A stretch of 64,000 nucleotides of DNA, taken from the NCBI GenBank assembly GCA_003402315.1, contig QFXI01000023.1, forward strand, positions 1 to 64,000. The letters run 5' to 3'. The stretch comes from Candidatus Nitrotoga sp. LAW (lineage in GTDB: Bacteria > Pseudomonadota > Gammaproteobacteria > Burkholderiales > Gallionellaceae). The translations under genes and the position numbers were made by a program. Shown piece by piece: positions 1 through 64,000 of this stretch; positions within the stretch are counted from its first letter, which is position 1, and every line of letters begins with the position of its first letter. Under the pieces are notes generated by a model. It was not told where the DNA came from and searched no databases. It was given only the letters and a program-made list of their open reading frames with translations.

Positions 1-196
1 CGCTATCAACGTGGAACATATCCCTGTAAACCTTCTCCCAGTCTCTATTCGGGTAAGACTTTAGAGGGTTGTCAACTACATACGGCTTCAGAAATGGTGA
101 AGCTGCAAAGGCGTTATTGGCCATTACAGCTAGTCCAGCGGTGGCGGACAGCTTTAGAAAGCTGCGCCTGCCAATGTTATTCTTAATTTCCATCAT
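1..196 (-). CDS. nxrA: Molybdopterin oxidoreductase alpha subunit, NxrA-like (N-terminus only, runs off the window)
   Basis: Reading leftwards from the ATG at 196 gives 65 codons with no stop. The start is preceded by a strong Shine-Dalgarno GGGGTGA about 5 nt upstream. The N-terminus has a twin-arginine motif (GRRSFLKL, about residues 9-16), a hydrophobic stretch and a likely cleavage site after NNAFA, so the product should be folded in the cytoplasm and exported by Tat. The mature start (NPLKSYPNRDWEKVYRD) resembles, as I remember them, NxrA subunits of periplasmic nitrite oxidoreductases in the type II DMSO-reductase family, which oxidise nitrite to nitrate at a bis-MGD molybdenum site. 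The catalytic residues lie outside the window, so a related nitrate, selenate or chlorate reductase is not excluded. Degenerate insertion sequences begin about 390 bp upstream. Confidence 0.6.
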   Translation of the reverse strand, partial: MMEIKNNIGRRSFLKLSATAGLAVMANNAFAASPFLKPYVVDNPLKSYPNRDWEKVYRDMFHVDS

Positions 197-407
197 TTAG
201 TCACCCCTATGTTAATTTAAATTAAATTATTTTCTCGGCTTTTGTTAAGGCATCAATCCGAGTAATTTTCATTTACCACTTTAAGTTAAAACAAAAAACA
301 ACAATCATCCATGCCGCAAAAACTAATTCTTCGGTATATGCCACATCAGTCACACCCTAAATATATGGATTTTTATAATGACAAAAATCGGGTAGTGAAT
401 GATCGCG

Positions 408-448
408 AATCTACGCGGATAAAATAAAGTCGGTTTGATATAGATCAA
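408..448 (-). promoter_or_regulatory. FNR/CRP-family box with a possible class II -10 element upstream of the nxrA-like gene
   Basis: Positions 435-448 are a perfect FNR-type palindrome, TTGAT-N4-ATCAA. On the minus strand a -10-like hexamer TAGATT (408-413) lies at almost exactly the distance expected for a class II FNR site centred near -41.5. Transcription would then begin near 401, giving a leader of about 205 nt before the ATG at 196. The rest of 197-567 is AT-rich with no gene. Seen: the palindrome and spacing. Inferred: control of the nxrA-like gene by an oxygen- or nitrogen-oxide-responsive FNR/DNR regulator. Confidence 0.5.
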
Positions 449-648
449 GCTTATGCCATTTTTTGGCTCGCTTATCTAGCCTGAAGATTCATAAATCGAC
501 ACACACATCGCTGATTTTTAAAAAGCCATAAACCCTAAAATAGAGATCCTGATCTTTTGTCCATGGCATGAACTCGAGTCATCATTGTAGTGGTCTAATC
601 AAAACGGACACCTCGATAGGATTATTATTCACCTGGAGAGGAGCAGCA

Positions 649-867
649 ATGACAAAACAACGCCAGCATTACGAAACCGCTTTCAAACTCGAAGTAGCCC
701 GCATGGTAGTAGATCAAGGATTGAGCGTCGCGCAAATTGTCAAAGACATGAATATTGGCCGCACGGCGATCAATCGTTGGATTCAGCAATACCGCGTGGA
801 ATAGCAAGGCAAGTCGGGGATTGGCAAACCGCTCACCGCCGAACTGCAACGCATTCGTCAATTATAG
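649..867 (+). pseudogene. IS3-family transposase OrfA remnant
   Basis: Translation from 649 gives a helix-turn-helix protein typical of IS3 OrfA (FKLEVARMVVDQGLSVAQI, then GRTAINRWIQQY). It is stopped by TAG at 802-804 and, after reading through, by a second stop at 865-867. A likely left terminal repeat (TGGTCTAATCAAAACGGACA) begins near 591, and a good Shine-Dalgarno (GGAGAGGAG) precedes the ATG. No matching orfB follows, because an IS630-type transposase begins about 50 bp later. Non-functional. Confidence 0.7.
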
Positions 868-913
868 ATTCGGCACGATGAAGATTGAACTTTTATCGTA
901 TCGCATCAGTTTG

Positions 914-1956
914 ATGTGTATGGATAAAGAAGATGCTAGATTTCAAACATTGGAGCAGTTGCACGAGCGGCGCAAGCAGGTCGTGCGATTGCATCGCAAA
1001 AAGATTGGCGTGATGCGTATAGTTGAGTTGAATGGGCTCTCCTACCCGGCCGTGCGCGGCGTCATTGACCGGTAGAGCGGGATGGGGCGGCAACGATCAA
1101 GCTCACGCTACGCGGCAGGCAAGGTGGCGACGGTCGCCACCTGACTGGCGAGCAAGAGCGCCTGGTCAGGCAAATTATCTGCGACAAACGGCCTGAACAA
1201 TTGAAGATGGAATTTGCATTGTGGAACCGTACCGCTGTCATGCAGCTGATTGAGCGTGAATGTGGAATCAGGCTGTCGGTGCGGGGAGTTGGCAACTACC
1301 TCAAACGTTGGGGATTTACTCCACAAAAGCCGATCAAGAAGGCTTATGAGCAACGCCCGGAGGCAGTGAAGAATTGGCTGGATAACGAATATCCGGCAAT
1401 CGGGCAGCGTGCCAAGGCCGAGGGTGCTGAGATTCATTGGGGCGACGAGACGACGGTGGTGAACACAGATGTGTGTGGCCGTAGCTAAGCGCCGGCTGGC
1501 AAAACACCGGTGACCTTCGCGGTTGGCGGCACACGCCAAAAGTTGTCGATGATCGCCACCGTTACCAATCAGGGTAAGACACGCTGGATAATTATTGATG
1601 AGGCCTTCAACTCGGACAAACTAATTAAGTTCCTAGAAGCGCTGACCCAAGATGCGGCGAAGAAAGTGTTTCTGATTCTCGATAATTTGCGTGTCCATCA
1701 CAGCAAACCAGTCAAGAAATGGGTGGAGGAGCATAAAAACAAAATCGAGTTGTTCTATCTGCCCAGCTACAGCCCTGAGCTAAACCCGGAAGAGAGGCTT
1801 AACGCCGACTTGAAGTACGCCATTTATTCAAAGGTTCCGGTACGCAGCAAGGACAAGCTGAAAGCCGCAACAACCGAACATATGCAAACATTGGAAAAAT
1901 CACCCGCGCGTGTCAAAAAATACTTTCAGGATGCTCGCGTGAAATATGCAGCATGA
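914..1956 (+). pseudogene. IS630-family transposase, frameshifted and interrupted
   Basis: The reading runs in frame 2 to a stop near 1075 (LHERRKQVVRLHRKKIGVMR, a helix-turn-helix region), then continues in frame 1 from about 1080. An in-frame TAA at 1486-1488 breaks it again before a last open stretch 1510-1956. The DDE-type catalytic block is still readable: WGDET, then LILDNLRVHHSK, then PELNPEERLNADLK. One frameshift plus one stop make it inactive, although all three acidic positions remain, so the damage is fairly recent. It lies immediately downstream of the broken IS3 orfA. Confidence 0.85.
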
Positions 1957-1964
1957 AAACTTCA

Positions 1965-2122
1965 AACTTCAGCTGGCCGGATCAATTAAGGCCGCTGTGT
2001 TCGACGATTTACATCACCGGCATCCCCTTCCGGTACATGCGAATAACTTGCTTGCGCCTTTCGTGAAGCGCCTCCCTTGTTTACCTCCTTGCGTCTTTTT
2101 TTCCAGGCACAATGAGACTCAT
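1965..2122 (-). pseudogene. Second IS630 transposase N-terminal fragment, inverted
   Basis: Minus-strand translation from the ATG at 2122 gives KKDARR, a stop, then ALHERRKQVIRMYRKGMPVM, a stop and IVEHSGL. This matches the N-terminus of the IS630 transposase at 914-1075 (LHERRKQVVRLHRKKIGVMRIVELNGL) but in the opposite orientation and diverged. It is therefore a separate, older copy, cut off by the end of the first one. Confidence 0.65.
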
Positions 2123-2508
2123 CAATACTCAGCAAGGTTCATGGATAATTCGTGCCGAGTCTATAGTTAACAGATTTCAATGTCGCACAGACTCTCATGG
2201 TAAGCCAACTGTGCGAAGGGCATGGTGCAAAATTGCTCGGTATGCAGTTCGAATTGCACACACCGGAATCGCCGCCATAATACACCACGATCCATGCAAA
2301 GCTGGTCCACGATACGAACTCCATAATTTTACACGAGCAACGTCCTGCCTAAATTCATAGCTTACCCCCAGAAAAATCAATTTCTGGAAGTTACTCAAAC
2401 CTGAATGTGCGAGATTCAATTTCAAATCGGTACCAAATAATTTGCTCTGCAGCCCTCATTGAGGTTGGACTTCACACTACAATCCCTAATTAAACAGACA
2501 TTACTGAG
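2123..2508. other. Stretch without a recognisable gene upstream of rpoH
   Basis: About 390 bp with only short unsupported open frames on both strands. I saw no Shine-Dalgarno-led frame, no protein family similarity and no clear repeat. It lies between the inverted IS630 fragment and the rpoH promoter and is probably decayed sequence. Confidence 0.4.
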
Positions 2509-2537
2509 TTGAGATTACAGAGCAAATTTGTTGTAAT
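2509..2537 (+). promoter_or_regulatory. Sigma70-type promoter of rpoH
   Basis: TTGAGA (2509-2514), a spacer of exactly 17 nt and TGTAAT (2532-2537) match the sigma70 consensus at 5 of 6 positions in each hexamer. Transcription would start near 2544, placing the CIRCE element (2578-2604) in the untranslated leader about 90 nt ahead of the rpoH ATG. Confidence 0.6.
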
Positions 2538-2577
2538 CAGGAATCCGGGCTGTCGCTCGCCCATTTAATTTAGCGAT

Positions 2578-2604
2578 TTGGCACTCGGGAGCATTGAGTG
2601 CTAA
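2578..2604 (+). promoter_or_regulatory. CIRCE element (HrcA operator) in the rpoH leader
   Basis: TTGGCACTC, nine bases, GAGTGCTAA. The CIRCE consensus is TTAGCACTC-N9-GAGTGCTAA, so only one base differs and the 9-nt spacing is exact. HrcA is the repressor known to bind CIRCE. The site lies between the promoter and the start codon, where binding would block transcription. This implies that the heat-shock sigma factor is itself repressed by HrcA. Confidence 0.85.
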
Positions 2605-2631
2605 AATTTGCGATTTGGAGGAATATGATTT

Positions 2632-3492
2632 ATGAATCACACTTTGTCGTTGCCGACCCCCTCGGCTGGAGGTAGCCTAGATCGATATATACAAGCGGTG
2701 AATCGTTTCCCATTGCTTACTCAAGATGAGGAGCTAAGTTTGGCAACCCGCTTCAGTCGCGATAACGACTTGGACTCAGCACGCCAGCTTATCGTCTCAC
2801 ACCTACGCGTAGTAGTCAGCGTGGCACGCGGCTATGCTGGTTATGGCCTACCGCAAGCGGACTTAATTCAAGAAGGCAATATTGGCCTGATGAAAGCGGT
2901 CAAACGCTACGATCCAAATCATGGTGTGCGGTTGGTATCGTTCGCACTGCACTGGATACGCGCCGAGATGCACGAATATATTCTGCGCAACTGGCGCCTT
3001 GTCAAGATTGCAACTACGAAAGCTCAACGCAAGTTATTCTTCAATTTGCGTAGCATGAAGCAAGGGTTGGAATCACTCAAACCGCAAGAAGCTAATTTAA
3101 TAGGGCAACAGCTAAAAGTCAGTACTAAAGAGGTCTTAGAAATGGAAGCCCGTTTCAACGGCCACGAAGTGGCGCTAGAACCGGTTACAAACGACGAAGA
3201 CGACAATAACTATACACCTATCGCCTATTTAGCATCTGCTGTGGATAACGAGCCATCTTGCGTCCTTGAACAAAAGCAACTCGAAATACAGCAAAGCACG
3301 GGCTTAACACGCGCAATAGCAAGCTTAGATGAGCGCAGCCGTCGCATCATTGAAGCTCGTTGGCTTCGCGAAAGCAACACCGTTACACTACACGACCTCG
3401 CAAATGAGTTTGGCGTGTCAGCCGAACGCATACGCCAAATCGAGCAGAAAGCTATGGCAAAAATGCAAGTAACAATGCTGTCCGCCAGTTAA
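2632..3492 (+). CDS. rpoH: RNA polymerase sigma-32 (heat-shock) factor
   Basis: A 286-residue sigma70-family factor of the usual RpoH length. Region 1.2/2 is typical (about residues 17-120: LDRYIQAVNRFPLLTQDEE, DLIQEGNIGLMKAVKRYDP, FALHWIRAEMHEYILRNWRLVKI). The RpoH-specific box QRKLFFNLR lies near residue 132. Region 4 ends the protein (LDERSRRIIEARWL, LANEFGVSAERIRQIEQKAM). It directs core polymerase to heat-shock promoters. The ATG is preceded by GGAGGA 10 nt upstream; an ATG at 2625 in another frame is not used. Single-gene unit with its own sigma70-like promoter and a CIRCE site, flanked on both sides by dead insertion sequences. Confidence 0.95.
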   Translation: MNHTLSLPTPSAGGSLDRYIQAVNRFPLLTQDEELSLATRFSRDNDLDSARQLIVSHLRVVVSVARGYAGYGLPQADLIQEGNIGLMKAVKRYDPNHGVRLVSFALHWIRAEMHEYILRNWRLVKIATTKAQRKLFFNLRSMKQGLESLKPQEANLIGQQLKVSTKEVLEMEARFNGHEVALEPVTNDEDDNNYTPIAYLASAVDNEPSCVLEQKQLEIQQSTGLTRAIASLDERSRRIIEARWLRESNTVTLHDLANEFGVSAERIRQIEQKAMAKMQVTMLSAS

Positions 3493-3664
3493 CTATTTAC
3501 ATGAACGCCCACTTTATACCAAGCTTTCAATCGATTGCTTTAAGGGTAGATTTTGACGCCAATCTAACAACGACTAAGCAAACCTGTTTGTACCGGTTAA
3601 ATTTTGACTAGATGATCTGCAAATCCTGCTTAATATTTAAGCAAGTGCGCTTAATAACCAACCA

Positions 3665-3990
3665 CAACACCTTGGGGAAGTAAAGGTGTTGAATGGAAAA
3701 ATCAAGCAAGCATTACAAACAGCTGAACGCTGAAAGGCGTGTGACAATTATGCTGGTAAAACGAGAAGGAACTGAACTGAGAGGGAAATTGGGCGATTCT
3801 TGAAACACCCTCCCAACACCATTCAAACGAGATTGCACGAGACTGTGGATGTGAGTCTGGCTACATTGCCTCCACAGCTGGTGAGCAAGCACATCGTCTG
3901 CGAATCAAACCCCGTAGAACACCGAAATTCGTAGTAGGTAACCTACTACTTAAAGTTGTGAAGGAACATCCCAAAAAGAAACCTGATTAG
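3665..3990 (+). pseudogene. IS30-family transposase N-terminal fragment
   Basis: From the ATG at 3693 the translation begins MEKSSKHYKQLNAERRVTIM, resembling the IS30 helix-turn-helix. After a frameshift it continues ARDCGCESGYIASTAGEQAH and RRTPKFVVGNLLLKVVKEHP, ending at TAG 3990. The catalytic DDE half is missing. A 9-bp inverted repeat (CAACACCTT 3665-3673, AAGGTGTTG 3683-3691) sits just before the ATG. The stretch 3493-3664 shows no gene, nor does 3991-4184. Confidence 0.6.
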
Positions 3991-4196
3991 TTACATACCT
4001 TTCAAGAAACACAACATATCCACCTGATTAGTTGAATGATTTTTAAGTTACTTAATTTATACACTAACAATACAATAAGTACCCCATTGAAAAAAAAGAG
4101 GTAACTCATGTCAGGTAGTATCAGGAATTTTGTGTGTCTGAAATCACGGTTAAATTTCACGGCATCCTCAAACTGAATCTACAGTGGAACCGTCCG

Positions 4197-5050
4197 TCAA
4201 GACAATAATGCATCGAGTTTAAGAGGGTAATCTTCTTCATGCAGCGGGACGACGCTGCCCCGGTTTTCGGTTTCATTTTTTGTGTCTATTTCTGGGTAAG
4301 TTTTTTCTTTCTCACTGTATTTGTCTACAACCCTTGCGCCGCCGCCCCTTGCAGTACGGTATACATGATCCGGTGTTTTATAGCTCAGTGATTGGTGCGG
4401 TCTTTCCATGTTGTAATGCACGAAGTACACTACCAATCCCATCAGCAATTCAGACATCGTGGCATAGCCATTCAAATACACGTCTTCGTGTTTGACTGCG
4501 CCAGAGCCGCTCCACAAAAATGATATCCAGTGCCCTGCCACGCCCATCCATGCTGATGGCAATACCGTGACCCTTGTCGATCACGGCCACCAAGTACACG
4601 AACCCGCGCGCCAGGTGGATGTACGTGATGTCCGTACTCCATACCTGATTGGGGCGGATTACATTCACGCCTCTGAGCAGGTACGGATAAACCTTGTGCT
4701 GCGGGTGTGGGCGGCTGGTATTCAGCCCCGGTGCCATGCCGGCAAGTCCCATCATACCCATCAGCCTCTGCACCCACTTGCGGTTGATCTTGTGCCCCAA
4801 GCCACGCAGGTAAATCTTGATCTTGCGGCTGCCGTAAAACGAATGTCGGGTGTATTCGGCATCAATCAGCGCCAGTAACGTCAATTTCTGCGCATCTGGT
4901 TTTGCCGCCATTTGCGGCGCATAAACCGTGGAGTGGTTAACACCTGCCAGTCCGCATTGCCGGGTCAGCGCCAGTGGTTCGATGGTGCTGACCCATTGCT
5001 TACGCTTTTCTACTGGCTGATCCCAGACTTTTTTTGAGCCAGTCCAGCTC
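4197..5050 (-). pseudogene. IS3 OrfB transposase, internally deleted and frameshifted
   Basis: Minus-strand pieces give the OrfB N-terminal region (DAEYTRHSFYGSRKIKIYLR, VWSTDITYIHLARGFVYLVA). After VAVIDKG it jumps straight to HGIAISMDGRGRALD, which in intact relatives is about 40 residues further on, so the segment with the second catalytic Asp (the NTDQG region) is deleted. A frameshift near 4495 follows, then FVHYNMERPHQSLSYKTPDH to the stop at 4197. Non-functional. Confidence 0.8.
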
Positions 5051-5300
5051 CATCTTCAGTCGGCCAATCTCAGAATCCAGCCGTTCCGAACTGCAGACGG
5101 GTCGACAGGTTTCGGCCCGCACTTAGCATCAAACAGGCTGGATGCCTGGGCTTGTAGCTCCTTCTTCCACATCCCGACCTGCGTCGGATGCACCCCAAAC
5201 TCCTGGCCACAACGTTCACCGCCTTGATGCCACAGATCGCTTCGAGGGCGACCTTGGCCTTGAAATCACCTGTAAATATCTTGCGCTTCGCTTCACTCAT
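5045..5300 (-). pseudogene. IS3 OrfA, frameshifted
   Basis: The ATG at 5300 begins MSEAKRKIFTGDFKAKVALE, a standard IS3 OrfA helix-turn-helix start. A frameshift around 5200 puts the continuation (HPTQVGMWKKELQAQASSLF, then LADEDGAGL) in other frames. AGGAGCAGGTT precedes the start. It belongs with the damaged OrfB to its left. Confidence 0.75.
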
Positions 5301-5397
5301 AACCTGCTCCTCAATTACAGCAGGTTACCACCTTAATTTATTGTCTGAAAATTAGGAGCCACTATATCACGGTGGGCATCAATGCACGTCCTCACGA

Positions 5398-5740
5398 TTT
5401 CAATCGGCGGTCGAGCTCCGCCTGTGTGAAAAAACACTGGCCAGTCACAGAATTTCATTGGCTTTCTTGAGTTCGCGTACTTCACGTTCGAGCGCCTTGA
5501 TGCGCTCAGCTGCTACCGAGCTTGAGCCTGTTCACGATCTTCGCAGCAGCAAAACCAGGAAGGCAAGGTGGAATTGTGAATAGACTCTCAGACCGGCTCA
5601 CTGAACGCTATCGTACTCATGTTGACGTAACCATTTACGCAGTGTTTCAGGCGTGCAGCCGATTTTGCTAGCTATAGAAACGAGCGCCGCCCATCTAGAA
5701 TCTTATTCAGCGTGATGCTCGTTGACTATGCGAACAGCGT
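5398..5740 (-). pseudogene. Another IS3-type OrfA remnant
   Basis: Read from right to left: EHAVRIVNEHHAE, then WAALVSIASKIGCTPETLRK and WLRQHEYDSVQ, a divergent stretch of about 80 bp, then AERIKALEREVRELKKANEI and, after a frameshift, FFTQAELDRRLKS with a stop near 5398. This is an IS3 OrfA of a different subgroup from the element to its left. Its first codons run into the 9-bp tandem repeat at 5742. No orfB accompanies it. Confidence 0.65.
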
Positions 5741-5741
5741 G

Positions 5742-5810
5742 TTCGTGGGGTTCGTGGGGTTCGTGGGGTTCGTGGGGTTCGTGGGGTTCGTGGGGTTCGT
5801 GGGGTTCGGG
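5742..5810 (+). repeat. 9-bp tandem repeat, seven perfect copies
   Basis: The unit TTCGTGGGG is repeated seven times without error (5742-5804), followed by a degenerate eighth copy (TTCGGGG). The array abuts the 5' end of the IS3 OrfA remnant. On the minus strand it would translate as repeated Pro-Arg-Thr, but in a frame different from OrfA, so it is not part of a real protein. Likely slippage expansion in dead sequence. Confidence 0.9.
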
Positions 5811-5815
5811 GAAAA

Positions 5816-6375
5816 AGGGGGTAGGTTTTTCTATAGCTCCATTCGCTCAAGAGTTGGAGCCTCCATGAAATCCGGGGCGATTCACTGCTGATCATATTGA
5901 TTCTTACGCTGTATCATCAGCGTTGATGAATCGACCAAACTGTCACGTCTGCGCTTATCTACCGTACTAAAGACTCCTGGTATAGGTCGCAAGCATGCCA
6001 GTGATATTAACGCACGGTAATCCCGTGCGCCATTTAGTCATGAATTGAATGGGTAGACGAAATAATCATTGGCGATGCCCAGTTAGTTGACAGTATTCCT
6101 AAATTTGCTGTTATCGGTGTTTCTGGCACTTTATTTGGGAATGACCAACCTTGATAACAGCCCTGGTAAGGTTCAAAGCTCAAAAGCACCGGAACACGTC
6201 ACCCAACGGACTAAAGATACAATAATGAACGCTATAGGAAAATATATGAATATTTCTAATATCAAAGCACTACCCTAAAAAGAAAATTTCAAACATCAAC
6301 CTTAAAAGAATAACTGAGATACTACGATTTACTAGCTTCAGCTAGCCTTGATCCAACCAAAAAATAATAAGGGGC
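5816..6375. other. Gene-poor stretch between dead elements
   Basis: About 560 bp with no supportable gene. A 63-codon frame from a TTG at 6087 starts with one hydrophobic stretch but has no Shine-Dalgarno or known similarity. A plus-strand frame around 5930-6020 (TKLSRLRLSTVLKTPGIGRK) could be the tail of a transposase, but I cannot assign it. Confidence 0.35.
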
Positions 6376-7463
6376 GGATTCAACTTCAAAGTGCAACAGC
6401 TATGCTGGCTTAGTCTAGCGCACCTCCACCCCAAATAATATTTCATACGGTGATCTAAACCCCGGCACTTTGCGTGGCCGGTGGCTGAGCCGTTCTACCA
6501 CTCGCTGCACTTGCTCTTCGGTAACGTCAGTCAATTCCATACCTTTGGGGAAGTACTGCCGGAATAACCCATTGCCGTTCTCGTTCAGTCCTCGCTCCTA
6601 GGAACGATAGGGGTGCGCGAAATAGATCGAAGCCTGTAGTTCTGCTGCGATGCTTTCATGCCCCGCAAACTCTTTGCCGTTATCGAATGTGATAGTGTGG
6701 CATTTGTCTTTATGGGAACTCAGCAAACTCGTTGTCACAGCCGTTACACCCTCGGCATGTTTGCTGCGTATGTACCCCGCCAACACATAGCGCGACTTCC
6801 TATCAGCCAGTGAAACAGCCCACCTTTGTGATTCTTGCCGATGACTGTATCACCCTCCCAATCACCCATGCGCGTTGGTCAACGATTTCCGGACGTTCAT
6901 CAATGCTGACACGGTTCTTGATCATGCCTCGCCGTTCTTGCCCACTTGCATATCGCTTACGGTGTGGTTTCTGGCTGCGCAAATGCTGGTACAGGTCATT
7001 TCCATCCCATTTGTCTGCATAGATATGCGGTAGATCGCCTCATGGCTGATCTGCAATTCGCCTTCCAGCTCAAGCTGATTGGCGGGTTGAGCTGGAATGA
7101 GGTCTTCCCGGATCAACCTCTCGACTTCCGCCCAACTGTCCGATGAGAATTGCTTGCCATTGATACAGGTTTTCCGGCGCTCGTCTCGGAACGACTGCGC
7201 CTGTTATGGCCGCCAGCCACGCGCCCTTGTTACGCTTGAATTCCCGTGAAATCGTCGATTGGTCCACGCCCATCTTTTGGGCAATCTGGGTTTGATTCAA
7301 ACCCGCTTGTTTCAATATCCGTAAATCTGATATCGTTGCCCGCTGGTGAACTGCTTATATTTCTTCATCTGTGCTCCTTTTACTTGGTCGTTTAAGTGGC
7401 TCGACATTAACGTAGCTCGCCACCTAAATTCACTTACAAAAGTTGTACTTCAGAGTTGAATCC
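6376..7463 (-). mobile_element. Near full-length, inactive IS30-family element
   Basis: The termini form an imperfect inverted repeat: GGATTCAACTTCAAAGTGCA from 6376, and GGATTCAACTCTGAAGTACA read on the minus strand from 7463. Inside is one transposase on the minus strand from about 7366 to 6418. Recognisable parts are KKYKQFTSGQRYQI and LNQTQIAQKMGVDQSTISRE (helix-turn-helix), HTITFDNGKEFAGHE around the second catalytic Asp, and NHRPRKVPGFRSPYEILFGV at the C-terminus. A frameshift near 7315, several in the middle and a stop near 6600 inactivate it. Confidence 0.85.
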
Positions 7464-7533
7464 ACCAGGAATTAAACACGCAATGAATATAAACTACTTG
7501 GTAGACACACCGTAAGATACCTTTGCGGCAATT

Positions 7534-7938
7534 TTATTTTACTATTCTAAGCCTAGGCTTACCAGGAGGATCCGATTTATCAGGCGAAACAGCAGTACCA
7601 CTATCCATTAAAAGTGTTGGTATGGAGTCATTTCCCTGAAACATAAGTCCTTGCCCCGTTTCCTTAGCAAAAATTCCTTTCACTGCAACTATCGGCACTG
7701 CTAATCCATGTGTCACACCACCAAAGCGTCCACCACAAGTAATTTCCTCATTACCTATATGCAAATTACGTACCGCATCCACACTAAGGTTAATCACAAT
7801 TTCACCATCCTTAACATACCCGTTTGGGACTCGCGTTTGCTCATCTACTTTCACTGCCAAATAGGGGGTTAAAGCACTATCGGAACACCAGTCATAAATA
7901 GCACGTATTAAATATGGCTTTGTAGAAAAATCAGTCAT
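7534..7938 (-). CDS. sspB: ClpXP protease specificity-enhancing factor SspB
   Basis: A 134-residue protein with the SspB fold: TKPYLIRAIYDWCSDSALTP at the start, VPNGYVKDGEIVINLSVDAV, and GGVTHGLAVPIVAVKGIFAK. It ends in KPRLRIVK, the short ClpX-binding tail after a flexible linker. SspB delivers ssrA-tagged and other substrates to ClpXP. It overlaps the end of sspA by four bases and is the last gene of the ACIII-sspAB unit. The IS30 element ends 70 bp downstream. Confidence 0.93.
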   Translation of the reverse strand: MTDFSTKPYLIRAIYDWCSDSALTPYLAVKVDEQTRVPNGYVKDGEIVINLSVDAVRNLHIGNEEITCGGRFGGVTHGLAVPIVAVKGIFAKETGQGLMFQGNDSIPTLLMDSGTAVSPDKSDPPGKPRLRIVK

Positions 7939-8534
7939 TTTCGCATTACTTTCTCGGCTGCCGCCATCGCTTCAATATATGCTGGGCGCGAAAATAATCG
8001 TTCAGCATATTTCATAAGCGGCGCGGCCTCCTTGGTAAGTTGAATATCATAATATTCCAATCGCCATAGCAATGGAGCAATTGCCACGTCAAGCATAGAG
8101 TACTCATCATTCAGCATGAATTTTTGTTTGGCGAACACTGGGGCAATCTGAGTCAGGCTGTCGCGTACTAATTGGCGCGCTTTATCTGCGGTTTTTTGCA
8201 CACCACTTTCTAATGCGCCAATGTGACAGAACATCTCACTCTCGAAGCGATGTAAAAATAATCGCGCTCGTGCCCGCATCACCGGGTCGGCAGGCATCAA
8301 CTGCGGATGTGGAAAACGTTCATCAATATATTCATTAATAATATTAGACTCATACAGCACTAAGTCGCGCTCAACCAAGACTGGCACCATATTATATGGA
8401 TTCATAATAACGAGATCTTCAGGCTTATTGAACACGTCAACATCAATGATCTGAAAATCCATTCCTTTTTCATACAATACGATACGGCAGCGCTGGCTGA
8501 ACGGGTCTGTTGTTCCCGAGTAAAGCGTCATCAT
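7935..8534 (-). CDS. sspA: Stringent starvation protein A (GST-fold, RNA polymerase-associated)
   Basis: About 199 residues with an N-terminal thioredoxin/GST domain (MMTLYSGTTDPFSQRCRIVL, NMVPVLVERDLVLYESNIIN) and an all-helical C-terminal GST domain. SspA binds RNA polymerase during stress and starvation. I chose the ATG at 8534 because GGTGTGAG lies upstream at good spacing; a GTG at 8546 would add four residues. It follows actF almost without a gap. In many betaproteobacteria sspAB follow the bc1 genes petABC, which makes the ACIII genes here notable. Confidence 0.93.
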   Translation of the reverse strand: MMTLYSGTTDPFSQRCRIVLYEKGMDFQIIDVDVFNKPEDLVIMNPYNMVPVLVERDLVLYESNIINEYIDERFPHPQLMPADPVMRARARLFLHRFESEMFCHIGALESGVQKTADKARQLVRDSLTQIAPVFAKQKFMLNDEYSMLDVAIAPLLWRLEYYDIQLTKEAAPLMKYAERLFSRPAYIEAMAAAEKVMRK

Positions 8535-8542
8535 AGCGCGAC

Positions 8543-9565
8543 TCACACCTTTATTAGATGGTTACGGGCCATCGTCCGCCGCACCAGCAAATACCCGATA
8601 ACGGCTAATACTGGAGTGACAATTAAAACGGCAAAAACAGGTATAGTGCCAGTTCCATTCACACCAGAAATCCAAATATACCTTTCAAACAAAGTGCCAA
8701 CAATAATACTAGCAGCCACTGTCAAAATAATGGGCGGTGAGTGCCGTGACCGACGCATAGCCAGCACTGTAAATGGAATAATAAATTTAAGAGTTATCAT
8801 CGACCACCATAACACGCTATAGTCGCCATTCTGCATCCCCATCACACGATCCACTTCGTTGGGGAGATTGGGATACCAGATGACTAAATATTGTGCAAAG
8901 AAAGTGTATATAAATAGTAAAGTGAAGGCAAACATCATCTGCGCGAGATAGTTGTAAACATAATCTTCAACGGGGCGCACCAATTTGCCACACGTATTCA
9001 ATACGTAAATCCACGCCACAAGGAAAGCCATGAACATGTTGAAATTACTAATAAAATGCTGCATGCCATAAATCGCACTATGCCAAGATGGCACCAGCGT
9101 CATCTCAAAGTCCCACGCTATCATAGTGCCGTATAATACAAAAGTATAAGGAATCCAATTTGCAATATTATGAAAACGTTGCTGATCTTCCTTGCTGCGA
9201 TCACTTACTTCTTGTCGCTTGATAAATACCCAAAAAATAGTCATTACTGCCAGCATACCCAGCACCTGGCGAGCCACCAAAAATGTGTAGTTATGCCAAG
9301 CAGGAAGGTGATGCCCATGCTCAGTAGCCGTGCTCAACCAAGGAAAAGTATTTTCGCCGCCAACCAATAATACAAGCAACAATATAAATGCTAATGGAAA
9401 AAGCGCAAACAAGGACACCGCTAACCGGCGAACCTCATAGCGCCATTGAGCACCTACCAAGTGCAACACCGCACTTAATGTTACCCCTCCCAGCGCTAAA
9501 TAAAGCACCACCAAAAAACTAACTGTCAAAACTGACCAATTGCTATACGAAATCATTTGCTGCAC
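8543..9565 (-). CDS. actF: Alternative complex III subunit ActF (NrfD-like membrane subunit)
   Basis: A 340-residue integral membrane protein with about ten hydrophobic segments. It starts WSVLTVSFLVVLYLALGGVT and carries the ActF-type segments FNMFMAFLVAWIYVLNTCGK and SVLWWSMITLKFIIPFTVLA. ActF and ActC are related to NrfD/PsrC quinol-handling subunits; in ACIII the pair forms much of the membrane core. It follows actE after 4 nt, in the family's usual order, and is followed by sspA. Confidence 0.9.
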   Translation of the reverse strand: MQQMISYSNWSVLTVSFLVVLYLALGGVTLSAVLHLVGAQWRYEVRRLAVSLFALFPLAFILLLVLLVGGENTFPWLSTATEHGHHLPAWHNYTFLVARQVLGMLAVMTIFWVFIKRQEVSDRSKEDQQRFHNIANWIPYTFVLYGTMIAWDFEMTLVPSWHSAIYGMQHFISNFNMFMAFLVAWIYVLNTCGKLVRPVEDYVYNYLAQMMFAFTLLFIYTFFAQYLVIWYPNLPNEVDRVMGMQNGDYSVLWWSMITLKFIIPFTVLAMRRSRHSPPIILTVAASIIVGTLFERYIWISGVNGTGTIPVFAVLIVTPVLAVIGYLLVRRTMARNHLIKV

Positions 9566-9569
9566 CCCC

Positions 9570-10109
9570 TTATTTGGCTGTAGGCGTTACTGCCACGGCA
9601 GATTGCCCATTTTGCAGCACCTTGCGCACATAGTTGATTACATTCCAGCGTTCAGTAGCTGACAGATCATTAGCATACGATGGCATGACCGCACCACCGA
9701 ATGTCATATAGCCCCAAATGAAACCATCAGACCGCCCTTTTGTTTGTTCAGCTGTCAAATCAAACGGCTTTAATAATAATTTCGCTCCAACTAGTCCATC
9801 CCCTTTGCCAGAATATCCGTGACAAGGAGTGCAATAAATTTGAAACAACTTCCCGCCAAGAGCCACTGATTTGTCATCTGCTGGAATCGGATTCAACTGC
9901 TTCTCAGATGCAGCCATATCCTTTACTAAAGATGTAGTACCAGGAATTGGAACTGAATTTTTTGGGTAAGGCCTCATTCCAGGATTTTTCAAATCCGCAC
10001 TTTCCTGCGGTTTAATACTAATCTGGTTTGCCATATCGTGCGACCATGGCCATGCTTGCGCAAACGCAGGTACTAACAACAATACAATTGCCAAGGATAA
10101 TTTCATCAT
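9570..10109 (-). CDS. actE: Alternative complex III subunit ActE (monoheme cytochrome c)
   Basis: A 179-residue protein with a signal peptide (MMKLSLAIVLLLVPAFAQA) and one c-type heme site CTPCHGYSGKGDG (about residues 92-104). A likely axial Met is in GGAVMPSYANDLSATERWNV. This is the classical class I cytochrome pattern. In ACIII, ActE is the monoheme subunit on the periplasmic face that passes electrons toward soluble cytochrome c or an oxidase. It overlaps the end of actD by 4 nt, so translation is coupled. Confidence 0.92.
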   Translation of the reverse strand: MMKLSLAIVLLLVPAFAQAWPWSHDMANQISIKPQESADLKNPGMRPYPKNSVPIPGTTSLVKDMAASEKQLNPIPADDKSVALGGKLFQIYCTPCHGYSGKGDGLVGAKLLLKPFDLTAEQTKGRSDGFIWGYMTFGGAVMPSYANDLSATERWNVINYVRKVLQNGQSAVAVTPTAK

Positions 10110-10633
10110 TTTCCCGCCTCTTCCTGAATCTCAAGTGCCTTATGCTTGGTAAAAATCGTCTTAAAAATAGCTACAGCCGACTCGTCTCCTTGCACCAAAA
10201 TACCAATTTGGTCTTCCGATACTTTAGCGCTATATAACGGTGACCGCTTAGCTGGCAAGCCTGCGCAAATTAAGAAACCAAGGATGGTGATAAATACCCC
10301 CCCAAGAATGAACATTTCATAAGTCAACACGAAATCAGGCGGCAATGGCACAATCGGTTTACCACCCTTAATCTGAGAAAAGAAGTTAGCCTGCGCGCTC
10401 GCAACAAGGAAAAAAGCTAATAGCCCTCCCATACAAGCTCCAATCAGAGTAAACCATTGCACATTGACTGGCTTGTCGCCCAACACTTTTTCAACTTCAG
10501 GATGCTCAATGGGCGACTTAAGTATCAAGTCGTCTATGTCAAACCCCTTGATATTAGCCCCTCGTAATTCGGCAATTGCAGCCACGGCTTCATCAAAATC
10601 GTTAAATAACGCTAGTAAATGACGTTGGCTCAT
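10106..10633 (-). CDS. actD: Alternative complex III subunit ActD (DUF3341)
   Basis: A 175-residue protein with a short soluble N-terminal domain (LLALFNDFDEAVAAIAELRG, GFDIDDLILKSPIEHPEVEK), two central membrane helices (about residues 60-82 and 107-128) and a C-terminal soluble segment (KVSEDQIGILVQGDESAVAI). This layout is characteristic of ActD. It is thought to be structural, with no cofactor. The start codon follows the actC stop immediately. Confidence 0.9.
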   Translation of the reverse strand: MSQRHLLALFNDFDEAVAAIAELRGANIKGFDIDDLILKSPIEHPEVEKVLGDKPVNVQWFTLIGACMGGLLAFFLVASAQANFFSQIKGGKPIVPLPPDFVLTYEMFILGGVFITILGFLICAGLPAKRSPLYSAKVSEDQIGILVQGDESAVAIFKTIFTKHKALEIQEEAGK

Positions 10634-11998
10634 TTAGTAATCTCCCTTCACAGCAGGTTTGTGCTTCAGTGCTAAACTGCGGTGATACACCATTTCTTTA
10701 ACTTCATACATAGAAACGGATGGGAATACCTTGCAGAACACCATAAACAATAAAGTGAACCAGCCAAAGCTACCAAATACAATGCCCCACTGCACTAGGC
10801 TTGGCCATTGATCATGATCCCAGGTCCAGGGGTAGTGACCATGCGCAAAACTTGGTGAGATGATCATCCAACGTTCCAGCCACATGCCCACGTTGAGTAA
10901 TATCGACACTACGAACAATATCGGGAGATGAGTCTGGAACCGTTTAAAAGCAAGCATTAATGGCAAAATCGACCCGAAGAAGATCATTGCCCAGAAGTAT
11001 GGTGCATATGGACCGGTAGCCTTAAAAATTAATTGATCCTTAGCTGTCTGGTCATGCCCATACCATACTGAAGCAAATTCGATCAGATTAAGGTAAGTCC
11101 ACACCATCGCAATAGCGAAAGTCAGGCGCACCAGTTTCTTCATTATAGGCAATGTCATGTACTCTTCAAATTTGAACACATATCGCAGAATAATAAAAAG
11201 AGTGATGATCGCCGCACATCCGGAATACAAGGCACCCGCAACAAAGTATGGAGGGAACGACGTGACGTGCCAACCCGGCATATTCGACATAGCAAAGTCA
11301 GAAGCCACGATGGAGTGAACAGAAACCGCCAGCGGAATCAGGAAACAAGCTATCGTTAAATATGTAATACGGAAGTTGCGCCACTGGCGATCAGTTCCTT
11401 CCCAGCCTAGTGACATCACAGTGTAAAGTTTCTTACGCCAGCCCGCGTGGATATTGTCACGGCAAATTGCCAGATCAGGGATCATGCCGACATAAAGAAA
11501 AAGAACGGAAGAACTTAGATAGGTAGCAATCGCAAACATATCCCATACAAGCGGCGACTGAAAGTTTGGCCACACCCAGCGCTCGTTAGGATAAGGCATC
11601 ACATAATAGACCATCCATAAACGACCCAAGTGCACCAAAACGAACAAACCCGCCGTCATCAACGAGAAAGTTGTCATTGCCTCGGCAAAACGGTAGATCG
11701 GTTTACGCCAATCAGCATGCATTAAATGTAGAATCGCTGACAACAAAGTTCCAGAATGGCTCATACCTATCCAAAAAATGAAGGTGGCGATGTATAAACT
11801 CCATACATGAGAGTTGTTTTTATTAGCAACACCCATACCAGTCGTGTACTGGTAAATCTCACATCCCACCGCCACACCTATCATGGCAATTGCGATAAAT
11901 AAAATTACCCAATACATCCTTCTTGGACTCTCTAAACTCTTAAGCACATCTTTGTTAATCTGTGCCCAAGCTATATCTTCGCGTATATCTTTTCCCAT
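10634..11998 (-). CDS. actC: Alternative complex III subunit ActC (NrfD-like quinol subunit)
   Basis: A 454-residue polytopic protein of the NrfD/PsrC family with about ten membrane helices. Family segments include SHVWSLYIATFIFWIGMSHS, HLMHADWRKPIYRFAEAMTT and MSNMPGWHVTSFPPYFVAGA, with a long C-terminal part (FCKVFPSVSMYEVKEMVYHR). ActC is the quinol-interacting membrane subunit of ACIII and works with the iron-sulfur subunit ActB. Here that subunit is the separate upstream gene at 12076-12939, with about 77 nt between the two. Confidence 0.92.
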   Translation of the reverse strand: MGKDIREDIAWAQINKDVLKSLESPRRMYWVILFIAIAMIGVAVGCEIYQYTTGMGVANKNNSHVWSLYIATFIFWIGMSHSGTLLSAILHLMHADWRKPIYRFAEAMTTFSLMTAGLFVLVHLGRLWMVYYVMPYPNERWVWPNFQSPLVWDMFAIATYLSSSVLFLYVGMIPDLAICRDNIHAGWRKKLYTVMSLGWEGTDRQWRNFRITYLTIACFLIPLAVSVHSIVASDFAMSNMPGWHVTSFPPYFVAGALYSGCAAIITLFIILRYVFKFEEYMTLPIMKKLVRLTFAIAMVWTYLNLIEFASVWYGHDQTAKDQLIFKATGPYAPYFWAMIFFGSILPLMLAFKRFQTHLPILFVVSILLNVGMWLERWMIISPSFAHGHYPWTWDHDQWPSLVQWGIVFGSFGWFTLLFMVFCKVFPSVSMYEVKEMVYHRSLALKHKPAVKGDY

Positions 11999-12075
11999 TG
12001 CTCTATTTCCTCCCCTTGTGCTTGCGTGAACGTAGCTTCAATGCCGCTTCCCATACGGCATCCCCATTGCGCTGC

Positions 12076-12939
12076 TTAAATAGCGCTTTCACGCAACTGC
12101 TCCAGATACATCACCGACGGATAAGTGCGCAACTCTTCCAAAATGCGATAGCCACGCAATTTGGCCGCCTTTTCTTCTACGTCTTTTACGTCTTTTGCCT
12201 GCTTATCTTTATTTAGCTCAACCTGTTGGGTCATCCACTGCTTACCAACTTTGGCCAAGGGGTCAACCAGATTACCAAAGGATATAGCTCCAGTCGGACA
12301 AACTTGCTGACAGGCAGTTTGCACTTCACCATCAAGTACACCTCGCCCTGCGCTACGTGCGTTGCTCTTGGCAACAGTCAATCGCTGCACACAGAACGTA
12401 CATTTTTCCATTACACCCTTGCCGCGCACGGTCACGTCTGGATTAAGCTGCTGATTCATCGGCTCCGGCCACACATTATCAGTAGTTGGATAATCATACC
12501 AGTTGAAGTAACGAGCCTTATACGGGCAGTTCGCGTTACAGTAGCGTGAACCGACGCAGCGGTTGTAAACCTGCGAGTTCAGACCATCCGCCGTGTGGTT
12601 GGTAGCACCTACAGGACAAACCGTTTCGCACGGTGCAGACTCACAATGCTGACACAGCATAGGCAAAAACTGCGCCCCCTGGTCAGCGAATTCGCGGCCA
12701 TCATTATCCCAATAACGTTCAATGCGTATCCAATGGTGGGAATGTCCATGTGCAAATTTCTCCTTACCAACCACGGGTAGATTATTTTCTGCATAACACG
12801 CCACGCTACAGGCGTTGCAACCAGTGCATGAATCCAAGTCTATGCTCATCGCCCATTTGTATTCCCGGTGCGGCCTATCGTCCGAGGGATGCTGTTGGCG
12901 GAAGTCCGACCAGTTTTCTAATAAATTAGTAATGGACAC
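12076..12939 (-). CDS. actB2: Alternative complex III ActB, iron-sulfur part (separate gene)
   Basis: A 287-residue ferredoxin-type protein with four Cys clusters: CTGCNACSVACYAENN, CQHCESAPCETVCPVGAT, CVGSRYCNANCPYKARYFNW, and CTFCVQRLTVAK with ACQQVCPTGAI. This matches the multi-cluster iron-sulfur domain that in many ACIII complexes is fused to the C-terminus of ActB. Here it is a free-standing gene 3 nt after actB1. There is no signal peptide, so it is probably co-exported with the Tat-bearing ActB1 (inference). Confidence 0.9.
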   Translation of the reverse strand: MSITNLLENWSDFRQQHPSDDRPHREYKWAMSIDLDSCTGCNACSVACYAENNLPVVGKEKFAHGHSHHWIRIERYWDNDGREFADQGAQFLPMLCQHCESAPCETVCPVGATNHTADGLNSQVYNRCVGSRYCNANCPYKARYFNWYDYPTTDNVWPEPMNQQLNPDVTVRGKGVMEKCTFCVQRLTVAKSNARSAGRGVLDGEVQTACQQVCPTGAISFGNLVDPLAKVGKQWMTQQVELNKDKQAKDVKDVEEKAAKLRGYRILEELRTYPSVMYLEQLRESAI

Positions 12940-12942
12940 CTT

Positions 12943-15153
12943 TTATACCTCCTCCGAAAGATTCACTTTATTCGATGACACCCTAACCGCAATTTTTCTA
13001 CCCATCTGATTACCACCAGCAGGGCCTTCATCTTTAACTATAACTACACGCCGCCCAGCCTTGCTAACTTTAACGCGCGTCTCGTGCATTGCCAACTCTC
13101 CAGTTTCTTTGTCGAATACGGGATCAAGAATTTTGAAGGCATTAACACCGACACCCTTCGCATAACGCCCCATCGCTTCATGGCCATAGCCGAGCGGCAC
13201 TGAAATTACGTCCGGGTGTATGCCGGTAAAGACATAGACCTGCGCCTTAATAGCACCACTTCTCGAAGCCACTTCGACAATATCGCCTTCCACAATACCC
13301 AACTTAGCAGCAGTCTTAGGATGCATCTCTACCCAACTATCCCACACAATAGTAGTCAGTGGATCTGGTGATTCCTGCAACCAAGGTTCATTAGCATTGC
13401 GACCATCGCGCAAACTAGCGCTCACTGCCGGAATCAGGTGGAACGGATACGCACTATCTTCCGCAAATGGGCCAGGCACAACCAAACCTTTAGCAGATAC
13501 ATTGCCAGACATATTGACAGGCGTACTTACCAATTTAACCACACCATGACTTAGAGTCGCATCCCAAAATGTATCATCATCTGTAGTCGAACCGCCCAAT
13601 GCACCCTTGTTCGACACCATCGCACTACGTAAGTAGGAGTAGAAGTCTTCATAACCCTTGTACTCATCTGGTCGACGCTGCTTAAGCAGCGCAAGCAATA
13701 TATCACCCATACCAAGCGTACCGGGGTACAACTTTTCCATCAGCGGCTGCTGGATATTCAGCTGAGCACCTTCGGCAACATATTCAGGCATCACAGTTGC
13801 CCAGTCTTCCAACGCAGAATTTAACGGCAACACCAAATCAGCCTCTAGTGCGGTTTCATCCATGTAATGAGCAAAAACCACCTTAAACGGTACTTTCTTT
13901 AAGTTTTCTTTCAGCTTCATGGATGCAGGTGCGGTGAACACTGGGTTTACACCATAACTAAACAACACTTTAACCTTATCTTGCGCCATATTGTCATTGA
14001 GCGACTGTAGCGCAAAGCGGTTGCCAGTAGATGGCGCCATTTGTGGAAACGGTATACTGGACGGAGCCTCTACCGTCTTACCGACATTGCCTAATACTTG
14101 ATTCAATAAAGCGATAGCAGTGGCATTCTGCGAACCGTGCGCATAACCCTCGGCGGCACTACCAGCAATTACTAAGCTAGGACTGCGCTCCTTCAGTAAG
14201 GCTGCGAGCCTGCCGATATGCTCAGCAGACACCCCGGTATCTTTGCTTACCCGATCTGTGGTGTATTCCCTCACAACAGCAGCTACGTCTCCAGGAACAG
14301 ACAACCCTGCAGCAGCTAGCGCATTAATCAACCCCAGCGCCAGAATACCTTCAGTACCAGGGCGTATAGCCAACCAACGATCCGCATTCGCACCAGTTAG
14401 TGTCATCTTGGACTCAACTTGTACCAACACTCCGCGCTCGCCATTATCGGCCTTACGGAAGCGAGCATACTGCTGGGAGAAATGTACCGGCGAAATCCAC
14501 GCACCAAGAAAATCTGCCCCAAAGGAAACGACAACCTTAGCTTTGTCCAGGCGTAAACGCGGCATTTCTACACCATAAGTCTTTCTATTAGCTGCACGCA
14601 TAATTGACGGTGCAACCGCCTCATAAACGTAATGATGGCCGGAACCCAGCGCATCTAGATAGTTTTTCAATAATGCTTTGACATGTCCACTAACACCACC
14701 TGTCAGGAAGGCAATATTTTCTGCTTTTACACCACCAATCTTTTCATTGATTAGCTCCAGCGCTTTCCCCCATGGTATTGCTTCGCCTTTATCACCATTG
14801 CGCAACAGTGGCTCTCGGATACGGTCTGGATTGTAATGCGCCTGCACTCCGGCCTGCCCTAAACCGCACATTTTGCCATTATTAATGGATGATTTTGGAT
14901 TACCTTCCAGTTTAAGCACGCGCCCCTCTCGCACTCGCCCCATAATCCCGCACCCAGCATCGCACTGCGCACAAGTTGAATTAAAGTATGTGCCAATACT
15001 AGGAATGATGTAGTCCGCCGTCTGGACATAGGAAGTTACAAATTCCCTCCCATCCTCAACTGAAGTATTGCCACATCCGCTTAACGCGACCGTCGCACCA
15101 CCCCACCCCAGTACCTTCAGAAAACCTCGCCGATTAAAACTATTTTCAATCAT
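12943..15153 (-). CDS. actB1: Alternative complex III ActB, molybdopterin-oxidoreductase-like part
   Basis: A 736-residue protein with a Tat signal (NRRGFLKVLGWGGATVALSG) ending in a possible lipobox (LSGC), followed by a molybdopterin-oxidoreductase-type N-terminus (CAQCDAGCGIMGRVREGRVL, MCGLGQAGVQAHYNPDRIRE). In characterised ACIII this domain has lost its molybdenum cofactor. The C-terminal barrel part is present (PLTTIVWDSWVEMHPKTAAK, GIHPDVISVPLGYGHEAMGR). Usual ActB is about 1000 residues; 736 plus 287 of the next gene add up to that, so the gene is split at the domain boundary, not truncated. Confidence 0.92.
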   Translation of the reverse strand: MIENSFNRRGFLKVLGWGGATVALSGCGNTSVEDGREFVTSYVQTADYIIPSIGTYFNSTCAQCDAGCGIMGRVREGRVLKLEGNPKSSINNGKMCGLGQAGVQAHYNPDRIREPLLRNGDKGEAIPWGKALELINEKIGGVKAENIAFLTGGVSGHVKALLKNYLDALGSGHHYVYEAVAPSIMRAANRKTYGVEMPRLRLDKAKVVVSFGADFLGAWISPVHFSQQYARFRKADNGERGVLVQVESKMTLTGANADRWLAIRPGTEGILALGLINALAAAGLSVPGDVAAVVREYTTDRVSKDTGVSAEHIGRLAALLKERSPSLVIAGSAAEGYAHGSQNATAIALLNQVLGNVGKTVEAPSSIPFPQMAPSTGNRFALQSLNDNMAQDKVKVLFSYGVNPVFTAPASMKLKENLKKVPFKVVFAHYMDETALEADLVLPLNSALEDWATVMPEYVAEGAQLNIQQPLMEKLYPGTLGMGDILLALLKQRRPDEYKGYEDFYSYLRSAMVSNKGALGGSTTDDDTFWDATLSHGVVKLVSTPVNMSGNVSAKGLVVPGPFAEDSAYPFHLIPAVSASLRDGRNANEPWLQESPDPLTTIVWDSWVEMHPKTAAKLGIVEGDIVEVASRSGAIKAQVYVFTGIHPDVISVPLGYGHEAMGRYAKGVGVNAFKILDPVFDKETGELAMHETRVKVSKAGRRVVIVKDEGPAGGNQMGRKIAVRVSSNKVNLSEEV

Positions 15154-15195
15154 TGCTGATACCTCTTGGAAATCTTTATCTTGTGAATGCGTCGA

Positions 15196-15801
15196 TTACT
15201 TATGACACTGCCAACAGTCGTTCGGACCGTGAGTCGTTTTTGTGGATGTTGCATCTACCGGATGATCTTTCTGATGACAGCTCACACACCAACCCATGGA
15301 GAGAGGCTTTTGGCGACGCGCAACCGTCATTGTTTTCACATCACCGTGACAATAGCCACAAGCTTCTTGCACTGGCTTGTTCTGCGCAAAAACAAAACGC
15401 TGAATGTGCCGCTCATGGTTGAAGCGCACGAAATCAGGAAGATCATGCACCTTTTTCCAAGGCACTGCTTTTTTAGCTTCCCAATATTCGAACAGTTTCT
15501 TGATACGCGGAGTTTCCCGCACCGACTCGATATTTTGATGGCAACCAATACATTTCTGTAATGGTGGAATACCAGCCACAATACTACGACGCGCATAAGT
15601 GTGGCAGTACATACAATTTATCTGCATACCGCCTTTTGCAGCATCACCAGCGTGACGATCATGGGGAAACTCAATTGGCTGTTCAACTTTAGGACCCAAA
15701 TCATCAGCTGTAGTGAGGGGCTGCGCCGCATTAACGGCATAGCTGCCAGCGGAAACAATCAATCCAACAAGCAGAATGGAAAAACGTAAAAAACAATACA
15801 T
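15196..15801 (-). CDS. actA: Alternative complex III subunit ActA (pentaheme cytochrome c)
   Basis: Five CxxCH heme sites are visible: CMYCH, CIGCH, CGYCH, CVSCH and CWQCH, the last near the C-terminus. The protein starts with a signal sequence or anchor (MYCFLRFSILLVGLIVSAGS). I chose the ATG at 15801 because GGGGGAG lies 9 nt upstream; an upstream ATG at 15855 would add 18 residues with no ribosome site. ActA is the multiheme electron-transfer subunit of ACIII on the periplasmic side. First gene of the act operon, about 170 nt downstream of a plausible promoter. Confidence 0.92.
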   Translation of the reverse strand: MYCFLRFSILLVGLIVSAGSYAVNAAQPLTTADDLGPKVEQPIEFPHDRHAGDAAKGGMQINCMYCHTYARRSIVAGIPPLQKCIGCHQNIESVRETPRIKKLFEYWEAKKAVPWKKVHDLPDFVRFNHERHIQRFVFAQNKPVQEACGYCHGDVKTMTVARRQKPLSMGWCVSCHQKDHPVDATSTKTTHGPNDCWQCHK

Positions 15802-15970
15802 CGTAAGTAGCTCCCCCAACAAACAATTAGACTGCCGACGGGACAACATCGACATGCATTATCACACTCAATAACTGGTAATTTAAAACGACACAACATC
15901 GCTTTAAGCATTTACACGCTTAACTTGGTGCGGACCAATCCACAAGGAATAGACGCGATGAAACGACGGC

Positions 15971-15999
15971 ATAATGTCCAGTTTGGAAAATAAAGTCAA
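15971..15999 (-). promoter_or_regulatory. Probable promoter of the act-sspAB operon
   Basis: On the minus strand TTGACT (15994-15999) is followed after exactly 17 nt by CATTAT (15971-15976). The -35 matches 5 of 6 and the -10 matches 4 of 6 consensus positions. The leader to the actA ATG at 15801 would be about 165 nt. No other good promoter was noticed between actA and the IS3 element. Confidence 0.5.
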
Positions 16000-16323
16000 C
16001 AGTACAAAATAACAAAATTAACATTAATACAATTATGACAAGCCAATTTGTACATAAATATATATATAAACATTATGCTACGTGCTTTGCATATGTCACG
16101 CCTCTAACAACTCATAATCTTATCTTTAAAAATTAGCAATTAATAATGGGCTTTTAGCAAAGCTCCCAAAAATATAAATTCATCACAGTAAATTTTATGA
16201 GTATTTTTATTACTTAGAGACCTAACTTTCCTTCGTTGACCTACCTTTCCTTCTTTACCTTCTTTACCTTCATTACCCCCTCAGCGGGATAAATATGGTG
16301 GCGCTTGAATCACGCGGCCTCAC
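16000..16323. other. AT-rich intergenic stretch upstream of the act promoter
   Basis: No gene. The left half is very AT-rich. The right half (about 16230-16280) has a short pyrimidine-rich imperfect repeat built on CTTTACCTTC/CTTTCCTTC. It ends at the inverted repeat of the IS3 element. Confidence 0.5.
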
Positions 16324-16389
16324 TGAGGTAAGTTGAAAAAAGAGGATACGAACGTTCTTATAAACTTAAAACGGAGGTATCACATAAAA

Positions 16390-17662
16390 CAACGAATTTC
16401 CAATGCGATTTATAACAAAGAATTTAGAGAGCAAGCCGACAAGCGAATACAAAAAGAAGGCTTAAGTGCGAAGGCGGTGGCGAAACAACTGATAATGCCC
16501 ATCGACTTTAGCAACATGGGTAACAGCCTCGAAAACAGGCCAATTAAGCGAGATTGGCAAGACGCAACGCTCCCTGACGGTGATGGAGTCAGGGCTGGTT
16601 AAAGTTAAGCGGGAACTGGCTGAAGTCAAAATGGAGCGAGACTTACTAAAAAAGCTGTGGCGTACTTTGCCAAGGAAATCCGGTAAAGTACGCAATGATC
16701 GAACAACTACGGGCGGATTACCCCGCGCCGCTTATGTGCCGGATTTATGCGGTATCTCCCTCTGGTTATTATGCTTGGCAGGGTCGCTTGCTTTCAAAGC
16801 GGATGCGGGAAGATTAACGCCTAGCGTTGGAAGTCAAAACCGCACAGCAGCGTACACGGGAGATTTCATGGTGCAGAGCGACTCCATGATGAATTGGCCG
16901 ACCACGGCATTAACACCACAATTCATCGCATTAAACGCTTGCGCAAGAAGCTAAGGAGACGCTGATTAATTCAAAATTTCGCGGAATTTATCGCGCAACC
17001 AATTGATTCTTAGTTGTGTGAAATTCTGAAACGCGAATTAATCAGCGCTTCCCCAGTAATCCGCTGCAAGCAGCAATAAAAGTTCCGGGTGACAACCGAT
17101 TCCAACCATACGATGCCTGTCGCCCCTAATCTGCTGAATCAGTAATTTAACGCAACTCGCCCCAACCAGATATGGGTAAGTGACATTACCTATATTCCAA
17201 CGGATGAAGGATGGCTCTACCTTTCGGGCAACAAAGACTTATTCAGCGGGGATTTAGCAGGGTATGCGATGGGTTCGCGCATGACGAAAAGACCTGGTTA
17301 CACAATCCTTGTTTTGAGGCATTGCCAAGAAGCGACCGCCTAAAGGATTGATTCATCATTCCGATCGGGACAGTCAGTATTGTTCGTATAAACATCGAAA
17401 GATACTCGAACAGTTTGGCATGGTGGCTTCGATGTCACGCCGAGGGAATTACCACGATAACGCGCCGATCGAAAGCTTGGGGGGCTACTTAAAAATGAGC
17501 TGGTGCATCATCGACGTTTCCAAACTCGCGCAGATGCCATTCAAGCCATCACTGAGTACATTGAGCTATTTTATAAGCGGCAACGTAAACAGGCTCGACT
17601 GGGCTATTTATCACCAGTCGCATTTGAACGCCAGTTCTACGAAGAAACATTGGCTGCATGAG
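16390..17662 (+). pseudogene. IS3 OrfA/OrfB transposase remnants
   Basis: OrfA reads RISNAIYNKEFREQADKRIQ, EGLSAKAVAKQLIMP, then after a frameshift MESGLVKVKRELAEVKMERD. OrfB follows in pieces: LRADYPAPLMCRIYAVSPSG, then THDGINTT-type sequence up to KRLRKKLRR, the nested insertion, KFRVTTDSNHTMPVAPNLLN, QIWVSDITYIPTDEGWLYLS, IHHSDRDSQYCS (second catalytic Asp) and NAPIES (near the catalytic Glu). A deletion follows the first Asp segment, and several stops and frameshifts make it inactive. Confidence 0.8.
16956..17050. repeat. MITE-like insertion inside the dead IS3
   Basis: About 95 bp bounded by inverted repeats: ACGCTGATTAATTC (16959-16972) and GAATTAATCAGCGC (17035-17048). The repeats partly continue inward (AAATTTCGCG on one side, CGCGTTTCAGAATTT read inversely on the other). 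It splits OrfB between KKLRR and KFRVTTDSNH, so it arrived after the IS3. It carries no gene, as expected of a non-autonomous miniature element. Confidence 0.65.
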
Positions 17663-17750
17663 TGCGTTCGTATCCATTATTGACAGCCAACCTCAGTAAG
17701 CAAAATACAGACTTTCATGGCCTTGACAATGAAAATTGAGGGGAAGGGCA

Positions 17751-18539
17751 CTAGGCGCCCGCTTTTCGCCTTCCCCGTAACAAGAATATTAACCCCACAA
17801 TCACCATTGGTAGGCTGAGCCATTGACCCATGCTAATTCCAAAACTCATTAAGCCAAATATACCGTCATCTGGATTACGTGTATATTCGACAAAAAAACG
17901 GAAACTGCCATAGCCGATAAGAAATAAACCTGATATTGCGCCCACCGGACGAGGCTTGCGTGAATATAACCACATAAGCGCAAACAGAACCAAACCCTCC
18001 AGCACAAACTCATAAAGCTGAGAAGGGTGACGCGGCAAATCATCCACATTGGGAAACACCATTCCCCAAGCCATATTTGTAGGCCGCCCCCATAATTCAG
18101 CATTAACAAAGTTACCGATACGTCCTGCGCCCAACCCTAGGGGCACCAAAGGGGCAATAAAATCCATTAATTGTAGCCAGGGCAATTTATGTTGACGTGC
18201 AAAAAGTGCCATCGCCACAAGTACGCCAAGAAAACCACCATGGAATGACATACCGCCCTGCCATACCGCAAGAATTTCAAGCGGATGAGACAGATAGTAA
18301 CCGGGGTTGTAAAACAGCACCTCACCCAACCTCCCGCCCAGTACAACACCAAGAATGCCGTAAAATAAAAGGTCATCCATCATTTTGTCATCCCATCCAG
18401 GGCGACCCAGGGTGCGAATGCGCAATTTTCCCAGCCATAGAAACAACATAAAGGCAAGTAAATACATCAATCCGTACCAGTGCACTGCAAGGGGGCCCAG
18501 ATGAATGGCCACGGGATCGAACTGGGGATGAATGAGCAT
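17751..18539 (-). CDS. lgt: Phosphatidylglycerol-prolipoprotein diacylglyceryl transferase
   Basis: A 262-residue inner-membrane enzyme that transfers diacylglycerol from phosphatidylglycerol to the lipobox Cys of prolipoproteins, the first step of lipoprotein maturation. It begins [20 protein letters not shown] and has the Lgt signature [16 protein letters not shown] in the middle, [12 protein letters not shown] later, and about seven membrane helices. I chose the ATG at 18539 because the conserved N-terminus starts there; a longer open frame to 18626 adds unrelated residues. No strong Shine-Dalgarno is visible. It stands alone, divergent from the cytochrome gene at 18806. Confidence 0.93.
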
Positions 18540-18611
18540 ACTAAGCAAGTGTTTAATGATAACTTCAAGATTGATTATTATACGTGATTTAGCTACAAGC
18601 CTATTCTGCCT

Positions 18612-18648
18612 TCTGGCACGTAGCAAATTTCATTTGCTACGTGCCAGA
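18612..18648. repeat. Perfect 17-bp hairpin in a divergent intergenic region
   Basis: TCTGGCACGTAGCAAAT, loop TTC, then its exact reverse complement. It lies between the divergent starts of lgt (18539) and the cytochrome c gene (18806), so neither gene ends into it and it cannot be their terminator. There is no T-run on either side. It could be a protein-binding palindrome, a small mobile hairpin or an RNA structure in an lgt leader. Confidence 0.85.
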
Positions 18649-18713
18649 ACATGCTTTGTCAACTACCAGTTAGAGGTATGCGTTATTGTCAACACTGTCT
18701 AGTGCCTTACAGT

Positions 18714-18741
18714 TTGCAAACAAGACGGAGTTAGTTAAAAT
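18714..18741 (+). promoter_or_regulatory. Possible promoter of the cytochrome c gene
   Basis: TTGCAA (18714-18719), 16 nt, TAAAAT (18736-18741). The -10 matches 5 of 6 and the -35 matches 4 of 6 consensus bases. The leader to the ATG at 18806 would be about 58 nt and contains the GGAG Shine-Dalgarno. Confidence 0.4.
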
Positions 18742-18805
18742 GGCATGGGCAGCAATGTCTAATAGTTTAATTGTAGGAAAACTTAATTTAATGGAGCTTA
18801 AAAAA

Positions 18806-19180
18806 ATGAAATCTATCATCGTTAGCGTGGTTGCAGCAGCAGGCCTGATGGCAGCAGGTAGCGTTTTAGCAACTGATATGCCCGAATTGGCCAAAAAAAG
18901 CGGCTGTACTGCTTGCCACAAAATTGATTCAAAATTGGTCGGCCCCGCTTGGATGGATGTTTCCAAGAAATACAAAGGCGTTAAGGAATATGCTTATTCA
19001 CCCACTGGCAGTGCTGCTGCTGGCGCCAAGAAGATGTCATTGGAAGAAGGCCTGATGATGAAAGTGGCCAAGGGTGGTACCGGCAACTGGGGCAGCGTAC
19101 CAATGACTGCTAACTCTCCCAAAGTAAGCGATGCGGACATCAAGACACTGGTTCATTTCGTACTGGATCTGGCGAAGTAA
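18806..19180 (+). CDS. Periplasmic monoheme cytochrome c (class I)
   Basis: A 124-residue precursor with a clear signal peptide (MKSIIVSVVAAAGLMAAGSV, cleavage after VLA) and a mature domain of about 102 residues. It has one heme site CTACH near the mature N-terminus and a C-terminal class I pattern (GNWGSVPMTANSPKVSDADI, with the Met ligand in VPM). The size and layout match cytochrome c-551/c-552, small soluble electron shuttles. GGAG lies 9 nt before the chosen ATG; upstream in-frame ATGs would only add a non-signal extension. It is a monocistronic gene followed at once by a strong terminator. A carrier between ACIII or nitrite oxidation and the oxidase is a reasonable inference. Confidence 0.9.
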   Translation: MKSIIVSVVAAAGLMAAGSVLATDMPELAKKSGCTACHKIDSKLVGPAWMDVSKKYKGVKEYAYSPTGSAAAGAKKMSLEEGLMMKVAKGGTGNWGSVPMTANSPKVSDADIKTLVHFVLDLAK

Positions 19181-19200
19181 TCAAGGGGTTAATTTCTCTT

Positions 19201-19234
19201 AGCAGAAGTCGGCATTAGCCGATTTCTGCTTTTC
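19201..19234 (+). terminator. Rho-independent terminator of the cytochrome c gene
   Basis: AGCAGAAGTCGGC, loop ATTA, GCCGATTTCTGCT, then TTTC. A 13-bp stem with one G-T pair, 20 nt after the stop codon. Confidence 0.85.
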
Positions 19235-19762
19235 TGCATAACAATTCAATCAATTTTAATCATATAAAAATATACAAGCAGAGCAAACTATAAAGCTAGT
19301 TTATGCTGGCTTTAATTGATTGGCATTTCAGTTACAATTTTCGACATCCAACAAATTGACACTAACTGACTATAGCAACGCATATCACGTAAATTGCGAA
19401 TACAGTACTTTCCGTTTTAAGATTTAATGACTTCTGCTCCACATGATGCGTTGATGCTAGACAACAATAATAATCATCTTCTTATGACCTAATTAACGCC
19501 AACATGCTTGTCTTAACAGGCCTGATTACTACAGCCAATATTTACCAACTGGCTATTGCTATTACCCAATAGTGTTCGTGTTTTATGACTAACACTCAAT
19601 TGGCAAAAAATAATTAACCACACACAAATGAACACCTCCAGAAAGTATATGAGCTGGTTAAATTATTACATCCAAGCCCTGTTCGAAATATGCCAGACTG
19701 GCAAGAAGATGACATGCGAAACAAAAACTTATTCAATAACTTAACCACCCTCTAAACCCATC
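19235..19762. other. Long intergenic region upstream of the liv operon
   Basis: About 530 bp of AT-rich sequence without a supportable gene. A TTGACA occurs near 19357 but no -10 at good spacing was seen, so the livK promoter is not assigned. No repeat or known element was recognised. Confidence 0.4.
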
Positions 19763-20944
19763 ATGCCGCACAACCAATCATTCCTGCTTCTCGCCTTGTC
19801 CATTGCCATTCTTTCGGCTTGCGGTGAATCAAAAAAATCCGTTAACAGCAACATTGATGAACTAGTGGTAAAAATTGGTGCCGCCGCCCCTCTCACAGGG
19901 CCGCAAGCTCATATCGGCAAGGACAATGAGAACGGTACACGCATGGCGATCGAGGATGCTAACACCAAGGGAATAACCATTGGCGGACGTAAGGCCCGTT
20001 TTGAATTAATCAGCGAGGATGACCAAGCGGATCCAAAAACTGCGACTATCGTGGCACAAAAGCTAGTAGACGCAAAAGTGAATGGCGTGATCGGCCATCT
20101 CAATTCCGGCACCTCTATTCCGGCGTCTAGGATCTACAGCGATAACGGCATCCCCCAGATTTCTCCTTCCGCAACAGCGGTAAGTTACACTGCCCAAGGC
20201 CTTAAAACCGCCTTCCGCGTAATGTCCAACGACGGGCAACAAGGCAAAGCACTGGGCGAATTCGCAGCAAAGACCCTGAATGCTAAAAAAATCGCGGTTA
20301 TAGACGATCGTTCTGCCTATGGCCAAGGATTGGCCGATGAGTTCATCAAATCTGCACAAGCTAACGGTGCGCAGATCGTAGCGCGTGAATACACCACTGA
20401 CAAAGCGGTAGACTTTACTGCAGTGCTGACTTCCATCAAGGGTAAGAGTCCCGATTTACTATTTTTTGGCGGCATGGATCCACAAGGCGTACCGATGGCC
20501 AAACAGCTTAAAGCTCTTGGTTTAAATATTAAGTTTGTAATGGGCGACGGTGGTTACACGCCGAAACTACTGGAGTTGGCCGGCGATGCCGCCAATGGGG
20601 TTTATGCTTCACTGCCCGGCGTGCCACTGGAACAGATGCCCGGCGGCAAAGACTTCTCCCAGCGCTATGAAGCAAAATATAAACAACCCATTCAACTGTA
20701 TGCACCATATTGTTATGATGCGGTGAACGTAATGATCGCCACGATGCAGAAAGCCGCCTCAGCCGATCCAGCGAAATATCTGCCCGAACTCGCCAAGATT
20801 ACTCATAGTGGCGTAACCGCAAACATCGCCTTCAACGAAAAGGGCGACATTCAAAGCGGCGCCGTGACAATGTACCAAATACAGCAAGGCAAGTGGCAAC
20901 CGCTGCAAACCATGGGCGGAAACACCGCGATATCCGCACATTGA
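19763..20944 (+). CDS. livK: Branched-chain amino-acid-type ABC transporter, substrate-binding lipoprotein
   Basis: A 393-residue periplasmic binding protein of the Leu/Ile/Val (type I) family. The signal peptide ends in a lipobox (AILSACGES), so it is a lipoprotein. Family segments include KIGAAAPLTGPQAHIGKDNE, GVIGHLNSGTSIPASRIYSD, PQISPSATA and KIAVIDDRSAYGQGLADEFI. It captures a branched-chain amino acid, or another small amide such as urea, and hands it to LivHM. A hairpin with a T-run after the stop likely makes livK the most abundant product of the operon. Substrate cannot be told from sequence. Confidence 0.88.
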   Translation: MPHNQSFLLLALSIAILSACGESKKSVNSNIDELVVKIGAAAPLTGPQAHIGKDNENGTRMAIEDANTKGITIGGRKARFELISEDDQADPKTATIVAQKLVDAKVNGVIGHLNSGTSIPASRIYSDNGIPQISPSATAVSYTAQGLKTAFRVMSNDGQQGKALGEFAAKTLNAKKIAVIDDRSAYGQGLADEFIKSAQANGAQIVAREYTTDKAVDFTAVLTSIKGKSPDLLFFGGMDPQGVPMAKQLKALGLNIKFVMGDGGYTPKLLELAGDAANGVYASLPGVPLEQMPGGKDFSQRYEAKYKQPIQLYAPYCYDAVNVMIATMQKAASADPAKYLPELAKITHSGVTANIAFNEKGDIQSGAVTMYQIQQGKWQPLQTMGGNTAISAH

Positions 20945-20968
20945 TAAGGATCGGATTGAAAAATAAAG

Positions 20969-20991
20969 CGACACATTGCGTGTCGTTTTTT
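20969..20991 (+). terminator. Terminator or attenuator between livK and livH
   Basis: CGACAC, loop ATTGC, GTGTCG, then six T. It lies 25 nt after the livK stop and 16 nt before livH. Partial termination here would give more binding protein than membrane components. Confidence 0.75.
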
Positions 20992-21006
20992 ATTTGTGAG
21001 TAACCA

Positions 21007-21930
21007 TTGAACACATTACTACAACAAATCTTCAACGGCTTCGTACAAGGCAGCGTGTATGCCATGGTTGCCTTGGGCTACACTATGGTGTACGGCATTC
21101 TCGGCCTAATTAATTTCGCGCATGGCGAAGTGGTAATGGTAGGGGCAATGATAGCTCTGTCAGTAATCCAGTTGCTCATCGGTTCTGGCTTGCCGCCGCT
21201 GCTAATCTTACTAATCAGCCTGATAATTTCGATTGTGGTTTGCATAGCGTTAGGTTACAGCATCGAGCGCATCGCCTACCGTCCATTGCGCAATGCCCCA
21301 CGTCTGGCTCCGCTAATCACTGCAATTGGCGTGTCCATTGTGCTGCAAAATCTGGCGATGATATTCTGGGGACGCGAATACCATGCTTTTCCGTCTTTAC
21401 TGCCAAACAACTCGCATATGCTGTCTGGAGCAATCATTACGGAAGTGCAGATTCTTATTGTATTAGTCGCGTTGGGAATGATGGGGGGCTTGTTGCTACT
21501 GATGCATCGTACTCGTCTGGGCCGCGCAATGCGTGCCGTAGCGGAAAATCCTTCCGCTGCCATTCTGATGGGAGTGAACATCAACGGTGTAATTGCTGTT
21601 ACTTTCATGCTGGGTTCCGCGTTGGCCGCAGTGGCAGGTATCATGGTCAGTGCGAACTACGGCATCGTACACTATTACATGGGTTCCATTCTGGGGCTAA
21701 AAGCATTCACTGCCGCTGTGTTAGGCGGCATTGGCAATATGCGTGGGGCCATGGTGGGCGGTCTGCTGCTGGGGTTAATTGAAAACTTAGGGGCAGGTTA
21801 TATTGGTGATCTTAGTGGTGGTTTTTTCGGTAGCCATTATCAAGATGTATTTGCCTTCTTTGTTCTGATTTCCGTACTAATCTTCCGTCCATCCGGCTTG
21901 TTAGGAGAGCGTGTTGCGGAACGTGCTTAA
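21007..21930 (+). CDS. livH: Branched-chain amino-acid-type ABC transporter permease LivH
   Basis: A 307-residue permease with about eight membrane helices. It starts NTLLQQIFNGFVQGSVYAMV and has the family segments YTMVYGILGLINFAHGEV and GRAMRAVAENPSAAILMGVN, with GLKAFTAAVLGGIGNMRGAM near the C-terminus. The start appears to be TTG at 21007; no nearby ATG preserves the conserved N-terminus, and the ribosome site is weak. It forms the channel with LivM. It overlaps livM by about 20 nt, implying coupled translation. Confidence 0.92.
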   Translation: MNTLLQQIFNGFVQGSVYAMVALGYTMVYGILGLINFAHGEVVMVGAMIALSVIQLLIGSGLPPLLILLISLIISIVVCIALGYSIERIAYRPLRNAPRLAPLITAIGVSIVLQNLAMIFWGREYHAFPSLLPNNSHMLSGAIITEVQILIVLVALGMMGGLLLLMHRTRLGRAMRAVAENPSAAILMGVNINGVIAVTFMLGSALAAVAGIMVSANYGIVHYYMGSILGLKAFTAAVLGGIGNMRGAMVGGLLLGLIENLGAGYIGDLSGGFFGSHYQDVFAFFVLISVLIFRPSGLLGERVAERA

Positions 21931-23011
21931 ACATCTATCATCTAAGAACAGGCGCAGCGCGTGGCTGGCGTTTCTCGTACTCGCCATTGTGCTGTTGGCG
22001 TTACCTTTCTTTACCGATGCACTGTTCGGGCGTGGTTGGGTACGCATCGTGGATTTCGCATTACTATACATAATGCTGGCGCTGGGGTTGAATATCGTAG
22101 TCGGTTATGCCGGCCTGCTCGACCTCGGTTACATCGCCTTCTTTGCTGTGGGCGCATATTGCTATGCCTTGCTCGGCTCGCCTCAATTAGGCTTGCATTT
22201 GCCATTTTGGATAGTCCTGCCGCTAGGCGCACTGCTGGCCTGTATATTCGGCGTGCTGCTAGGAGCACCGACTTTGCGCCTGCGCGGCGATTACCTTGCC
22301 ATCGTCACCCTGGGATTTGGCGAGATCATCCGCATCTTCCTCAACAACCTGAACGCGCCGATTAACATCACCAATGGCCCGCAAGGCATCAGCATGATAG
22401 ACCCAATCCGTGTTGGCGAATTTTCATTAGGCAACACGCACGAGTTATTCGGCCTCACTTTTCCCTCTGTGCATCTGCATTACTACCTGTTCCTTTTCTT
22501 CACATTACTAGTAATTTTTATTTCACTACGCTTGGAAGATTCACGCATCGGACGTGCCTGGATGGCAATTCGCGAAGACGAAGTGGCAGCTGAAGCGATG
22601 GGCATCAATACCCGGAATATCAAACTGCTGGCATTTGCCATGGGAGCAACTTTCGGCGGTTTAGCGGGTGGCTTGTTTGCGGGTTTCCAAGGTTTCGTCA
22701 GCCCAGAAAGTTTTAGCCTGACTGAATCCATCACAGTGTTATGCATGGTAGTACTAGGTGGTATGGGCAACATCAACGGCGTGCTGTTAGGCGGCATACT
22801 GCTAGTGGTATTGCCCGAAGCTTTACGCCACGGTTCAGGGCCGGCACAGCAACTATTGTTCGGCAAAACGCTTATCGACCCGGAAAGCTTACGCATGTTG
22901 TTATTCGGGCTGGCGCTAATCACGGTCATGTTATGGCGGCCTGCCGGATTATGGCCCTCTAACCAACGCCAACGCGAACTGGTTACCGAAAATGATACAA
23001 CTCATCTGTAA
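21911..23011 (+). CDS. livM: Branched-chain amino-acid-type ABC transporter permease LivM
   Basis: A 366-residue permease partner of LivH with about ten hydrophobic segments. Family features are FALLYIMLALGLNIVVGYAG, LDLGYIAFFAVGAY and LRGDYLAIVTLGFGEIIRIF, with the ATPase-contact loop around GRAWMAIREDEVAAEAMGIN. The start is GTG at 21911 or TTG at 21914, both inside the end of livH; AGGAG lies just upstream. Fourteen bases separate its stop from livG. Confidence 0.92.
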   Translation: MLRNVLKHLSSKNRRSAWLAFLVLAIVLLALPFFTDALFGRGWVRIVDFALLYIMLALGLNIVVGYAGLLDLGYIAFFAVGAYCYALLGSPQLGLHLPFWIVLPLGALLACIFGVLLGAPTLRLRGDYLAIVTLGFGEIIRIFLNNLNAPINITNGPQGISMIDPIRVGEFSLGNTHELFGLTFPSVHLHYYLFLFFTLLVIFISLRLEDSRIGRAWMAIREDEVAAEAMGINTRNIKLLAFAMGATFGGLAGGLFAGFQGFVSPESFSLTESITVLCMVVLGGMGNINGVLLGGILLVVLPEALRHGSGPAQQLLFGKTLIDPESLRMLLFGLALITVMLWRPAGLWPSNQRQRELVTENDTTHL

Positions 23012-23025
23012 CAGGATACTTGTGC

Positions 23026-23844
23026 ATGACAACTTCCATTGAATTCGACGTCAATTTACTCGAGCTGTCCGGCGTAGCCAAACGCTTCGGCGGCCTATCT
23101 GCGCTGAGCGATATTTCACTGCACATTCGGCAAGGTGAAATCTATGGCTTGATCGGCCCAAATGGTGCGGGCAAAACGACACTTTTCAACATTTTGACTG
23201 GACTGTATCAGGCAGATAATGGGCGTTTTATGTTTAACAACACAGAATATAGCGGCCGCTGCAAACCACATGTGTTAGCGCAGGCAGGAATTGCGCGCAC
23301 TTTCCAAAACATTCGCCTATTTGCAAATATGACTGCACTAGAAAACGTCATGGTTGGTCGCCACCTGCGCACCAGCAGCGGCATCTGGGGCGCATTGACT
23401 CGCAACGCTAAAACACGTGCCGAAGAGCATACCATCGTGCAACATGCACGTGCCTTACTGGACTATGTAGGCATAGACCGCCCGCACCAAACTTTGGCCA
23501 AAAATCTATCCTATGGCGAACAACGTAGGTTGGAAATTGCCCGTGCGCTGGCTACCGATCCAAAATTACTTGCGCTAGATGAACCAGCGGCAGGCATGAA
23601 TGCCACCGAAACTGAAAACCTAAAGGAATTATTACTATCCATACGCGCCAGCGGCATTACAGTACTGCTCATTGAACATGACGTAAAATTTATTCTTGGC
23701 CTGTGCGACCGCGTGGCAGTTCTCGATTACGGCAAAAAAATCGCCGAGGACGTGCCGGAAAAAATTCGATGCGATCCGGCGGTGATCACGGCTTATTTGG
23801 GAACAGAACCCATAATTCCCGCGCAGGTAGGAATCCAATCATAA
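23026..23844 (+). CDS. livG: Branched-chain amino-acid-type ABC transporter ATP-binding protein LivG
   Basis: A 272-residue ABC ATPase. Walker A is GPNGAGKTT, the signature is LSYGEQRRLEIARAL, Walker B is LLALDEPAAGMN and the switch His is in LLIEHDVKF. It has the LivG-type insertion ARTFQNIRLFANMTALENVM. The ATG at 23026 has AGGA 9 nt upstream; a TTG at 23020 would add two residues. With LivF it powers transport through LivHM. Confidence 0.94.
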   Translation: MTTSIEFDVNLLELSGVAKRFGGLSALSDISLHIRQGEIYGLIGPNGAGKTTLFNILTGLYQADNGRFMFNNTEYSGRCKPHVLAQAGIARTFQNIRLFANMTALENVMVGRHLRTSSGIWGALTRNAKTRAEEHTIVQHARALLDYVGIDRPHQTLAKNLSYGEQRRLEIARALATDPKLLALDEPAAGMNATETENLKELLLSIRASGITVLLIEHDVKFILGLCDRVAVLDYGKKIAEDVPEKIRCDPAVITAYLGTEPIIPAQVGIQS

Positions 23845-23879
23845 AAACCGATGCTTCATATCATTAGCATAACAAAACC

Positions 23880-24608
23880 ATGACTGCATCTATATCGAGA
23901 TCACTGTTACAGGTACGCGATCTGAAAGTAGCTTACGGCGGTATTCAAGCACTAAAAGGCATAGATCTCGACGTAGCACCGGGCGAACTAGTCGCACTCA
24001 TTGGCAGCAATGGTGCCGGCAAAACCACAACGCTTAAGGCGTTAGCTGGCTTGCTGCAACCCTCTGCAGGCGAAATACATTACCGCGGCATATCTTTACA
24101 AAACCACGCCGCACATCAACTTATACAAGAAGGATTAGTATTAGTGCCGGAAGGACGTGGCGTATTCGCGCGGCTAACGGTAGAAGAGAATTTGCAGATG
24201 GGTGCATATTGCCGCAACGACAAATCCTCCATTGCGCGAGATATGCAACACATCTACACGTTGTTTCCGCGCTTAGCCGAGCGCCATATGCAACTGGCCG
24301 GCACGCTGTCCGGCGGCGAACAACAAATGATGGCACTGGGCCGCGCGTTGATGAGCCGCCCCAAACTATTAATGTTGGATGAACCCAGTATGGGACTGGC
24401 ACCGATGATGGTGGCCAAAATTTTTGAAACTATCCGCAACATTTCTGCTCAGGGCGTTTCAATTCTACTGGTTGAGCAGAATGCCAAGCTTGCCCTCGAA
24501 GTGGCGCAACGCGGTTATGTGATGGAAAGCGGCCTGATTACATTATCAGACAGCGCGGCCAATCTTCTGGGGAGCTCTGTGGTACGCCACGCCTATCTGG
24601 GCAGTTAG
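23880..24608 (+). CDS. livF: Branched-chain amino-acid-type ABC transporter ATP-binding protein LivF
   Basis: A 242-residue ABC ATPase, the second nucleotide-binding subunit. Walker A is GSNGAGKTT, the signature is LSGGEQQMMALGRALMSRP, Walker B is LLMLDEPSMGLAP and the switch His position is replaced by Gln-Asn (LLVEQNAKLAL), as is usual in LivF. VPEGRGVFARLTVEENLQMG is the family's Q-loop region. Last gene of livKHMGF, 35 nt after livG. Confidence 0.94.
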   Translation: MTASISRSLLQVRDLKVAYGGIQALKGIDLDVAPGELVALIGSNGAGKTTTLKALAGLLQPSAGEIHYRGISLQNHAAHQLIQEGLVLVPEGRGVFARLTVEENLQMGAYCRNDKSSIARDMQHIYTLFPRLAERHMQLAGTLSGGEQQMMALGRALMSRPKLLMLDEPSMGLAPMMVAKIFETIRNISAQGVSILLVEQNAKLALEVAQRGYVMESGLITLSDSAANLLGSSVVRHAYLGS

Positions 24609-24737
24609 TTTTATCGGATTACCATACTGGACACCAATAAATTCATTAGATCAATAATATCGGGCACGGCCACACCGCATCCTGCACTACTAACGATGCG
24701 GGGAATGGTGCCCCTACGAAGAGTTAGGGCAGCATAC

Positions 24738-25145
24738 TCAAATATCAGGCGGTGGACTGTAGTGTGCACCCGGACTTATCTTGAATTCAGTAAATACAGC
24801 GTTGGAATACTCATCCGCCATAGCCAAGTCAAGCTTACGCAAAGTCTGGTAAATTTCCCGCACTTTTTCCCGCTTATCTTGAAAATAATAAGCCACGCCC
24901 AGATTAAACCAAGCACTGGCTCTCTCTGGCTCAATACGCACTGCCTCCTCATATGCCAGAGTCGCCAGGCCATATTTTTTAAGATTGCCATAAGCAATGC
25001 CTAGATTATACCAAGCATCGGCATACTCTGGCTGAAGACGCAGTGCTTGCCGATACGCCTCAATTGCCTCCTCGTATTTTTGAAGATTGTCACAGGCTAC
25101 GCCTTGGGCAAACCAAGCGTTAACATAAAAACTTACTGAGTCCAT
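24738..25145 (-). CDS. Small tetratricopeptide-repeat protein
   Basis: A 135-residue protein consisting almost entirely of three TPR units (about residues 9-42, 43-76 and 77-110): NLQKYEEAIEAYRQALRLQP, YADAWYNLGIAYGNLKKYGL, EEAVRIEPERASAWFNLGVA. It has no signal peptide or membrane segment, so it is probably a cytoplasmic protein-binding adaptor. The ATG at 25145 has AGGAGA at good distance; an upstream ATG at 25166 is less likely. It stands alone between the liv operon and rnpB, facing the liv genes. Partner unknown. Confidence 0.8.
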   Translation of the reverse strand: MDSVSFYVNAWFAQGVACDNLQKYEEAIEAYRQALRLQPEYADAWYNLGIAYGNLKKYGLATLAYEEAVRIEPERASAWFNLGVAYYFQDKREKVREIYQTLRKLDLAMADEYSNAVFTEFKISPGAHYSPPPDI

Positions 25146-25623
25146 GGTTTCTCCTAGATAGTGCAATATGAGTATTTTATTTTAGGGCAAAAGAATCCGG
25201 CCAATTTGCAGTTTGCTACCCTTCATTTTTTCTTCCATGATTCCAATTGAATTAGCTGATCCAAATCTAACTTTAGATCAATTAATTACTTTTTAATAAC
25301 AACAGGGAAATTGTGGCCTGAGTAATTCAAGATTGGTTTTCAGCATTTTATATTAAATTTTTATTTGAATTCATCAAAAAATTTACCAACCTCCACCACA
25401 TTTGTACCGAATAACAAATGGCCTGCATTATTAATTCATAAATTGACCCCAAGTGTAGAGTGGCCTGCTTATTTAATTGTTCCTAATCCCCAACGTCTTC
25501 CAATATCAAATAAATATTCCCAACATGGCATAAATCTAAAAAATTTAAAATAATATTACTGAATTAGTGTAGCTCACCTGATCTATTTCCCGAGACGATT
25601 CTATACCGTGATAAACTCACCTC
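25146..25623. other. Intergenic region upstream of rnpB
   Basis: About 480 bp, very AT-rich, with no supportable gene. A short imperfect direct repeat is present: TGGCCTGCATTATTAATT near 25421 and TGGCCTGCTTATTTAATT near 25461. The rnpB promoter must lie at the right end; a -10-like TATACC at 25602-25607 is at a suitable place, but no good -35 accompanies it. Confidence 0.4.
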
Positions 25624-25975
25624 GAAGCTGGCTAAACAGTCGCCGCGTCCGCAAACAAGGGCGGGGAGGAAAGTCCGGGCTCCATAGAGCAAGATGCCGG
25701 TTAATGGCCGGACACCGTGAGGTGATGAAAAGTGCCACAGAGAATAGTCTGCCTAAGTTCCGCAAGGAAACGGCGATGGTGAAACGGCGGGGTAAGAGCC
25801 CACCGCGGACGTGGTAACACGGACGGCACGGTAAACTCCATCTGGAGCAAGACCAAATAGGCAGGTAATGACGTGGCTCGCGTCGCCTGCGGGTAGGTCG
25901 CTTGAGCGTCAGGTAACAAAACGCCTAGAGGAATGACTGTTCACGACAGAACCCGGCTTATCGGCTAGCTTCACT
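25624..25975 (+). ncRNA. rnpB: RNase P RNA, bacterial class A
   Basis: About 352 nt. The 5' end GAAGCTGGCTAAACAGTCGC and the 3' end TTATCGGCTAGCTTCACT pair to form P1. Diagnostic conserved blocks are present in order: GGGGAGGAAAGTCCGGGCTC, the tract around AGGGTGAAAGGTGCGGTAAGAGC-type sequence (here GGTGAAACGGCGGGGTAAGAG then CCCACCGCG, positions about 25777-25807), GCAAGACCAAATAGG, and ACAGAACCCGGCTTATCGGC. It is the catalytic RNA that removes tRNA 5' leaders. Confidence 0.97.
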
Positions 25976-26015
25976 TAATTTCGATAAATATTCAAAACGT
26001 AACGGCCTTGGTAAA

Positions 26016-26037
26016 ACGGCTTTAACTATAAAGCCGT
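26016..26037 (+). terminator. Hairpin downstream of rnpB
   Basis: ACGGCTTTA, loop of four bases, TAAAGCCGT: a perfect 9-bp stem about 40 nt after the RNase P RNA. It is followed by CATAAATAA without a strong T-run, so as a terminator it is weak; it may instead stabilise the precursor 3' end. The rest of 26038-26291 holds no supportable gene. Confidence 0.5.
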
Positions 26038-26291
26038 CATAAATAATGATCGCCACCTAAAGAACGTCTTCCCCAGGTTTTTGTTTCACTTAAATGAAAC
26101 AAAAACAACCTCAAATACCGTGTCCAATTCCGCAGGCTTAACGCCACCACGCCCTTCCCTCTGCAAACCACCCAAATATCATAAATAGCATTAGCCTTTT
26201 TGTGCAATCCATTATTTTTTAAAGAAATTAATCCAGCATCAATTTTCAACCCTAACTGCTTGTCGCGCAAAGAAAATTCTTATTTTATTGC

Positions 26292-26320
26292 TTGACCCCG
26301 CCTAATTTTTTCAATATAGT
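26292..26320 (+). promoter_or_regulatory. Main dcw-cluster promoter (Pmra-type)
   Basis: TTGACC (26292-26297), exactly 17 nt, TATAGT (26315-26320): 5 of 6 matches in each hexamer. It lies about 57 nt before the mraZ ATG, and its -10 is overlapped by the first MraZ repeat. Confidence 0.8.
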
Positions 26321-26358
26321 GGGAAAAGGTGGGGGCAGGTGGGTTTTTGTGGGTTAGC
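26319..26358 (+). promoter_or_regulatory. MraZ operator: four GTGGG repeats with 10-bp period
   Basis: GTGGG occurs at 26319, 26329, 26339 and 26349, each followed by five variable bases. MraZ is known to repress its own operon by binding direct TGGGN repeats spaced one helical turn apart. Four copies overlap the -10 and the transcription start, an arrangement expected for autorepression of the whole division and wall cluster. Confidence 0.88.
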
Positions 26359-26376
26359 AAGCACAGGGTTGCGATA

Positions 26377-26823
26377 ATGTTTCAAGGAGCTGCACAACTC
26401 AGTCTGGATAGCAAAGGCAGACTCGCGATACCAGCTCGGCATCGTGATATTTTGCTTGCACATTTCGCCAGTCAGTTGGTGTTAACTGCTGATGCGGATG
26501 GTTGCCTGCTGTGTTATCCGCAGCCCGAATGGCTACCGATACGTGACAAATTACTAAAACTATCCTCTCTTAATCCACGCATACGTGCGCTACAGCGCCG
26601 CCTAGTTGGTTACGCCGAAGATGTAGAAATGGATGCAGCGGGACGCGTACTAATTTCTCCGGCCTTGCGCAACTACGCGATGCTGGACAAGCGCGTCATG
26701 TTGATTGGCCAAGGCAATAAACTCGAATTGTGGGATGAGGCAAAGTGGACAGCGCAGCAGGAAATGGCGTTGTCGTTTGCCCATGGCGATCTTCCCCCGG
26801 AACTGGAGGGATTCACGTTGTGA
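26377..26823 (+). CDS. mraZ: Transcriptional regulator MraZ
   Basis: A 148-residue protein with two SpoVT/AbrB-like repeats: [20 protein letters not shown] at the start and [20 protein letters not shown] in the middle, the paired DxxGR motifs being diagnostic. It forms a ring and binds the repeats at 26319-26358. The ATG at 26377 starts the conserved N-terminus; an upstream frame to 26329 is mostly operator sequence. First gene of dcw, overlapping rsmH. Confidence 0.95.
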
Positions 26824-27779
26824 GTGGTTGCCTATCCCACACACCCAAATTGTTGCATGAAACAGTTTTATTGCACGAAGCCATTGAAGCATTACAGATT
26901 AAACCAGATGGCACCTATGTGGACGGCACGTTCGGGCGAGGTGGGCACAGCCAGCTGATACTGCACAAGATGGGCGCGATGGGCCGTTTGATTGCATTGG
27001 ATAAAGACCCTGCTGCAGTAGCTGTGGGGCAAGCAATTACTGATCCACGTTTCGTCATGGTGCATAGTGGGTTCGCGCGCTTGACCGAGTTGTTGGGCAA
27101 ACTGGCGGTTGAACAAGTGGATGGGGTATTGCTTGATTTGGGCGTGTCTTCGCCGCAACTGGATGATGAGCAACGCGGCTTCAGTTTTCGTTTCGACGCG
27201 CCACTGGACATGCGTATGGATACCAGCAGCGGACAAACCGCAGCGGAATGGCTAGCCACCGTAGATGAAAGTTTGCTTGGAGAGGTAATACGTGACTATG
27301 GCGAGGAACGGTTTGCTACACAGATTGCAAGAGCGCTTATTGCTGCACGCCAAGAGAAACCTATTACCAGTACGCGTCAGCTCAGCGAAATTGTTGCCCA
27401 GGCCGTGCGTACACGTGAGCCCGGGAAAAATCCGGCGACACGTACCTTTCAAGCTATACGGATTTATCTCAACCAAGAACTCGAAGAAATTGCGCGGATT
27501 CTCCCGCAATGTGTAGATTACCTAAGACCAGGAGGGCGTATCGTGGTCATCAGTTTCCACTCGCTTGAAGACCGCATAGTAAAGCACTTTCTGCGCGACA
27601 TGGCGCAGGGCGATACGTTACCACGCAATTTACCGATTCGCGCTGCAGAGATACCCAAAGGTAGGCTGCGCCTGATCGGTAAAGCAGTTCGCGCCACATC
27701 ACGGGAGGTGGCAACTAACCCACGGGCACGTAGTGCAGTAATGCGCGTAGCGGAACGTGCGGGGGAAACAAATGGCTAA
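26820..27779 (+). CDS. rsmH: 16S rRNA m4C1402 methyltransferase RsmH (MraW)
   Basis: About 319 residues. The SAM-binding motif is [12 protein letters not shown], followed by [36 protein letters not shown] and [20 protein letters not shown], all typical of MraW. It methylates N4 of C1402 in the ribosomal decoding site. I chose GTG at 26820, which overlaps the mraZ stop and has GGAGG 10 nt upstream; an ATG at 26856 inside [10 protein letters not shown] is the fallback. Confidence 0.95.
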
Positions 27780-28062
27780 GGCACACCTACTTTTCTTACT
27801 GATAGTGATCATTTGCGCGCTGAGTGTTGTGACCTCACAAAACAAGGCGCGCAAATTGTTTGCGGAATTGCAAAAGGAAAGGGACCGTGCGCAGCAAATG
27901 GAGGTGGAGTGGGGGCAATTACAGCTTGAACAAAGTACCTGGGCGATGCCGGCACGGGTGGAAAAAATCGCCACCGACAAATTGCAAATGCAGCTACCGA
28001 AAAGCCAACAAATCCAATTTATTCGTGCTGAAGAGCTGAATAAACCTTTAGTGCAGCCATGA
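27772..28062 (+). CDS. ftsL: Cell division protein FtsL
   Basis: A 96-residue bitopic protein: short cytoplasmic tail, one membrane helix ([20 protein letters not shown]), then a periplasmic leucine-zipper-like coiled coil (about residues 24-60). It forms a complex with FtsQ and FtsB that activates FtsWI. The ATG at 27772 overlaps the rsmH stop and has GGGGGAAA upstream. FtsL is poorly conserved, so position in the cluster is part of the evidence. Confidence 0.88.
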
Positions 28063-29789
28063 ATTATCCCAGCAATATACAGGCCGCAAAGCTAGCAACA
28101 TTACCGTTGTGGCGTTCCCGAGTGTTATTTGTGTTGCTGCTATTGGGCATGGGCGCATTAATCGTACGCACAATCTATTTGCAAAGCATCAACAATAGTT
28201 TCCTACAACAGAAAGGGAATGCACGTTCCAGCCGCGTCATAGACATTAGCGCGCACCGCGGCATGATTACCGACCGCAATGGAGAGCCGCTCGCCATCAG
28301 CACGCCTGTGGAATCCATTTGGGTTAGCCCACAAGATGTAGACGCGACACCGCAACAAGTAAATCAGTTAGCGCGGATCATGGGTATGAATATCACCGAA
28401 GTGAAGAATCGTTTATTCGACACTACGCGCGACTTCGTTTATCTCCAACGCCAGTTACCACCCGAACAGGCGGAAAAAATCGTGAAGCTAGGTATGCCCG
28501 GTGTTTCGCTACGGCGTGAGTATCGCCGCTATTACCCAAGCGGGGACATAACGGCACACCTGCTCGGCTTCACTGACATAGACGACAACGGTCAGGAAGG
28601 GCTGGAGCTGGCATTACAAAATCAGCTTGGTGGCAAAGCGGGCAGCCAACGCGTAATCAAGGATCGCAAAGGCCATATCGTCGAAGACGTCGCCAGCATT
28701 CGCGCACCCAAGCCAGGCAGCAATCTGACGCTAAGTATCGACAGCAAGATCCAATATTTAGCTTACCGGGAAATAAAGCTGGCGGTCGAGCAACATCATG
28801 CCAAAGCCGGTTCTATTGTGGTGCTGGACGCTAAAAGCGGCGAAGTGTTGGCGCTGGCCAATTGGCCAAGTTACAACCCTAATAATCGTGCCAAGTCCAA
28901 TCTTCAGGTGCTGCGCAACCACGCTGTGACCGACCTATTCGAACCGGGTTCCACGCTCAAGCCTTTCACCGTGGCAGCGGCATTAGAGACGGGTAATGTA
29001 ACGCCACAAACCATTATCAATACCGAAAACGGAACGATGCTCGTCGGCAAACACAAGATTCATGACACCCATCCCGAAGAAACACTCACGGTAGCACAAG
29101 TAATTCAGAAATCCAGTAATGTAGGCGCGGCTAAAATTGCACTATCGTTGCCACCGGAAAAAATCTGGCAAAGCCTGAACGAAAGTGGTTTTGGCATGCA
29201 GGCCGGCAGTGGCTTCCCTGGTGAGGCGGCAGGTAAGTTACATGATTACAAGAAGTGGCGGCCCATTGAGCAAGCCACCCTTTCCTATGGCCACGGCATT
29301 TCCGTCAGCCTGTTGCAACTGGCACGCGCCTATACCATATTTGCAAACCAGGGGGAATTGAGGCCAGTGTCATGGCTTAAGCTGGACGCACCTGTGACCG
29401 GCAAGAAAGTATATTCGGATGCCACCGCACGCAAAATACTCAACATGCTGGAAATGGCGGTTCTGCCAGGCGGCACCGCGCCGTTGGCCCAGATCAATGG
29501 CTACCGCGTAGCGGGCAAGACTGGCACTGCGCACAAGCTAGAGGGTGGGCGCTACATCAATCGTTATATTTCTTCTTTTGTCGGGTTAGCACCCGCGTCC
29601 GGCCCAAGATTGATCGTAGCGGTGATGATCAACGAGCCCAACAACGGTCAATATTATGGCGGGTTAGTCGCAGCACCCGTATTTAGTAATGTGATGGGCG
29701 CTACGCTGCGCCTGCTCAACGTGCCTAACGATACGCAACTCGGAAATATATTAATGCCGCCTGCCGATATCGTGAAGGAGGAAGTGTGA
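28059..29789 (+). CDS. ftsI: Septal peptidoglycan transpeptidase FtsI (PBP3)
   Basis: A 576-residue class B penicillin-binding protein: one N-terminal membrane anchor (about residues 20-40), a pedestal domain (GMITDRNGEPLAISTPVESI), and a transpeptidase domain with the active-site Ser in EPGSTLKPF (SxxK), SSN in KSSNVG and the KTGT motif near residue 487. It crosslinks septal peptidoglycan with FtsW as glycosyltransferase partner. It overlaps ftsL by 4 nt (ATGA). Confidence 0.96.
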   Translation: MNYPSNIQAAKLATLPLWRSRVLFVLLLLGMGALIVRTIYLQSINNSFLQQKGNARSSRVIDISAHRGMITDRNGEPLAISTPVESIWVSPQDVDATPQQVNQLARIMGMNITEVKNRLFDTTRDFVYLQRQLPPEQAEKIVKLGMPGVSLRREYRRYYPSGDITAHLLGFTDIDDNGQEGLELALQNQLGGKAGSQRVIKDRKGHIVEDVASIRAPKPGSNLTLSIDSKIQYLAYREIKLAVEQHHAKAGSIVVLDAKSGEVLALANWPSYNPNNRAKSNLQVLRNHAVTDLFEPGSTLKPFTVAAALETGNVTPQTIINTENGTMLVGKHKIHDTHPEETLTVAQVIQKSSNVGAAKIALSLPPEKIWQSLNESGFGMQAGSGFPGEAAGKLHDYKKWRPIEQATLSYGHGISVSLLQLARAYTIFANQGELRPVSWLKLDAPVTGKKVYSDATARKILNMLEMAVLPGGTAPLAQINGYRVAGKTGTAHKLEGGRYINRYISSFVGLAPASGPRLIVAVMINEPNNGQYYGGLVAAPVFSNVMGATLRLLNVPNDTQLGNILMPPADIVKEEV

Positions 29790-31318
29790 GTTTCCATCCC
29801 GGCCTCATTACCTCCCTCGGTATAAAGATCACAAGGCTAGTGACGGATAGCCGCGCGGTTGCGCCAGGCGATACATTCATCGCCTATCCCGGCAGCAAAG
29901 CAGATGGGCGCCAGTTCATTAAGCAAGCTATCGCAAATGGCGCCAACGCGGTGATCTGGGAAGCGCACGGCTTTAGCTGGAACTACGCATGGCAGCTCCC
30001 CAATTTGGCAGTCGCCGATCTGCGCCATCATGCCGGAGAGATTGCTGACCATGTCTATGGCAGCCCTTCGCAAAAACTATGGGTAGTCGGTATCACCGGC
30101 ACCAACGGTAAGACATCATGCTGCCACTGGATTGCACAATCATTTTGCGTACTGGGTAAAAAAACCGCGCTGATCGGAACCTTGGGTAACGGCTTTCCCT
30201 CTGCTTTGCAGCCCACCCTGAACACCACACCCGATGCCATCCACCTGCACGAATTATTAGCCGATTATCTGGCGCAGGGCGCGCAGGCTGTAGCAATGGA
30301 AGTATCCTCTCATGCTTTGGAACAGGGACGCGTGAATGGGGTGCAATTCGATGTAGCGCTACTTACCAATCTCAGCCGGGACCATCTCGATTATCACGGT
30401 GACATGCAAAGCTATGCGGCGGCCAAGCGGCGCTTATTCGATTGGCAACAGCTTAAGTACGTCGTACTCAACCTGGATGATGCATTTGGCGCCGAAATTG
30501 CCGAACAGCTACAGGACAAAGGCGTGGAAGTGGTGGGCTACGGCCTAAACGATGCCGCCTTGGCCCTGGCCGAGCGCCTCGGTTTACGCATGGTTTACGG
30601 TGGCGCATTACACATGGATAGGCAAGGGTTCAGCCTGCAAATACATTCCAGTTGGGGCGGTGGTGAGCTGCATAACACCCTGATCGGACGCTTTAATGTT
30701 GCCAATCTGTTAGGTGTTATGGCGGTGTTGCTGGTGAGCGGCGTAACGTTAAGCAATGCGCTGCACGAATTGTCGCATATCAGCGCGGTACCCGGACGCA
30801 TGCAGACTTTTAGTGAGAACGGTCGCCCAACTGTGGTGGTGGACTATGCACATACCCCAGATGCACTGGAAAAAGTGTTACAGGCCGTGCGTGAAGTAGT
30901 CGGACGTGAACCAGTCGGGACTCACGACAGCAAAGTAATTTGTGTGTTTGGTTGTGGCGGCGACCGCGACCGCGGCAAACGTCCAATGATGGGCGCTATC
31001 GCAGCCAAATTGGCAGATGTCTCTATTATTACCAGCGACAACCCGCGTAGTGAAGCGCCGCTCGATATTATCGCAGCCATTGTATCCGGCATTACGGCTG
31101 GAGGAAGGGAAACAAACGGCTCCTACCAAATCATAGAGGATCGCGCCTCGGCCATCGCACAAGCAGTGCTCAGCGCACATGCAACAGATATCGTATTGAT
31201 TGCCGGTAAAGGACACGAGTCATACCAAGAAATCAAGGGTGTGAAATATCCATTCAGCGATGCCGAGGTTGCACAGCGCGCGTTGTTGGCTTGGCGCGGC
31301 GATGAGGTGCGGGCATGA
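29786..31318 (+). CDS. murE: UDP-MurNAc-L-Ala-D-Glu:meso-DAP ligase MurE
   Basis: A 510-residue Mur ligase. ATP-binding motif GITGTNGKTSCCHW near residue 108, AMEVSSHALEQGRVNGVQFD, YAHTPDALEKVL, and the amino-acid-specificity motif DNPRSE, which marks meso-diaminopimelate as the substrate. The start is GTG at 29786 overlapping the ftsI stop. Third amino-acid addition of the peptidoglycan precursor, in the cytoplasm. Confidence 0.95.
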   Translation: MSFHPGLITSLGIKITRLVTDSRAVAPGDTFIAYPGSKADGRQFIKQAIANGANAVIWEAHGFSWNYAWQLPNLAVADLRHHAGEIADHVYGSPSQKLWVVGITGTNGKTSCCHWIAQSFCVLGKKTALIGTLGNGFPSALQPTLNTTPDAIHLHELLADYLAQGAQAVAMEVSSHALEQGRVNGVQFDVALLTNLSRDHLDYHGDMQSYAAAKRRLFDWQQLKYVVLNLDDAFGAEIAEQLQDKGVEVVGYGLNDAALALAERLGLRMVYGGALHMDRQGFSLQIHSSWGGGELHNTLIGRFNVANLLGVMAVLLVSGVTLSNALHELSHISAVPGRMQTFSENGRPTVVVDYAHTPDALEKVLQAVREVVGREPVGTHDSKVICVFGCGGDRDRGKRPMMGAIAAKLADVSIITSDNPRSEAPLDIIAAIVSGITAGGRETNGSYQIIEDRASAIAQAVLSAHATDIVLIAGKGHESYQEIKGVKYPFSDAEVAQRALLAWRGDEVRA

Positions 31319-32742
31319 TGCTGCTATCACAGGCCGCGCAGGTGTTGGGCTGCGAGCTTGTCGGCCACGATGTGTTGTTTACCTCCGTGTCCAGCGATAG
31401 CCGGGCGATTACTGCAGGCGATCTATTCGTAGCGTTGCAGGGAGAAAACTACGACGGTGCCGCATTTGTTGCCAGTGCCACTCAAAGCGGTGCAGTCGCT
31501 GCATTGGTAAAAACTACAAGTTATCGGGGCGTTGAGTCACCGTGTCCATTACTACTGGTCGACGACACGCGCTTGGCATTAGGCCACCTGGCAGCTCATT
31601 GGCGTGCGCAGTTTAACGTCCCCGTGATAGCAGTAACCGGCAGCAACGGCAAGACCACGGTGAAGGAAATGTTGGCAAGCATATTGCGCGCGGCAACGAA
31701 TGATGATGACGCAGTGTTAGCAACGCTTGGAAATCTCAATAATGACATCGGTATGCCACTTACCTTGCTTAAGCTGCGGGCCGTTCATCGCTATGCGGTG
31801 ATCGAGATGGGTATGAACCATACGGGAGAAATTGAATACCTGACCCAGCTGGCACGGCCAGATGTCGCCATCATCAACAACGCGGGCAGCGCACACTTGG
31901 CCGGACTGGGTTCGGTGGACGCGGTGGCGCGCGCTAAAGGGGAAATTTTCACAGGATTGTCGCCTCAAGGTACTGCGGTCATTAATGCCGATGACGTTTA
32001 TGCGCCACTATGGCGCGAGTTGGCAGACGGCCATATGATTATTGAATTCGGTCTGGAAAAAAATGGGGGAGTACATGCGCAATGGCGGGTGAATGACTAT
32101 GGTGTGCATATCGAAGTGGGTATGCCGCAGGGTAGCTTCAGCGCTCAGTTGCAAGTACCGGGAGTGCACAGCGTCCGCAACGCATTGGCCGCTACTGCTG
32201 CAGCGTTGGCCTTGCACATACCCGTGCCAGCGATTGTAGCGGGACTAGAAAGATTTTCTGGCGTGGCCGCCCGTTTGCAGCGTAAAACTGCACTGCATGG
32301 TGCGATTCTAATAGATGACACCTACAACGCCAATCCGGCCTCACTGCAGGCCGCGCTCGAGGTATTGGCGCAGAGCGCCGGTAAAAAAATTCTGGTACTG
32401 GGCGACATGGGGGAGTTGGGAGAGGACGCCATACACCTGCATAGCGAAATTGGCGCAGAAGCCCGTCGTTTTGGAGTAAACCAACTATTGGCACTGGGTA
32501 AATTGACGCCTCATGCGGTACATGAGTTCGGCACAGGCGCCCATCACTTTGCACGCATTGAGGATTTATTCACCGTGCTGGATAAAAATTTAGATATTGA
32601 TAGCACGGTACTCGTGAAAGGTTCGCGCTTCATGCGCATGGAGCGGGTAGTACAACACTGCACTGAAATAACTAAGGTAAAAGAAGAAATATACAAAAAA
32701 GAATCTGCGCACAAGCTCCACCATCCTTCATTGACCCCTTAA
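31315..32742 (+). CDS. murF: UDP-MurNAc-tripeptide:D-Ala-D-Ala ligase MurF
   Basis: A 475-residue Mur ligase with motif [17 protein letters not shown] near residue 110, [31 protein letters not shown] and [16 protein letters not shown], the set that separates MurF from the other ligases. It adds D-Ala-D-Ala to finish the pentapeptide. ATGA overlap with murE. The C-terminal 20 residues beyond [13 protein letters not shown] are rich in Lys and not conserved. Confidence 0.95.
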
Positions 32743-32765
32743 TCGACCAGCCGAAAGAAACAAAA

Positions 32766-33851
32766 ATGTTACTTAAATTCGCGCAATGGTTATCGCAATA
32801 TATCAGTGTATTCAGTGTATTCAATTACATCACACTGCGCGCCGTGCTGGCCGCAATAACTGCGCTGTCTATTTCCTTCCTGGTCGGGCCGATGATGATA
32901 CGTAAGCTGACCGCCTATAAGATAGGCCAAGCGGTTCGGGATGACGGTCCACAGACGCATCTGGTAAAAGCTGGCACACCAACCATGGGTGGCGCATTAA
33001 TTCTCACCTCGATAGCCATCACCACATTATTGTGGGCTGATCTGAACAATAAGTATGTATGGGTAGTGTTACTCACCACATTAGGTTTCGGCGCAATCGG
33101 CTGGGTCGATGATTACCGCAAAGTAGTACATCGCAACCCCAAGGGGCTATCCGCCAAAGCCAAGATGTTGTGGCAATCCATCATTGCGGTGATCGTGGCG
33201 GCGTACCTATGGCAACACGCCAGCCTGCCTGCGCATACTGAACTGATCGTGCCCTTCTTTAAGCATCTGGTATTTCCGCTCGCGGCATTCACCTTCATTT
33301 TGCTGGCCTGCCTGGTTATCGTTGGTACCAGTAACGCAGTAAATTTGACCGATGGCCTGGACGGCTTGGCGATCATGCCTACGGTGATGATCAGCAGTGC
33401 GCTGGCAATCTTCGCTTATGTTGCGGGCCATGCAGTATTCGCCAAATATCTTGGCATGCCGCATGTCCCTGGTGCGAGCGAGTTGGCGGTGTTCTGCGGC
33501 GCAATTGCGGGGGCGGGGTTAGCTTTCTTGTGGTTTAACGCTTATCCGGCAGAAGTATTCATGGGCGACGTAGGTGCATTGGCTTTAGGCGCTGCACTCG
33601 GCACAGTGGCGGTGATCGTCCGTCAGGAAATTGTACTGCTTATCATGGGCGGGGTGTTTGTGCTAGAAACGCTGTCAGTGGTCATCCAGGTGGCTTCTTT
33701 CAAACTTACAGGCAAGCGTATCTTTCGCATGGCACCGCTCCACCATCATTATGAATTGAAAGGCTGGAAAGAGAATCAAGTGGTTGTTCGGTTTTGGATT
33801 ATTTCGATGATGTTGGTATTAATCGGATTGACGACGTTGAAATTGCGATGA
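32766..33851 (+). CDS. mraY: Phospho-N-acetylmuramoyl-pentapeptide transferase MraY
   Basis: A 361-residue membrane enzyme with about ten helices. Signatures: [13 protein letters not shown], the Asp pair in [37 protein letters not shown] and [12 protein letters not shown]. It attaches MurNAc-pentapeptide to undecaprenyl phosphate, making lipid I. Start 24 nt after murF with a purine-rich ribosome site (GAAAGAAA). Confidence 0.97.
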
Positions 33852-35248
33852 TGAAATTGACAAACAAATCGGTGCTGGTGCTTGGTCTCGGCGAAACCGG
33901 GCTGTCGCTTGTACGCTGGCTTAGTGCGCAGGGTGCGCGGGTGCGCGCCGCCGACAGTCGTGATTTCCCTCCATCTCTGGATGGATTGCGCACGCAGCTT
34001 CCCGAAACGGAATTGCATTGCGGTATGTTTCGCAGCGAATTACTCAATAATATCGACTTGATTGCCATCAGTCCCGGCATACCATTGAGTAACCAATTCG
34101 TAGTGCAGGCGGCGGCACGTGGTATTCCAATAATGGGAGATATTGAATTATTTGCGCAATCATTGCCGCAAGACCGGCGCCCGAAAATTATTGCCATCAC
34201 CGGTGCCAATGGTAAGACCACGGTCACCAGCATGGTCGGTGCAATGTGCCGTGCAGCAGGTTTAGACACGGAAGTGGCGGGCAATATTTCGCCCGCAGTG
34301 CTGGATGTGCTATTACAGCGCCAAGGACAACAGCCAGATGTTTGGGTGCTTGAACTTTCCAGCTTTCAGTTGGAAACCACTTCCTCCCTTAATGCGGATG
34401 CAGCGACGGTGCTCAACATCAGCGAAGACCATCTCGATCGTTATTCCGACATAAACGAATATATAGCCGCCAAGGCACGCGTCTTCCGTAACAATGGGCA
34501 GAGAAGCGTACAAGTACTCAATCGCGATGATGAATTTAGTGCTGGCATGGCGTTATCAGGACGCATACTCAATACATTTGGATTGAATACCCCGCCTCCC
34601 ACCGATAGTGACTGGGGTATCGATAACAGCAGCGAGGATGTATGGCTAATGCATGGCCAACGGCGTGTGATGAATGCCAATGAGCTGCGGGTGGTGGGGC
34701 TACATAATGTGGCCAATGCGTTGGCTGCTTTAGCCTTGTGCCATGCCGTGGGTTTACCGCTGGCACCATCACTGAGTGCGTTACGGGCTTTCGAAGGTTT
34801 GCCGCATCGTGTGCAGCCCATCGCAGAAATCAACAACATCATTTATTACGACGACTCCAAAGGAACTAATGTCGGCGCTACCATAGCGGCGCTGCAAGGT
34901 TTAAGACGGCCTGCCGTATTAATTGCAGGCGGAGAGGGTAAAGGGCAGGATTTTGCGCCACTCTATCCGGTAGTAATGCAATACGCGCGGGCAGTAGTGC
35001 TCATCGGACGCGATGCTGACAAAATTGCAGCGGTGCTGCAGAATTGCGGCGTGCCTGTGGTTCATGCACATGATATGGCCGATGCAGTGCGTCTGAGCAC
35101 CTCCCTGGCACAGCCGGGTGACGCAGTGCTGTTATCGCCAGCCTGCGCCAGCTTTGATATGTTCCGTAATTACAGCCATCGTGCTGAAGTATTTAACGCT
35201 GCAGTGTGTGCTTTACGAGGGGACGTGGCATGCTCGCCGCAAGCCTGA
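33848..35248 (+). CDS. murD: UDP-MurNAc-L-Ala:D-Glu ligase MurD
   Basis: About 466 residues. N-terminal Rossmann region [23 protein letters not shown] motif [26 protein letters not shown] and [17 protein letters not shown]. It adds D-glutamate to UDP-MurNAc-L-Ala. ATG at 33848 (or 33851) overlaps the mraY stop, so translation is coupled. Confidence 0.95.
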
Positions 35249-36393
35249 CCAGCCGCCACCATGCCTTAGTGGAATACGACGAGGTACTGTCGTGGATAAC
35301 CATCGCGTTGCTGGCGTTCGGACTGATAATGGTATATTCGGCTTCTATCGCCACTGCCGAAGCAAGCAAGTTCACAAACTTTCAACCGACGTATTATTTG
35401 GTGCGGCATGGCCTGTATATTTTCGTAGGTATCGTAGCCGGTGTCATGGCGTTCCAGGTATCGCTAGAGAACTGGCAGAAGCTGGCGCCCTACCTATTTC
35501 TGCTCGGCGTGGCACTACTCATTCTAGTGCTTATCCCCGGCATCGGGCGCGAAGTGAATGGCAGTCGCCGCTGGCTTTCACTGTTCGTCATTAACCTCCA
35601 ACCATCTGAACTCATAAAATTATTTGCCGTGCTGTATGCCGCCGATTACACCGTGCGCAAAGGCTTTCTCAAAAATCACTGGGGCCAAGCATTTCTACCG
35701 ATGTTCGCGGTGATGGCGCTGGTCGGAAGCTTGTTATTGCAAGAGCCGGATATGGGTTCTTTTTTCGTGATTTGTATTGTCGCGATATGTATTCTGTTTC
35801 TTGGTGGCTTTAATATCAAGGTATTCGCCGGATTGATGATTGCACTGCCTATCGCATTTGCAACCCTTATTTTTTCATCACCCTATCGCATGCAGCGCGT
35901 AATCGGCTTCATGGATCCATGGTCTGATCCTTACGGCAAAGGTTACCAGTTAAGCCATGCCCTGATCGCATTTGGTCGCGGCGAATGGTTCGGCGTGGGG
36001 CTGGGCGGTAGTTTACAAAAATTATTCTACTTGCCAGAAGCCCATACCGATTTTCTACTCGCGGTCATTGCTGAAGAGCTTGGATTGATTGGTGTATGCA
36101 TCGTTATCCTACTATTTACCGGATTGATCATTCGCGCCTTCGCCATTGGCCGTCAAGCCGCCAATCTCGACCGCCAGTTTGCCGCGCTGGTGGCACAAGG
36201 TATTGCCGTGTGGCTAGGCGTGCAAGCGATGATAAATATTGGTGTAAACACGGGCGTATTGCCCACCAAGGGGTTAACCCTGCCCTTTCTTAGTTTTGGC
36301 GGCAGTAGCGTGGTAGTGAGTTGCATTGCGGCAGCGCTGCTACTGCGCATCGATTGGGAAAACAGACGGATATTAAGAGGCCTGCCAATATGA
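35230..36393 (+). CDS. ftsW: Septal peptidoglycan glycosyltransferase FtsW
   Basis: A 387-residue SEDS protein with ten membrane segments. Signatures: [20 protein letters not shown], the catalytic-loop region [20 protein letters not shown] with [19 protein letters not shown], and [20 protein letters not shown]. It polymerises glycan strands at the septum with FtsI. ATG 35230 lies inside the end of murD (19-nt overlap). Confidence 0.95.
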
Positions 36394-37451
36394 CTCGTAA
36401 TATCCTGATCATGGCTGGCGGAACAGGTGGCCATATATTTCCGGCTTTAGCCGTAGCTGACTATCTGCATTCAAAAAACTGGCACATCATTTGGCTGGGC
36501 GCACCCAGAAGCATGGAAGCAGAATTGGTACCCCAACATGGCTATGAAATGGCCAGTGTGCGTTTCTCCGGCCTGCGCGGAAAGGGGTTGTTGCGCAAAT
36601 TAATGTTGCCACTCAATCTGCTGCTGGCATTGGGGCAAAGCGGTGCCGCGTTGTTGCGTCATCGTCCAGACGTGGTGCTGGGCATGGGGGGCTATATCAC
36701 CTTCCCTGGCGGAATCATGGCTGCCTTGATGCGCCGTCCCTTGTTGATTCACGAACAAAACTCAATTGCCGGGCTAAGCAACAAAGTTCTGGCGCGATTG
36801 GCCGCACGGGTGCTGAGTGGTTTTCCGCACGTATTACCCGCAGCTGAATGGTGTGGCAATCCAGTACGCGACAGCATTACTGCCTTACCCGAGCCGCATG
36901 TACGTTACGCCGCACGTAGCGGCGTGCTTAACCTATTAGTACTGGGTGGCAGTTTGGGTGCACAGGCAATCAATGAATGCGTGCCGCAAGCATTGGCATT
37001 ATTACCACAGGCCACGCGCCACAAGGTGTTACACCAAACTGGCAAACAGCATCTAGAAGCAGTGCGCACCGCCTACCAACAGGCAGCAGTAAATGCCGAA
37101 TCCCGGCCATTTCTGGATGATATGGCACAGCATTATGCGTGGGCAGACATAGTAATTTGCCGTGCTGGTGCCTTGACTATTGCCGAATTGGCAGCTGCTG
37201 GCGTCGCCAGTATATTAGTGCCATTTCCATTCGCGGTGGATGATCACCAAACCAGTAATACGCGCTTCCTCAGCGAGCGCGGCGCAGCCATCCTACTACC
37301 GCAGACTGAATTGAAACCACAGCTCTTGGCAAATTTATTACTGGGAATAACCAGGGAACACGCTCTGAACATGGCACAAAGCGCACGCAAACTGGCCAAA
37401 CCAGAAGCAACACAATGTGTTGCACAAGTATGTATGGAGTTGGCTGGATGA
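36390..37451 (+). CDS. murG: Lipid II synthase MurG (GlcNAc transferase)
   Basis: A 353-residue GT-B glycosyltransferase. The N-terminal glycine loop [19 protein letters not shown] binds lipid [16 protein letters not shown] and [18 protein letters not shown] follow; the nucleotide-binding C-terminal domain has [14 protein letters not shown] and [20 protein letters not shown]. It adds GlcNAc to lipid I at the inner membrane face. ATGA overlap with ftsW. Confidence 0.96.
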
Positions 37452-38866
37452 AACACAAAGTTAAACACATCCACTTCGTTGGCATAGGTGGCTCCGGCAT
37501 GAGCGGAATCGCCGAAGTATTACTTAATTTGGGTTATCAAGTAAGCGGTTCTGATCTGGCTAACAATGCAATCACGCAACGTATGAAACAACTCGGTGCG
37601 ACGGTATATTTGGGACATGACGGTAGTCATTCAGCGAATGCCGACGCAGTGGTAGTATCTTCCGCAGTAGCCCCAAACAACCCGGAGATAGTGGCCGCGC
37701 GCGCGCGCAATATTCCAGTGGTGCCGCGCGCAATGATGCTGGCAGAACTGATGCGTTTACGCCAAGGAATCGCCGTAGCCGGTACACATGGCAAGACCAC
37801 CACTACCAGCCTGACCGCGAGCGTGTTAGCCAAAGGTGGTTTTGACCCGACCTTTGTCATCGGCGGGAAGCTTAACAGTAGCGGCACCAATGCCAAGCTG
37901 GGAACTGGCGAGTTTATCGTAGTGGAAGCCGATGAATCGGATGCTTCGTTTTTATACCTACAACCCATTTTGGCTGTGATTACCAACATAGATGCTGATC
38001 ACATGGAAACATACGGGCATGATTTCTCGAGGCTGAAGCAGGCATTCGTGGATTTCGTCGAACACTTGCCATTCTACGGCATGGTCATGGTGTGCGTGGA
38101 TGATGCCAACATACGCGACATTTTGCCCAATATCAGCAAGCCAGTTACCACTTACGGTTTTGCCGAAGGCGCGCAAATCCGTGCAGTGAATGTGCGCCAC
38201 CAAGATGGCAAGATGCGATTTACCGCACTATGCCGACAAAACGGACAGCCACGCGATCTGGATATCATACTCAATCTGCCCGGACGGCATAACGTACAAA
38301 ACGCACTGGCAGCAATCGCCGTGGGGCTGGAAGTCGGTGTGGCAGATGATGCCATCGTTAACGCGCTAGGCGAATTTGAGGGGGTTGGTCGGCGTTTTCA
38401 GCGCTATGGCGAGATTTCATTGGCGGATGGTGGCACCTTTACCCTGATCGATGATTACGGTCATCATCCCATCGAAATACTGGCAACAATCAATGCTGTG
38501 CGCGGGGCATTTCCGGGGCGACGTTTATTGCTGGCGTTTCAGCCCCATCGCTACACGCGTACGCGTGATTTATTTGAAGATTTCGTCAAGGTATTAAGCG
38601 GAGTAGATGTGCTATTGCTAGCCGAAGTATATGCCGCAGGCGAAACGCCCATCGTAGCAGCAGACGGACGGGCGCTGACTCACGCGTTACGCGTGGCCGG
38701 GCAAAGCAAGGTGTTGTTCGTGGAACAAATTCAGGATATGCCGCAGGTCATTCTGAATATGGCACAAGCCGATGATGTGGTCGTAACCATGGGAGCCGGT
38801 TCAATCGGTAGTGTAGCGAACATGCTAAAAAATATAGCCACCAATATCGGCGTATCTTCTAAATGA
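37448..38866 (+). CDS. murC: UDP-MurNAc:L-alanine ligase MurC
   Basis: A 472-residue Mur ligase. N-terminal [23 protein letters not shown] motif [45 protein letters not shown] and [20 protein letters not shown]. It adds L-Ala to UDP-MurNAc, the first peptide step. ATGA overlap with murG. Confidence 0.96.
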
Positions 38867-39843
38867 ACATGATCGAGCCCGCACAATTTATCACAGAGGC
38901 GTTACGCGGAACGCTACGCAGTAACGTTGCTATGGGCCGCCATACTAGTTGGCGTGCTGGTGGCCATGCTGAGCGAGTCTATCAACCTGCTGATCTGGCC
39001 GACTTGATCATTTTTCTGCGTACCTTGCCAGCAGACGAGCCGGTGGTCGCGATAGGATTAGGTAGTAATTTGTTGGTCCGTGATGGAGGTCTACGCGGCA
39101 CGGTGCTGCTATTACACGCGGCGCTCACCGAAATGCGTATAGAAACGGATGGATCGATCTATGTACAGGCTGGTGTATCTGGTGGCAAGCTGGCTCGCTT
39201 CGCTGCGAAGCATAACCTAAAAGGTGCGGAATTCTTCGCCGGAATACCTGGCACGCTGGGCGGAATGTTGGCAATGAACGCTGGCTGTTACGGTAGCGAA
39301 ACTTGGAACGTGGTGGCCAATGCACAAACGCTAATGCGCAGCGGAAAATTATTGGAACGTGGGCCGAATGATTATGAAATTGGCTATCGGCATGTTGTGT
39401 TACGCAAGAAGGGTAAATATCTTGAGCACGATAACCACATCCCTAATTCCTTACCTTTTTACCAAGAGGAGTTTTTCGTCGGCGCGAGACTGCGTTTACC
39501 CGCTGGTGACGGCGAAATCGCTCGCCGCGAAATGAAATCGCTGCTATCCAAGCGCATTGCCTCCCAGCCCTTAAACCTACCCAATGCTGGTTCAGTGTTC
39601 CGTAATCCGCCAAACGATTACGCGGCACGCCTGATCGAGCAGTGCGGATTAAAAGGCTTGCAGATCGGGGGCGCGCGCATATCAGAAAAGCACGCCAATT
39701 TTATCGTGAATGTGGGCGGAGCTACGGCAGCAGACATTGAAAATCTGATTAACCAAGTGCAGGCATGTGTGCAACACAAGACCGGTATTTGCCTGCATCA
39801 GGAAGTGCGAATCATAGGCGAATACGCAAACACCCATGAATAA
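38863..39843 (+). CDS. murB: UDP-N-acetylenolpyruvoylglucosamine reductase MurB
   Basis: A 326-residue FAD enzyme reducing UDP-GlcNAc-enolpyruvate to UDP-MurNAc. N-terminal FAD-binding domain: [52 protein letters not shown]-terminal substrate domain [20 protein letters not shown] with the catalytic Ser region. ATG at 38863 overlaps murC; 38869 is also possible. Confidence 0.94.
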
Positions 39844-40783
39844 CCAATCTCTTTTCCCACACTCTCTGCCCCCCGCACAACATGGAAAAGTTGCGGTCTT
39901 ATATGGCGGGCGCTCCGCCGAGCGCGAAATCTCGCTCAAGAGCGGTGCAGCAGTACTAACCGCGTTACTAAAAAGTGGAATTGATGCCCAGCCATTTGAT
40001 CCTGCGAAACAGGATTTACATGAACTACTGGAGGGTGGTTTTCAACGCGCCTTCATTGCGCTGCACGGACGCTTTGGCGAGGACGGCACGATGCAAGGTG
40101 CACTTGAATTAATGAACATACCCTATACCGGTAGCGGGGTATTAGCTTCAGCGCTAGCCATGGACAAATGGCGCAGCAAACTGGTGTGGCAGGCTGCGGG
40201 ACTGCCTATTCCGGCTTATGAGATGCTCAATGTAGCCAGCGATTTGACCGCAGTAGTGAAGCGACTGGGATTGCCACTATTCATCAAGCCAGCCAATGAA
40301 GGTTCCAGTGTGGGCATCAGTAAAGTAAAAAAAATTAGTGAAATGCAAGCTGCCTATGCAGAAGCGGCGAAACATGACAAATCAGTAATAGCGGAAACAT
40401 TTATTAGCGGGGGCGAATACACGGTTGCTATCCTTGGTGAGCAAGCGCTACCAGTAATTAAGATAGAGCCAGCCAATGAATTTTACGACTATGAGGCAAA
40501 GTACTTACGCAACGATACACGTTATCTGTGCCCCGCTGGCTTGTCGCAAGAAAAAGAGGCTGAGATGCAACACTTGGCACTACAAGGTTTTGCACTGATC
40601 GGGGGAGCCGGCTGGGGACGTGTGGATTTTTTGATGGACGGAGCTGGACAACCGTATTTGCTGGAGGTCAATACCGTGCCGGGCATGACCGACCATAGCT
40701 TGGTACCAATGGCTGCACGTCAGGCCGGAATGAGTTTCGAGCAACTGGTGCTAACCATACTGGAGCTAACCCATGTGGGATAA
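39836..40783 (+). CDS. ddl: D-alanine-D-alanine ligase
   Basis: A 315-residue ATP-grasp ligase making D-Ala-D-Ala for MurF. Signatures: [80 protein letters not shown] and [20 protein letters not shown]. It overlaps murB by 8 nt. Confidence 0.96.
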
Positions 40784-41582
40784 ACCAGAGTCATTACACA
40801 TGATTTCCAGCACGCTATTCGGCATTTGTTTCGTACTGATTTTATATGGCGCGTTGCACTACGCGTTGCATTTGCCAATGTTTGCGCTACGCACTGTATC
40901 TATTAGTACGGCACCACGTCAAGTGGTTCCTGCCCACATTGAGGCCATAGTGCGGAATGAATTGCATGGTAATTTTTTCACTGTAGATCTTGAACAAACG
41001 CGGCAGGCTTTTGAGAGCATCCCCTGGGTGCGTAAAGTAAGTATGCGGCGCCATTTCCCATGGCGGCTGGAAATAAGCTTGGAAGAACATATAGCGCTGG
41101 CGCATTGGAACGAGGCAGGGTTGGTGAGCACCCACGGTGAAGTATTCTCGGCTGAGACAGACAAACTATTGCCAAAATTCATCGGGCAACCCGATAGCGC
41201 AGCCGAAGTGACACAGATGTATGCCGCATTGACTGAGCAGCTTGCACCGCTTAAGCAGGAAATTACAGAAATCAGCTTGTCTCCGCGCCGTTCATGGCGG
41301 TTGCGCCTGAATAACGGCATGCTGCTGGAATTGGGGCGTGAGCAATCAAAGCAGCGCTTGGCGCGCTTTGTGGCGGTGTACCCATACAGCATGGTGCCCA
41401 TGCAACAAAATTACGAATTTTTTCACGCGGGAAAAACCCCGCATCAAAATGGACTGCAACGCAAGGTAGGGTATGTGGATTTACGTTATCGCAACGGTTT
41501 TGCCGCTTACCTGTCGGGTACAGCAAACAGTTTGGGCATGGTCGGGAAAAAAGCGATGTTGGGCGAAGCTAAAAAAAGTTAA
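40773..41582 (+). CDS. ftsQ: Cell division protein FtsQ
   Basis: A 269-residue bitopic protein: short cytoplasmic tail, one membrane helix (about residues 12-32, [20 protein letters not shown]), a POTRA domain ([60 protein letters not shown]) and an FtsQ beta domain. It scaffolds FtsL/FtsB. It overlaps ddl by 11 nt. Confidence 0.93.
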
Positions 41583-41599
41583 GGCAGTGGAGAAATGCA

Positions 41600-42835
41600 A
41601 TGGGTAATAGCAGGGAAAACAAGAACTTAATTATAGGACTGGACATCGGTACTTCCAAGATTGTCACTATCGTCGCCGAGGTAAAATCGGAAGGAACCAT
41701 GGAAGTAATCGGCGTAGGAATGCACGAATCCTCCGGCATGAAAAAAGGAATGGTAGTCAATATTGATGCGACAGTAGCGGCGATCCAGCGCGCACTGGGT
41801 GATGCCGAGTTAATGGCTGATTGCAAGATTCGTGAGGTTTACACAGGTATCGCGGGCAGCCATATAAAAAGTTCCAATGCCAATGGCATGGTCAAAATTA
41901 AAGACCGGGAAGTTGCGCAGGCCGACATCGACCGAGCGGTTGAAACCGCCAGCTCGCTGAGCTTGCCTGGCGACCAGCAGATATTGCACATTTTGGAACA
42001 GGAATTCAGCATCGATGGGCAAGGGAATATCAAAAAGCCACTGGGTATGAGCGGTATGCGCCTTGAAGTCGAGGTGCATATCGTTACTGGTGCGGTAGCA
42101 GCGGCACAAAACATCATGAAGTGCGTGCACCGCTGCGGGCTGGAGGTGCAGGAGATGATCCTGCAGCCGCTGGCATCAAGCAAGGCGGTACTGTCGGACG
42201 ACGAAAGAGATTTAGGCGTTTGTTTAGTGGACATCGGTGGCGGTACGACCGATGTGGCGATTTTTACGGGTGGCGCGATTCGTCATACCGCCGTAATTCC
42301 GATTGCGGGCGACCAGATTACGAATGATGTCGCAATGGCTTTGCGCACCCCGACTACCGATGCGGAAGACATCAAAATCAAATATGGCTGCGCTCTGCGC
42401 CAGCTCGCTGACGATGGTTCGATCAGTGTCCCTGGAGTCGGTGAGCGCGGTATTCGTATGTTGTCACGGCAAACCTTAGCGGAGGTTATTGAGCCACGCG
42501 TAGAGGAGCTGTATATGCTAGTGCAGGCTGAGCTGCGCCGCAGTGGATTTGAAAATTTGCTGTCTTCGGGCATCGTCATCACTGGAGGCAGCAGCGCTAT
42601 GCAGGGCATGGTGGAACTGGGTGAGGAAATATTCCATATGCCGGTACGTTTAGGACTGCCGCGCTATATAGGTGGACTGTCTGATGTGGTGAAAACCCCT
42701 CGTTTTTCCACCGGCGTTGGTTTGCTGCTCTATGGATTGGAGCAATACCAACATAATCAGGCGGCACGTCAGCGTTCGAATTCTTTCAGCGAAGTACTAA
42801 GTAGTATGAAAGCATGGTTCAAAGGAAATTTTTAG
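41600..42835 (+). CDS. ftsA: Cell division protein FtsA
   Basis: A 411-residue actin-like ATPase. Phosphate-binding loops LIIGLDIGTSKIVTIVAEVK and CLVDIGGGTTDVAIFTGGAI, the 1C domain (VYTGIAGSHIKSSNANGM), adenosine motif IVITGGSSAMQGMVELGEEI, and an amphipathic C-terminal helix (SSMKAWFKGNF) for membrane attachment. It tethers FtsZ to the membrane. Confidence 0.96.
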   Translation: MGNSRENKNLIIGLDIGTSKIVTIVAEVKSEGTMEVIGVGMHESSGMKKGMVVNIDATVAAIQRALGDAELMADCKIREVYTGIAGSHIKSSNANGMVKIKDREVAQADIDRAVETASSLSLPGDQQILHILEQEFSIDGQGNIKKPLGMSGMRLEVEVHIVTGAVAAAQNIMKCVHRCGLEVQEMILQPLASSKAVLSDDERDLGVCLVDIGGGTTDVAIFTGGAIRHTAVIPIAGDQITNDVAMALRTPTTDAEDIKIKYGCALRQLADDGSISVPGVGERGIRMLSRQTLAEVIEPRVEELYMLVQAELRRSGFENLLSSGIVITGGSSAMQGMVELGEEIFHMPVRLGLPRYIGGLSDVVKTPRFSTGVGLLLYGLEQYQHNQAARQRSNSFSEVLSSMKAWFKGNF

Positions 42836-42914
42836 CAAAATAGTTTCTAGCTGGATACAACCAAATGGCTCATCAGGTGTTTGAATTTATATTGTCAACA
42901 ACAAGGGGAAAACA

Positions 42915-44072
42915 ATGTTTGAAATCGAGAACGTACAACTTCAGGACGCGGTAATTAAGGTTATAGGCGTAGGCGGCTGCGGCGGCAATGCCGTGGACCA
43001 TATGATCGAGAAAGGCGTACAGGGTGTAGAGTTCATCGTCATTAATACCGATGCCCAAGCGCTCAACCGCAACAAAGCGCGCACTCAATTACAAATAGGT
43101 GCCACTATTACCAGGGGATTAGGTGCAGGGGCAATTCCGGACGTTGGACGAGCCGCTGCCGAGGAAGATCGCGAGCGCATTGCCGATTTGATCCAGGGTG
43201 CCAATATGATATTTATCACTGCAGGCATGGGTGGCGGCACAGGTACCGGGGCGGCACCCATAGTAGCCCAGATAGCCAAGGAAATGGACATCCTCACCGT
43301 GGCGGTGGTGACCAAACCGTTTCTTCACGAAGGTAAGCGCATGCGTTTAGCGCATGCTGGCATCGAAGCGCTGTGCGAATCGGTGGACTCACTCATCATC
43401 GTACCAAATGAAAAGCTGATGACCGTGCTAGGCGAAGATACTAGTTTACTGGATGCATTCAGCGCCTCCAACAGTGTGTTACAAGGCGCAGTAGCAGGCA
43501 TTGCCGAGGTAATTAATGTACCCGGCCTGATGAATGTAGACTTTGCCGATGTACGCACTCTTATGTCTGAAAACGGTATGGCGATGATGGGATCGGCTAC
43601 TGCCTCTGGATCGGATCGCGCCAAAGTTGCGGCAGAACGGGCCATGTCCAGCCCTTTGCTGGAGGACGTTAATTTAGCAGGCGCACGCGGTGTACTGATC
43701 AATATCAGCTCCAGTAGCAAACTCACCTTGAGGGAATTCAAGGAAATTACCAATAGTGTGCAATTTGCCATTGAAGAAGCCACCGTAATAGTTGGCTCTG
43801 TGTTTGATGAGAGCATGGGTGACGAACTGCGAGTAACCATTGTGGCAACTGGCTTGGGCTCGCCACTGGAACGTAAGCAAGTTAAGCCGGAACTTGTTTA
43901 TGGGAAACGCACAGGCACGCATAATGAACCAATCTTCGTGGGCAATTTTAAAGAGCTTGAAATGCCTGCGGTAATACGTAATGGCCGTCACCGCGAAGCA
44001 GTCGAGGCGATGAAACAATCCGGTGTAGACACGCTGGACATTCCGTCCTTTCTGCGCAAACAGGCCGATTAA
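42915..44072 (+). CDS. ftsZ: Cell division GTPase FtsZ
   Basis: A 385-residue tubulin homologue. GTP-binding: VIGVGGCGGNAVDHMI, the tubulin signature GMGGGTGTGAAPIVAQIAKE and the T7 catalytic loop NVDFADVRTLMSENGMAMMG. The conserved C-terminal peptide LDIPSFLRKQAD binds FtsA and other partners. AAGGGGAA lies at good spacing before the ATG. An 80-nt gap after ftsA leaves room for an extra promoter. Confidence 0.98.
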   Translation: MFEIENVQLQDAVIKVIGVGGCGGNAVDHMIEKGVQGVEFIVINTDAQALNRNKARTQLQIGATITRGLGAGAIPDVGRAAAEEDRERIADLIQGANMIFITAGMGGGTGTGAAPIVAQIAKEMDILTVAVVTKPFLHEGKRMRLAHAGIEALCESVDSLIIVPNEKLMTVLGEDTSLLDAFSASNSVLQGAVAGIAEVINVPGLMNVDFADVRTLMSENGMAMMGSATASGSDRAKVAAERAMSSPLLEDVNLAGARGVLINISSSSKLTLREFKEITNSVQFAIEEATVIVGSVFDESMGDELRVTIVATGLGSPLERKQVKPELVYGKRTGTHNEPIFVGNFKELEMPAVIRNGRHREAVEAMKQSGVDTLDIPSFLRKQAD

Positions 44073-44267
44073 TACCGTTCTTGAAGTGCGACCCCCATCC
44101 TTTTCAGCCGTTGCAATCAAAGGACCGTAAAGTAGCGGACGGCAAATTTTTTCAATGAAAGGCAGCGATTTGCTTCAAGAACACTGCACAACATTAGTAT
44201 AAATCAGTGCCAGAATGAACTATGTTAAAATCAAAAACGAAATTATTTATAACTTTCTTAAAGCAAC

Positions 44268-45179
44268 ATGGTTAAGCAACGTACATTAAAAAATTCGGTG
44301 CATGCTACTGGAGTAGGGCTACATACTGGTGAGCGGGTTAATCTTACTTTGTCTCCCGCCCCGGCAAACAGTGGCATTGTATTTCGCCGGGTGGATGTTA
44401 TACCAATGGTAGTAATACGCGCTGAAGCGCATACAGTACATGATACCCGCCTGTCCACCTGTCTGGAAGTAAACGGTACCCGTGTAGCCACTATTGAACA
44501 CCTAATGTCTGCTTTTGCCGGGCTTGGCGTGGACAACGCCTTTGTTGATTTGACTAGCACAGAAGTACCAATTATGGATGGTAGCGCCGGGACATTTATT
44601 TTCCTTTTGCAATCCGCGGGCATCATCGAACAATCTGCGGCAAAGAAATTCATCCGCATCAAAAAAATAATAGAAATCAAGGATGGTGACAAGTGGGTAC
44701 GCTTCGAACCATTTAACGGTTATAAACTTAACATCACTATTAATTTTTCCCATCCTGTGTTTGCCTCTACCAAACAGCATGTGACGATAGATCTAGGGGA
44801 ACACTCTTATATCAAAGAAGTGAGCCGCGCCCGCACCTTCGGTTTCATGCATGACGTTGAGAATATGCGAGCTCAAGGATTGGCGTTGGGTGGCAATTTA
44901 GACAATGCCATCATGATGGATGAATACCGCGTCATCAACCCAGATGGGCTGCGCTTTGAAGACGAGTTTGTCAAGCACAAAATTTTAGATGCTATTGGCG
45001 ACCTATATTTGCTCGGACATCCATTGATCGGCGCTTTCTCTGGTTATAAATCTGGCCATGCCCTCAACAATGCCTTGCTACGCACCTTGCTTGCTGATGA
45101 ACAGGCGTGGGAATTCGTAACTTTCAACAAGGCCGAGGAAGCACCGGCATTCCTGCGCTTACAATTGCAAACTGCCTAA
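44268..45179 (+). CDS. lpxC: UDP-3-O-acyl-GlcNAc deacetylase LpxC
   Basis: A 303-residue zinc enzyme for the committed step of lipid A synthesis. N-terminal [20 protein letters not shown], zinc ligand His in [20 protein letters not shown], and the C-terminal catalytic motif [10 protein letters not shown]. It follows ftsZ after 195 nt, the common proteobacterial arrangement, and shows that the cell has an LPS outer membrane. Confidence 0.96.
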
Positions 45180-45278
45180 TTCGTCATCAGGCAGTCACTT
45201 TTCGACCCATCTTCAACAAGCGCAACAAGAATGTAAGAGGCGTTAAATTCACCTACTCAATCGCTAAAGGTAAATACT

Positions 45279-45479
45279 TTGCTCATTCTGCGTCTACTGC
45301 TCGTCCTAGTCGCTCTTTTCATTGTCTTTTCCGTCGGGGCGTATATGGTTACCCACAATCGCCGCTATCTAAACCTAGCCTGGCAAATAGTGCGCTTCGT
45401 AATTTTTATGCTGTTAATATTTGCCGTACTATTTTTATTAGAACGTTATGTTTTAATAGGCTGGCACATTTTTGTTTAG
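45279..45479 (+). CDS. Small two-helix membrane protein
   Basis: A 66-residue protein with two hydrophobic segments (LRLLLVLVALFIVFSVGAYM and QIVRFVIFMLLIFAVLFLLE) separated by a basic loop THNRRYLNLAW. The start is TTG at 45279. The ribosome site is weak (TAAAGGTAAATA). It lies 100 nt after lpxC on the same strand. I do not recognise the family. The downstream 240 bp to the next gene hold nothing clear. Confidence 0.55.
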   Translation: MLILRLLLVLVALFIVFSVGAYMVTHNRRYLNLAWQIVRFVIFMLLIFAVLFLLERYVLIGWHIFV

Positions 45480-45720
45480 GGTTAGTCAGCACCACAAAAC
45501 CACATAAATTTAAAAAAACTTCCCAAGAACACATGCTTCAGCCGAAGCCAGATCAAAAACTAATCCGGGTAAACAAACATTACAAGGAGCGTAAAGCAAA
45601 CTAGCATTATTCTGTTGAATGCTATAAGCGTATATTAAACCTATTGGTTTCTATAAGAAATCGTATACTCAAATCAAAACTTAGCCGATCCTCGACATGA
45701 AAAGTCAAGAATTAGAGAAC

Positions 45721-46122
45721 TCAATGTACGGAATTTTCAGAACCCTTATCAAAATGTTGCACAAACTTTGCAGCAGCCTTGAGCACGTCGTCGAGAGGAA
45801 TGATAAATGTTAGTTCAACCTCACCCATAAATACCCGCACAGCACATTCAGTAGTGGTTCGGCCAATGGCTAATTCGATATGCTGCGCAGGAAGCGCACT
45901 TTTAGGTCCAGACCAAGATTTTACTTTTAAATCCGGCTCTTTTGCCCATTTCGATGCAAGTCCAAGAACTGGATATATCAAAGCATTCAATCCTTCCGGA
46001 TTAATAATAAACTCTGTTTCAGCGCCATTAGTATCTGTTAATGCAAGACAAATGACATTACTTGCATCGGTAGGGTATGTTCGAACTGAAGCTATTGGTC
46101 TTAATGGTTTTTCGTTTGACAT
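45721..46122 (-). CDS. Conserved-looking soluble protein of unknown function
   Basis: A 133-residue protein with no signal peptide and no membrane segment, beginning MSNEKPLRPIASVRTYPTDA. It has alternating beta-type stretches (ICLALTDTNGAETEFIINPE, HIELAIGRTTTECAVRVFMG) and a C-terminal amphipathic helix (DDVLKAAAKFVQHF). AGGAAAAAA precedes the ATG. I do not recognise a family. It is transcribed toward lpxC. Confidence 0.6.
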   Translation of the reverse strand: MSNEKPLRPIASVRTYPTDASNVICLALTDTNGAETEFIINPEGLNALIYPVLGLASKWAKEPDLKVKSWSGPKSALPAQHIELAIGRTTTECAVRVFMGEVELTFIIPLDDVLKAAAKFVQHFDKGSENSVH

Positions 46123-46376
46123 TTTTTTCCTAACAACAGAAGTGTTAATTTAACTTTTAATATTTAGTTGATAACGCCTCGCCACGAACACAACCGCGAA
46201 GAGATACCACTAGGAGTGAAATATTCAAACCAGAATTTAAGCGTTAGTATTATATTGTCTCTACGCTAGGCACACAATGCTGTTTGTAGGGAATGCTTGC
46301 ATAGGAAATGTCTTTTGGATATACTCACTTAATAAGTAACAATGGTTATTTTCAATAACGACAAAGGAGTAATACC

Positions 46377-46487
46377 ATGGAAGTATTGGTTCCCATAATG
46401 ATTTTCGGCGTTGGCATTATTATCGCCACAACTTTGGCTGGTTTAGGTATTCAACGGGTTGTAGAAAGTCAAAAGGGTAATAAATAA
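46377..46487 (+). CDS. 36-residue single-helix membrane protein
   Basis: ATG at 46377 with AAAGGAG 8 nt upstream opens a 36-codon frame: acidic start MEVLVPIM, one hydrophobic helix (about residues 4-26: IFGVGIIIATTLAGLG) and a charged tail (VVESQKGNK). Such tiny helices are common accessory subunits of respiratory complexes. It lies 120 nt before the stand-alone heme-copper oxidase domain protein on the same strand, which is the main reason to think it belongs to this locus. Function unknown. Confidence 0.6.
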   Translation: MEVLVPIMIFGVGIIIATTLAGLGIQRVVESQKGNK

Positions 46488-46607
46488 ATATTATCCAACT
46501 TCTATAATAAATTCTCAAAACGACAAGAACACTTCTCCTGTTATTCGCATAGGCACGGCCGTATGTAGCCGTGCTTTCGTTATTGAAGCGCCACGCCCAC
46601 ACTTCCC

Positions 46608-47126
46608 ATGCATTTAAACAACACTGAATTTCCCCACTTAATTAAGTTCTTGGTAGTTTCCACAATTTCTTTTTTTTTCGGTGCAATGCATGGCATGTTG
46701 CAGGTAATTCCATCCATACGAGCCTGGCTGGATTCTATTGGTAGCCCTTACGGTGGCCCTGGGCACATGATAGATCCCCTGGCACATGCACACATAAACT
46801 TAATCGGAGGGCTAGTAATATTAGCAATGGGAACCATGTATTATTTGTTGCCCATTATTAGCGGAAAGACAATCTACTCTTTGCGCTTGATAAATCACTC
46901 GTTTTGGTGGACAACAATAGGGGTGTTTTATTTTTATACTACGCAAGTGGTATTTGGCATATTGGAAGGAAATTTATTACTAGACAATAATCTACAAGCC
47001 ATGGCACAAGTACACCGCTTTTATGGACCCATCGTAGCCAGTGCAGGAATGATCATGGCGACAGGTTTTTGCATCTATCTTGCTAACGTCTTATTCACAC
47101 TTAAAAATAAAGACCGGAATCCTTAA
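46608..47126 (+). CDS. Stand-alone C-terminal domain of heme-copper oxidase subunit I (first copy)
   Basis: A 172-residue protein with four membrane segments. The segment DPLAHAHINLIGGLVILAMG (His60 and His62) followed by YYLLPIISGKTIYSLRLINH matches the helix IX/X region of C-family subunit I; compare HAHLALLGFST and LYSLTLGNLHFW in the oxidase at 57789-59198. The HxH pair in a full oxidase ligates both hemes. The upstream helices with the copper ligands and catalytic Tyr are absent, so it cannot be an oxidase by itself. It might bind one heme or pair with another subunit. It resembles the gene at 63461-63973 at the other flank of the locus. Confidence 0.75.
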   Translation: MHLNNTEFPHLIKFLVVSTISFFFGAMHGMLQVIPSIRAWLDSIGSPYGGPGHMIDPLAHAHINLIGGLVILAMGTMYYLLPIISGKTIYSLRLINHSFWWTTIGVFYFYTTQVVFGILEGNLLLDNNLQAMAQVHRFYGPIVASAGMIMATGFCIYLANVLFTLKNKDRNP

Positions 47127-47139
47127 GAGCTGTTTATTG

Positions 47140-47568
47140 CTAAGGCGATAAATTCAACGGAAAGCGCAGAACCCCTTCAACGCCGTTGCGTTTCATCTGC
47201 ACCTGTAACACGGACCTAGTTCCTGGAGCCACTTTCGCCGCCCTGCGGTAAACACCTACTTCCCCATCTTGTATTGCCTGTATCCATTGGTCTTGGTCGT
47301 CAGTGCGCACCGAAACCATAACATCATGAATCGGCCCACGTTTACCAGTCACTATCACCAAAAACTCGTTCACCCCAGGACGCGGTGGGCTGGGCCTGGA
47401 TTCGACTCGTACCTCCGCATCCTGCCATTTTTGCGGTTGCGTATCAGCAACTCGGTCTCCACCACATGCTACTAATAGCACCAAAAAAAATAGCTTAATG
47501 TGTTTTACGTTTGTGCTCCGCAGTAAGTTAACCGCGGGATACAAATTATTTTTCTGCATTGAGTTCAT
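47140..47568 (-). CDS. FixH/YtkA-like lipoprotein
   Basis: About 142 residues from the ATG at 47568, which overlaps the end of the preceding gene. After a basic start there is a hydrophobic stretch with a lipobox (FFLVLLVACGG), then a beta-sandwich-type domain: RPSPPRPGVNEFLVIVTGKR, GPIHDVMVSVRTDD, VLQVQMKRNGVEGVLRFPLN. The pattern 'GxNxFxVxVxxxxGPxxDVxVxV' resembles the FixH/YtkA domain found in cbb3-oxidase assembly and copper proteins. Last of four genes with ccoG, which supports an assembly role. The family call is tentative. Confidence 0.6.
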   Translation of the reverse strand: MNSMQKNNLYPAVNLLRSTNVKHIKLFFLVLLVACGGDRVADTQPQKWQDAEVRVESRPSPPRPGVNEFLVIVTGKRGPIHDVMVSVRTDDQDQWIQAIQDGEVGVYRRAAKVAPGTRSVLQVQMKRNGVEGVLRFPLNLSP

Positions 47569-47977
47569 GGGATTGTTCTTTATTATTTTTGTCTGAATCC
47601 AACGTACCGCCAATCGACGATCCATATAGATTAACCATGAACCGAACAAAAGCACTTCCGGCTGCAACATAAAACAAAGCAATGATGAACCCCCAGTCTA
47701 CCCAAGGGCGCTCATCACCCGGGCGGAGACCCCAAAAAGGGAAACTCAAACCTACCGCAACCAGTAACACCGCAACAGTCACTCCTATAAACCAATAGGG
47801 TATTTTTTTTTGCGATTCCGGAATGGTTTCTACCAGCTCCCAATCTTCAAGCCCGCGTTTAGCCATACGTTCTTCATCAGAAGCATAGCCAAAACAATCG
47901 TCCGGCTTCTCGCCCCAGCGCGGCTCATCTACTTTCGATAAACCTTGAGCTTTTTCACCAATATCGCTAGCGATCAT
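47546..47977 (-). CDS. Membrane protein with PFWGLRP motif, paralogue of the 56106-56771 product
   Basis: A 143-residue protein: hydrophilic N-terminal half (DEPRWGEKPDDCFGYASDEE, GLEDWELVETIPESQKKIPY), then two membrane helices. The core WFIGVTVAVLLVAVGLSFPF then WGLRP, then WVDWGFIIALFYVA, parallels TTIPLWGQRP and WWDKGYTIDLFYLTMFFLGV in the 221-residue protein of the main oxidase operon. No heme motif or known family. It overlaps ccoG by 4 nt. Probably a membrane subunit or assembly protein of this oxidase system (inference). Confidence 0.65.
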   Translation of the reverse strand: MIASDIGEKAQGLSKVDEPRWGEKPDDCFGYASDEERMAKRGLEDWELVETIPESQKKIPYWFIGVTVAVLLVAVGLSFPFWGLRPGDERPWVDWGFIIALFYVAAGSAFVRFMVNLYGSSIGGTLDSDKNNKEQSHELNAEK

Positions 47978-49314
47978 AGCTTCCTCCTTTGTTCAGAAAA
48001 ATGTTGAACAGGGAATCGCCCCATCCAGGTGTCACCTGCAGAAACTTCCACCACAACAGAATATAACCCTCGTGGCAAATCCTGCGCGATGGAGAGCATA
48101 AGCGATTCTCGCCCGATTGGTGATAATTTAATATCCTTGGCGCTAAGCTGGTAACTACCCGGTGGCAAACCTAACACACGCACATGTAACTCCGCTGAAC
48201 GGTACAATTTATTGGAAAGTGCAATGCGATATTCTTGAACCGTGCGACCTTGCTGGATATCCGCATTGCCCACTGCTACATGATAAGGTTGATATGACCA
48301 CAATCCCCAAATAAACATCACCGCACCCAGTACTACGAAAGGAGTCGTCCAGCCCATTCGAGCAAACAAAGAAATTGCGATGCCACGAAATTTATTTAGA
48401 TTTTTATTCGTGCGTTCAAGCATATCAAAACGTAATAGCCCAGGGACTCCTTGCTTTTTATGCAAGCGATTGCAAGCGTCAACGCAATCGCCACAATTAA
48501 TACAACTGTCATAAATATCAGTTTTGCGCGGATCCAAATCGATAAAGCAAGAAGTAACACAATAATTACACTTAGCGCATTCACCGCTGCGACTGGCATC
48601 GTATGCTATATGCAAAGTCTGCTTGGTTTTAAACGAATGCATCCAAACTCTGTAAATACAGGCGTAGCGGCACCAGAAATGTCTTATTAACGCAATATCT
48701 ATGAAAATGATCACGACACATACCGCGTAAATCCAATGTAGCGATCCCGCCAACTTGGTATTTTCTTGCAGTGTTACAAAAGACCACACCACACTTGGCG
48801 GATAGAAATAAAATAATGGGATTAGCGCAAAAAACATAGCCGCCCCCAAAAATGCAACCCCAAGCAGCATCCAATTCACAATTTTATTCTTGGCCCCTGC
48901 CACGCGCGGCGCTTCACCAGTTAAACTTACTTCAGCATGCTTACCTAATAGTTTGCGTGTGAGATTGTTAGCCCACTCGGCCATACTATTTTGAGGGCAA
49001 ACCCAACCACAAAACACAGTACCTGCTGTCGAGTACAGTAACACCAAACTACTCGCCAAAAAAAGCCATGCCCCGGTTACCAAGGCAAAATCAGCCAACC
49101 ATATCTGCCGATCAAGCACAACAAAAGCAGCCGCACCTGGATCGATTCGGAATAAGCCACTAGCCGGAATTAGTACAACAAGGATCAGGGTCAGCATCTG
49201 CACTAACCGCCGCTTCCAACGGAATTCAGAATGAGCAGGTTTGGAGCCTACAGCCGTGCCGATAACCTTGACCGGGATACTCGAAATGGATTTATATTTG
49301 ACGCCGCTGGCCAT
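47974..49314 (-). CDS. ccoG: Cytochrome oxidase accessory protein CcoG (FixG-type ferredoxin)
   Basis: A 446-residue membrane iron-sulfur protein with about five membrane helices. Motifs: VFCGWCPQNSMAEWANNLTR, FWCRYACIYRVW, and two ferredoxin clusters CAKCNYCVTSCFIDLDPRKT and CINCGDCVDACNRLHKKQG. The C-terminal Ig-like FixG domain spans about residues 340-446 (ELHVRVLGLPPGSYQLSAKD). CcoG is proposed to reduce copper during assembly of the CuB site of cbb3 oxidases. Follows the aminopropyltransferase-like gene after 9 nt. Confidence 0.9.
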   Translation of the reverse strand: MASGVKYKSISSIPVKVIGTAVGSKPAHSEFRWKRRLVQMLTLILVVLIPASGLFRIDPGAAAFVVLDRQIWLADFALVTGAWLFLASSLVLLYSTAGTVFCGWVCPQNSMAEWANNLTRKLLGKHAEVSLTGEAPRVAGAKNKIVNWMLLGVAFLGAAMFFALIPLFYFYPPSVVWSFVTLQENTKLAGSLHWIYAVCVVIIFIDIALIRHFWCRYACIYRVWMHSFKTKQTLHIAYDASRSGECAKCNYCVTSCFIDLDPRKTDIYDSCINCGDCVDACNRLHKKQGVPGLLRFDMLERTNKNLNKFRGIAISLFARMGWTTPFVVLGAVMFIWGLWSYQPYHVAVGNADIQQGRTVQEYRIALSNKLYRSAELHVRVLGLPPGSYQLSAKDIKLSPIGRESLMLSIAQDLPRGLYSVVVEVSAGDTWMGRFPVQHFSEQRRKL

Positions 49315-49323
49315 AATGTTAAG

Positions 49324-51939
49324 TTAATTCCCCGTCGCATTTGCTTCACGGTCAAGCGGACTCAGCTCCAGCAAGTGCACACGGCTAATTTCCGCATGAG
49401 CATCACCGGCATTTCGCTCAATTCGCCACAATGCACGCACCGCCTCTACGTGATATGGATTAAGACGCAAAATTTTCTGCAACGCCTCTTTCTCACTCAA
49501 ACCATGCTCGCGCGCCTGCGCTAAAGATGAAAACATATTATCAGCCAACGCATAAGCAATCCAGCGATCTTTTGCATTCGCCTTATAAGCCAAGTGCGTC
49601 AACTGGTTAGCCTGTTGCGTTGCGCCACGCGCGGCCGCAAGCCAGCTACGCGTCATCAACTCGCTTGCTACGTAGGCGCGTTCAAAAGCATCTTTATCAT
49701 TGTCACGAATGCCAAGCAAATTTGCAGCGGCTTCCATTTTCGGTCTGGTTCTCAGCAAAAACTGCAATAACTTTGCCACGTCTAATTCACCAGCGTAGCG
49801 CGCGCGTGGCAGACGAAACTCAATCACTGGCGACCACTCATCTTGCACCTGCTCCCGACTAGTCGGCAACGGCCCCCAATAGCGCCCCAACCAAGTCCAC
49901 TCCCCCTCACCTGCAGTCACCTCATCCTGTTGCCCCAAGGGCATACGCTGCAAATTATGCAGCAACCCCTGCGCACCCATAAACTTCTGTCGTGGACCAA
50001 CCAAGGCTAAATGCATTCCATCAAGAAATATTTGCGCTTCTGGAAAAATCAGCCGAAAGCTATTAAAAATTACGTTTAAAGATTTATGGTCAAATTGATT
50101 AAGCGCCAACCACTGAACAAATAGTCCGTTTTCACTTAGGCGATTACGCACGCGCTGAAATTGTTGCACTGATAATAAAGAGCTTGAGCCTGCCAAATCC
50201 GGATGAAACACGTCGCCGATTATGACGTCATACTGATCCCGACTCGCGCTTAAGAAATGCCGCACGTCGTCACGTTCCACTTTGGTTTGACGCAGAACGT
50301 TGCGATTTAATGGGGCAAACCAGCTCGCTGCGGAATTAATCGCGCCTTGTGACAATTCAACAGCACTACGCTCTAAATCAGGAAATGCCAGGGAGCCAGC
50401 CACGGAAATTCCGGTACCCAACCCAAGAAATAGTACCGAGCGAGGCTGTTCATGCAAGAGCAATGGAAGACGCGCTTGATTGGACTGCACGAACACCGCT
50501 GTAGGATCAGTTGAAGCATCCATTCTCTGCAAATCGGTCAGCAACACACGCTGCCCGTCTTGCTGCTCCACCACATGGGTCATCGAAATGGCGTCTTCAT
50601 AAAAATATAAGTCCTTGCTCCCCGTTTGCGCCTGCGGTAATAACATATTGACTGGCGGCAACTTTACAACTGGCCACGCTACCATTAAAAAAAACGGTAC
50701 AGCAAGCCATGCGGTACGCGACTGAGTCCAAGTTAAACCCAAAATTAACAACGCCGAAGCTGCCACCACCACCGTAGCAGCGCTGCCCCAAACCGGAATC
50801 AGTACCACTCCCGCAACTACCGCGCCGAGTGCGGCACCCAGTGAGTTAGCTCCATATAACCACACCCCTCCACCATTCGAGCGGCTGTTTAGTAAAGGCA
50901 ACCACGCTCCAAGCGCCAGTGTAACTGGCAAAGTTACCAGCGCGAGAAGTAACCCTTGCATTCTCAATGCTTCAAATAAAGAAGCAAACTCAGCTCGCTC
51001 CACCCATGCCGAAAGCGCAGGAAGCAACCATAAACTTAATATGGTGAATCCTCCAGCAGCAATGGGCAAGATTACAAACCACGCTTGTCTGTGCTGGCGC
51101 GGCGCGATCAAGCTGCCTATACCAATACCTAACAGAAATGACGCCAGAATCACTGTCAGCACATACTCGGTACGTAGCATCACCATGCCGAACAAGCGCG
51201 TCCAAGCTATTTGCAAGACCAGACTTGCCGCACCAATTCCAGCATAGGCGAGCAGAAAAGCTAAACGAGGTCGATTTGCCCTAACACTTTTCTCGGTAAC
51301 CTGTACTGTGGCGTACCGCGATGAAAGCAGCAACAGCGCAATAACTCCAACACAGCCAATCGCGGCAACCACTCTAACCGCCCAGACCCAGCCCAAAGCC
51401 GGGAGCAACCAAAGTGGTAACAATGCGCCGCAAGCAGCACCTAGCGTGTTTAAACCGTAAATTTTCCCCAGTTGCTCCGGCCTATTTCCCAGGGATGCTA
51501 AAATTAATGGAAACCCTGCCCCCATGATGAAAGCCGGGAACAACAGTAAACACAATGCGACACTAGCAATAAGACCATACCATTGAAATAGCGAAAGTTG
51601 AGCCGCCGCGCCTTCCATTCCCGCCGAGGTCATTTGCAGAATCAAAGGCAAGAGTAAAGCGTAAATAGCAATACCCCCCTCCAATGCAGCAAGCAACAAC
51701 AAAGGCCTTTTGATTTGGGAAGCCCAGCGTACCGCAAACAAACTGCCCGCTCCCAGCCCCCCCATAAATGCGGCAACTGTCAGCACCACCGCAAAAATAC
51801 TCACGCCGAATTGCAAAGAAAGTATACGCGTCCACAACACCTCATATGCCACGCTAGTTAGACCAAATAATCCATATAGCGCTGCCAGCAGCCAATAACT
51901 ACGCTTTGAAATTATTGATTGTGACTCTTCCACTAGCAT
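49324..51939 (-). CDS. Fused membrane transporter-like / spermidine synthase-like protein
   Basis: An 871-residue protein. The N-terminal 440 residues have about twelve membrane helices in two related blocks (LLAALYGLFGLTSVAYEVLW and LLAYAGIGAASLVLQIAWTR both start a block). The middle is a spermidine-synthase-type SAM/dcSAM-binding fold: LFLGLGTGISVAGSLAFPDL, ERDDVRHFLSASRDQYDVII, then GDVFHPDLAGSSSLLSVQQF. The C-terminus (about residues 690-871) is helical and TPR-like. Such fusions are widespread and their substrate is unknown. Its position directly before ccoG is unusual. Confidence 0.8.
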   Translation of the reverse strand: MLVEESQSIISKRSYWLLAALYGLFGLTSVAYEVLWTRILSLQFGVSIFAVVLTVAAFMGGLGAGSLFAVRWASQIKRPLLLLAALEGGIAIYALLLPLILQMTSAGMEGAAAQLSLFQWYGLIASVALCLLLFPAFIMGAGFPLILASLGNRPEQLGKIYGLNTLGAACGALLPLWLLPALGWVWAVRVVAAIGCVGVIALLLLSSRYATVQVTEKSVRANRPRLAFLLAYAGIGAASLVLQIAWTRLFGMVMLRTEYVLTVILASFLLGIGIGSLIAPRQHRQAWFVILPIAAGGFTILSLWLLPALSAWVERAEFASLFEALRMQGLLLALVTLPVTLALGAWLPLLNSRSNGGGVWLYGANSLGAALGAVVAGVVLIPVWGSAATVVVAASALLILGLTWTQSRTAWLAVPFFLMVAWPVVKLPPVNMLLPQAQTGSKDLYFYEDAISMTHVVEQQDGQRVLLTDLQRMDASTDPTAVFVQSNQARLPLLLHEQPRSVLFLGLGTGISVAGSLAFPDLERSAVELSQGAINSAASWFAPLNRNVLRQTKVERDDVRHFLSASRDQYDVIIGDVFHPDLAGSSSLLSVQQFQRVRNRLSENGLFVQWLALNQFDHKSLNVIFNSFRLIFPEAQIFLDGMHLALVGPRQKFMGAQGLLHNLQRMPLGQQDEVTAGEGEWTWLGRYWGPLPTSREQVQDEWSPVIEFRLPRARYAGELDVAKLLQFLLRTRPKMEAAANLLGIRDNDKDAFERAYVASELMTRSWLAAARGATQQANQLTHLAYKANAKDRWIAYALADNMFSSLAQAREHGLSEKEALQKILRLNPYHVEAVRALWRIERNAGDAHAEISRVHLLELSPLDREANATGN

Positions 51940-52562
51940 GAACCAACCTTAAAATGGGGCGTATATAATTAAAACAAATACTGACAACAGCGCATGAATG
52001 TGTAATCTACATTTGTAACTGTAAAGCATAGTATTACCCGCATAATTTCCTGCAGGCTTCATACAATCGGCAATATCTCTAGCTTTCCGCAATAGAGCAC
52101 AGCATGCGGATACAATAACCCTGGAACCTACGAAAGCGGCATGCGTTTGCTTTACTTATCTGCATGTAGGAATTGAAAGCCTCAGCGGCAACATTGCCGA
52201 TGTAGTGGCAAGCGCAATTGTGCAAACTCTGCAAGTGCGGCATGCATGTTGTTACTTTGACTGGCTCTCTAATCGACTACGCACAGCAACTAGCCACCCA
52301 CACTTTAAGTAACGCTGAACGATTGCGATGTAGCGATAACGCCATAATTTGATGAAATCTTCTTTGATGCTCTAGGCCCGACTGGTCTTAAAATTCATCT
52401 AATGCAAATAACAAAATACCAACCCTTCAGCACTGCGTCTAAACAAAAATAGGCTTTGCAGTAAACGCTCCCATTTAAACCAAGCGAGAATACATCTACT
52501 ATCACAACAGCTTCACCGAAAAACTGGCTAAACAGGCAATGGGGGAACGGACATGTAATGAA
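51940..52562. other. Gene-free stretch between the two halves of the oxidase locus
   Basis: About 620 bp without a supportable gene; short frames on both strands lack ribosome sites. I saw no inverted repeats of a mobile element. It separates the minus-strand unit 52563-59824 from the unit 47140-51939, so it must hold a terminator for the first and a promoter for the second, neither of which I could place with confidence. Confidence 0.4.
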
Positions 52563-52952
52563 TTAAAAAGGATAAAACCAAATAACGCCCACAATAGCAT
52601 GTACAAAAGCCAACGTGACAGTAAGTCCGGCAGAAATCATATGCAACACAAATACTTGTTTACCATATATTCCCATAGCAATGCCCAATGCCCCAGTAAT
52701 TAAAAGCAAGACTAATAAAGGCACACCCAATAAAAACATAGTTAAATGCTTTTTTTGTATAGTTGAAGGCCTATCTATTTTAATTTGGCTGGCTTGCTGT
52801 TCAAATGCCTCCATCACCCTAGTGCTATCGCCCTGCTGAACGTTATCATCAGCATGCACAGTTGGTATAACACAAAATAAAAACAACATCGCTGTAATCA
52901 GCCAGCACGCTATTAAATTTGGGTAGTAAATACCCCTTACACTCGCCATCAT
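52563..52952 (-). CDS. Small membrane protein, end of the oxidase operon
   Basis: A 129-residue protein with an N-terminal signal or anchor (LIACWLITAMLFLFCVIPTV, then HADD), a hydrophilic segment and two membrane helices (MFLLGVPLLVLLLITGALGI and ISAGLTVTLAFVHAIVGVIW). His residues in FVLHMISAG and AFVHAIVG lie within the last helices and could bind heme or metal, but nothing proves it. It overlaps the 84-residue gene by 4 nt. Family not recognised. Confidence 0.65.
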   Translation of the reverse strand: MMASVRGIYYPNLIACWLITAMLFLFCVIPTVHADDNVQQGDSTRVMEAFEQQASQIKIDRPSTIQKKHLTMFLLGVPLLVLLLITGALGIAMGIYGKQVFVLHMISAGLTVTLAFVHAIVGVIWFYPF

Positions 52953-53203
52953 TTCTCACTCTCGACTGAAATTATCTGTTGCTCTTCCTGAGCAGCTTTG
53001 TTTTCCGCATAATGCCATGTCAACACCGCCATCAAAATAAAGGGAACAAAAAGAACACCCAGCAGAAATAAAAAAATAAACCAGAGCGTATCAATATGCA
53101 CGTGAAGAAAGCGATAACTATCCACTGCATAACTCATTTTCACCAAAGACAATGAGAAACCCAGAACCATTCCCAAGTGCCGCAACATCTTAAGCACTTT
53201 CAC
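52949..53203 (-). CDS. Small two-helix membrane protein
   Basis: An 84-residue protein with two hydrophobic segments (LGMVLGFSLSLVKMSYAVDS and IDTLWFIFLFLLGVLFVPFI then LMAVLTWHYAENK). The first may be a signal peptide. No known family. It overlaps both neighbours by 4 nt, so it is translationally coupled to the SUMF1-domain gene and to the 129-residue gene. Confidence 0.65.
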   Translation of the reverse strand: MKVLKMLRHLGMVLGFSLSLVKMSYAVDSYRFLHVHIDTLWFIFLFLLGVLFVPFILMAVLTWHYAENKAAQEEQQIISVESEK

Positions 53204-54264
53204 TCTTTTTTGCCCGTTACGTTGGAATTATTTGCACAGCGAAATCCAAAAAAATCGGAAGCATAATTTGCAAAAGCAAAATTTCGATGAAAGACTGCGG
53301 AAGAAAAAGGATCCCCCTTCCATGAACCACCACGCAACACCTTGTAGCTCCCCCCAGTTGGCACGATATCAAATTCTTTTTTATTCGTTGCCCGCACAAT
53401 TTTCCCTTTAAACAAATCTGACGGCGCGTCAGATCCAGGGTAAGGCGCAAAATCATCGGCTGTCCACTCATTCACGTTACCCGCCATATCCATTACTCCA
53501 TATGGACTAACACCATTCGGATAAGCATTTACGTTGGTTGTAGAACCAACATTATAATAAGTATTCAACCGCTCCGGTTCCATCTTATTACCCCACGGCC
53601 AGCGCCTACCATCTGCTCCGCGACCGGATTTTTCCCATTCCGCTTCAGAAGGAAGTCGCTTGCCTGCCCACTTGGCGTAAGCTGTTGCATCATACCAAGA
53701 CACCATAGTAACGGGGCGCAATATTTCACCTTGAGGAATCTTGCCTTTTTTCCAGTTCAGCGGTGGACGATGTGAAGTAGCGGTTACAAACTTAGCGTAT
53801 TGCGCATTAGTTACAGGATATTTGTCTATCCAAAAAGCGGGTAATTTAACTGTATGCTGCGGACGATTTTGTACATCTGCACGTTCTAAATCTGTACCCA
53901 TCGCAAAAACTCCCTCAGGGATTAAAACCATACTGTCTATTTCAAGCCATTCCTCTTTGGAGAGCAAGCTTTCAATTTCTATGGCACTATATCCTGCCGC
54001 ATGATTTTTTTCAGCCTCATGCACACTATGCAACACTAAATCTTCACCCGCAGCGCGTATGTGGGATAATTCATCTTTCAATTCATAAGTTGCGCGCGTG
54101 CGCATTTCACCCATACGTTCGAATCCCTGATCCACCACATACAAGGTAATACCAATCGCTAACAAAACCAAACAAATTACAAAAGTAGCCGACAAATAAC
54201 GTTTGCGGCGTGCATAATCTACAGCAGAATGTACAGTTTTTCTGTTTGCAGAAGTAACTGTCAT
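53200..54264 (-). CDS. Membrane-anchored SUMF1/FGE-domain protein lacking the formylglycine Cys
   Basis: A 354-residue protein: one membrane anchor (about residues 24-46, LSATFVICLVLLAIGITLYV) then a periplasmic SUMF1 domain (about 95-345). Signatures: LIPEGVFAMGTDLERADVQN, FWIDKYPVTNAQYAKFV, VSWYDATAYAKWAGKRLPSE, WPWGN, YGVMDMAGNVNEWTADDF and the C-terminal FFGFRCA. In true formylglycine-generating enzymes the segment after RGGS carries the active Cys (GGSYMC or GGSFLC); here it is RGGSWKGDPFSS with no Cys. So it is a non-catalytic or differently acting SUMF1-like protein, comparable to NirV beside nitrite reductases. Overlaps the next gene by 4 nt. Confidence 0.85.
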   Translation of the reverse strand: MTVTSANRKTVHSAVDYARRKRYLSATFVICLVLLAIGITLYVVDQGFERMGEMRTRATYELKDELSHIRAAGEDLVLHSVHEAEKNHAAGYSAIEIESLLSKEEWLEIDSMVLIPEGVFAMGTDLERADVQNRPQHTVKLPAFWIDKYPVTNAQYAKFVTATSHRPPLNWKKGKIPQGEILRPVTMVSWYDATAYAKWAGKRLPSEAEWEKSGRGADGRRWPWGNKMEPERLNTYYNVGSTTNVNAYPNGVSPYGVMDMAGNVNEWTADDFAPYPGSDAPSDLFKGKIVRATNKKEFDIVPTGGSYKVLRGGSWKGDPFSSAVFHRNFAFANYASDFFGFRCANNSNVTGKKE

Positions 54265-54735
54265 CTAAATATCACTTTCTCTGTTGTCAGAACGTTGCTT
54301 ATATAAAAAAGCTCGCGGACTTCTTCCGTAAGTTCCTTTCACCATGATTTCACCCATGACCCCGCCGAATGCCGCCGCAGTCATAACTACAGTCACAAAC
54401 AAAGCCCACATACCAAAAGGAATTAGCGATGCATTTTCCGGAATTCCACTTAAATAAACGCTATCCAGATAACTAACCAATTTAACTATTAATGGCGGGA
54501 AATAACACAGCCATTTACCGCCAAGTCCAAAAATAACAGCAACCAATACACCCACAAAAAAAGGGAGCGCCAACATATCTATGACCCACAAGCTATTAAA
54601 ATCAAGAATGCCGCGAAATAACTCGATTTTTACTCCAAGTAAACGGTCACCGAAATAGTTCAATACACAACCCATGGTGACTGCCACTACCCCGCTAAAA
54701 AATCGAGCTCTGGTCAAGGGTGGCAATTTGCTCAT
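54265..54735 (-). CDS. Four-helix membrane protein of the oxidase operon
   Basis: A 156-residue protein with about four membrane helices (FFSGVVAVTMGCVLNYFG, VIDMLALPFFVGVLVAVIFG, CYFPPLIVKLVSYLD, FGMWALFVTVVMTAAAFGGV) and a basic C-terminal tail. No heme motif or known family. It starts within the end of the cytochrome gene and ends one base before the SUMF1 gene, so it is embedded in the operon. Confidence 0.65.
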   Translation of the reverse strand: MSKLPPLTRARFFSGVVAVTMGCVLNYFGDRLLGVKIELFRGILDFNSLWVIDMLALPFFVGVLVAVIFGLGGKWLCYFPPLIVKLVSYLDSVYLSGIPENASLIPFGMWALFVTVVMTAAAFGGVMGEIMVKGTYGRSPRAFLYKQRSDNRESDI

Positions 54736-55220
54736 GGGCGGTACTCGTGACCAGTAAGCATCTCATGCTCAGCTTTACGCGTTTCTTCTAAATACCAATC
54801 TTTCACCTTTAAGCTTGCCATATAGCGTGCTAGAAGTCTCCGCTCATTTTCCGGTAGTTGCGCATAAGATGGCATTTGATATTCTTTTTTTAAGCGGGAT
54901 GGCAATATTGCCTGAGGATTGCTAGCTGAAAAATATTGATAAAACCAGTCTTCACTTCGCAAAGAACCCATACCGTCCAATATTGGGGCTGGGACGGCTT
55001 TAATAAGATCACGCACCGTCCACAATGAATGGCAACTTTTACAATTTTGCTGGCGATATATATCTGTAGCAGCGCGCTCTAGGGTAGCAGATGCAGTGCT
55101 GAAATAAGGAATACCTTTATCGACTTCCTGAATAGTATTGAGGTGCCATAGATTACGCCCCATAAAACCTATAACCACAATTGCAATCACTACAAAAACA
55201 ATTTTTTCGCCTGATTTCAT
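54732..55220 (-). CDS. Membrane-anchored monoheme cytochrome c
   Basis: A 162-residue protein with an N-terminal anchor (IVFVVIAIVVIGFMGRNLW) and one class I heme domain. The heme site is NCKSCHSLWTVRDL (about residues 59-72) and the likely axial Met is in KKEYQMPSYAQLPENERRLL. It is CcoO/CcoP-like in topology but has only one heme, unlike the diheme CcoP of canonical cbb3 oxidases. Overlaps the CcoS-like gene by 4 nt. Probable electron entry subunit or transfer partner of the oxidase. Confidence 0.85.
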   Translation of the reverse strand: MKSGEKIVFVVIAIVVIGFMGRNLWHLNTIQEVDKGIPYFSTASATLERAATDIYRQQNCKSCHSLWTVRDLIKAVPAPILDGMGSLRSEDWFYQYFSASNPQAILPSRLKKEYQMPSYAQLPENERRLLARYMASLKVKDWYLEETRKAEHEMLTGHEYRP

Positions 55221-55495
55221 TGGTCCTGTTGCTTTTCTTTTTCCTGACGCTTTAATACACGCTCCCGGCTTTGTATCTGTGCGGCAACCACTTCGCGACT
55301 TTTAGCATATTCCTGAGGGGACATTTTTTCTTTGTCGCCCTCATCAAATACTAGGTACTTGATATCTTCATCGAATTGCTCATTCTTCACTCCCCATCTA
55401 ATCCAAAAGATGACCGCAATAATTATCATCCCTCCAACAATAAGCCAAAGGTAGATAGACCATCCATCATCCAACGATTGCAAGTAGTTTTCCAT
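55217..55495 (-). CDS. ccoS: CcoS-like oxidase assembly protein with a C-terminal extension
   Basis: A 92-residue protein: one membrane helix (WSIYLWLIVGGMIIIAVIFW) followed by RWGVKNEQFDEDIKYLVFDE. CcoS proteins share the pattern W-x-V-K/R-x-G/N-Q-F-D-D...I-L-F-D-E/D just after their single helix, which fits here. CcoS is needed for cofactor insertion into cbb3 oxidase. Usual CcoS is 45-65 residues; the extra 40 are a charged coiled-coil-like tail (AKSREVVAAQIQSRERVLKR). Confidence 0.65.
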   Translation of the reverse strand: MENYLQSLDDGWSIYLWLIVGGMIIIAVIFWIRWGVKNEQFDEDIKYLVFDEGDKEKMSPQEYAKSREVVAAQIQSRERVLKRQEKEKQQDQ

Positions 55496-55537
55496 GTTTT
55501 CTCCGTCGATCGTTAGATAACCATCCTAGTAGACAAC

Positions 55538-55858
55538 CTAGAAAAGATTTCCGCCCAGCATTTGCAATCCACCAAAAATGACTGCAACAACGATACCTGT
55601 AATTATCAGACCAAACATAACTTTCTCACCAAATCTCATTTTTTTTGGCGCATGGCTCCCAAATATCACCATGTATACAATACCTGAAAACACCAACACT
55701 CCCAACAACATAAAAAAAAACACACCAGTACTAAATTGCTGGCTACGCATCCCTTCTATGCTTAGGTCTAACTTCGGTGAATATGCTGTGTTAGCTAACA
55801 CATTTAAAACACTACCTATATTCAGGCTTTCAAGAAATGAATAAATAATTATCTCCAT
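55538..55858 (-). CDS. Small two-helix membrane protein
   Basis: A 106-residue protein with a hydrophilic N-terminal 40 residues and two helices (TGVFFFMLLGVLVFSGIVYM then VIFGSHAPKKMRF, and MFGLIITGIVVAVIFGGLQM). Not recognised. It is the first gene after the internal terminator at 55888-55912, so it may open a second, weaker transcription unit. Confidence 0.6.
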   Translation of the reverse strand: MEIIIYSFLESLNIGSVLNVLANTAYSPKLDLSIEGMRSQQFSTGVFFFMLLGVLVFSGIVYMVIFGSHAPKKMRFGEKVMFGLIITGIVVAVIFGGLQMLGGNLF

Positions 55859-55887
55859 TCATTCCAAATAAATTCTTGTAAAAAAGA

Positions 55888-55912
55888 GTATGCCGCCCTT
55901 ACGGCGGCATAC
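55888..55912 (-). terminator. Internal terminator in the oxidase operon (minus strand)
   Basis: On the minus strand: GTATGCCGCC, loop GTAAG, GGCGGCATAC, then TCTTTTTT. A perfect 10-bp GC-rich stem with a T-run, placed between the 44-residue gene and the 106-residue gene. It would end or attenuate transcripts of the structural genes before the accessory genes. Confidence 0.9.
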
Positions 55913-55940
55913 CTTGTAAACTAAGTTTGCAACCAGCAGT

Positions 55941-56075
55941 TTAGGATTTATTTGACCTTATTTGAGGACTTTTTTTATCGTAGTTATCTACAAAGAAGCT
56001 ATAAAAAAATGGAGCCAGAAATCCAATCGCCACTACTACCGCAAAACAAGCAGGTCCATAATCGAAATCTATCAT
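55941..56075 (-). CDS. 44-residue single-helix membrane protein
   Basis: ATG at 56075 with a strong AGGAGGC 7 nt upstream. The protein has one helix (PACFAVVVAIGFLAPFFYSF, about residues 8-27) and a charged tail (VDNYDKKSPQIRS). Its place after the subunit I, CcoO-like and 221-residue genes, and its size, suggest a CcoQ-like small subunit, but there is no sequence proof. Confidence 0.7.
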   Translation of the reverse strand: MIDFDYGPACFAVVVAIGFLAPFFYSFFVDNYDKKSPQIRSNKS

Positions 56076-56105
56076 TTGATGCCTCCTGAATGTAGTTATT
56101 ATAAA

Positions 56106-56771
56106 TTAAACGTTATGCCTTCTATCACCATGACGAGGATCACTATCGTGATGACGAGGCTGCCAATGATAAGGCGGTAACCGTTTCACAGTAATTGTCA
56201 CACCAAGAAAAAACATCGTCAGATAAAATAGATCAATCGTATACCCCTTATCCCACCAAGGCTGTTGACGCTCTCGTTTACCATTCGGACGATAATTGCC
56301 CTCAAAATTAGCAATTTTCACCTCTGGCCCCACAACAGTGTAATCCTTAAGATCCACATCTGGAAGCTTCATTATCTCCTCAATTTGAGGTTTGATAACA
56401 CGCAGGTCATTCATACTCACCGGATGCCGTCCCTGCTGAGCCTTAAATGGGCTATCTTTATTAATTTCAACAATTCGTTTCATTGCCGCATCGTCACCCT
56501 GAGTTTCTTGTATCGACTGAATTTCAGGAGTGTCCATAGCTTTAATATAGTCAGCGTAAATAGCAGCTGTTGGACGCTGTCCCCAAAGAGGGATGGTAGT
56601 CAGGAATGCCGTTGCGACCGTTAATAAAACAAGAACAACAACAGGTACAGGCAAACGATTGTTATCTTCCGTCATCCCACCAAGATCTTCAGCCTCCCAT
56701 AGCTGTTTGGATCGAGCTACAGTATCTTCATGCGTCAAAGTTACCAACGGTTCATTAAATACCCAAGGCAT
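56106..56771 (-). CDS. Two-helix membrane protein with PLWGQRP motif (oxidase operon, third structural gene)
   Basis: A 221-residue protein. Hydrophilic N-terminus (WVFNEPLVTLTHEDTVARSK), membrane helix (PVPVVVLVLLTVATAFLTTI), the motif PLWGQRP, an exposed domain of about 110 residues, WWDKGYTIDLFYLTMFFLGV as second helix, and a His-rich tail (YHWQPRHHDSDPRHGDRRHN). In canonical cbb3 operons this position holds diheme CcoP, but there is no CxxCH here. The 143-residue protein at 47546-47977 has the same motifs without the middle domain. Function unknown; a structural subunit is likely. Confidence 0.7.
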   Translation of the reverse strand: MPWVFNEPLVTLTHEDTVARSKQLWEAEDLGGMTEDNNRLPVPVVVLVLLTVATAFLTTIPLWGQRPTAAIYADYIKAMDTPEIQSIQETQGDDAAMKRIVEINKDSPFKAQQGRHPVSMNDLRVIKPQIEEIMKLPDVDLKDYTVVGPEVKIANFEGNYRPNGKRERQQPWWDKGYTIDLFYLTMFFLGVTITVKRLPPYHWQPRHHDSDPRHGDRRHNV

Positions 56772-56789
56772 ATTATCGTCCCCCTTAAA

Positions 56790-57752
56790 TTATTTCAGGT
56801 TTATAACAAAATCAATTAAATTTCGAATCTCGCTATCTTTAGCATACATGGGCACATCAGGAGGAGTAGTAATTTTACCTTCCCGATACTCATCATACTC
56901 AGAACGCCATTTTTTGAAATCAATTTTTTTGCCATCAGCGTCAACCTCGCCCCATAAATAATCAAAACGCGGCATAATGGAATGCGGTTGCACTAAACGT
57001 GGATTAAAGAAATGCAGCATCATCCACTCTCTCGACGCATTACGTGATCCAACATGTAATAAGTCTGGTCCTTTGCGGTCAGATCCAAATGCTGTCGGAG
57101 ACTCCCCATTAAAATCGCCTAGCATAGGAGGCGCCCCAAACACTTGCCAATCTTGCGTTTGTTCAGGCAACAATGTATGGCACCACCAACAACCCTCTCG
57201 TACAAACATGGTTTTTCCAGCGCCAGCATGTAATATATCCGAATCTGCGGCTTGCTTTAAAACCTCATCTGGAGTCCAGCCTTTCGTAGCTGTCGCATTC
57301 TCCATATACGAAAGCGGCTTATCCTCAAAAGTCAGCAATTGATCACTCTTTTTAATCAAAAAGACAGCACCGCTTTCCTTTCTTGCTTCCGTTATACGAC
57401 CTTGTTTAACACTAAGCTCCTCAACGCCCTTACCCAAGTTCGCAGTATGGGTCACCCCATTCGGCAATGACGTCCCCGCTGGGTATACATAGGCGTACAC
57501 TGGCTCCATTGGCTCACCACTTTTCGGATCTTTCCTGACCAGCACTTTCAATGGCTTATTCAAACCATTCAACAATGGATCTGCAAGCTGCCAGCCTGAA
57601 TCCCACCCTGAAGTCAACTGCTTGTCCAAACCAACCTCAGAGCTGATTGAAGCTGCAAGATCGAAGCTTGGGAAAAACAAGGTTATGCTCATTGACAGTC
57701 CAAATGCAACTCCAAACGCTCTGGAACCAATCCTATACTCTCTAAAATTCAT
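56790..57752 (-). CDS. ccoO: CcoO-like monoheme cytochrome c subunit
   Basis: A 320-residue protein with an N-terminal anchor or signal (AFGVAFGLSMSITLFFPSFD), a long insertion of about 160 residues, and then a CcoO-type heme domain: FVREGCWWCHTLLPEQTQDW, SDRKGPDLLHVGSR, EWMMLHFFNPRLVQPHSIMP, where the Met is the axial ligand. This order matches CcoO (FixO). In canonical CcoO the heme domain comes soon after the anchor, so the insertion is unusual. It follows the subunit I gene after 36 nt. Confidence 0.85.
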   Translation of the reverse strand: MNFREYRIGSRAFGVAFGLSMSITLFFPSFDLAASISSEVGLDKQLTSGWDSGWQLADPLLNGLNKPLKVLVRKDPKSGEPMEPVYAYVYPAGTSLPNGVTHTANLGKGVEELSVKQGRITEARKESGAVFLIKKSDQLLTFEDKPLSYMENATATKGWTPDEVLKQAADSDILHAGAGKTMFVREGCWWCHTLLPEQTQDWQVFGAPPMLGDFNGESPTAFGSDRKGPDLLHVGSRNASREWMMLHFFNPRLVQPHSIMPRFDYLWGEVDADGKKIDFKKWRSEYDEYREGKITTPPDVPMYAKDSEIRNLIDFVINLK

Positions 57753-57788
57753 TATTTTCTCCCCAGATCCTAGCTTAAAGTTTTAAGT

Positions 57789-59198
57789 TTAACGTTCGTA
57801 GGCCAATTCATGTGGCATACGTCCAGCCGGGATAACAGTGCCTTCACGCGCAGTCATCCACATGTTGTATAGCCAAAGAATGGTTGAAGAAAATACCATA
57901 GTCCCACCCAACCAACGGGCGATCATATAAGGATGCTCAGCAATCACGACATCAATGTATGGCACTTCATAAATTTTACCTGCACCCTGAATTAGCCCGG
58001 CAATCGTCATTGATACCCAATAAGTACTGAATCCAATCAACAACAACCAGAAATGCAGATTTCCCAACGTCAACGAGTACAGCTTGCGTTTCATCAATGT
58101 TTGCAGACCAAGATATACGGCTGCGGCCTCAAGAAACGTCGAGAACCCCAACAAAGCAAGATGCGCATGCGCCACCATCCAACCTGTACCATGAATGTAC
58201 CAGTTGATTGAGCGCGTTTGCTGAAAGCCACCCTGCATATTGAGCGGAATGGCCAGCAATACACCAACCACGGTAAAACGCACTTCAAGATTCTCGACAA
58301 ACATGTTCCACTTACCCTGCATGGTCAAGAGTATGTTTGACACAAATGCAATCGCTGGCACCAGAATCAGAACACCTTCCACTGAAGCAAAGGATTTTAA
58401 CCACTCAGGCAAGGGAGCCGACATTAAATGATGCGCGGCAGGCGTTGAATAAAACACAACAATCGACCAAAAGTGCAAATGCCCTATACGGTGAGAATAC
58501 AATGGATTACCAGTCACCTTTGGAATAACATAATAGGCAATCGCTGCAGCAACGGGAGTAATCCACAACCCCAAAACGTTATGTGCAAACCACCACGTCA
58601 TGTAAGCCTCGGTCAAACCAGTAAGATGAAAATACTCTGGCAGGTTTCCAACCAAAAATACGATAATCAACATGAACGTTGATGCCGCAAAAAACCAGTT
58701 AGTCGTATAGATTCCCTGGGTGCGACGTTTTATTATAGTCATCCATACATTAACCGCCAAAGGAATCGTTATAAATGCAGCGACAGCAAGATCCAGCGGC
58801 CACGGGAAGTCAGAGTATTCACGCCCAGAGGTCACTCCCATCCACAACAAAGTCAACCCCAAAGCCAGGGCAACATTCCACATCATGCAATTCCACAAAC
58901 CAAGCTTCTCTGACCACAACCTTGTGTTCCCCAGTATCGGGGTGATATACATCATGGCCATTGCAAACGCCATCGAAATCCAGCCAAAGATTACCGCCAG
59001 CACATGCACCTGACGCATATGACCAAAGGCAAACATTTCTGTTCCCGTTACAAAGTCAGGGAAAGCAAGCTTAGCAGCATTAAACGACCCCAACCCGGTT
59101 CCGATCATAAACCAAATAATGGCAGAAAAACCGAAGAAAATCGCCGCCGAACCGACCGGGATAGCCTCATTTTTAGCAAACAAATACTTAAGAATCAT
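57789..59198 (-). CDS. ccoN: C-family (cbb3-like) heme-copper oxidase subunit I
   Basis: A 469-residue membrane protein with about twelve helices. Ligands by position: His65 (RQVHVLAVIF, low-spin heme b), His206 (WWFAHN, CuB), Tyr250 (HFWSIVVFY, at the spacing of the cross-linked catalytic Tyr in cbb3), His256 and His257 (PAAHHL, CuB), His344 and His346 (VAHAHLALLGF, heme b3 and heme b). The Tyr argues for oxygen reduction and against an NO reductase. Around the site it differs from ordinary CcoN (YSTPAAHH against YIWAGPHH; HAH against HVH), so it is a divergent branch. Central gene of the locus, likely a proton-pumping terminal oxidase. Confidence 0.88.
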   Translation of the reverse strand: MILKYLFAKNEAIPVGSAAIFFGFSAIIWFMIGTGLGSFNAAKLAFPDFVTGTEMFAFGHMRQVHVLAVIFGWISMAFAMAMMYITPILGNTRLWSEKLGLWNCMMWNVALALGLTLLWMGVTSGREYSDFPWPLDLAVAAFITIPLAVNVWMTIIKRRTQGIYTTNWFFAASTFMLIIVFLVGNLPEYFHLTGLTEAYMTWWFAHNVLGLWITPVAAAIAYYVIPKVTGNPLYSHRIGHLHFWSIVVFYSTPAAHHLMSAPLPEWLKSFASVEGVLILVPAIAFVSNILLTMQGKWNMFVENLEVRFTVVGVLLAIPLNMQGGFQQTRSINWYIHGTGWMVAHAHLALLGFSTFLEAAAVYLGLQTLMKRKLYSLTLGNLHFWLLLIGFSTYWVSMTIAGLIQGAGKIYEVPYIDVVIAEHPYMIARWLGGTMVFSSTILWLYNMWMTAREGTVIPAGRMPHELAYER

Positions 59199-59276
59199 GC
59201 TGCATCTCCTTTTTTAGCTCTAGGCAGACGAAACGGCTGCCACTACTAGCCTTAATTCCACTATAATTTTAAAGGG

Positions 59277-59480
59277 TTATTTTTTTGACGATCTATGCGG
59301 AGCCACCGAAGCCATCTCTTCTTTAACTATATCGCTCACTGAACCGCCCACTACCTCACCCAACGTATCAGTACCATCCGCCAAGTGAATACGTTTGTGC
59401 GGCATCAATACATACCACGACAACCACATACTAGAAAATGCCAAAAGCAAGCAACACGTTCCCGCTATTATTGGAAGCAT
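59277..59480 (-). CDS. 67-residue single-helix membrane protein
   Basis: A 67-residue protein: N-terminal helix (LPIIAGTCCLLLAFSSMWLS then WYVLM) and a soluble tail (HLADGTDTLGEVVGGSVSDI, ending PHRSSKK). GGAGG-type ribosome site precedes the ATG. It lies 78 nt before the subunit I gene. Family not recognised. Confidence 0.6.
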   Translation of the reverse strand: MLPIIAGTCCLLLAFSSMWLSWYVLMPHKRIHLADGTDTLGEVVGGSVSDIVKEEMASVAPHRSSKK

Positions 59481-59542
59481 GTTTTTCCTCCTTAACTTAA
59501 AGTTGCCAGATTTTAATTAGTTTAAACAAAACAACTCACGAC

Positions 59543-59824
59543 TTAAGCATGACGCGCATTTTCAATTGCATCATGGCGTGTCAAGCCGAGCGCCAGCATC
59601 AACATAAATACAAAGCCAAACGCAAGCATCCAGAACGTCATAAACCCATTAAATGTCGTAGGTATATACGAACCAGCACCGTAACCACCCCAATCTTCAA
59701 ATCCTGCTCGCCCCATCCAACACATCAAGGCAGCCCCAAACACGCTACCATTACCCATGCCCGTTACAAATCCCGCAACTAAAGTAATCCAAAAGGATTT
59801 AGATTGTATCGACTGTTTTTGCAT
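59543..59824 (-). CDS. Small two-helix membrane protein, first gene of the oxidase operon
   Basis: A 93-residue protein with two hydrophobic segments (FWITLVAGFVTGMGNGSVFG and FMTFWMLAFGFVFMLMLALG) joined by a Gly-rich loop (RAGFEDWGGYGAGSYIPTTF). GGGGGAAT precedes the ATG. First gene downstream of a very good promoter. Not recognised. Confidence 0.6.
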   Translation of the reverse strand: MQKQSIQSKSFWITLVAGFVTGMGNGSVFGAALMCWMGRAGFEDWGGYGAGSYIPTTFNGFMTFWMLAFGFVFMLMLALGLTRHDAIENARHA

Positions 59825-60002
59825 TTTGCATTCCCCCGGTTTTTATCTAAAACATTTAGATATCTTTATGTATCTTTTGCTAATTTTAAGCGGAACTTAG
59901 ATGTTTTCAAACAAATTTACTCTGCAACCAAATTCTTTTTAGCAATAGATAGCTTGAACTACCAACAATTACTAAAATTCAGTGATCTAAAAATGCAGTG
60001 GT

Positions 60003-60032
60003 ATAATAAAACCCTACGCTTAACCTTGTCAA
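60003..60032 (-). promoter_or_regulatory. Probable promoter of the oxidase operon
   Basis: On the minus strand TTGACA (60027-60032, perfect -35), 18 nt, TATTAT (60003-60008, 5 of 6). The start would be near 59996, giving a leader of about 170 nt before the ATG at 59824. It lies in the divergent region shared with the 60062 gene. Confidence 0.6.
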
Positions 60033-60061
60033 GGCATAGTACACCTAAAAACCAAACAATA

Positions 60062-61537
60062 ATGCTGATTATGAACATTAATACCCTCTTGTCGCGTATC
60101 CCCCTTCGTTATTGGGGATATCTTTCGTTATCATTATGGGGTGTAGCGATCCTTTTTTTGTTGCGCCCAGACCTTTACAATTTAAATGAGGGTTCTGCCA
60201 AATCACTTTTATTAGTATGGTCAATCGCTGATCAAGTGGCAGCTTCAGTTGTAACTTTTGGCGCGCCCGATTTGCGCGCACTGTTGTTTTTACCTGTGGC
60301 ATTTCTTTGGACAGGCAATGTTTTTGCTGCGAAAGTTTTCACTACACTTTTGCTAGCCTTTGCTATTTGGTTACTTTACTTATGGAACCGACACAACGTC
60401 AATGCTGAAAGTGCGTTAATTGCCAGTGGGTTGCTAATTATATCGCCGTTGATGCTGGAACAAATTGATACGCTTTCTCCCGGCATTTATTTGTTGCCGG
60501 CATTTGCATTTGGTGCTTGGTTGAATGCGGAATACCGCTTAAATCCTCGCCCAGGTGGCGGCTGGTATTTTGCCCAGTTACTGGTTAGCGCCTTTAGCGT
60601 AAGCCTACATCCCATTGGCCTAGCATACCCATTAGCCTTACTTTGGTCATGGTATAAAGACCCGCTAGACCAGAAGCAGCAGAAGTACTTTTTTATCGGA
60701 GTCAGTTTTGCTGCTCTCTTTACCTTACTTATGTTAAGAGGTTGGAATTACGTCGAATGGTTCCAAAATCCTATTAAAAGTCTTGCAATTACTGTGCTCG
60801 GATCATCTTTAGGCAGTGCAATATCGGCCGTCAGCTGGGTAATAGGAGGGCTCATGCTTGCGGGGCTTTTAATCGTCGTGATTAAACAATACCGCAATTT
60901 ATGGTCAGATTTTACAGGGCGCATCTTACTTATTGGCTTGACGCTGGGAATTACGACCAGTGATTCGGCGTGGGGCATAATTGCGTTATGTCTTATTTTG
61001 TATTTTGGAATTCCTTTGTTGTTACAATTACATCATGTTCGTGCAGGTAATGGATTCGCGCAGCAACGTGGCTTAATGATGCTATTTATTATTGCTCTTT
61101 CCACAGTATTTATGCAGGCAGACAAAAACCACTACCAAATTCGGCAGTCTGGCTTTTTATCGGAAGAAGACCAATTAATTCATATTCTTGCTGAAGAAGC
61201 TGAAAATGCCCGAAAAATCGCTGAAAAAGACAAAAGCGGCGAAAACCCTGCTCTACTACGTGTAGCCAGCCAATGGCCAAGCCGTACTATGATCGCGTGT
61301 AAATGCGATACATTACCTTTACCCCCCGCAGCGCAGGATCCGCAAACTCAGCTTACCATGCTGCGCAGCATTACCCACTTATTATTCAATCCACGGCAAG
61401 CCAACAATGCAGCGCTCGCCCGGAACCTATCTATTCTTGGCGGAGGAGTTATTGAAACAATTGCGTTACAACCCGGCGGGGTGCTTTTACATTTTAAGAA
61501 CGTAAATACTCAGGCCGACCTGAAGAATAGTAAGTAA
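60062..61537 (+). CDS. Large polytopic membrane protein, possibly GT-C-like
   Basis: About 491 residues from the ATG at 60062 (60071 also possible; no clear ribosome site; the open frame extends further upstream but overlaps the divergent gene). About ten membrane helices in the first 370 residues (LRYWGYLSLSLWGVAILFLL, IASGLLIISPLMLEQIDTLS, GIYLLPAFAFGAWLNAEYRL, VSLHPIGLAYPLALLWSWYK) and a soluble C-terminal 110 residues. The helix and loop pattern recalls GT-C membrane glycosyltransferases, but no catalytic DD/DE motif is obvious. Divergent from the oxidase operon. Confidence 0.6.
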   Translation: MLIMNINTLLSRIPLRYWGYLSLSLWGVAILFLLRPDLYNLNEGSAKSLLLVWSIADQVAASVVTFGAPDLRALLFLPVAFLWTGNVFAAKVFTTLLLAFAIWLLYLWNRHNVNAESALIASGLLIISPLMLEQIDTLSPGIYLLPAFAFGAWLNAEYRLNPRPGGGWYFAQLLVSAFSVSLHPIGLAYPLALLWSWYKDPLDQKQQKYFFIGVSFAALFTLLMLRGWNYVEWFQNPIKSLAITVLGSSLGSAISAVSWVIGGLMLAGLLIVVIKQYRNLWSDFTGRILLIGLTLGITTSDSAWGIIALCLILYFGIPLLLQLHHVRAGNGFAQQRGLMMLFIIALSTVFMQADKNHYQIRQSGFLSEEDQLIHILAEEAENARKIAEKDKSGENPALLRVASQWPSRTMIACKCDTLPLPPAAQDPQTQLTMLRSITHLLFNPRQANNAALARNLSILGGGVIETIALQPGGVLLHFKNVNTQADLKNSK

Positions 61538-61657
61538 GTTATATGTAAACTGCGTAGCCGTCCAGAAATAATTTTCTGACGACTCTAGGCGAAAGTGAAC
61601 GGTTCGTCTGATATATTCGGCTTATGCCGCAATTGGCGAAACATTTACTTTAAATAT

Positions 61658-61867
61658 ATGAATAAACTTATACAAGAAATTATTATTTATTTGATTATAG
61701 CTCTCAGCTCTCTATTCATCATGAGCTATGCTGTACACATGCTAGTTGGTGGCTTGGTTAGCAAAGAAACTGAGCATTTACTGATGATAGTCACTTGCCT
61801 CATTGGTGTAGTGGCTATAGGATTCATGGTTTGGGATGTAACACAACGTCGCAAGGGTATTAAATAG
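61658..61867 (+). CDS. Small two-helix membrane protein
   Basis: A 69-residue protein from the ATG at 61658: two helices (QEIIIYLIIALSSLFIMSYA and LMIVTCLIGVVAIGFMVWD) linked by HMLVGGLVSKETEH, with a basic end (TQRRKGIK). Ribosome site not obvious. It lies 120 nt after the large membrane protein on the same strand. Not recognised. Confidence 0.5.
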   Translation: MNKLIQEIIIYLIIALSSLFIMSYAVHMLVGGLVSKETEHLLMIVTCLIGVVAIGFMVWDVTQRRKGIK

Positions 61868-61892
61868 CGGCCTCCCATAACCTCTTAAAACA

Positions 61893-62279
61893 CTAGGACT
61901 CTACAAGTAGGGCACCTGTAAAAATAACCAAGGCACGCACCAGCAGCACAGCCCCACCTTGAGCGCGGTGATCAATGCGCACGCTGTTATCACAACGCAG
62001 CAAACGCAAAGCAGTTTTAACTTGCATTACGTATAACGCATACATCATCACAAGCATCATGAAATGTATCCATACTAAGAATGAGGTTAATTCACTCTCC
62101 ACAATCAAACGCCGATACCAGTCTTTATAAAGATAGAGATAAACCGGCATCCCCAAATCAAATAAAATTACTGAAGTCATACCTAACACATGAAATACGC
62201 GTTGCTTAGCGTATCGAAACGCAGCTAGCATTACTACGTAGGTCAACAGTGCAACCCACACTGTAGCTGCTGTCAGCAT
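61893..62279 (-). CDS. Four-helix membrane protein
   Basis: A 128-residue protein with about four helices: VWVALLTYVVMLAAFRYAKQ, VFHVLGMTSVILFDLGMPVY, VWIHFMMLVMMYALYVMQVK and GGAVLLVRALVIFTGALLVE. His residues in VFHVLG and VWIHFM lie in helices two and three, the kind of layout seen in DUF420/CtaM-type oxidase assembly proteins. The assignment is a guess. Confidence 0.55.
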   Translation of the reverse strand: MLTAATVWVALLTYVVMLAAFRYAKQRVFHVLGMTSVILFDLGMPVYLYLYKDWYRRLIVESELTSFLVWIHFMMLVMMYALYVMQVKTALRLLRCDNSVRIDHRAQGGAVLLVRALVIFTGALLVES

Positions 62280-62471
62280 ATTATCTTTAGTCCACGCACC
62301 TTATTTTCATTCTCCATCAGTTCTTCTAAAGAACTCCAATTCGATATATTCAGGTGATCATTTTTATTGAGATGCTCTGTCGCCACTTCAAACAGCTAGT
62401 TACCTACCACAAGTTTCAGTGTTCTACGGAATAGATCAACTATGCTTAAGTAAATTTAAGTAGATAGACGC

Positions 62472-62918
62472 TTAAGTTTTAAGCATTTCTTGAATTGCTT
62501 GATAATTTTCTTTACTAGAAAACTGTCCTTTATGAAATACAAATTGCAAGCGCTGGTCTAACTTATCCAGCCCTGCCAGACCGAACGAACGGCCTGAGTA
62601 ATCCCCGTAAACTCGCAAATTTTTCACCAACTCCACGTGCTTTCCATTACGCATAATAATTCGGGTTTCCTGCTTACCTACTTCAATTGCGATGGGCGCG
62701 GTAGGCAATAACATTAACCGGGTTTTCAATATACGATTCGCACCCGCGATAAAAAAGAAACTAGCCAGAAACGAAAATAAATATGCCAAACTGACATCAC
62801 CGCCATACCAAAATTTGACTACCATTGACAGTAAAGCTACGACTGTAGGAACATACAACAACAAATCCCACATCATGCCTTTGCGGTCTTGCACTAAACT
62901 GAAACGCGTAACACTCAT
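62472..62918 (-). CDS. Membrane protein with PH-like soluble domain
   Basis: A 148-residue protein: two helices at the start (LLLYVPTVVALLSMVVKFWY and VSLAYLFSFLASFFFIAGAN) then a beta-rich cytoplasmic domain (PIAIEVGKQETRIIMRNGKH, VYGDYSGRSFGLAGLDKLDQ) and a final helix. Not recognised. It follows the thioredoxin-like gene after 6 nt. The stretch 62280-62471 holds no gene. Confidence 0.55.
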   Translation of the reverse strand: MSVTRFSLVQDRKGMMWDLLLYVPTVVALLSMVVKFWYGGDVSLAYLFSFLASFFFIAGANRILKTRLMLLPTAPIAIEVGKQETRIIMRNGKHVELVKNLRVYGDYSGRSFGLAGLDKLDQRLQFVFHKGQFSSKENYQAIQEMLKT

Positions 62919-62924
62919 ATTAGA

Positions 62925-63464
62925 TCAACCCGCGCGACTTTCTGTTCCTGCCTTCAGAATTTTCGTAATTCCCGCTTCCATTTCACCATGCAACATGCGT
63001 CCTGGTTGAACACCGCTAACGACACCTTTATCATTTATAAAGAAAGTCCAGGGATCACCCATCACACGATATGCTTTGAATGCTTGCGGATTTTGATATT
63101 GATCCATATGCAAAAAAAGTACCTGGGTTTGATATTTTTCCATTAGTGCTTTCAATATTTGCAACTGACCATCACACACAGTGCAATGGCCAGGTGTAGC
63201 AAACTCCAAGACAATAGGCTTACCTAGCGCCAACGCTTTATCTAAAGAGTATTGGTACATGCGTGCATCTGGCTGACGATATGTCGTCATTTTGCTCATG
63301 TCTCCACCGACATCTGCCAATGTTTTGGTGGGCAAACTAGGTGCAAGCATACCCTTCTGCAGCATTCCCATTGAAGCCCCACCTATACTCCATGCAGAAA
63401 ACTGCTCACCGCAACCACTAACAAGGCCGATGGTAACAAAAAGCCATAATATTCTTATTTTCAC
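62925..63464 (-). CDS. Thioredoxin-fold lipoprotein
   Basis: About 179 residues from a GTG at 63464 that overlaps the stop of the preceding gene (GTGA); an ATG at 63479 would add five residues. Signal peptide with lipobox (FVTIGLVSGCGEQ), then a thioredoxin-like domain with the redox motif ATPGHCTVCDGQ and YRVMGDPWTFFINDKGVV, which contains the cis-Pro region. It acts in the periplasm, anchored by lipid, as a disulfide reductase or a copper/heme-delivery thioredoxin. Next to the stand-alone oxidase-domain gene, so an assembly role is likely (inference). Confidence 0.75.
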   Translation of the reverse strand: MKIRILWLFVTIGLVSGCGEQFSAWSIGGASMGMLQKGMLAPSLPTKTLADVGGDMSKMTTYRQPDARMYQYSLDKALALGKPIVLEFATPGHCTVCDGQLQILKALMEKYQTQVLFLHMDQYQNPQAFKAYRVMGDPWTFFINDKGVVSGVQPGRMLHGEMEAGITKILKAGTESRAG

Positions 63465-63973
63465 TTGGACCGGTTCCATCCATTACAAGTGCGGTATATA
63501 TTATATCCCCAGATAATGTTAGCCAGCAAAACCACGCTACCGAAAATTCCTGCAAGTGACATAAATCGTGATGCCGCCAGTTCTCCATCGTCATCAATAA
63601 AAATACCAACCAACCCTGCAGCACTAAAGAAAACGACGACCCCCAGCAAACCAAGGTTGTGCATCCAGAAGTGAACTTTGACCAAACGCAAACTGTAAAT
63701 GGAACGACGCACCAATCGTGGTATCAGATAATATACCGCGCCAAAAATAGCCATTTCTACCCACCCTAACAAATTAATATGCGTATGTCCTAAGACGATT
63801 CTATGGCCGGGAATCCCGCTATTAACAAAATGTCTGAAGGTGGGAACACCGCCCATCAATGCCCCCCAGGAAAAACCAATTATGCTGTAAATAATGCATG
63901 CATAAATAAACCACAATGTATATTTGGTATACTCTTTATCCTGAGCCCAAGGCTCATTTAATTCCTGCATCAT
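63461..63973 (-). CDS. Stand-alone C-terminal domain of heme-copper oxidase subunit I (second copy)
   Basis: A 170-residue protein with about four helices. Key segment VLGHTHINLLGWVEMAIFGA (His63 and His65) then VYYLIPRLVRRSIYSLRLVK and VHFWMHNLGLLGVVVFFSAA. This is again the HxH helix and following helices of C-family or NorB-type subunit I, without the copper ligands. It is closer to NorB/CcoN (GHTHINLLGW) than the copy at 46608-47126. It begins a unit with the thioredoxin-like lipoprotein, overlapping it by GTGA. Start ATG at 63973, 28 bases from the window end, so its upstream control is mostly outside. Confidence 0.78.
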   Translation of the reverse strand: MMQELNEPWAQDKEYTKYTLWFIYACIIYSIIGFSWGALMGGVPTFRHFVNSGIPGHRIVLGHTHINLLGWVEMAIFGAVYYLIPRLVRRSIYSLRLVKVHFWMHNLGLLGVVVFFSAAGLVGIFIDDDGELAASRFMSLAGIFGSVVLLANIIWGYNIYRTCNGWNRSK

Positions 63974-64000
63974 ACTAATTCTCTTTCGCTTTTAATTTCA

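Follow-up and report, generated by a model that had tools for sequence, protein, structure and literature searches.

A conserved gene cluster for a predicted, deeply branching cbb3-related oxygen reductase in Candidatus Nitrotoga, with a probable heme-free relic of the CcoP anchor

A gene cluster of Candidatus Nitrotoga sp. LAW, located in the 64,000-nucleotide stretch of contig QFXI01000023.1 that was analysed here (the window), is predicted to encode the terminal O2 reductase of this bacterium, an enzyme of a deep C-family (cbb3-related) clade with a probable heme-free CcoP anchor and a proposed single-heme electron route; we give this reading a probability of roughly 0.7.

Results

The ORF listing places 12 minus-strand ORFs across positions 59824..52563, in agreement with the range 52563-59824 assigned by the first-pass annotation, and the cluster extends past 52563 to about 47546. 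Between 55495 and 52563, five pairs of adjacent genes abut or share 4 bases (55217/55220, 54732/54735, 54264/54265, 53200/53203 and 52949/52952, all on the minus strand), as in an operon. The gene content repeats, wherever locus DNA reaches, in almost every one of 80 named loci, which are the best 80 of 154 relatives and those for which taxa were listed; the locus counts given below for single genes have as denominators those loci with enough DNA at the respective position. The gene set is more than a chance assembly, since named loci from several families of Proteobacteria have it as well. Gene order is identical in Ferrovum myxofaciens (P3G, locus L116) and in Gallionellaceae, and many loci have an upstream partner block in common. 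Just one sister locus shares this core with a CcoO that lacks the insertion described below.

The CcoN-like subunit I (57789..59198, minus strand, 469 aa) matched PF00115 with 261 bits and scored 226.9 bits against TIGR00780 (ccoN), under the cut-off of 583.15; its identity to canonical cbb3 subunit I is about 30%. The earlier claim that all heme and copper ligands and the cross-linking Tyr are kept was borne out by the residue table, in which all 16 clade rows show the heme ligands His65, His344 and His346, the CuB ligands His206, His256 and His257, and Tyr250, on a different helix. In the tree, the subunit I clade (support 100/100) lies within the C family, whose 37 rows grouped at 99/96 with long branches flagged, and outside the 18 ordinary CcoN sampled; it groups with CcoN rather than with NOR or the A and B families. 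Thus the phylogenetic comparison with cbb3 clades and NO reductases that had been proposed separated it from the ordinary CcoN clade as well as from the NOR-like rows. The tree was built from the window's subunit I, 9 named loci and 48 of the 65 HCO ORFs found. Most of the 17 ORFs omitted were A-family, and L228, L229, L176 and the duplicate L208 were omitted with them; L220-L223, to which the model did not extend, did not enter the tree, and the labels 'NOR', 'AB', 'oddC', 'Zeta', 'Siderox' and 'ES1like' are our own. The clade's CcoN carries 58 fixed differences, including Ser240 -> Gly and Glu323 -> Gln, which we take to be K-path positions. No relative of subunit I was found in viral contigs. 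From its sequence, subunit I is predicted to be an O2-reducing member of the C family in the broad sense.

The CcoO-like monoheme subunit (56790..57752, minus strand, 320 aa; 76/76 loci) matched PF02433 with 66.3 bits over residues 178-269 and scored 68.4 against TIGR00781 (cut-off 200.65), with the monoheme domain present. Position 52 of the FixO profile aligns to residue 178, which corresponds to an insertion of about 126 residues ahead of CWWCH; the long pre-heme region recurs in all 15 aligned rows, as expected from the large insertion noticed in the first-pass annotation. The AlphaFold model of this subunit has a mean pLDDT of 60.6, with values of 71-96 in blocks over residues 61-170 and below 40 across most of the heme domain. 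A known electron-carrier fold was considered for the insertion and rejected, since Foldseek with this model returned nothing from the PDB at E<=0.001. The second membrane monoheme cytochrome reported downstream was also recovered: a protein of 162 aa (54732..55220, minus strand) with one TM-like stretch and one CXXCH, which matched PF00034 over the cut-off (25.4 bits) and PF02433 under it (25.9 bits). Its gene lies downstream in 67 of 70 loci and on the opposite strand in the other three, and we regard its product as a candidate electron-entry subunit.

The usual position of the CcoP gene is occupied by a gene for a heme-free protein with a PLWGQRP motif (56106..56771, minus strand, 221 aa; 73/73 loci; invariant Glu35), in which no CXXCH was found, as originally noted. 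The window's own protein had no Pfam match; however, when relatives were scanned one by one, 16 of 19 matched PF14715 (FixP_N) at E<=1 (best 1.3e-4). The resemblance is visible only in such scans of diverse relatives and not by family search, which gave no FixP_N match in 18 of 19 genomes of the genus and in the remaining one (G010) only its ordinary CcoP. A Glu is invariant in alignment A2 (A1-A13 comprise 10 to 20 hand-picked rows each) at the position aligned with Glu49 of 3mk7 CcoP, presumably the acidic residue that lies at the entrance of the K-type proton channel, where 10 of 10 ordinary CcoP have Glu or Asp. A second heme-free protein with a PFWGLRP motif (47546..47977, minus strand; 51/56 loci) is a relative of the PLWGQRP family (hhalign probability 90%).

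These matches suggest that the PLWGQRP protein is probably a heme-free relic of the CcoP N-terminal anchor. Alternatively, it might be unrelated to CcoP and resemble FixP_N by chance through a single membrane helix, as might be argued from an hhalign probability of 28% against whole ordinary CcoP, with the match confined to about 43 residues, and from a structure model (mean pLDDT 76.2) for which Foldseek found nothing in the PDB at E<=0.001. Moreover, the Pfam thresholds differed (0.01 for FixS, 1 for FixP_N and 0.1 for the other small proteins), so that seven control scans were stricter than that of the PLWGQRP family, and two ORFs of s5, one of up148 and one of the monoheme cytochrome c also reached E<=1e-3 with our own model of the ordinary CcoP anchor. 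Under one threshold (E<=1e-3) for all ORFs assigned to each family, however, this model retrieved 39 of the 77 ORFs of the PLWGQRP family and 8 of 4872 from the background; every other small-protein family gave 0-2 ORFs except the related PFWG family (7/54). A bridging protein encoded in the sister locus gave no match with ordinary CcoP (P 0.1) but aligned with the PLWGQRP family at P 5.5e-8, and together with the CcoP-like gene position this makes a chance match unlikely. The claim that the operon is without a diheme CcoP therefore stands as far as the hemes are concerned, there being no CXXCH in this protein and no FixP_N in the genome by family search, but a CcoP-like anchor seems to be encoded nevertheless.

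Eight small membrane proteins (93, 67, 221, 106, 92, 156, 84 and 129 aa) are encoded, as had been counted, but only six are without a convincing Pfam family, as the 221-aa protein is FixP_N-related and the 92-aa protein s5 (55217..55495, minus strand) is CcoS/FixS-like: 15 of 19 of its relatives matched PF03597 at E<=0.01 (best 6.6e-5), with the window member under the curated cut-off. The six, all on the minus strand, are s1 (59543..59824, 93 aa), which is conserved and adjoins CcoN in 72 of 73 loci; s2 (59277..59480, 67 aa; 65/73 loci), which has about 30 residues in most relatives (alignment A9); s4 (55538..55858, 106 aa; 72/72 loci); s7 (54265..54735, 156 aa; 63/69 loci); s9 (52949..53203, 84 aa; 60/63 loci), with His34 invariant in 18/18 aligned rows; and s10 (52563..52952, 129 aa; 59/62 loci), with His104 and His118 invariant in 16/16 aligned rows and only chance-level matches of its profile to the PDB.

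The cluster further encodes a membrane-anchored FGE/SUMF-domain protein (53200..54264, minus strand, 354 aa; PF03781, 192.8 bits; 63/66 loci), in which we saw by eye no Cys pair of the kind that we take to mark active FGE; an 871-aa membrane protein with a spermidine-synthase-like domain (49324..51939, minus strand; PF01564, 29.7 bits; 57/60 loci); and a polyferredoxin named CcoG/FixG-like by resemblance (47974..49314, minus strand; Fer4_18 and Fer4_5 over cut-off; 52/56 loci). The stretch 47140-47682 looked FixH-like by eye only, and Pfam gave nothing for it at E<=0.01. The upstream partner block contains a thioredoxin-like, lipoprotein-like protein (62925..63479, minus strand; PF13192 over cut-off; raw count 52/80 loci). 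A 'half' heme-copper protein of 170 aa (63461..63973, minus strand; PF00115, 54.4 bits, profile positions 300-406) corresponds to the C-terminal part of COX1 only, and genes for a monoheme and a diheme cytochrome c adjoin it just beyond the window end.

Subunit I was the only full-length heme-copper oxidase (PF00115) found in the genome, in which neither cytochrome bd (PF01654) nor an ordinary ccoNOQP operon was found; hence no ordinary operon was found that could take the part of the only expressed one, a possibility raised in the first-pass annotation. This CcoN went undetected in 4 of 19 genomes of the genus, and cytochrome bd genes occur in 15.4% of nitrite-oxidising Gallionellaceae (PMC10734462), so that the enzyme would not be the sole oxidase of every member.

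Discussion

Like the canonical cbb3 oxidase encoded by ccoNOQP (P. stutzeri, PDB 3mk7), the Nitrotoga enzyme would have a subunit I of the same fold family with the heme and CuB ligands and the Tyr on a separate helix, a CcoO heme domain, and CcoS-like and CcoG-like genes. In contrast to canonical cbb3, the Nitrotoga cluster has only a probable heme-free anchor in place of a diheme CcoP, an insertion in CcoO, a second monoheme subunit and additional small proteins, and its subunit I, which lies outside the ordinary CcoN clade, is altered at K-path positions. The cNOR enzymes belong to the same heme-copper superfamily as the Nitrotoga subunit I, but are without the cross-link Tyr and form a separate clade.

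Clusters of this kind are already known: genome papers name them cbb3 and separate a proximal from a distal form, and a missing subunit III was noted for Ferrovum. The 'distal' cbb3 (a term of Ducluzeau 2008) is described in the passages available as a second cbb3 cluster of the same iron oxidisers that differs in its subunits (PMC8788666, PMC7029218, PMC10734462), and the Nitrotoga-type clade may be identical with it. In Sideroxydans lithotrophicus ES-1, thiosulfate raised the distal cbb3 and Fe(II)-citrate the proximal one (PMC8788666), which, if the distal form is this clade, argues against a tie to Fe(II). A cbb3 cluster with subunit III reported missing is described for Ferrovum JA12 (PMC4725956), a strain likened here by that description only, the gene order comparison having been made with strain P3G. 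For Ca. Tenderia electrophaga, one paper reports a non-ccoNOPQ oxidase, 'Complex IV-2', among the most expressed genes, and finds a diheme c4 Cyc1 as well as a polyferredoxin in regions that are syntenic with Mariprofundus (PMC5371394); this complex, too, is likened to the Nitrotoga cluster by its description. A heme-free CcoP anchor and the full gene inventory are not described in the available parts of the iron-oxidiser and Ferrovum literature on such clusters.

The enzyme might simply be a divergent cbb3, the 'distal' form of that literature, in which a nearby c-type cytochrome acts as CcoP and the mechanism is not new, and we give this about an even chance. The position of subunit I in the same C family is consistent with it, as are papers which call such clusters cbb3 and propose that co-localised cytochromes replace the missing subunit III (PMC4725956), and genome G140, whose only CcoN genes are this one and a single ordinary one, as is reported for ES-1. 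On the other hand, the subunit set is conserved and different, the CcoP anchor is apparently separate from its hemes, and the CcoN differences, including those at residues 240 and 323, are fixed. Reduction of NO instead of O2 by subunit I appears highly improbable: a distant NorB match (4xyd, E 1.8e-5) points in this direction, but Gly210 and Thr214 are as in CcoN, where NOR-like rows have Glu (11/11 and 10/11), Tyr250 is kept where all 11 NOR-like rows have Thr, Ser or Ala, and together with the tree this led us to reject NO reductase identity. That the cluster is silent or a relic is equally hard to credit, given the conserved gene set, the absence of stops within subunit I among the copies listed at at least 84% identity, and a genome in which no other full-length oxidase was found. 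The proposal in the first-pass annotation of a distinct oxidase type with its own subunit set thus holds for the divergent C-family placement and the conserved gene set, but has to be tempered by the CcoP-like anchor, the CcoS-like protein and the existing cbb3 name.

In the predicted C-family O2 reductase, electrons from nitrite oxidation would pass to c-type cytochromes of the periplasm, for which the diheme and monoheme proteins of the adjoining upstream genes are possible candidates, from these to the 162-aa cytochrome and/or the CcoO heme c, and on through heme b to the heme b3-CuB site, where O2 would be reduced; the route through the 162-aa cytochrome and CcoO is one that we infer. The CcoP anchor may have been retained for the acidic residue that it contributes to the opening of the K-type proton channel, with the electron-relay job of CcoP taken over by single-heme proteins. 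More tentatively, and with rather less than even odds, the cluster could represent a separate C-family architecture in which the jobs of CcoP are divided between a heme-free anchor as proton-entry subunit and single-heme subunits plus an enlarged CcoO for electron intake, with about six unassigned small subunits. Such an enzyme would suit donors of high potential (nitrite, Fe(II)), and its genes would have spread through lithotrophic Proteobacteria as one conserved cluster.

The cluster appears to encode the sole terminal oxidase that this nitrite oxidiser has. Should the subunit reading hold, the 'high-affinity, proton-pumping cbb3' ascribed to Nitrotoga (PMC6050957) extrapolates from an enzyme whose electron-entry module is different and whose K-path residues are changed here, and six conserved membrane proteins without a Pfam family would be tied to respiration. 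A natural oxidase with the CcoP anchor but without its hemes would, moreover, allow the purpose of that anchor to be tested.

Results

The minus strand from 59824 down to 52563 is taken up by 12 genes, which encode, in this order, the small membrane proteins s1 and s2, the CcoN-like subunit I, a CcoO-like protein, a 221-aa protein with a PLWGQRP motif at the CcoP position, s4, s5, a 162-aa monoheme cytochrome, s7, an FGE-domain protein, s9 and s10. Genes for an 871-aa spermidine-synthase-like membrane protein (49324-51939), a CcoG-like polyferredoxin and a second, PFWGLRP-bearing protein (47546..47977) follow on the same strand. The gene set recurs in nearly all of 80 named loci, the best 80 of 154 relatives, bearing out the cluster proposed by the first-pass annotation. 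Where the DNA reaches far enough downstream, CcoO (76/76 loci), the PLWGQRP protein (73/73) and s4 (72/72) are always present, followed by s5 (69/72), the monoheme cytochrome (67/70), s7 (63/69), the FGE-domain protein (63/66), s9 (60/63), s10 (59/62), CcoG (52/56) and the PFWG protein (51/56), while upstream of CcoN s1 is found in 72/73 and s2 in 65/73 loci. Most missing genes are accounted for by three rearranged clusters (L090, L093 and L099), in which s5 and the cytochrome are encoded on the opposite strand. The spermidine-synthase-like gene is likewise a conserved member (57/60).

Two proteins of about 170 aa, at 63461-63973 (minus strand) and 46608-47126 (plus strand), represent only the C-terminal part of COX1 and keep its HxH motif. 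Relatives of these half heme-copper proteins adjoin the oxidase cluster in many loci, including the sister locus L236, and frequently sit among genes for a diheme c (61/80), a monoheme c (60/80), a thioredoxin-like protein (52/80) and a 148-aa protein (52/80; all loci counted whatever their DNA reach).

In a tree of 58 subunit I rows, for which the program warned of long branches, 16 rows of the window type form a clade with 100/100 support, outside a clade of 18 ordinary CcoN and apart from 11 NOR-like and 10 A/B-family rows. As had been read from the single sequence, the heme and CuB ligands and the cross-linking Tyr250 are retained, here in 16/16 rows. The clade differs from the 18 ordinary CcoN at 58 fixed positions, among which Ser240 (3mk7 numbering) is replaced by Gly and Glu323 by Gln, and carries His in place of Ile or Val241. 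Another odd C-family group (L177, L178, L237 and L238; subunit I frames of 540-565 aa) lies near the window-type clade with a weakly set branching order, and in L177 and L178 Gln also occupies the Glu323 position.

Among 369 genomes of the class, 30 encode a full-length window-type subunit I (912-1036 bits) and G595 one split into two pieces; the sole intermediate is G597 (645 bits), and the next score is 264. Among 398 genomes of the phylum, 39 have a match above 780 bits and three more have long fragments, the next full-length score being 253. Judged by these scores, the clade is sharply delimited. Within the family, 45/158 genomes have a match of at least 400 residues and one more the contig-end fragment described below. 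Subunit I shares 95-100% identity with nine named loci: eight from Candidatus Nitrotoga (MKT, HW29, CP45 twice, 1052, SPKER, M5 and fabula) and a Gallionellales MAG.

The window opens a 160,911-bp contig of a 2.81 Mb genome rated 100% complete, in which a PF00115 search returned one full-length gene and two short half proteins, and no cytochrome bd subunit I was found. A 1169-aa frame of this genome has a weak likeness to NarG, scoring under the cut-off, which would fit a nitrite oxidoreductase. The genome is taken to belong to Candidatus Nitrotoga. Of 19 genomes of the genus, 14 have the full window-type gene and one a contig-end fragment; G004, G011 and G016 gave no match to it, and G010 has an ordinary CcoN in its place. 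G010, the only one of the 19 in which a family search detected FixP_N, is 83% complete and encodes an ordinary ccoNO together with a diheme CcoP that contains FixP_N (locus L162), no copy of the window-type cluster being found; this reflects either replacement or an assembly gap.

Discussion

The first-pass annotation placed a heme-free protein where the diheme CcoP is expected. The PLWGQRP protein indeed has no CXXCH, but it is probably not foreign to CcoP. Scanned singly, 16/19 of its relatives match Pfam FixP_N (E<=1, best 1.3e-4), although the window's own protein does not. As a control we modelled the anchor segment that precedes the hemes in 10 ordinary CcoP and applied one threshold to all ORF families: at E<=1e-3 this model found 39/77 PLWGQRP ORFs (72/77 at E<=0.01), 7/54 PFWG proteins, 2/72 s5 and 8/4872 background ORFs, and none of s1, s2, s4, s7, s9, s10, CcoO or the 162-aa cytochrome. 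Against this reading, hhalign of the PLWGQRP family with whole ordinary CcoP gave a weak match (P 6e-4, prob 28%), albeit over the correct segment. The alignment pairs the invariant Glu35 with Glu49 of 3mk7 CcoP, a position held by Glu or Asp in all 10 ordinary rows, which presumably lies at the K-channel entrance. From sequence comparison, the PLWGQRP protein is probably a heme-free CcoP anchor with an acidic residue.

The sister locus, in G597, encodes an s1-like protein, CcoN, a CcoO-like protein of 179 residues that lacks the large insertion, a heme-free protein of 114 residues, s4-like and CcoS-like proteins, two monoheme cytochromes, thioredoxin-like and s9-like proteins and half oxidases; an additional upstream frame carries two CXXCH. 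Its 114-residue protein resembles the PLWGQRP (hhalign P 5.5e-8) and PFWGLRP (1.3e-7) families, and taken by itself it shows no match to ordinary CcoP (P 0.1). This single locus suggests that CcoP lost its hemes before the CcoO insertion and the arrival of FGE, s7 and s10.

The small proteins had been assigned to no known family, which no longer applies to s5, as 15/19 of its relatives match FixS/CcoS. In s10 (52563-52952, minus strand), a single predicted membrane helix carries two invariant His spaced by 14 residues (16/16 rows). Such spacing is like that of the heme-binding helices of cytochrome b, and s10 may bind heme as a dimer. The FGE/SUMF-domain protein within the cluster (53200-54264, minus strand) lacks, by eye, the Cys pair that active FGE enzymes carry, and may have a structural or assembly role.

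Our literature search, mostly of open-access texts, found no title on this cluster and only Rhodobacter work on oxidases lacking CcoP. In the accessible portions of published texts, a cbb3 oxidase is predicted in N. fabula (PMC6050957), proximal or distal ccoN are described in most Gallionellaceae and cytochrome bd genes in 15.4% of nitrite oxidisers (PMC10734462), and ES-1 has both clusters with differing subunits, the distal about 3x more expressed and up on thiosulfate (PMC8788666). Likewise, these portions describe two cbb3 forms in Zetaproteobacteria (PMC7029218), ccoNOP in Mariprofundus (PMC3179512), a highly expressed non-ccoNOPQ complex IV in Tenderia (PMC5371394), and the absence of subunit III in Ferrovum JA12, with nearby cytochromes put forward as substitute (PMC4725956). 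The claim of a distinct oxidase type holds for the separate clade and conserved gene set, but not as a new kind: the cluster is a real, conserved and distinct C-family oxidase whose kind was previously published under the cbb3 name. To this the present analysis adds the reading of the PLWGQRP protein as a probable heme-free CcoP anchor bearing an acidic residue, the K-path substitutions fixed in subunit I, the placing of s5 as CcoS-like and an inventory of the conserved genes.
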